The position numbers were made by a program, and so were the translations under genes. Positions 1-20,963 of a stretch of DNA of 20,963 bases are shown piece after piece; the stretch's first letter is position 1; every line of letters begins with the position of its first letter. The notes under the pieces are model-generated. The model saw only the letters and a program-made list of their open reading frames with translations. It did no database searches and was not told the origin of the DNA. Source of the stretch: a virus; the IMG/VR virus record IMGVR_UViG_3300048592_000367, positions 1 to 20,963 of that record; one strand, given 5' to 3'.

Positions 1-2
1 AG

Positions 3-911
3 AAGAACCTGAAGTGGGAAACGCTGATCAAGTTCGGCGGCAACCGCAAGCCGGCCAAGCCGCTGCGTGGTGAGATCGCCGAGAAGATCGAGCACAAGCA
101 GAGCGTCCCTGTGGGGCAGAACGTCCCTGTGGGGCAGAGCAGCACGCCATTGAATCCGCCTGTGGCAACGCTGGGCGAGCGCATGGCAGCCACCACGCCG
201 GGCGCGCCCTCGCCGCTGAAGCGCATCGAAATCCCTGCCGACCTGCGCAAGGACTGGCTCTACTGGCACGACGAGGCCGCCAAGTATGGCCCGGTGCCGG
301 CGGAGCTGGGCATCTACGACACCGACACAGTGGCCAGCGTGAACGACAAGATCAGCCGGCTCACAAAGCTCGTCGAGGCCGGCGCCGCATCTGCCGTGCA
401 ATCGATGCTGGACGATCTGGCCATGGCGCTGGTGGACGCAAAGCAGGCCGGCGTTGAAGTGCCCACCGAGTTTTACGAAACCGCCGGCGCGCCGGTCGAG
501 CTGCTGGAGATGCGCATCGGCACCGTGCGCAACCTCATCACCGCAAAGCAGGGCGAGCAGGTCATGACGCATCAGCAGCCTCAACAGCAGCTCGCCGGTG
601 TGGCTGCTCAGGACGTGATCAACCGGCTCGTCGACGCCGCTGCGAAGAGCGCGAGCCGCGTGATGAGCAACAGCATGTCGTTCGACACGGTGAGCGCGCT
701 GGAATACATCGCCGGCAGCGAGGCCATGCGCCAGGCGTTTTGCGGCCGCGTGTTCGGCCAGCCGAAGTTCAGCGAGCTGGGCGCTGGCCAGAAGTATGCG
801 CTGTTCAACTGGTTGAAGCCGGCGCGCGTGGGCGGCAAGGCACAGCCCACCAACCCCAAGGCCGCGAGCGAATTCGCCGCGGTGATGAGTGTGCAGGAGG
901 TGCCGGCGTGA
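3..911 (+). CDS. Hypothetical protein, N-terminus cut by left edge
   Basis: The reading frame is open from the window edge. Codons before the first in-frame GTG (111) already read as plausible protein (KNLKWETLIKFGGNRKPAKP), so the true start lies outside and the gene is 5'-partial. About 302 residues are visible. It is soluble, mostly helical and rich in Ala, Gln and Glu, with no signal peptide or membrane segment. Early in the visible part an 18-bp unit is duplicated, giving VPVGQ-N-VPVGQ, followed by a Pro/Thr-rich linker. The last 60 residues (from ALEYIAGSEAMRQAF) look like a compact helical domain. I do not recognise the family. It is followed by a GTG start overlapping its stop (GTGA), so it is the visible head of the maintenance operon. 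A phage DNA-metabolism role is possible but unsupported. Confidence 0.7.
   Translation, partial: KNLKWETLIKFGGNRKPAKPLRGEIAEKIEHKQSVPVGQNVPVGQSSTPLNPPVATLGERMAATTPGAPSPLKRIEIPADLRKDWLYWHDEAAKYGPVPAELGIYDTDTVASVNDKISRLTKLVEAGAASAVQSMLDDLAMALVDAKQAGVEVPTEFYETAGAPVELLEMRIGTVRNLITAKQGEQVMTHQQPQQQLAGVAAQDVINRLVDAAAKSASRVMSNSMSFDTVSALEYIAGSEAMRQAFCGRVFGQPKFSELGAGQKYALFNWLKPARVGGKAQPTNPKAASEFAAVMSVQEVPA
104..138 (+). repeat. Tandem 18-bp duplication inside a coding region
   Basis: The sequence CGTCCCTGTGGGGCAGA occurs at 104-120 and again at 122-138, an 18-bp period that keeps the reading frame and repeats VPVGQ in the protein. It is a simple two-copy in-frame duplication in a probable interdomain linker. 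Confidence 0.9.
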
Positions 912-1177
912 CCGTCCAGCCTGCTCAGTGGAAGGCCATCCCGCGCGGGGAGGCACCGCAGCGCCGGCCGGGCGGCCCGAAGAGCAAATACATCGAGCCG
1001 ATCAATGCCGCGCTGAAGTGCAGCGACCAGGTGATCGAGATCGACTGCGCAGGCAAGCACCCGCGCACCGTTTACGCCGCCGTGAAGACCGCCGCCAAGC
1101 GCATGGGCGCAACCCAGCGCATCAGCGCCTGGATTCTCGCCGGCAAGGTTTACGTGGCACAGAAGGAGACACCGTGA
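908..1177 (+). CDS. Small basic phage protein, unknown function
   Basis: 89 residues from the GTG at 908. This start overlaps the previous stop by GTGA and has AGGAGG at 895-900, seven bases upstream, so it is preferred over longer in-frame options that would lie inside the upstream gene. The N-terminal 30 residues are Pro/Arg/Gly-rich (RRPGGPKSKY) and probably disordered. Residues 40-85 give a compact alpha/beta segment with a basic helix (TVYAAVKTAAKRMGATQRI) and a C-terminal strand (GKVYVAQ), a layout seen in small phage proteins of unknown function and compatible with nucleic-acid binding. Its stop overlaps the next GTG start, so it is translationally coupled on both sides. Confidence 0.72.
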   Translation: MTVQPAQWKAIPRGEAPQRRPGGPKSKYIEPINAALKCSDQVIEIDCAGKHPRTVYAAVKTAAKRMGATQRISAWILAGKVYVAQKETP

Positions 1178-1395
1178 AGTATTGGTATTGCGGCGAGAAA
1201 GACTTTGAGGTGTGTGTGAAAGCATCCAGTGTTCACACGGCTTTCGCTCGCGCTGCCGACGTGTTCTACCACTCGCCGGAGCGTCGCAAGGGGCGCAAGC
1301 GCTTCATCGTGGAAGTGCGAGAGATCACTGAGACGGATTACAACGCCTTTATCGAGAAAGTGAAAACAGCAAGACAGACAGGTGAAGCACAATGA
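1174..1395 (+). CDS. Small hypothetical protein
   Basis: 73 residues starting at GTG 1174, which overlaps the previous stop (GTGA). AAGGAG lies at 1162-1167. The stop overlaps the ATG of the ParB-like gene (ATGA). The sequence begins with a strand-like MKYWYCGEKDFEVCVKA, continues with a helix (VHTAFARAADVFYH), a basic loop (RRKGRKR), a strand (FIVEVREI) and a C-terminal helix. This beta-alpha-beta-alpha pattern suggests a small folded domain. I do not recognise the family. Position inside a tightly coupled run ending in ParB- and ParM-like genes is the only functional clue. Confidence 0.68.
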   Translation: MKYWYCGEKDFEVCVKASSVHTAFARAADVFYHSPERRKGRKRFIVEVREITETDYNAFIEKVKTARQTGEAQ

Positions 1396-2378
1396 CCGAC
1401 CAGCTCATCAAGCTCCGCATCTCACAACTGCGCAGCCATCCGCAGAACATCCGCCGGTATTACAACCAGGGCGGCATCCGCGAACTGGCCGACAGCATTC
1501 TCGCGCACGGCGGGCTGATCCAGCCGATGGTGGTCACGCCGAACCCCGATGAGGCCGGCACCTATCTGGTCATCGTCGGCAACCGCCGGTATCGCGCCGG
1601 CGTGCTGTTGGGCGATGCGTGCCCGCTCATGGATGCGCGCGTCGAGGGCGACATCGCCAAGGTCGACCAGCTGCTGATGATGGTGTCCGAGAACCTCCAG
1701 CGCGAGGATCCGGATCCCATCAGCGAAGCGCTGCACTATCAGCTGCTCATGCGCCAGGAGAAGCTGTCGATCAGCGAGATTGCACACCGCACCGGCGTGT
1801 CTCACCCGCGCGTGAGTGGCACGCTCTTCCTGCTCGAGCTGCCTGTCGAGATCCAGCAGCTCGTCGGCGAGGGCCGGCTGCAGCGCGATGTGCGCGTGGC
1901 GCGTGCCCTGCTTTCGATACCCGACAGGGAAACGCAGATCAAGCTCGCGCAGCGCTTCGCCGACGACGGCGCGACCACTGCCGCAATCCTGAAGGTGTGC
2001 GACAAGGTCGTCGAGAAGATGGGCCGGCGCGCCGATCCGCTGCGCAAGAAGGGCCGGCCGGCGAGCAACCTCAACCCGGCAATCGACGGCCAGCCGATGG
2101 TGCGACATGCGCAGGCGAAGGGTGCAGCAGTGCCCACTGCCGGCGCTGCGTCCTGGAAGCGCGTGCGTGATGCGGCTTCCTCCATGTGCAGCGCATGCGA
2201 TGCATTCACCCTCGAGCTGCGCGCAAAGCAGCCGGAGCCGGCGTGGGAGATGCTGCGCCGCACGGCAGACGAAACCTGCAAAGCCTGCGGGCTGCAGGAA
2301 TACGAGAAGGTGTGCGCGGCCTGCCCAGGCGTGTCGTTCTTGCGCGCGCTCATCAAGACCGAGGCGGTGAAGGCGTGA
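1392..2378 (+). CDS. ParB/Spo0J-like DNA-binding protein with three CxxC motifs
   Basis: 328 residues. Residues 5-105 are the ParB N-terminal domain, with the conserved loop GNRRYRAG at 63-70 (the box that binds CTP in characterised ParB proteins) followed by SENLQRED at 99-106. Residues 124-150 form a KorB/ParB-type helix-turn-helix (SISEIAHRTGVSHPRVSGTL). ParB proteins bind centromere-like sites and load as clamps; phage relatives can instead act as regulators. A linker with KKGRPAS (219-225) resembles an AT-hook core. The C-terminal 70 residues are unusual: paired cysteines at 266/269, 296/299 and 308/311 suggest a metal-binding domain in place of the usual dimerisation domain. Upstream overlap is ATGA and the downstream ATG overlaps the stop. 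No ParA is seen, but a ParM-like actin lies two genes downstream. Family assignment is firm, role inferred. Confidence 0.9.
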   Translation: MTDQLIKLRISQLRSHPQNIRRYYNQGGIRELADSILAHGGLIQPMVVTPNPDEAGTYLVIVGNRRYRAGVLLGDACPLMDARVEGDIAKVDQLLMMVSENLQREDPDPISEALHYQLLMRQEKLSISEIAHRTGVSHPRVSGTLFLLELPVEIQQLVGEGRLQRDVRVARALLSIPDRETQIKLAQRFADDGATTAAILKVCDKVVEKMGRRADPLRKKGRPASNLNPAIDGQPMVRHAQAKGAAVPTAGAASWKRVRDAASSMCSACDAFTLELRAKQPEPAWEMLRRTADETCKACGLQEYEKVCAACPGVSFLRALIKTEAVKA

Positions 2379-3559
2379 TGTCCACAAAGCAATTACATGC
2401 CGTCGACATCGATGTCGCGCTGGCCGAAGGGTATCTAGCGGCTGGCGTCAAGCCGAGCGTGGTCGCAAAGCGTTCGAAGGCCGGCGCGGCGCTCGTCGAG
2501 CGATTGAAGCTGGCCGGGCAGGGCCGCGCGCGGCGCGTGGCCAGCAACGCCAACACGTGGTCGAAGGCCGACGAGGCGTTCCTGCTCGCGCAGTATCGCT
2601 TCATGCCGATCGACGAGCTTGCTCGCGAGCTGGGCCGCTCGGCAGTCGGTGTGCGCATTCACCTCAAGCGCATGCGCGTGCCGATGCCGTCGAAGCACCC
2701 TGAGGAGATCACCGCGCGCGGCATCGAGAAGATGCTCGGCGCCGAGCTGCATGCAATCTGCCACTGGATCGACAGCGGCATCCTGCCAGGCCGCACGATG
2801 CCCGGCGGGCGCGGCATCCGCCTGGTCAATCGCGTCACGTTCATGCGCTGGTGCATCACGCCGGAGAACTGGCTGCGCTTCAAGGTCGAGCGCGTGCGGG
2901 ACCTGAAGCTGAAGCGGCTGATCCAGCTGCGCATGCAGCGCTGGGGAGACGAGTGGTGGGACACAAAGCAGGTCGCCCGATACCACAACGCGCTGCATGA
3001 CACGGTGAACGGGCGCATCCAGACCGGCTCCCTCAAGCCTGTGAAGGTTGAGAACTACAGCGGCCGGCATCACACGCCGGGCTGGACGCGCAATTACTTT
3101 TTGAAGAGCGAAGCCATCCACTTTGTCTTCACATCCGGAAAGGGCTCCTCTCGATGCACCGAGATCAAGCCCGCCGCGAAGCTCGAGCGCCTTATCGTCG
3201 AGGCCGCCGGCGCCGGCGTGCCGCAGGTGTGCCTGGCGAAGATGATCGGCTGGACCGTGAAGCAGCTGGCCTATTGGCTGCGATCGCGCAAGGGCAGTGT
3301 GAAAGACCTGCCATTCGTTGATTGGCGAACCATGCGCGGCATCCCGTTCGTGCGTCGTGCCGTGCATCGCTTCATTGCGGGCAAGCCGCTGAGATACGAC
3401 CAGGCGCTCGTGATTCGCGGCGTGATGCAAGCCTGGTGCCGGCGCCATCACATCGACATCGTAAAGGGCAACGCTGGCAAGTTCACCGATGACACGCTGC
3501 GCAGGCTGTGGCACGCGATGCAAGCTGCCGGCGCGGATCCGTTCGAAGTGTCCAGTTGA
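2378..3559 (+). CDS. Multi-helix-turn-helix DNA-binding protein
   Basis: 393 residues from ATG 2378, overlapping the ParB-like stop (TGATG); GTG 2375 is also in frame. Several DNA-binding-like segments can be seen. Residues 61-100 resemble a Myb/SANT or GcrA-type helix bundle (WSKADEAFLL, then LARELGRSAVGVRIHL). Residues 113-158 resemble an excisionase/MerR-like HTH with a basic wing (ICHWIDSGILPGR, then PGGRGIRLV). Residues 193-222 (WWDTKQVARYHNALHDTV) and 267-305 (LAKMIGWTVKQLAYWLR) look like two more HTHs. The protein is strongly basic with no membrane segment. It sits between ParB-like and ParM-like genes, so it could organise a centromere, regulate the operon, or act in replication. No family name is assigned; the repeated HTH reading comes from sequence pattern only. 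Confidence 0.75.
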   Translation: MSTKQLHAVDIDVALAEGYLAAGVKPSVVAKRSKAGAALVERLKLAGQGRARRVASNANTWSKADEAFLLAQYRFMPIDELARELGRSAVGVRIHLKRMRVPMPSKHPEEITARGIEKMLGAELHAICHWIDSGILPGRTMPGGRGIRLVNRVTFMRWCITPENWLRFKVERVRDLKLKRLIQLRMQRWGDEWWDTKQVARYHNALHDTVNGRIQTGSLKPVKVENYSGRHHTPGWTRNYFLKSEAIHFVFTSGKGSSRCTEIKPAAKLERLIVEAAGAGVPQVCLAKMIGWTVKQLAYWLRSRKGSVKDLPFVDWRTMRGIPFVRRAVHRFIAGKPLRYDQALVIRGVMQAWCRRHHIDIVKGNAGKFTDDTLRRLWHAMQAAGADPFEVSS

Positions 3560-3565
3560 TTTGTC

Positions 3566-3593
3566 TGTTTGATTTTGTATTTGCACTCAAACA
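3566..3593 (+). promoter_or_regulatory. Inverted repeat upstream of the actin-like gene
   Basis: TGTTTGA at 3566-3572 and TCAAACA at 3587-3593 form a perfect 7-bp inverted repeat with a 14-nt centre. It sits in the 51-bp AT-rich gap before the ParM-like start, the first gap in an otherwise overlapping gene run. It could be an operator or part of a centromere for the adjacent RHH-like protein. A convincing -35/-10 pair was not found. Confidence 0.4.
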
Positions 3594-3610
3594 AAGAAGG
3601 AGATGACAGC

Positions 3611-4591
3611 ATGAACAACGTAATCGGTCTGGATCTCGGCATGGGCGCCACGAAGCTGTGGAGCGCCGCCGGCGGCAAAACGATTTTGTCGCAGGTCGCC
3701 ATGCCGACCCGCGAAGACATCGACCTGAAGGCGCTCGGCATGAGCGCGAAGCGCAAGCCGACGGTGATCCTGAACGGCATGGGCCGGCTGCTGGTGGGTG
3801 AGGGCGCGCACGACGCCGGCACGCCGATCGAGCGCCTCGACTATGAGCGCCTCACCGGAAGCCCGGAAATGAAAGCGCTGGTGTATGCCGCGCTGGCCAC
3901 CCAGGACACGAGTGAAGACAACCCCATCGCGCTCATGGTCGGCCTGCCGCTCGGCCTGGCCGCCGGCGACGAGTCGAAGCGCCGCATCGATGCCGTGAAG
4001 GCCTGGCTCACCGGCGCGCACGTGTGGAAGGCTGACAAGCGCGAGCACGTGGCCGTCGTCGAGCGCGTCGGCTGCGTGTCGCAGGCGCACGCCGCATACC
4101 TCGACTGGCTCCTGAACGACGACGGCAAGCCGATGGGCCGGCCGGTGAAGGGTCGCGAGATCGCGGTGATCAGCGTCGGCTTCAACACCATCGAGATGGT
4201 GGTGCTTCGAGACAACCAGGCCGTGAGCCGCTTCGTCGCCGGCGAGAAGCTGGGCGTGCGGCGCTTCCTGGAGCTAGTGAACGAAGGCCGGCGCGGACTC
4301 TTCTCACTCGGCGAGCTCGACATCCGCCTGCGCAGCGGTGGGCTGAACGAGCCAGCGGCGCAAGGGAAGTGGGCCGCCCAGGTGCATGGCCACATCGAGC
4401 GCACCTGGTCGGATGCCGCAGGCCGCTTCGATCACGTCATCGCCGTCGGCGGCGGCTCGCTGCTGCTGCGCGACGCGCTGGTGGATCTGTTCGGCAATCG
4501 GTTGATCGAGAGCGACGAGCCGGTGCTCAGTGTCGCGCGCGGCCTCTACAAGTTCGGCCTGATGCAGGCGGCAAAGGAGGCGGCGAAGTAA
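3611..4591 (+). CDS. ParM/StbA-type actin-like segregation ATPase
   Basis: 326 residues from ATG 3611, chosen because AAGGAG (3597-3602) lies eight bases upstream and the protein then begins directly with the actin phosphate-1 loop; a longer start at 3569 adds an untypical leader. Actin-fold marks: phosphate-1 GLDLGMGATK (5-14), a nucleotide-fold strand IALMVGLPLG (106-115), phosphate-2-like VISVGFNTIE (186-195), adenosine-site VGGGSLLL (279-286) and a C-terminal SVARGLYKFG (307-316) typical of plasmid and phage ParM relatives. These proteins polymerise with ATP and push or position DNA bound by a small adaptor. The following 72-residue RHH-like gene overlaps its stop by one base and is the obvious partner. 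Phosphate-2 has Gly-Phe-Asn rather than the usual Asp-x-Gly, so ATPase strength is uncertain. Confidence 0.88.
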   Translation: MNNVIGLDLGMGATKLWSAAGGKTILSQVAMPTREDIDLKALGMSAKRKPTVILNGMGRLLVGEGAHDAGTPIERLDYERLTGSPEMKALVYAALATQDTSEDNPIALMVGLPLGLAAGDESKRRIDAVKAWLTGAHVWKADKREHVAVVERVGCVSQAHAAYLDWLLNDDGKPMGRPVKGREIAVISVGFNTIEMVVLRDNQAVSRFVAGEKLGVRRFLELVNEGRRGLFSLGELDIRLRSGGLNEPAAQGKWAAQVHGHIERTWSDAAGRFDHVIAVGGGSLLLRDALVDLFGNRLIESDEPVLSVARGLYKFGLMQAAKEAAK

Positions 4592-4809
4592 TGGGACGCA
4601 AGCCGGCGGCGGTGCGGATGGTGAAGCGCACGATCAAGCTGTCGCTGCACCCAACGCAGCATCAGCGCCTGATCGAGATGATCGACGCTGCGCCGCACAA
4701 GGGCCGGCTGGTGATCGATGCGCTCGAAGGCCGGCGGCAGATCGAGGCGCCGGCGGTGATCGATGAAGGTGACGAACTGCGCGAGCAGCTGGAAGGTTTC
4801 TTGATGTAG
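4591..4809 (+). CDS. Small RHH-like protein, candidate ParR adaptor
   Basis: 72 residues. ATG 4591 overlaps the last base of the ParM-like stop (TAATG) and AAAGGAGG lies at 4573-4580. Residues 12-19 (KRTIKLSL) look like the DNA-reading strand of a ribbon-helix-helix protein, followed by two helices (PTQHQRLIEMIDAA and KGRLVIDALEG). The C-terminal tail is acidic (DEGDELREQLEGFLM). In ParM systems the downstream gene encodes ParR, an RHH protein that binds the centromere and the filament end, with an acidic C-terminal tail contacting the filament. Order, size, basic RHH and acidic tail fit that role. The homology itself is inferred from pattern. Confidence 0.72.
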   Translation: MGRKPAAVRMVKRTIKLSLHPTQHQRLIEMIDAAPHKGRLVIDALEGRRQIEAPAVIDEGDELREQLEGFLM

Positions 4810-4846
4810 GTAACTCGCAATGCGCCAAAACAGCGTTGCGGGTTAC
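4810..4846 (+). promoter_or_regulatory. 14-bp hairpin after the ParM/ParR-like pair
   Basis: Bases 4810-4823 pair with 4833-4846 over 14 positions, twelve Watson-Crick pairs and two G-T wobbles, around a 9-nt loop. It begins one base after the stop codon of the RHH-like gene and ends 22 bases before the next start. No T-run follows, so it is not a standard intrinsic terminator. It may be an RNA processing or stability hairpin that separates expression of the segregation genes from what follows, or a DNA site. Confidence 0.55.
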
Positions 4847-4868
4847 TGAGAAAGAGTGAGGAGGAATG

Positions 4869-5693
4869 ATGTCAAACGAAGCGAAGCGACTGACCGCTGA
4901 TCAATGGGCTGCCGTTGCAACCCCAACAGCCATGGAAGGGTGGGCGCTGCAGATGGTCAACTCCGACGGCCTGGTGCGTTACGCCAAGAAGGTTGGCGCC
5001 TGCAACCTGCGCGTGCAGGAGATGTGGGATCCGTCCCAATACAAATGGCAAGCTGCGACTGATGCCGGCTTCCTTGCGGAAGGGATTGCCGGCGGGCTCG
5101 ACCTTGCCATGCAGGCTGCCGAGCACGCGTGGCAGAAGCACAACACGCCGGTGCAAGAGACATACACCACGAAGCGGATCGGACCGAACACCATCCGGCA
5201 GTATCAACCTGACCGGCCGACGATCACCGTGCCGCAGTTGCCCACAGACCTGGACCTGCAACGGCTGAATGCCTGCCAGTTACCCGCCGGCCTGCAGATG
5301 GAATTCAGGCTGTGCATTCCTACAACGCCGGAGAGCTTCTACATCACGAAGAATGTCAAGAGCGCGACTTCATATTGGGCGCTGTATGCCTTGCACGTCG
5401 ACCCGCTGTATGGCGATCGCGGTTCGCTGGAGATGCCGAAGGATGCGCGCAAGCACCTGGGCAAGAGTCCCTGGGCGACCATGATGATGGTTGCTCACGA
5501 AGTGCCGGCGTGGTGCCATTCCACCTATCCCGATCCGGCGAGCCTGCACTTCTCGCACCTGGTCAGCGACTCGACCGCGCTCATCTCGTTCTCCCGGCCG
5601 TCGGTGGTTGAAATGATCGACCCGATCCTCTACGGGGTGGTGGTGTCGGGCAAGTGGTGGGGCTTCGTGCCTTTGGCGGAATGGACCCTGTAG
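4869..5693 (+). CDS. Hypothetical protein, about 274 residues
   Basis: AGGAGG at 4859-4864 favours ATG 4869 (4-nt spacer) over ATG 4866. The protein is soluble with no signal peptide. The N-terminal half is helical (TADQWAAVATPTAMEGWALQMV; EGIAGGLDLAMQAAEHAWQKH), then a Pro-rich linker (TITVPQLPTDLDL), then a mixed alpha/beta C-terminal half with many aromatic residues (SATSYWALYALHVDPLYGDRG; HSTYPDPASLHFSHL; GKWWGFVPLAEWTL). I do not recognise a family or a catalytic motif. It opens the second gene block after a hairpin, and the following small membrane-protein gene overlaps its end, suggesting co-translation with the membrane module. Confidence 0.72.
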   Translation: MSNEAKRLTADQWAAVATPTAMEGWALQMVNSDGLVRYAKKVGACNLRVQEMWDPSQYKWQAATDAGFLAEGIAGGLDLAMQAAEHAWQKHNTPVQETYTTKRIGPNTIRQYQPDRPTITVPQLPTDLDLQRLNACQLPAGLQMEFRLCIPTTPESFYITKNVKSATSYWALYALHVDPLYGDRGSLEMPKDARKHLGKSPWATMMMVAHEVPAWCHSTYPDPASLHFSHLVSDSTALISFSRPSVVEMIDPILYGVVVSGKWWGFVPLAEWTL

Positions 5694-5863
5694 CCCGCAT
5701 CGTTGTCATCGGCGTGCTGTCGTTCATCGTGTTTGCGTTTTGCGTCACGGTGTTCCTCGGTGTGTCGCTCTGGCAGATGAATCGTCAAGCAGATCGGGAG
5801 ACCGGCCACCGCGCCGAGCGAGAGCGATCACGCGAGTTCTATCGCCGGCGGCGTGGCTGGTAG
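5681..5863 (+). CDS. 60-residue single-span membrane protein
   Basis: ATG 5681 lies inside the end of the preceding gene, with GGCGGA directly before it; GTG 5654 is a longer alternative. Residues 6-31 form one strongly hydrophobic helix (ARIVVIGVLSFIVFAFCVTV). The C-terminal 27 residues are highly charged and basic (REFYRRRRGW at the end), so by the positive-inside rule the tail is probably cytoplasmic. No family is recognised. Small one-span proteins with basic tails occur among holins and conjugation accessory proteins; neither is supported beyond topology. It is the first of four consecutive membrane-protein genes. Confidence 0.6.
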   Translation: MDPVARIVVIGVLSFIVFAFCVTVFLGVSLWQMNRQADRETGHRAERERSREFYRRRRGW

Positions 5864-5890
5864 CAAGCGTTTCTTTGACGGGAGGTAAGC

Positions 5891-6304
5891 GTGAAGAACA
5901 ACAAACAGATGCCGAACGAGCCCATGCTGGAAGGCAAGCCGGCCAGTGCGTGGGGCTGGTTTCTCGCCGGCTTCGCCTGGTTGGTGCTGGTTGCCATTGT
6001 CGTGGTGCCGGCGGCGTTCAGGAGCGACTCGCAGATCGACAGGATCATCGCCGCACTCGATGCGGCCGGTGTTGACAGGGCGACGGCAGTGCTTGTCATG
6101 TGGGTGCTTGCGCTCGCGCCGTTCATGGTCGCGCTGGATCGCGCGGTGAACATCAAGCACCAATATCGCAAAGAACGCGGCCTGATCACTCAGGAGGAGC
6201 AAGCGAACCACGACAAGGGCAATTTCTACAAGGTGCTGCTGATCGTGGTGATGCCTCTTTCGATCATTGCCATGATCTATTTGCAAAGCGTCGGCAACAA
6301 ATAA
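5891..6304 (+). CDS. Three-span membrane protein, unknown
   Basis: 137 residues from GTG 5891, with GGGAGG at 5880-5885 five bases upstream. Three hydrophobic helices are visible at about residues 20-42, 63-83 and 112-133. A charged segment (KHQYRKERGLITQEEQ) lies between the second and third, which by the positive-inside rule is cytoplasmic. There is no signal peptide and no cysteine. I do not recognise the family. It sits 27 bases after the one-span protein and 10 bases before the secreted Thr/Pro protein, so all are likely made together. Holin-like and secretion-accessory roles are both possible and unproven. Confidence 0.7.
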   Translation: MKNNKQMPNEPMLEGKPASAWGWFLAGFAWLVLVAIVVVPAAFRSDSQIDRIIAALDAAGVDRATAVLVMWVLALAPFMVALDRAVNIKHQYRKERGLITQEEQANHDKGNFYKVLLIVVMPLSIIAMIYLQSVGNK

Positions 6305-6314
6305 GGCACTCATC

Positions 6315-6767
6315 ATGAGGTGGATCGTGGCAGCATTCATTTCGTTTCTGGTCGTGGCCGCGCCGGCTCGTGCTCAATGCACTGTGCCCGGCTGCGAGGA
6401 AGCCACGGCCGTGGTGAGTGCTGCCCGCGCCACGGCTCGCGCGGTCCTCACACGTGAAGCGCCGCCCACGCCTACGCCGTTGCCCACATCAACACCCTGG
6501 CCGACGCCAACACCAACGGACACACCGACGCCTACGAGCATGCCGACGGCGACCGAGACGCCGGCGCCGACAGCGACCGAGACAGCAACGCCAACCGCAA
6601 CCGTTCAACCCGTGCCAACCGTGATCGCGCAGGGTGATGGGAACGCAGGCGCAGACAACGGCACAGACAACAGATTGACGAACATCGTGCTCGTCATCAT
6701 CGCAGCATCGCTCATCTTCGTGAGCCTGAGCACATTGCTGCGGAGGATACCGACATGGCGGAAGTGA
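6315..6767 (+). CDS. Exported Thr/Pro-rich spacer protein with C-terminal membrane anchor
   Basis: 150 residues. Residues 1-20 are a clear signal peptide (MRWIVAAFISFLVVAAPARA) with an Ala-x-Ala signal peptidase I site before Gln21. A small region with two cysteines (C22 and C27) follows, perhaps disulfide-linked. Residues 50-102 are a Thr/Pro-rich spacer (PTPTPLPTSTPWPTPTPT and similar). Residues 121-142 are a membrane anchor followed by a short basic tail (RRIPTWRK). The mature protein should therefore be outside the cell, held by its C-terminus. Such Thr/Pro spacers are common in surface proteins of Chloroflexota, the main host clue in this window. The last 13 bases overlap the next gene. 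Function unknown; a surface display, exclusion or tether role is speculation. Confidence 0.78.
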   Translation: MRWIVAAFISFLVVAAPARAQCTVPGCEEATAVVSAARATARAVLTREAPPTPTPLPTSTPWPTPTPTDTPTPTSMPTATETPAPTATETATPTATVQPVPTVIAQGDGNAGADNGTDNRLTNIVLVIIAASLIFVSLSTLLRRIPTWRK

Positions 6768-7495
6768 TCGACGGGCAGGCGAAAGCAAAAGGCGAGGGCG
6801 TGCAGATCGAGCAGCAGGCCGGCTGGCTGATGGCGCTCCTGCGCGATGCGCCTCGCGTGCTCGGCTCGCTGTTCGGCCTCATCCTGGGCGCCGGCCTGCT
6901 GACCCGCCTGTTCATCGGCGAATTCGTCGCCGATTACAAGCTGGCCTTGCTGCTGACAGTCGGCCTGTGCGGCCTCGGCCTGGCTGTGCCCTTCGGTGTG
7001 ATGGGCCTCATCTGGATGATCCGGGAAACGAGCAAGGCATCGGTGGCCGGCGTGTCGCAACAGATGACTGAGATGGCCGGGCTGGTGCGTGAAAGCATCG
7101 GCCAGACGAATGCAGTCACGAACACGCTCGTTCAGATCACTGGCGCTTACATGGGCAAGGCCGGCGCATCGACCGTGATTCAACAGTTGCCGGCGGCGGA
7201 TGGATACACCGTCAAGAAGCTCGCGAAGGCCGATCTGATCACGACAGACAACGGCGAGATGCTCGCCCGCGACAAGCTCATCCAGATGGCGGAGACGATC
7301 TACGCACGGATGTATGCGCAGCGGATCGAACCCACGCAGGAGAACGTGCGCAAGATCTGCGGCATCACGTCGAACGGGCACATCACGAAGGCGCTCGATG
7401 TGCTGGCGGGGTGGGGAGTATGCACGCCGAAGACACCAGGGAAGGAAAGGGAGTGGCTTTACAAGGAGAGTGACAGGGATGATTCCGAGGCCTGA
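6755..7495 (+). CDS. Membrane-anchored protein with C-terminal winged-helix-like domain
   Basis: 246 residues; ATG 6755 with GGAGGA at 6742-6747, overlapping the previous gene. Two hydrophobic segments at about 35-54 and 62-89 form a membrane hairpin, leaving both ends on the same side. Residues 95-135 are a polar helical segment (SQQMTEMAGLVRESIGQTNA) that may form a coiled coil. Residues 170-237 look like a winged helix: helices (DKLIQMAETIYARMYAQR; TQENVRKICGI), a recognition-type helix (GHITKALDVLAGWG) and a basic wing (TPKTPGKEREWLY). A cytoplasmic DNA-binding domain tethered to the membrane is the simplest reading, as in one-component membrane regulators or DNA-anchoring proteins. No family is recognised. 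Confidence 0.75.
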   Translation: MAEVIDGQAKAKGEGVQIEQQAGWLMALLRDAPRVLGSLFGLILGAGLLTRLFIGEFVADYKLALLLTVGLCGLGLAVPFGVMGLIWMIRETSKASVAGVSQQMTEMAGLVRESIGQTNAVTNTLVQITGAYMGKAGASTVIQQLPAADGYTVKKLAKADLITTDNGEMLARDKLIQMAETIYARMYAQRIEPTQENVRKICGITSNGHITKALDVLAGWGVCTPKTPGKEREWLYKESDRDDSEA

Positions 7496-7889
7496 TCACA
7501 TCCGCGTGATGGAGCGCCCGCGCACGCGTGAAGAGAATCTCTCCCCCACCGCCGGCAAGGGAGACACCCCGCCGAAAAACCAGAACCTACCCCAGGGTGG
7601 GCAGGTGGGTAGGTGGGTGGGTGGGTCTCATGTCTTAGGAATGCGGACATTGGCGGACATTGGCGGACATTGGCGGAATATTGCGGACGTGAACACTTAC
7701 ACGCCTAAAGAGTTTGCAGGACAGATAAAGCGAACAACCCGCACGCTGCGGAGATGGGCTGAGCAGGGGTTGCTTGTCCCTGCACGCACACCATCAGGCC
7801 GGCCCATTTATACCGATGAACATCTTCGTATTGCGCTCGATATGGATGCACCGGAGCCGAAGGCTAAAACACCGAAGGGGAAATCATGA
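7479..7889 (+). CDS. MerR-type helix-turn-helix protein
   Basis: 136 residues if started at ATG 7479, which has AAGGAG at 7463-7468 and overlaps the preceding gene by 17 bases. Residues 72-121 are a MerR/excisionase-like HTH with wing (TYTPKEFAGQIKRTTRTLRR, WAEQGLL, then SGRPIYTDEHLRIAL), the type found in MerR regulators and in the N-terminal domain of IS607-type recombinases. No effector or resolvase domain follows, only a basic tail (PKAKTPKGKS). Residues 20-70 are low-complexity and are encoded by a G-run tract and a 10-bp tandem repeat, so a shorter protein from ATG 7641 or GTG 7689 is possible. It probably binds DNA as an excisionase or local repressor. Its stop overlaps the HNH gene start. 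Confidence 0.72.
   Translation: MIPRPDHIRVMERPRTREENLSPTAGKGDTPPKNQNLPQGGQVGRWVGGSHVLGMRTLADIGGHWRNIADVNTYTPKEFAGQIKRTTRTLRRWAEQGLLVPARTPSGRPIYTDEHLRIALDMDAPEPKAKTPKGKS
7595..7625 (+). repeat. G-run tract, potential G-quadruplex
   Basis: Six GGG runs begin at 7595, 7599, 7607, 7615, 7619 and 7623, separated by 1 to 5 bases. Four or more such runs at this spacing fit the usual G-quadruplex pattern on the plus strand. The tract lies in the low-complexity 5' part of the MerR-like gene, just before a 10-bp tandem repeat. Confidence 0.7.
7643..7692 (+). repeat. 10-bp tandem repeat array (GCGGACATTG)
   Basis: GCGGACATTG occurs three times in exact tandem (7643-7672), followed by two degenerate units, GCGGAATATT (7673-7682) and GCGGACGTGA (7683-7692). 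A 10-bp period is close to one helical turn and is not a multiple of three, so each copy is read in a different frame if translated. This points to a protein-binding array (operator or iteron-like) rather than selection on protein sequence. Confidence 0.8.
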
Positions 7890-8407
7890 ACAAGTTTTTA
7901 GTGCGTTTGGCAAACATGATCATCCGAAAAGATGCAGTCGATGTTCTTCCTGAATGTCTTGGTGTGTATCAATATCAACCTTCAGTCAACACCTGTTACA
8001 GGTGCGGCAACAAAGGAACTTTGGACGATGGCTTTCATAGCTATGACAACTACATTCTGTGCAACGACTGTGCGACACCCTTTTTGCAACGCGAGATTAT
8101 CAAACTGCGCTCAGCCAAAAGCCGATCCAGAAAATACAGAACACATTACGACATTGAGCTTTTAGATTGGATGGAAACCCTTGTGCATTTTGGTGGGCGA
8201 TGCGCTTATTGCGGTGCAGGCAACGGCACAACTCTTGATCACTACATACCGCTAGAGCGGGGCGGTGAGACTGTGATTGTGAATTTGTTGCCAGCGTGCC
8301 CCAAGTGCAACTCGCGCAAGGGCTCCTTGTATCCAAGCCAAATCAAGTTCATCTCCGATGAACGTCTTGAGGAATTGGCTGACTATCTGAGATCGCGCGC
8401 AAGATGA
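7886..8407 (+). CDS. HNH endonuclease with additional zinc ribbon
   Basis: 173 residues, ATG 7886 overlapping the previous stop (ATGA), AAGGGG upstream. The C-terminal half is an HNH nuclease: CAYCG (C106, C109), catalytic D118-H119 in LDHYIPLERGGE, N133 and a second zinc pair with the last HNH residues (CPKCNSRKG, C138/C141). The N-terminal half carries another zinc ribbon (CYRCG at 37-41 and LCNDCA at 58-63). Such nucleases cut DNA and many are free-standing homing enzymes of phages. The gene is visibly more AT-rich than its neighbours and lacks the GCCGGC hexamers common around it, consistent with recent acquisition. Restriction-type or packaging HNH roles are less likely because of location and base composition. 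Confidence 0.88.
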   Translation: MNKFLVRLANMIIRKDAVDVLPECLGVYQYQPSVNTCYRCGNKGTLDDGFHSYDNYILCNDCATPFLQREIIKLRSAKSRSRKYRTHYDIELLDWMETLVHFGGRCAYCGAGNGTTLDHYIPLERGGETVIVNLLPACPKCNSRKGSLYPSQIKFISDERLEELADYLRSRAR

Positions 8408-8455
8408 AGCAGCACGAGCCTGGCTCGCAGAGCGCAAACGCGCAAAGGAACAATT

Positions 8456-8557
8456 GTGAACAACAAACGAGGAACAAATTACGCCTTAGCCTTCTTTATT
8501 CTCGGCTTGGTCCTTGGGATCGGCATAGGGTTCGCCCTAGCTCAAGTCGTCAGATAG
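8456..8557 (+). CDS. 33-residue single-span membrane microprotein
   Basis: GTG 8456 is preceded by AAAGGA at 8444-8449 with a 6-nt spacer. The product starts with a short basic N-terminus (MNNKRGTNYA) and continues as one hydrophobic helix (LAFFILGLVLGIGIGFALAQ), ending VVR. The glycine-spaced helix (GLVLGIGIG) is typical of a helix-packing membrane segment. A longer frame covering 8404-8667 has no ribosome binding site and reads as low-quality protein, so this shorter one is preferred. Function unknown; small phage membrane peptides often modulate host membrane processes, which is only a possibility. Confidence 0.6.
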   Translation: MNNKRGTNYALAFFILGLVLGIGIGFALAQVVR

Positions 8558-8621
8558 GAACATTTCGAGTAACCGGAAACAGGCCGAAGTGCCATACCGA
8601 GTTACATAGAAAAGGTGAATC

Positions 8622-8780
8622 ATGCTTGAAATCATTCTTCGCGAGATCATCGCCGGCACGCGCCTGACGCCGCACCACATGACCAACGGCGCGCGGCTGG
8701 ACTACGACACGCAAAGTCATCAGCTCACCGTCACGCGCATCAACCGCGCGCCGTATGGAATCGACATTAAGGAAGTGTAA
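8622..8780 (+). CDS. 52-residue hypothetical protein
   Basis: ATG 8622 has AAAGGTGA at 8611-8618. The product MLEIILREIIAGTRLTPHHM is followed by TNGARLDYDTQSHQLTVTRI and ends GIDIKEV. It reads as one amphipathic helix then two beta strands. Base composition matches the surrounding GC-rich genes, supporting real coding. It lies two bases before the DUF5131 gene's start. No family is recognised. Confidence 0.6.
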   Translation: MLEIILREIIAGTRLTPHHMTNGARLDYDTQSHQLTVTRINRAPYGIDIKEV

Positions 8781-8782
8781 CG

Positions 8783-9736
8783 ATGGGCAAAGACTCGAAG
8801 ATCGAATGGACGCATCACACTTTCAACCCGTGGATTGGGTGCGTGAAAGTGACGCCTGGTTGCGCGAACTGCTACGCCGAAGCGCAGAACAAGCGCTGGG
8901 GACGTGATCTGTGGGGCGCAAGCAAGCCGCGCATGATCACCAGCGATGCATATTGGAAGCAACCGATCACATGGAATGCGGAAGCCGAAGCAGCCGGCGA
9001 GCGCCGGCGCGTGTTCTGCGCATCGATGTCCGACGTGTTTGAGGATTACGGCTCGACCACGACCATCGGCGACCGCATGGAAGAAACGCGCGTCGATCTG
9101 TGGCGGCTCATCGAGAAGACGCCGGCGCTGGACTGGCTGCTGCTCACAAAGCGCCCGCAGAACATCATGCACATGATCCCGTATGAGTGGCGTGATCAGT
9201 TGCCGGCGAATGTGTGGGTGGGCACGACCTGCGAAGATCAGAAGCGCGCCGACGAGCGCATTCCGTATTTGTTGAAGGTGCCGGCAGCCGTGCGCTTCTT
9301 GTCATGTGAGCCACTGCTGGGGCCGGTGGATTTGGAGCAGGCCTACCAGCCACGCGGGCGCGAACGCATCGACTGGGTGATCGTCGGCGGCGAGAGCGGC
9401 CACGGCGCCCGCCCGATGCATCCCCAGTGGGCGCGATCCTTGCGCGACCAGTGTGAAGCGTTCGGCGTGTCGTTTTTCTTCAAGCAGTGGGGCGAATGGT
9501 TCCCGCGCGACGAGTGGGAACACAACCCAGAGCTGGTGCTGCCCGATGACGACGCGGCCTACACCAACGGGCACAACACGCTTGTGTTCATCGACGCCGG
9601 CGAGTATTACCCGATGCACAAAGTCGGCAAGGGGAAAGCCGGCCGGCTGCTGAGCGGGCAGACGTGGAACCAGATCCCGACGCCGCGCCGGATGAGCCGC
9701 GCCGAGTTGCCGGTGGAGCAGGGGAGCTTGTTCTAA
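8783..9736 (+). CDS. Gp37/Gp68 (DUF5131) three-Cys-motif protein
   Basis: 317 residues, AAGGA at 8769-8773. The family is recognisable from several blocks: IEWTHHTFNPWIGC with the three-cysteine motif C20-x6-C27-x2-C30 (CVKVTPGCANCYAE), then RVFCASMSDVFED, DWLLLTKRPQN, VWVGTTCEDQKRADERI, RFLSCEPLLGPVDL, WVIVGGESGHGARPMHPQW and FFFKQWGEW. Members occur in many phages and mobile elements and resemble radical-SAM proteins in cysteine spacing and fold, but their reaction is not established. Relatives often neighbour a separate three-Cys-motif partner protein (TcmP); none is seen here. Length is normal for the family and it appears intact. Its stop shares a base with the ATG of the next small gene. 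Confidence 0.92.
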   Translation: MGKDSKIEWTHHTFNPWIGCVKVTPGCANCYAEAQNKRWGRDLWGASKPRMITSDAYWKQPITWNAEAEAAGERRRVFCASMSDVFEDYGSTTTIGDRMEETRVDLWRLIEKTPALDWLLLTKRPQNIMHMIPYEWRDQLPANVWVGTTCEDQKRADERIPYLLKVPAAVRFLSCEPLLGPVDLEQAYQPRGRERIDWVIVGGESGHGARPMHPQWARSLRDQCEAFGVSFFFKQWGEWFPRDEWEHNPELVLPDDDAAYTNGHNTLVFIDAGEYYPMHKVGKGKAGRLLSGQTWNQIPTPRRMSRAELPVEQGSLF

Positions 9737-9846
9737 TGCAGACCATCATCGCGGCTCATTTCTTCGGCACAACGGCCGACACCGGCATTCATCCTGCGGC
9801 CATCGTTGCCGTCGGCACGCATGACGGCAAGGAGTCGAAAGCATGA
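9736..9846 (+). CDS. 36-residue hypothetical protein
   Basis: ATG 9736 overlaps the last base of the preceding stop (TAATG), with GGGGAG at about 9721-9726. The product is MQTIIAAHFFGTTADTGIHP continuing to KESKA, and its stop overlaps the following ATG (ATGA). Overlap on both sides and the usual GCCGGC content support translation, but the protein is short and unrecognised. Confidence 0.45.
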   Translation: MQTIIAAHFFGTTADTGIHPAAIVAVGTHDGKESKA

Positions 9847-9992
9847 ACATCGAGATCTGCATCGCCGGCTTTCTTACGTTGGCCCTGATCGGCGCTGCGC
9901 TCGCGCGGTATGCCTGGGTGCACTGGATCATGACCGACGCGGAGATTGAGGCCGAGTATCGACGGATGAAGGGCGACCCGCGGCGCTGGTGA
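9843..9992 (+). CDS. 49-residue single-span membrane protein
   Basis: ATG 9843 has AAGGAG at 9830-9835 and overlaps the previous stop. Residues 4-27 are hydrophobic (EICIAGFLTLALIGAALARY), followed by an amphipathic charged tail (MTDAEIEAEYRRMKGDPRRW). The tail should be cytoplasmic. This is a second one-span microprotein in the region. Function unknown. Confidence 0.6.
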   Translation: MNIEICIAGFLTLALIGAALARYAWVHWIMTDAEIEAEYRRMKGDPRRW

Positions 9993-10014
9993 GGCCGGCG
10001 CGAGGAAGAGTGAT

Positions 10015-10506
10015 ATGAACAATCTACCAATCAAGAACCGCACGTCCACCGTGCCGCCTGAGCGCACCGCAGCGCGCATCGAGGAAATGCTCGCGAAGGC
10101 CGGCGCAACCGACATCCGCAAACGCTACGAAGCCGGCCAGTTGTCCGGCCTCGACTTCATCATCCCGACTGACTTCGGGCCGATGTCGTTCAGGATCCCG
10201 GTAGACACTGATGGCGCTTATAGCGCGCTGCTCGCCGAGCGCAAGAAGAAGCGCAGCTACATCAACCAGCAACAAGGCGCGGCCATCAAGGAACAGGCGA
10301 AGCGCACAGCGTGGAAGCTGGCGCAGGAGTGGATCGAGATCCAGCTCGCCATGGTGGCCATGAAGCAAGCCGAGCTGGTGCAGGTGCTGCTGCCGTATGC
10401 CATTCGTGGCGACCAGACGTTCTTTCAGGCGTTCAAGCGGTCGGGCTATGCCGGCCTGCTGGCCGCGCCGAAGGATGACGCCGGCGATGTGGTGGATGCC
10501 GGTTGA
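10015..10506 (+). CDS. Conserved phage protein of unknown function
   Basis: 163 residues; AGGA at 10003-10006 with an 8-nt spacer. The pattern is recognisable from many phages: an N-terminal STVPPERTAARIEEMLAKAG, a segment that ties sequence to strand structure (GLDFIIPTDFGPMSFRIPVD), then a long helix with the conserved stretch KRTAWKLAQEWIEIQLAMV and a C-terminal LLPYAIRGDQTFFQAFKRSG. I know this arrangement as a common hypothetical protein near replication and regulatory genes, with no assigned activity. No catalytic motif is visible. It appears intact. Confidence 0.8.
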   Translation: MNNLPIKNRTSTVPPERTAARIEEMLAKAGATDIRKRYEAGQLSGLDFIIPTDFGPMSFRIPVDTDGAYSALLAERKKKRSYINQQQGAAIKEQAKRTAWKLAQEWIEIQLAMVAMKQAELVQVLLPYAIRGDQTFFQAFKRSGYAGLLAAPKDDAGDVVDAG

Positions 10507-10553
10507 TAGGCTTCAGTATTGCTTAATTTAAGTCCAGTTAAAGGAAGGAACAC

Positions 10554-10751
10554 ATGAATACAAAAGAAGCAGAGGGTTGCCTCAAAAACACGCAATTGAA
10601 TATCAGAACAACAAAGGAGGTGGCGCGGGCAGTTAGGTCGATTGCTGCATTGCGCGGCGAGAAACTGGGCGACTTCCTTGAGCGGCTTCTTGAGCAAGAA
10701 ATTAAAAAACACAAGCTCGAAATACTCGAGTTGCTGGAAGACAAGAGATGA
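10554..10751 (+). CDS. Small ribbon-helix-helix-like protein
   Basis: 65 residues with AAGGAAGG at 10541-10548. Residues 12-18 (NTQLNIRTT) look like an RHH strand, followed by helix one (KEVARAVRSIAALRG) and helix two (EKLGDFLERLLEQEIKKHK), as in CopG/Arc-type repressors or antitoxins. No toxin gene is recognisable next to it; the following overlapping gene could be a partner. The gene is AT-richer than neighbours. It follows a 47-bp gap with a CTTAATTTAAG palindrome (10522-10532) that could be its operator. Confidence 0.6.
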   Translation: MNTKEAEGCLKNTQLNIRTTKEVARAVRSIAALRGEKLGDFLERLLEQEIKKHKLEILELLEDKR

Positions 10752-11035
10752 ACAAGAAACTCAAAAAGAAACCCGTCATGGCTGAGATAGGTGAATTCAC
10801 CCAGGAGAAGTTCTGGGTGGTTGCGCGCAACACCAACAGACTCGAATCAACGATGCGGCACTCGACCGAAGAAAGCGCGTACACAGAAGCCGCGAGACTA
10901 GCGAGCATCAGCGGCGGCACATTTCTTGTGATGGCTTGTGTCGGCGCAATCACGCGCAAGGAGGTCACGCAGAAGGCCACGATGACCGAGCCGAGGGTGG
11001 ACGCAGTGCCACAAGAAGAAGACATGCCGTTTTAG
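10748..11035 (+). CDS. Hypothetical protein coupled to the RHH-like gene
   Basis: 95 residues; ATG 10748 overlaps the previous stop (ATGA). The first 8 residues are very basic (NKKLKKK); ATG 10778 is an alternative start. The core FTQEKFWVVARNTNRLEST, then AYTEAARLASISGGTFLVMA, suggests a small alpha/beta domain; the C-terminal tail is acidic and ends DMPF, similar to the acidic DxPF tail of bacterial single-strand DNA-binding proteins that recruits repair proteins. The tail similarity is by eye. Function unknown. Confidence 0.65.
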   Translation: MNKKLKKKPVMAEIGEFTQEKFWVVARNTNRLESTMRHSTEESAYTEAARLASISGGTFLVMACVGAITRKEVTQKATMTEPRVDAVPQEEDMPF

Positions 11036-11086
11036 CTCGCCCGTTCTACCGTTGCCTATTAGAGTGATTACAGGCCGCCTTCACAG

Positions 11087-11113
11087 CCTTACATTATTTA
11101 TGGGAATGTAAGG
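11087..11113 (+). promoter_or_regulatory. Perfect 9-bp inverted repeat over the integrase ribosome binding site
   Basis: CCTTACATT (11087-11095) and AATGTAAGG (11105-11113) are perfect inverted arms around a 9-nt centre. The right arm contains the AAGG that serves as ribosome binding site for the integrase at 11121. As RNA it would hide that site; as DNA it could be a repressor or recombinase site. A weak promoter (TTACAG 11068-11073, TACATT 11090-11095, 16-nt spacer) would place its -10 in the left arm. Confidence 0.6.
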
Positions 11114-11120
11114 ATCAAAT

Positions 11121-12089
11121 ATGAACCAATCGCTTATAACCACCAACCCCGCCGGCGAGTTGGACGCAATCACCGTATCCGACTCAACGGCACACTACAT
11201 TCGCGCATCGCGTGCATACAACACCCGACGCGCATATCAAGCTGACCTGCGCGACTTCCGCGAGTGGTGCGAGGACAACAACCACTCGCACTTCCCAGCA
11301 GCGCCGAAGACAGTTGCAGATTACCTCTCATACCTGGCTGATAAGGGCATGAAGGTGTCAACCATCGAGCGCCGCAACGTGGCCATCAGTGAGGCGCACA
11401 AGTCCGCCGGCGTGCCGAATCCAACCGCGACAGAGATCGTGCGCAAGGCGATGAGCGGCATTCGACGGGAGCACGGCTCGCCCAGGCGCAAGGTGCGAGC
11501 CGTGACCGTGCGTGAGCTGCGCGCCATGTGCACGGCCATGCCCGACACGCTCGCCGGCTATCGAGATCGCGCGATCCTGTGCGTGCAGTTTGCCGGCGCC
11601 ATGCGCAGGTCTGAACTGTCAAGCCTTCTCGTCGAGGATGTGGAGTGGGGCGTGGATGAGGTGGCGCTGACCATCCGGCGCTCGAAGACCGACCAGGCCG
11701 GCGAAGGCATGCGCAAGGTGCTGCCAGCGTCCAGCGATCTGACGATCTGCCCCGTGCGCTTGCTCCGGCGCTGGCTGACCACCGCCGGCATTGACGACGG
11801 CGCGGTGTTTCGCGGGGTTGATCAGCATGGCCATGTCGGTGCCGGCGCGCTGACGCCTGGCAACATTGCGCTGGTCTGGAAGCGCGCCGCCGAGCGGGTG
11901 GGGATTGCAGCAGATCGCGTCAGTGGCCACAGCGCGCGGCGCGGCTTCATCACGGAGGCATTCAAGGCTGAGGTGGCCGAGGCCGACATTCAGCAAGTCA
12001 CCGGGCACAAGTCGATTGCTGTTTTGCGCGACTACCGCGCCGACGCCGGCCAGGCACAGCGCAAAGCCGTGAACAAGGTGATGGGATAG
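11121..12089 (+). CDS. Tyrosine recombinase/integrase
   Basis: 322 residues. Residues 20-115 are a SAM-like core-binding domain (TRRAYQADLRDFREWC; ADYLSYLADKG; SGIRREHGSPRRK). Residues 126-322 are the catalytic domain: R162 in GAMRRSEL, K189 in RRSKTDQ, H270-x-x-R273 in GHSARRGF, H296 in VTGHKS and nucleophile Y305 in LRDYRAD. All catalytic residues are present, so it should be active. No arm-binding N-terminal domain is obvious, which fits simple Xer-like integrases acting on short sites. It follows an 85-bp gap with a regulatory inverted repeat and is followed directly by a perfect 15-bp inverted repeat that could be its core site or terminator. It may drive integration of the element or resolve dimers. 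Confidence 0.92.
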   Translation: MNQSLITTNPAGELDAITVSDSTAHYIRASRAYNTRRAYQADLRDFREWCEDNNHSHFPAAPKTVADYLSYLADKGMKVSTIERRNVAISEAHKSAGVPNPTATEIVRKAMSGIRREHGSPRRKVRAVTVRELRAMCTAMPDTLAGYRDRAILCVQFAGAMRRSELSSLLVEDVEWGVDEVALTIRRSKTDQAGEGMRKVLPASSDLTICPVRLLRRWLTTAGIDDGAVFRGVDQHGHVGAGALTPGNIALVWKRAAERVGIAADRVSGHSARRGFITEAFKAEVAEADIQQVTGHKSIAVLRDYRADAGQAQRKAVNKVMG

Positions 12090-12100
12090 CGACTTTTGGT

Positions 12101-12137
12101 TGTCGTGATTGATAACCTTTTATTATCAATCACGACA
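12101..12137. repeat. Perfect 15-bp inverted repeat, 7-nt centre (candidate recombination core or terminator)
   Basis: Bases 12101-12115 and 12123-12137 are exact reverse complements around the 7-nt centre CCTTTTA. It starts 11 bases after the tyrosine recombinase stop. Arm plus 6-8 nt spacer geometry is that of tyrosine recombinase core sites. An alternative is an intrinsic terminator: a T5 run lies at about 12149, 11 bases past the stem, too far for a standard one, and the stem is AT-rich. Confidence 0.7.
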
Positions 12138-12165
12138 GATAGACGATTTTTAGACGATTCAAGAC

Positions 12166-12657
12166 ATGACAACAATACCAATGACCAAGGGGTTTGTGTG
12201 CGAGGTTGACGAGCTGGATGCAGATCTGGCTAACCTCAATTGGACAACGCACACCGATGGCTATGCCCAGCGTGCAACACCGCGATCAGAACGCGTCGAC
12301 GGGAAGCAAGGCGTAATTTTGATGCATCGTGTAATTGTCGAGCGCATGTTCGGCTCCATCCCTAAAGGGATGCAGGTTGATCACATTGATGGCAACAAGC
12401 GAAACAACAGGCGCGCCAACCTTCGGCTTGTCTCTTCCTCGCAGAACCGAAGGAACACAGGCCCGCGCGCCGGCAAGAAGTCGTCATTCAAAGGCGTTTA
12501 CTGGAACAATAAATCTGGCAAGTGGCAGGTGCTGTGTTGGATAAATGGCAAAACTCGTCATGTTGGGATGTATGAAGACGAGATTGAAGCAGCGAGGACA
12601 TACAACGCTTTTGTTGTTGCGAACGGCCTCAACACCGCATGGTTAAACAAAGTGTAA
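12166..12657 (+). CDS. HNH homing-type endonuclease with AP2 domain
   Basis: 163 residues. Residues 50-100 are the HNH nuclease (LMHRVIVERMFG, then catalytic D72-H73 in VDHIDGNKRNN, N85 in RRANLRLVSSSQN). Residues 107-150 form an AP2-type DNA-binding domain (SFKGVYWNNKSGKW; GMYEDEIEAARTYNAF). This domain pair is standard for free-standing phage homing endonucleases, which cut intron- or gene-less alleles. Base composition is AT-richer than its neighbours and only one GCCGGC is seen. The start ATG 12166 has no clear ribosome binding site; ATG 12181 is an alternative. It lies between the two recombinases, directly after the 15-bp inverted repeat. The domain call is firm. Confidence 0.88.
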   Translation: MTTIPMTKGFVCEVDELDADLANLNWTTHTDGYAQRATPRSERVDGKQGVILMHRVIVERMFGSIPKGMQVDHIDGNKRNNRRANLRLVSSSQNRRNTGPRAGKKSSFKGVYWNNKSGKWQVLCWINGKTRHVGMYEDEIEAARTYNAFVVANGLNTAWLNKV

Positions 12658-12700
12658 TCCGACAGTAAATCAACTTATATCGGAATATGGGAGGGCAACG

Positions 12701-13300
12701 ATGAGCGAAGAACGAGAGACCTACACAGCAACGCCGGCGCTTGATCTGGATGCAATCGAAGCGCGAGCGAATGCTGCGACGCCGCCTCCGTGGGAAGGTA
12801 GCACGCAAACAGGCGTCGCCGGACATGGCTTTCTTGCTCAGGTATTTGAGGGCTGCGGTATGACGTTGGCAATTGCGACGATGGAAAGGCCAAACGGCAC
12901 GGCCAACGCCGCCTTCATCGCCGCCGCCCGTTCTGACGTGCCGGCGCTGGTGGCCGAGGTGCGCCGGCTGCGGGCCGAGATTGGCGAACATGATCGGTGG
13001 AAGCAGATGGCCATCGACCACGCCGGCGACTTGGAGTGTCGGCTGATGGAAGGATACGCAGAGGCGCGCACACTGTTTCTCTCCATGAAGCAACGGCATT
13101 ATCCAGACAGCGAAGCCGTGCCGAATCAAACAACCGCCGGCGTGGTGCTCCAGATCAGCAACATGGCGGCCGGATTGAGCGACAAGATCGATAGCCTCCG
13201 CGCCGACGTGGAGCGCCTCGGCCGCGAGCGCGACGACATGGCCAGAGCCAACGCCGAGCTGCAGGAGCGGTTGAGCGCGTGCGAGGACGACGGCAAATGA
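12701..13300 (+). CDS. Ead/Ea22-like coiled-coil phage protein
   Basis: 199 residues; GGAGGG at 12690-12695 with a 5-nt spacer. Residues 15-31 (LDAIEARANAATPPPW) and 68-95 (NAAFIAAARSDVPALVAEVRRL) form a pattern common in phage proteins of the Ead/Ea22 kind, whose function is unknown. Residues 85-105 and 155-195 are predicted coiled coils with heptad-like Leu, Val and Met (DKIDSLRADVERLGRERDDM). No catalytic motif. The stop overlaps the following ATG (ATGA), linking it to the AT-hook-like protein and serine recombinase. Confidence 0.78.
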   Translation: MSEERETYTATPALDLDAIEARANAATPPPWEGSTQTGVAGHGFLAQVFEGCGMTLAIATMERPNGTANAAFIAAARSDVPALVAEVRRLRAEIGEHDRWKQMAIDHAGDLECRLMEGYAEARTLFLSMKQRHYPDSEAVPNQTTAGVVLQISNMAAGLSDKIDSLRADVERLGRERDDMARANAELQERLSACEDDGK

Positions 13301-13479
13301 CCCGCAAACTCCCCCACCCTCGCCGGCCCGGCCGGCCCAAGCGCGCGCCCAACGTGTCGCGACTGCCCGTGGTCGCGCGCAAGCGCCTCGACACCTACCC
13401 CCCACGCGTGCAACGCCTTCTGCGTGCCATTGCCGCGGCTGAATCCCAGCAGCTGGATCCACAGCCAGAAACCGCATGA
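13297..13479 (+). CDS. Small basic AT-hook-like protein
   Basis: 60 residues; ATG 13297 overlaps the previous stop and its own stop overlaps the serine recombinase ATG (ATGA at 13476). The N-terminus PHPRRPGRPKRAP contains an AT-hook-like Gly-Arg-Pro core flanked by Arg and Lys, which binds the minor groove in characterised proteins. A basic helix follows (PPRVQRLLRAIAAAESQQ). Serine recombinases of phages need a small accessory protein to excise; position and coupling make this a candidate for such a factor or a translation leader, but no homology is claimed. Confidence 0.62.
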   Translation: MTRKLPHPRRPGRPKRAPNVSRLPVVARKRLDTYPPRVQRLLRAIAAAESQQLDPQPETA

Positions 13480-15020
13480 CGCGCATTGCCCTCTACCTGC
13501 GCTACAGCAGCGAAGAGCAATCCGAGGGCTGGAGCCTGGAAGCGCAGGAACGCGGCTGCCGGTCGTTCGTCGACAGCAAGCCCGGCTGGGCCATCACCGC
13601 GATCTACACCGACGAGGCGCGCAGCGGCAAGTCGACCGACCGGCCAGGCTTTCAGGACATGCTCAAAGCCGCGCACGCCGGCGAATTCGACGCGCTGGTG
13701 TGCCACAAGCTCGACCGCTTCAGCCGCAACCTGGTCGACGTGCTGCTCACGCTGGACGACCTGCAAAAACACGATGTGGCGTTTGCCAGCGCCACGGAGC
13801 CGATCGATTTCACCACGCCGCTGGGCAAGGTCGTCCTGATCATCCTGGCGTTCTTCGCCGAGTGGTATCTGCAAAACCTCAGCGCAGAAACGACAAAGGG
13901 CAAGCGCGAGCGCTTTCAGGCCGGCCTGTGGAACGGCGACCTGCGGTATGGCTACATCCGCAGCGACGACGGCAAGCCCCAGCTCGTGGACGACTCGCGC
14001 CACGTGCTCACGGCATATCAGCTCTGCGCCGCCGGCAAGAGCGACCAGCAGGTAGCCGACGCCATGAACACCGACGGCGCGCGCACACTGCGCCTGCGCA
14101 GCAACAGCAAGAAGAAGGCGACCTATGACACGCCGATCGACGAGCGCCGGCCGTGGACGAAAGACAGCGTCGGCGCGCTCTTCACGCCGGAGGCCGCCGC
14201 GTTCTACAGCGGCCACACCACCTACATCGGCGAGGGCGAGCGGAAGAAGCGCAAGCGCGACCGGCGCATGGAGATCCTGCGCGACACCCACCCCGCCGTC
14301 ATCGATGACGAGCTGGCGCGCACGGCGCTGGCTGCCCGCGCGAAACGTCGCAACCCGGGCCGGCTGGCCACGGCGCCGCTGAAGCACGACTACATATTCG
14401 GCGAGCGCGTGGCCGTGTGCAGCGTGTGCGGCAAGCCTCTGCGCGCCTGGCAAAGCACCACCGGCAAGCGCGCCTACTATCGCTGCGCGGCCGCCCAGCG
14501 CGGCGAGGCCTGCGCGGCGCCGGCGCGCCCTGTGGCCGAAGACGTGCTCGTCGAGGCGATGAACGATTACATCGCCGATCTGGAATTGCCCGACGACTGG
14601 CGCGAGGCGATCCGTGAGGTGAATGCCCAGGACGATGCGCGGGCGCAAGCGCTCGAAGCGCGGGAGAGGCTGGCTGCCCAGCTCAGGCGGATCAACTACC
14701 AGATCAACGCCGGCATGGTGCTCGACGATGATCTGCCGGCCATGGAGCGACGCGCTCGGGCGCTGAAAGAGCAGGTCGAGAATATGGTGATCCCTGCGCC
14801 GGCGCGGACCGTGGAGGCCGGCGAGCGCATGGTGCGCTTGCGGCAGATCTGGCCGACAGCCAGCAAATACATCCGGCGCGAGATCGTGCAGGCGATCTGC
14901 GCAGCAGTCGTGGTGGACACCGAGCGCAGGAGAATCGCCGGCATCAAGCCCCATCCTGAGTTTGTGCTGCTCTTCGAACGCACACGCCTGACCCGCGATG
15001 GCGACGTGTGGCGCATATGA
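13476..15020 (+). CDS. Large serine recombinase
   Basis: 514 residues. Residues 1-145 are the resolvase catalytic domain: YLRYS with nucleophile S11, LEAQ, TDEARSGKSTDRPGF and LDRFSRNLVD (R81, R84). Residues 146-300 are the recombinase DNA-binding domain (GLWNGDLRYGYIRSDDGKP; SDQQVADAMNTDG; WTKDSVGALFTPEAAAF). Residues 310-350 are a zinc ribbon (C315, C318, C337, C346) and residues 375-445 contain a coiled coil, as in phage integrases that cut attP and attB through a 2-bp overlap. All catalytic residues seem present and length is typical, so it should be active. It is translationally coupled to the AT-hook-like gene and followed by a terminator and a perfect 50-bp inverted repeat that may be its own attachment site. 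Confidence 0.95.
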   Translation: MTRIALYLRYSSEEQSEGWSLEAQERGCRSFVDSKPGWAITAIYTDEARSGKSTDRPGFQDMLKAAHAGEFDALVCHKLDRFSRNLVDVLLTLDDLQKHDVAFASATEPIDFTTPLGKVVLIILAFFAEWYLQNLSAETTKGKRERFQAGLWNGDLRYGYIRSDDGKPQLVDDSRHVLTAYQLCAAGKSDQQVADAMNTDGARTLRLRSNSKKKATYDTPIDERRPWTKDSVGALFTPEAAAFYSGHTTYIGEGERKKRKRDRRMEILRDTHPAVIDDELARTALAARAKRRNPGRLATAPLKHDYIFGERVAVCSVCGKPLRAWQSTTGKRAYYRCAAAQRGEACAAPARPVAEDVLVEAMNDYIADLELPDDWREAIREVNAQDDARAQALEARERLAAQLRRINYQINAGMVLDDDLPAMERRARALKEQVENMVIPAPARTVEAGERMVRLRQIWPTASKYIRREIVQAICAAVVVDTERRRIAGIKPHPEFVLLFERTRLTRDGDVWRI

Positions 15021-15060
15021 CTCGCGCGAACTTGACGCCCGTCGCTTCCGTCTGAGTCAT

Positions 15061-15090
15061 ATGACCACCGAGAGACCGGTGGTCATTTTG
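15061..15090 (+). terminator. Intrinsic terminator after the serine recombinase
   Basis: A perfect 10-bp stem (15061-15070 with 15077-15086) around the 6-nt loop AGAGAC ends in a short T run (TTTT at 15086-15089). It lies 40 bases after the recombinase stop, between the convergent blocks. The left arm also belongs to a 10-bp palindrome, GTCATATGAC (15056-15065). Confidence 0.8.
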
Positions 15091-15100
15091 TATACTGTGC

Positions 15101-15150
15101 ATGCGCCGACGGACGAACCTTAATCCCCCTAGGTTCGTCCGTCGGCGCAT
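15101..15150. repeat. Perfect 20-bp inverted repeat with 10-nt centre (terminator or candidate attP)
   Basis: Bases 15101-15120 and 15131-15150 are exact reverse complements around TAATCCCCCT. The arms are GC-rich, so the RNA hairpin would be extremely stable; on the plus strand TTTCATTT follows. It lies between the serine recombinase and the convergent tail genes. Reading one: a strong terminator separating the blocks. Reading two: the recombinase's attP, since serine integrase sites are about 50 bp, roughly symmetric and beside the integrase gene. Confidence 0.8.
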
Positions 15151-15152
15151 TT

Positions 15153-15168
15153 CATTTCCGCGGAAATG
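15153..15168. repeat. 16-bp perfect palindrome
   Basis: CATTTCCGCGGAAATG is its own reverse complement with no spacer. It lies two bases after the 20-bp inverted repeat and 27 bases before the end of the minus-strand gene cluster. It could bind a dimeric protein; it is too tight to form a useful hairpin. Confidence 0.7.
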
Positions 15169-15194
15169 CTCATGACGCGCGGGGCATGTTTGGC

Positions 15195-15830
15195 CTACGC
15201 CCCAATTAATCCATGCGTGATGAGGTCATCAATCAGCGCCTTCACGCGCTCTGCAAGTTGCGCCGTCGTCACGCTGCCGGTGGCAAACGTCGTGCGGGTT
15301 GGCGTGCCGGTTGCCGCTGCCCATCCGGTGCGGCGCGACGTGACCACCTGCGTGCCGGCAATGCTTAGGGTGCGAGTCGATGTGAGGTTAAGCCCGCCCG
15401 TCTCAAATCGTCCTATCTCCGTTCCAGCGAGTGTCAGAAAGCGGCTGCTGTCAGACAAGAAGCCGAAATAATCCGCCGCTGAATTGATAAAGCCCATGTA
15501 TTGACTGCCGGCGCTGTTCCCGCCGGCGTAGAGAATGCGCCCCTTAATCGTTGCGTCTTCCACGAAACGGAATTCCGAGTTTTGCCCTGTGCCGGTGGTT
15601 GCCACACGCACCAGCGGCGACGCGCTGCGCACGTCCAGCGCCACAGCCGGCGACAGCCCGACGCCTACCCGCGAGGCTTGAATGTAGCCGTTGGCATCGC
15701 GCCTTACAAGCGTGTTCGCAGTGGATGCCGTGTCATCTGCCGGCTTCTCTTGCTTCTCAAGCGCCGCCACACGTTCACTTAGCGCGTTTAACTGCGCAAG
15801 GATTTGCATCAACAACTCGTTGTTATCCAT
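15195..15830 (-). CDS. Tail fibre-like protein, distal
   Basis: 211 residues from the ATG at 15830, preferred over a longer start because it overlaps the end of the upstream Gp37-like gene by 8 bases, normal for this cluster. The N-terminus is a coiled coil (MDNNELLMQILAQLNALSER, VAALEKQ). It continues with phage-fibre signatures: NTLVRRDANGYIQA, repeated short beta elements (RFLTLAGTEIGRFE; TSTRTLSIAG) and a C-terminal helix (TTAQLAERVKALIDDLITHG). It probably forms a trimeric fibre or appendage at the tail tip that contacts the host surface. It is the last gene of the minus-strand tail operon, 175 bases from the convergent serine recombinase. Confidence 0.75.
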   Translation of the reverse strand: MDNNELLMQILAQLNALSERVAALEKQEKPADDTASTANTLVRRDANGYIQASRVGVGLSPAVALDVRSASPLVRVATTGTGQNSEFRFVEDATIKGRILYAGGNSAGSQYMGFINSAADYFGFLSDSSRFLTLAGTEIGRFETGGLNLTSTRTLSIAGTQVVTSRRTGWAAATGTPTRTTFATGSVTTAQLAERVKALIDDLITHGLIGA

Positions 15831-16968
15831 TCGTCGCCATCTCCACTGTGATGCGTTCATTGCCTGACTGGTCAAACGCCACATTGACCGCGTTGACTTT
15901 CTGCGTGAATGATGAGCCGAGATAACGCGCCGTCACCAAGTCACCGACAAAGTAGTCTTTGCCATAGTAGGCGTTTGGCACTTGCAGCACTTCGTAATTC
16001 AGTGACGCCCGCGCCCGCCGGTCAAACATCGCCTTGTCGCCAATGGCTTGCAGTGCGGCAGTGGTGCTATAGCTGCGCCCGTCAACAAACGCCTCAATGT
16101 CGTTGCTGGATGATTGGTCTGCGCCGTTGCGCGTGACGACCACGCGGCTTGACCCGTCACCCTGCCCCGCGACAATCGCAACCGTTGCCTCACTCTGCCG
16201 GCTGTAGGTGTATTGCGGATTCGCCATATTGCCGCGATCCAGCGAGAAGATAACGGACGCGGTGCGATTCGTGCCGCGCTGACCCGTATACCATCGGAAT
16301 TCAAACGTCGTTGCGGCTGTCTTTATCAGGTCAAAGTCGCCGCCCGCGCCGGCCTTAGCAAGGGCTTGCAGCGTGCCAAGCAGGTTATCCCACGCGCACG
16401 ACCACGATTTACTATTACCCGCTGCGCCGTCGGCTTGATTGCTGATTGTCCAGATGTTTGACAGCTTGCCCGATGTGATGCCATCCCGCACGCGCCCATT
16501 CGCCGCCGTTGCGTTTGAGCCGGCGTTGTATGAAACGAGGGTTTTCATGATCGTCTCACTGGCCGCGCTGGTGAACGTGCTGCGGTTGGCTGTGCCGGCA
16601 TACCACGCGACGTTGCGCCAGCCCAACACCGACATGATGCCAGGACAATCAATTGTCCAGTTGCCCGTCTCGCGTGTGGTGTGCGTCTGCCCGCGAAAGA
16701 TGCCTACGAAGTCACGATACCAACTCACGCTCAGGTCGGTGTTGCGCCGGTAAACCTCAACCTGTCCATTTGTGGGCAACAGTGAACGCGCCGGATGGTT
16801 GCCGGCGAAGGTGATCTGCGCGTAGCCCGCTGCGTTCACTTCGTTGCGATATGCAAGCGATGTGAAGCCGGTAGACGATTCGCCGCCATCGCCGCCCATG
16901 CCGCCCGTCACTGTCGCAACGAGTGCGCCGGCGGTGTCAGTCAGGTTGATGTAATACTCTGCGGGCAT
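15823..16968 (-). CDS. Siphovirus Gp37-like tail protein
   Basis: 381 residues. It matches the layout of the siphovirus ReqiPepy6 Gp37-like family: an N-terminal domain linking to the tail (INLTDTAGALVATVTGG; AYRNEVNAAGYAQITFAGN), a central beta domain with VSWYRDFVGIFRGQTHTT and TIDCPGIMSVLGWRNVAWY, and a C-terminal domain including AMFDRRARASLNYEVLQVP, YGKDYFVGDLVTARY and NERITVEMA. Such proteins sit at the tail tip, in the role of tail hub or tail-associated protein, between the distal tail protein and fibres. Start ATG at 16968 lies 6 bases after the preceding stop with a weak GGA site. The gene appears intact. Confidence 0.82.
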   Translation of the reverse strand: MPAEYYINLTDTAGALVATVTGGMGGDGGESSTGFTSLAYRNEVNAAGYAQITFAGNHPARSLLPTNGQVEVYRRNTDLSVSWYRDFVGIFRGQTHTTRETGNWTIDCPGIMSVLGWRNVAWYAGTANRSTFTSAASETIMKTLVSYNAGSNATAANGRVRDGITSGKLSNIWTISNQADGAAGNSKSWSCAWDNLLGTLQALAKAGAGGDFDLIKTAATTFEFRWYTGQRGTNRTASVIFSLDRGNMANPQYTYSRQSEATVAIVAGQGDGSSRVVVTRNGADQSSSNDIEAFVDGRSYSTTAALQAIGDKAMFDRRARASLNYEVLQVPNAYYGKDYFVGDLVTARYLGSSFTQKVNAVNVAFDQSGNERITVEMATNG

Positions 16969-16974
16969 GGTCGA

Positions 16975-18144
16975 TTATTCCGCGCCGATTGCAAGCCAGA
17001 AGAACGTTGACGATACCGCGCCGCCGGCAACCGTGAAGGTGTTTGCAGTAAAGCCGGATGCAGTAATGCTTGACAGGCGCGATACGTTTGCGCCGTCAAC
17101 CGTTTGAATAAAAATGATGGGCGGTTGGCTGAATGCGGTAGGGAATGTCACGGCCACCGTGCCGCCGCCGCTTGTTTGATTTGCGCCGGCCTGCATCCTG
17201 ACAGTCGTTGGCGTCTGTGTCGATGTGCCAATGCTTGACCAGTCCGACGCGCTGCCACCCTGCCGCCGCCAGAACTGCGGCACGCGGTTGCCGACAATCG
17301 TATCGTCTACGCTGTCGGCTGCGAGTTGTGACGTGCTGATGCCTGACAATCGCGCAAGCGGCACTGTGCCAGATGACAGCTGCGATGCGTTGATGCCGCC
17401 GGCGCTGAATGAGCCAGGAATGGTCATGTTGCCCGATGCGTCTACTGACCGCACCGTCACACCGCCGATGACATCTGAAAGCGTGTTGCCGGCGCGGTTG
17501 TATAGGGTGTAGTCATTGACGCCATCCCACACGAACACAGGATTTGTGCCGCCTGATAGCGTCCAATAGTTTGAGCTGTCCGTTTGATGCTGCGTTGCAA
17601 TCAACGTGCCGCTGATGGTTTGGTTGCCCGTCCATGTGTTTGCCTGATTCAGCCAACCATAGACGCCAGGGTGCTTTACATACGTGCGCTGGTCGGTGAC
17701 GGTTATCACGCCGCCCGTTGTGATTGACACATTCGCAAGCGGGATGTCCCATGTGGTATTAGCCGTCTGAGTCATGGCCGGCGCTGACCCGCTGCCCTCA
17801 CTGCCGGCAATGCGCGTAATGCGCACGGTCTGCGCACTCCACGAATAACGCAAAACAATGCGGTCGATGCGCGTTGCGCTGGCCGGCGTCGGAATGTTTA
17901 CATTAACAGACGCATCATTCCCGTAATACACGCCGTAGTTAAGTGCCGCGCCGGTGTTCACTGCAACGTTAGGCGCGGCGGCAGTCACCGCCAGATTATT
18001 ACCCACTCCATACAACACACCCTCGGCTGCTGTGTTTGTAATGAACGTTTCGCGGATAAACTGTTGAAAGTTTGCTGCGCTATAACCGGCAGAAGGCCCG
18101 TCGCCGGTGTTGTTGGTCGTGTGAAAGCGCGAGAATTCAGCCAT
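16975..18144 (-). CDS. Tail fibre protein with C-terminal receptor-type domain
   Basis: 389 residues; GGAG about ten bases before the ATG at 18144. The N-terminus (residues 1-140) resembles an upper tail-fibre or baseplate-attachment domain (GPSAGYSAANFQQFIRETF; RIDRIVLRYSW). The middle has fibre repeats (LSDVIGGVTVRSVDASGN; GINASQLSSGTVPLARLSG). The C-terminal part (about 320-389) resembles the beta-sandwich tip of many fibres (VAVTFPTAFSQPPIIFIQT, then VSSTFFWLAIGAE), similar to H-type lectin-like tips that bind cell-surface sugar. It lies between the distal tail and Gp37-like genes, so it is part of the tail tip. Host receptor is unknown. Confidence 0.78.
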   Translation of the reverse strand: MAEFSRFHTTNNTGDGPSAGYSAANFQQFIRETFITNTAAEGVLYGVGNNLAVTAAAPNVAVNTGAALNYGVYYGNDASVNVNIPTPASATRIDRIVLRYSWSAQTVRITRIAGSEGSGSAPAMTQTANTTWDIPLANVSITTGGVITVTDQRTYVKHPGVYGWLNQANTWTGNQTISGTLIATQHQTDSSNYWTLSGGTNPVFVWDGVNDYTLYNRAGNTLSDVIGGVTVRSVDASGNMTIPGSFSAGGINASQLSSGTVPLARLSGISTSQLAADSVDDTIVGNRVPQFWRRQGGSASDWSSIGTSTQTPTTVRMQAGANQTSGGGTVAVTFPTAFSQPPIIFIQTVDGANVSRLSSITASGFTANTFTVAGGAVSSTFFWLAIGAE

Positions 18145-18172
18145 TGTTTTTAGTCTCCATTTGGACTATAAT
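18144..18172 (+). promoter_or_regulatory. Sigma-70-type promoter for the GIY-YIG gene
   Basis: TTGTTT (18144-18149) and TATAAT (18167-18172) are separated by 17 bases, an excellent sigma-70 match on the plus strand. The -35 begins at the divergent fibre gene's start codon. The predicted transcript start near 18179 leaves only about five bases before the ATG at 18184, so the message would be almost leaderless. A 5-bp inverted repeat (TAGTC/GACTA, 18151-18168) overlaps the spacer and -10. Confidence 0.6.
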
Positions 18173-18183
18173 CGTGTTTAGAG

Positions 18184-19023
18184 ATGGGACACATAGACAC
18201 GACAAAATCCGGCATTTACATGATCTTGAATGTTGTCAACCAAGCCCGCTATGTTGGCAGTGCGGCGCGTTGTTTGCGTCATCGACATTACGAGCATTGG
18301 TATTTGCTCAGAAACAACAAACACCGCACGCCACACCTTCAAGCGGCATGGAACAAATACGGCGAAAGTGCATTTGCATTTGTCCCCCTGCAAAATTGCG
18401 CACCGGAAGAATGTCTTACCCTTGAACAGCAATGGCTTGACAGATTCAAAGAATCCGGCATCGCTGTTTACAATGCGCGTTTGGTCGCTGCGTCTCAACT
18501 GGGCATGAAGCACACCGACGAAGCGCGGCGAAGAATGTCTATTGCTCTCACCGGCAAAAAGAAAACTATTTCCCCAGAAGGAATGGCACGCATTATTGCT
18601 GCCGTGCGATCTTTTGATCGTAAAGGGATGAACGCGCAAAAATTCACACTTGTTTCGCCTACTGGCGAGACAATCAACGGCAAAAACCTTTTGCAATTTG
18701 CGGTTGACAATCATTTGGATTTCAGCGCAATTGCAAAGGTTGTGCGTGGTGAACGCCCGTCGCACAAAGGCTACACTGCCCCAAAATCTCGCGCCGCATA
18801 CCTTGCCAAACATCCACTCACCCGCCCCGCCAATCTTGCCAAAAAGTGTCTTGAGTGCGGCGGCGAATTTCACATTAAGCCATCCGAAACTAAGCGCCGC
18901 CGCTTTTGCTCCCGCGAATGCCGCGCCGCACATGACAAGCGCATCTATGCCGGTGCTGGGAATCCAAACTTCCGGCATGGCGGGCGCGTTGCGGGGGTTA
19001 AACGTGTTCGCCATCACAGGTAA
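18184..19023 (+). CDS. GIY-YIG homing endonuclease, opposite to the tail operon
   Basis: 279 residues. Residues 8-100 are a GIY-YIG nuclease: GIY (10-12), YVG (23-25), a basic helix with R32 and H36, catalytic E81 in LEQQWLDRF and N97 in VYNARL. Residues 105-123 (QLGMKHTDEARRRMSIALTG) resemble the NUMOD-type DNA-binding helices of I-TevI relatives. A zinc finger (C222, C225, C242, C246) and a terminal NPNFRHGGR follow. Such enzymes cut a target gene and are copied into it. The gene is AT-richer than its neighbours with no GCCGGC. It runs against the tail operon and its stop directly abuts the stop of the distal tail gene. It appears intact. Confidence 0.9.
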   Translation: MGHIDTTKSGIYMILNVVNQARYVGSAARCLRHRHYEHWYLLRNNKHRTPHLQAAWNKYGESAFAFVPLQNCAPEECLTLEQQWLDRFKESGIAVYNARLVAASQLGMKHTDEARRRMSIALTGKKKTISPEGMARIIAAVRSFDRKGMNAQKFTLVSPTGETINGKNLLQFAVDNHLDFSAIAKVVRGERPSHKGYTAPKSRAAYLAKHPLTRPANLAKKCLECGGEFHIKPSETKRRRFCSRECRAAHDKRIYAGAGNPNFRHGGRVAGVKRVRHHR

Positions 19024-19908
19024 TCACACGCCAATAAAGCGCGTGTTGTATTGAATGTAAATCCGTGTATTTGCGTCAATGCTTGTGCCGGTTGCCGTGA
19101 TGCTGTTCGCACCTGGCACAAGTCGCCACGTCGCAATGTTTGAATCGCTTGTGATCTGGCTAATGCGATTCGTGCTGGTTGAGTCGATTACTGTCTTGTA
19201 GCCGTAGCGCAAATCTATGGTGTAGGTCACGCCGCTACCGACAGTCGCGCCGGTAAAGTCCAGCTTGTCACCCGTCGCCGTGTTCGTCAGAATCAGGCCG
19301 GTCACAGGGCCGGTGACGTAGATAATGGGAAAGGTATCCCACGCATTCGCATCGCTCAGGTTGATGACTGCCGCGCCGTTGAGCGTTGACGCGCCAAAGG
19401 TCAGCGGGAACAGAACAGGGACAGGCATCGGCGTGCCGCCGCCGGTCTGCGCAAACTGCAATGAGCCGCCGTTCGGGTCATACCATGTAGGATCACTTGC
19501 GCGCAACTCAATCACATCTCGGAAGTTGTTTTTAAGCAGCGTTGATGTGCCGAGTGAAAGCCCGCCCGAAATGTGACAATCAATCTGCCGCTGTGTGCCA
19601 TCGCCTAGCGTCCAGCACAGCTTTACGGCGTCCGTTCCTGGCTTCAACAGTTGCAGCAATTCCTCACGCCGGCTGTGAAACTGCGCGGCAGTCGTGCCGT
19701 AGGCTTGCACGCTGATGCGCATCGTGCGCGGGTCGAGTCGAAAGCCCACATCGGTATCACCGTTTTGAAGCGGCCCGCGCTGCGTGAGACGACGAACCGG
19801 CGACATGCCGAATCCATCAAACTCGATCACGTGATACTTAACGAGGTCGCTAATGTCGAGCGTCGTTGCGCCGCGTATGAGTTGGAAGGTTTCGCCGTTC
19901 TGTGCCAT
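19024..19908 (-). CDS. Distal tail protein (Dit-like)
   Basis: 294 residues from the ATG at 19908, overlapping the tape-measure stop (TAATG), with GGGAG about nine bases upstream. The N-terminus (TFQLIRGATTLDISDLVKYH) and the block SRREELLQLLKPG followed by NFRDVIELRASDPTWYDP are typical of siphovirus distal tail proteins, in which a ring of the N-terminal domain closes the tail tube and a C-terminal galectin-like domain faces outward. Position directly after the tape measure supports this. In many phages the next gene is the tail-associated lysin or hub; here a GIY-YIG gene is inserted before the fibre genes. It appears intact. Confidence 0.8.
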   Translation of the reverse strand: MAQNGETFQLIRGATTLDISDLVKYHVIEFDGFGMSPVRRLTQRGPLQNGDTDVGFRLDPRTMRISVQAYGTTAAQFHSRREELLQLLKPGTDAVKLCWTLGDGTQRQIDCHISGGLSLGTSTLLKNNFRDVIELRASDPTWYDPNGGSLQFAQTGGGTPMPVPVLFPLTFGASTLNGAAVINLSDANAWDTFPIIYVTGPVTGLILTNTATGDKLDFTGATVGSGVTYTIDLRYGYKTVIDSTSTNRISQITSDSNIATWRLVPGANSITATGTSIDANTRIYIQYNTRFIGV

Positions 19909-20963
19909 TAGCGATTACTCCCGCCGAATAACATTGAAAGCATCCGAACAGTGTCTTCAAGGCTGCGGCCTGTGTTCTGTGCTATCTGTGCTGTGAGATT
20001 CCAGTTGTTTGTAATCATGTCGCCCACTGGCACGCCGCCGCGAATGTCAGAGCCAATCTGATTCCCAAACAACATGCCGGCCTGTGCCACGCCCGCATAG
20101 CCAATCAAGCTATTGCCGAGCGAACCAATGCCGCCGGCTTGCGCAAGCGATTGCGAATTGCCGCCGATGCCCAACAACCCGCCCAGCCCTGATCTATTCA
20201 GCGTGTCAATCAGCCGCGTGATGGTGTCGATGATTGAGCCGATGCCGTCTGCAATCTTGCCCACTGTCTCAACCACCGCCGGCCCCGACGTTTGCCAAAA
20301 CTTGTCAAACGCGGTCAAGAGGTCGTTCCACTTGGGCAACAGCTTCTCACCCACTTCCAGCCGCACACTTTCTAAGTCCATTCTCAAGATGCGCTGCTGT
20401 TCGCTCATCTTCACCGCCGCGTCAACGCTGTCCTGACTCATTAGTTTGTTCAGGTCTTCGGTCTTTTGTATCCACTCAGGCAGTGTCTTTTGTGAATACA
20501 CTTCCGCCAGCTTGCTCACATCTTTTGCATTCGCGCCGAATATGGCCGTTGCAAGGCCGGCTTTCTCGGTTGAATCCGGCAACTTATCCATTGCTTTGAA
20601 GATTGCGTCTAGCTGGTCTTCGGGCTTGAGTTTCTTCAACTCGTCAAAGTTCAACCCTAGCTTTTCAATGGCACGCACCGCCGGCGGCGCGGTCTGCGCG
20701 ATCTGTGCCAACTGCCGGTCAAGTTCCTGCCCCAACGTTTGCACGCTTGCGATGTAGGATGCGTTGGCATCGTCGATGCGCTTCTGCGTGTCTTGCAAAA
20801 TCTTGGCTTGCGCAATCGCGTTGTCTTCGATTTGTTCATCCAGCGCGGCCAGTGCGTTGGCGCGGTCTTCGGTGTAGCTCTTTGCCAGCTGGTCAAGCCG
20901 GCGTGATGATTCTTCCTGTATGCGCCCCGTCTGCTTTTGGTAGGCGGCCTGTTCTTTCTCAAG
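19908..20963 (-). CDS. Tape measure protein, N-terminus cut by right edge
   Basis: About 351 residues of the C-terminal part are visible; the frame stays open to the window end, so the gene is 5'-partial. The visible N-terminal part is a long coiled coil (residues about 1-90, EKEQAAYQKQTGRIQ; RRLDQLAKSYTEDR). The segment LKPEDQLDAIFKAMDKLPDS then EKAGLATAIFGANAKDVSKL is the TP901-type tape measure core. The C-terminal 130 residues are Gly- and hydrophobic-rich (GGLLGIGG; AQAGMLFGNQIG), as in the membrane-associated ends of tape measure proteins. Tape measure proteins set tail length and help DNA cross the cell envelope. A TTG at 20798 is not the real start. Confidence 0.82.
   Translation of the reverse strand, partial: LEKEQAAYQKQTGRIQEESSRRLDQLAKSYTEDRANALAALDEQIEDNAIAQAKILQDTQKRIDDANASYIASVQTLGQELDRQLAQIAQTAPPAVRAIEKLGLNFDELKKLKPEDQLDAIFKAMDKLPDSTEKAGLATAIFGANAKDVSKLAEVYSQKTLPEWIQKTEDLNKLMSQDSVDAAVKMSEQQRILRMDLESVRLEVGEKLLPKWNDLLTAFDKFWQTSGPAVVETVGKIADGIGSIIDTITRLIDTLNRSGLGGLLGIGGNSQSLAQAGGIGSLGNSLIGYAGVAQAGMLFGNQIGSDIRGGVPVGDMITNNWNLTAQIAQNTGRSLEDTVRMLSMLFGGSNR

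Follow-up and report, generated by a model that had tools for sequence, protein, structure and literature searches.

Two adjacent symmetric elements behind a phage serine integrase: a probable strong terminator and a predicted attachment site for tRNA-Asp

The perfect 20-bp inverted repeat found behind the large serine recombinase of this phage (positions 15101-15150) is most likely an unusually strong transcription terminator, and a second, less perfect symmetric element 37 bases upstream of it (15014-15063) is most likely the attP through which the integrase would enter a tRNA-Asp gene of its host. We assign a probability of roughly 0.78 to the combined reading, in which the palindrome terminates plus strand transcription and the integrase acts at 15014-15063 with tRNA-Asp as its target. 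The window analysed is the complete IMG/VR record IMGVR_UViG_3300048592_000367, a sequence of class linear comprising 20,963 bases.

Results

Genes on the plus strand of the window occur in the order ParB, actin-like partition protein, tyrosine recombinase and serine recombinase, and tail genes on the minus strand converge upon them. The serine recombinase (13476-15020, plus strand, 514 aa, stop codon at 15018-15020) is a large integrase matching Pfam Resolvase (1.7e-35), Recombinase (2.3e-8) and Zn_ribbon_recom (1.1e-6), as well as the integrase family phrog_95 (3.7e-94). The first gene of the convergent structural module (15195-15884, minus strand) has a weak tail-needle match (phrog_1219, 2.1e-5), and is succeeded in that module by a minor tail protein (Sipho_Gp37, 2e-32) and additional tail genes. 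Plasmid-like and integrating maintenance functions are mixed in this one phage, which encodes ParB (1392-2378), the actin-like partition protein (3569-4591), the tyrosine recombinase (11121-12089) and the serine integrase. Just 3' of the tyrosine recombinase stop, a perfect 15-bp inverted repeat with a 7-bp asymmetric spacer (12101-12137; TGTCGTGATTGATAA-CCTTTTA-TTATCAATCACGACA) has the look of a lox/dif-type core site for that enzyme; it is kept in the related contig L003 and, with substitutions, in L004. Directly 3' of this lox-like site is an HNH_3 endonuclease gene with a weak AP2 match (12166-12657), possibly a homing endonuclease.

The palindrome has precisely the form given in the original prediction, with arms of 20 nt each (15101-15120 and 15131-15150) that are 100% complementary and 10 nt apart, located some 80 bases past the recombinase stop. 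No other 50-bp stretch of the window is as symmetric, with 20 of 24 non-central positions matching in gap-free scoring from the centre, and a perfect 20-bp repeat so spaced lies far outside chance expectation. The RNA of 15095-15160 folds at -41.2 kcal/mol, compared with -14.7 +/- 2.6 for shuffled sequences (z -10.4). Its 10-nt loop reads TAATCCCCCT, and an interrupted T-rich tail, present on the plus strand only, occupies 15151-15160 (TTCATTTCCG). The bases directly 3' of the stem are C-interrupted in the window (TTCATTTCC), read TTTTGTATTT in G002, and are T-poor in G001 (CTTTACGTG). A short palindrome of 16 bp, CATTTCCGCGGAAATG (15153-15168), lies 3' of the hairpin; it is largely kept in five of the six hairpin contigs (as TATTTCCGCGGAAATG in G002) and missing from G001, though downstream genes differ. 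The hairpin is absent from the terminator scan list because its 10-nt loop exceeds the limit of 8 nt set for that scan. An Rfam search of the hairpin returned nothing credible; two sub-threshold MIR918 matches were read as chance fits, of the kind obtained with any long hairpin. The normal terminator that had been claimed to precede the palindrome (15061-15090, plus strand) is a real hairpin at 15061-15086 followed by a T tail; predicted as an intrinsic terminator from a hairpin scan and fold, it has a 10-bp stem, a 6-nt loop and the tail TTTTGTAT, and its sequence is the same in L003, L005, L006 and L007.

Scans of viral contigs revealed four (L003-L006) whose integrases are 88-100% identical to that of the window, together with L007, which begins within the candidate att site, and L031, in which the hairpin accompanies a different recombinase. 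A common order is found in L003, L005, L006 and L007, consisting of the site with CATATGACTC / GAGTCATATG (its right part only in L007), the first terminator, TATACTG and the hairpin. Beyond this junction no DNA could be aligned between the window and any of these four contigs, and the genes that follow therefore differ. The stems themselves vary, being GCGCCGACGGACGAACC in the window, GCGCCGGCGGTTGAACC in L005, GCGCCGGCGAGCGTGCC in L003, L007 and L031, and AACGCCGGCGTCTG in G002. Two-sided Watson-Crick changes that keep the pairing occur at 7/18 stem pairs in this set of only six hairpin sequences, three of them closely alike, and all non-Watson-Crick pairs but one (T-T) are G-T. The latter are paired in RNA of the plus strand and become A-C mismatches in RNA of the minus strand; together with the T-rich tail, they would fit transcription of the plus strand only.

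Whereas the stems vary, the loop ATCCCCCT is constant in all six contigs, and both the TATACT 5' of the hairpin and the TTTCCGCGGAAATG palindrome 3' of it are mostly kept despite differing neighbour genes. The conserved TATACT was also weighed as part of a plus strand promoter, but the idea was abandoned because neither the window nor G002 nor G007 shows a -35 box at suitable spacing. The integrase of L003 differs from that of the window in its last few residues only, yet a different stem, GCGCCGGCGAGCGTGCCC, lies beside it, which argues that the stem sequence is not what the integrase reads. In L031 the hairpin is directly 3' of another serine recombinase, of 601 aa, and in G002 it is found intact near one end of the record, behind a 74-aa gene, with the integrase at the opposite end. 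The hairpin is therefore a feature of the border between early and late genes, rather than of the integrase.

Other searches added no members to this group. Exact 20-mer arms had no match in viral contigs, an expected result if the stem diverges, and a tail-protein query recovered no relatives. The loop-centred, loose hairpin pattern hit many unrelated viral contigs, with no new hairpin of this type among the matches listed, and folds around ATCCCCCT in the retrieved loci yielded no member other than the six contigs above. A search with the hairpin pattern through 28 genomes from the Roseilinea order produced three matches, none resembling the same hairpin.

The original prediction described attP sites of serine integrases as being about 50 bp, roughly symmetric and close to the integrase, with imperfect arms and an asymmetric 2-bp centre. 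These expectations are sound; the element that displays them, however, is not the palindrome but 15014-15063, the second most symmetric 50-mer, which that prediction overlooked in proposing 15101-15150 as the candidate. This predicted attP is a 50-bp imperfect inverted repeat on the plus strand, CATATGACTCGCGCGAACTTGACG-CC-CGTCGCTTCCGTCTGAGTCATATG, that starts within the last integrase codons, overlaps the stop codon and has its central CC at 15038-15039. Symmetry at 17/24 half-site positions ranks it second of the 20914 50-mers in the window, and the counterparts in L003 and L005 reach 18/24 and 19/24. The right half does not vary among the window, L003, L005/L006 and L007; the left half departs from that of the window by one difference in L003 and several in L005. 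Beginning exactly at the dyad centre is a 14-nt segment, CCCGTCGCTTCCGT (15038-15051), identical to the 3' end of a Candidatus Roseilinea tRNA-Asp(GTC); no other 14-mer of the window matches the tRNA-Asp region. Among 400,000 shuffles of the 50-mer, a 14-nt match to this region was obtained in 24.

Chromosomal relatives of the integrase show a corresponding association with tRNA-Asp. The Candidatus Roseilinea (Chloroflexota) MAG contig JANWYN010000020.1, whose integrase is 51% identical to that of the window, contains the letters of CCCGTCGCTTCCGT twice, reversed; a tRNA-Asp(GTC) gene (14301-14376) has one of these copies as its 3' end. Together the two copies make a 20-nt direct repeat of this tRNA end with a separation of 10.27 kb, and a second serine recombinase, arranged in tandem, lies next to the tRNA. 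More broadly, a tRNA-Asp gene or a copy of its 3' end adjoins integrase relatives (28-51% identity) in 6/11 chromosomal loci; in five of these (L048, L049, L051, L052 and L053) the intact gene is just past the integrase, and in the sixth it is the 3'-end copy. Beyond the integrase of locus L050 there is a comparable element, GACG-CC-CGTCGCGTCCG, and a viral relative with a 37% identical integrase (L039) has CGGAAGTGACGGG at the equivalent place. The exact predicted target, the 20-mer TTCGAATCCCGTCGCTTCCG, is present in 12/28 genomes of the Roseilinea order and in 22/368 other sampled genomes of the class, a distribution compatible with a host from that group. By these sequence affinities, the host of the phage is probably a Chloroflexota bacterium.

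Several observations concern the same or analogous insertion loci. In Candidatus Roseilinea, L044 (G006:C45, 2389-14376) presents tandem serine-recombinase elements at one tRNA-Asp gene, and the ORF of the first recombinase extends across the copy of the tRNA 3' end, as has been reported for dsiB. A 25% identical integrase in L040 (about 7434-7600) ends at a sequence resembling the 3' end of tmRNA (GTGGAGCTGAGGGGAATCGAACCCCTGTCC), and the continuation in L041 has diverged; these two loci probably represent a phage that targets ssrA, once integrated and once free. No tmRNA was detected in the loci by ARAGORN. For the phage itself and its 88-100% relatives, no integrated copy with host DNA attached was seen, the viral records being trimmed or free, and a P' half-site pattern for integrated copies had no match in the 28 genomes of the Roseilinea order. 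The G002 record opens with an ATG and closes precisely on the stop codon of the integrase, which is suggestive of a provirus trimmed to its genes, the integrase being the last of them.

Discussion

The predicted attP suggests a scheme of integration in which an integrase dimer would bind 15014-15063 and pair it with the T-arm and acceptor end of tRNA-Asp in a Chloroflexota host. Cleavage at the central CC, the presumed crossover, and exchange of the halves would then join the body of the host tRNA to the phage right half (CGTCGCTTCCG...), and the tRNA would be restored by the identical 14 nucleotides that this half brings in. The integrase gene would remain at the opposite end of the prophage, its stop codon falling within the left half-site. 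The junctions predicted are ...GAACTTGACGCC continuing into sequence downstream of tRNA-Asp, and tRNA-Asp ...TTCGAATCC continuing into CGTCGCTTCCGTCTGAGTCATATG.

Sites of serine integrases are described as inverted repeats of <=50 bp that have a dinucleotide at their centre and share 2 to 12 bp between partners (PMC4111918). The element at 15014-15063 resembles the attP of large serine integrases of the phiC31/Bxb1 type (PMC4111918) in its length of about 50 bp, its imperfect inverted repeat with an asymmetric central CC, and its position adjoining the integrase. It differs in overlapping the integrase stop codon, and in a right half that contains 14 nt of the tRNA-Asp 3' end rather than 2 to 12 bp (PMC4111918). 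The closest described parallel to the tRNA-Asp system, as judged by analogy with its published description (PMC3146451), appears to be DsiB, the serine recombinase of genomic islands in Dehalococcoides (Chloroflexota), which is ssrA-specific and inserts in the T-loop of tmRNA (PMC3146451). Insertion by DsiB leaves a 20-bp direct repeat, and its att overlaps the 3' end of dsiB (PMC3146451). The predicted tRNA-Asp system and DsiB have in common a serine recombinase of about 500 aa, a Chloroflexota setting, an RNA gene whose T-arm receives the insertion, a direct repeat of the RNA 3' end, and an att site that runs into the 3' end of the integrase gene (PMC3146451). In contrast, DsiB targets tmRNA rather than tRNA-Asp, and is found in islands with a second, small recombinase, DsiA, rather than in a tailed phage.

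The original prediction left the palindrome as either an attachment site or a super-strong terminator, and proposed comparison of the locus with relatives. Its length of about 50 bp, its symmetry and its position adjoining the integrase, along with a conserved outer block, GCGCCG(A/G)CG, could be taken to mark an attP or accessory binding site of the serine recombinase, but we consider such a role highly improbable. Despite a near-identical integrase, several of 18 arm positions have changed, the hairpin also adjoins another recombinase in L031 and a non-recombinase gene in G002, and it is intact in the latter, a provirus by appearance. Moreover, no match of more than 6 nt links it to the target region at tRNA-Asp, and a better site exists 37 bp upstream. 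The comparison with relatives thus told against the first of the original options, through the altered stem of L003 and the other neighbours in L031 and G002, and in favor of the second, through compensated stems and a hairpin independent of the adjoining gene.

The simplest function for 15101-15150 is accordingly that of the second of two tandem terminators on the plus strand, placed after 15061-15090, a prediction drawn from its fold, compensated stems and a loop kept in five relatives; as its T-rich tail is interrupted, we infer the strength of termination. Acting together, the two hairpins would stop early and integrase transcription before it enters the convergent minus strand structural genes. 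As in tandem Rho-independent terminators between convergent phage operons, there is a GC-rich stem, a T-rich tail on the strand that encodes the upstream gene, and a position between the last early gene and the convergent structural genes; the hairpin described here differs in its unusually long, perfect 20-bp stem, its 10-nt loop with a conserved C5 run, and its interrupted T tail. What fits a plain terminator poorly is that the loop ATCCCCCT is kept while the stem varies, a constancy that termination does not need. One might suppose, as a result, a structured element, of RNA or of single-stranded DNA, with a loop that is recognised by a protein or another RNA, with termination secondary, serving for example in processing or protection of transcript ends or in regulation of the convergent late genes. 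The compensated changes in the stems, and the flanking TATACT and TTTCCGCGGAAATG palindrome mostly kept beside differing genes, would be consistent with this. However, the sequences are few and related, such that the loop may have had little time to change; there is no credible Rfam match, and the loop-centred scan gave no further such hairpin among the matches listed. We therefore view this alternative as unlikely, and find somewhat more doubtful a specific phage RNA element that, through a recognised loop ATCCCCCT, would control the convergent early/late transcription junction and survive integrase swaps. Recent common descent of six sequences, three of them nearly alike, may account for both the constant loop and the downstream palindrome CATTTCCGCGGAAATG. 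Quite improbable is the notion that the hairpin unit is mainly a recombination joint, kept as a shared homologous patch for swapping integrase and tail modules. A unit of about 85 bp is indeed common to contigs that differ upstream (two recombinases and the 74-aa gene) and downstream; yet homologous exchange favors identity, while the stem diverges with compensation, and terminators naturally occupy such borders.

With the palindrome read as a terminator, the likely attachment site can be assigned between two adjacent symmetric elements, and a specific attP/attB pair, involving tRNA-Asp, can be predicted for the serine integrase of phages whose hosts are uncultured bacteria, probably Chloroflexota. 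Enzymes of this kind that use and restore a tRNA gene in this manner would resemble DsiB, and could become integration tools in a phylum for which few genetic tools exist.
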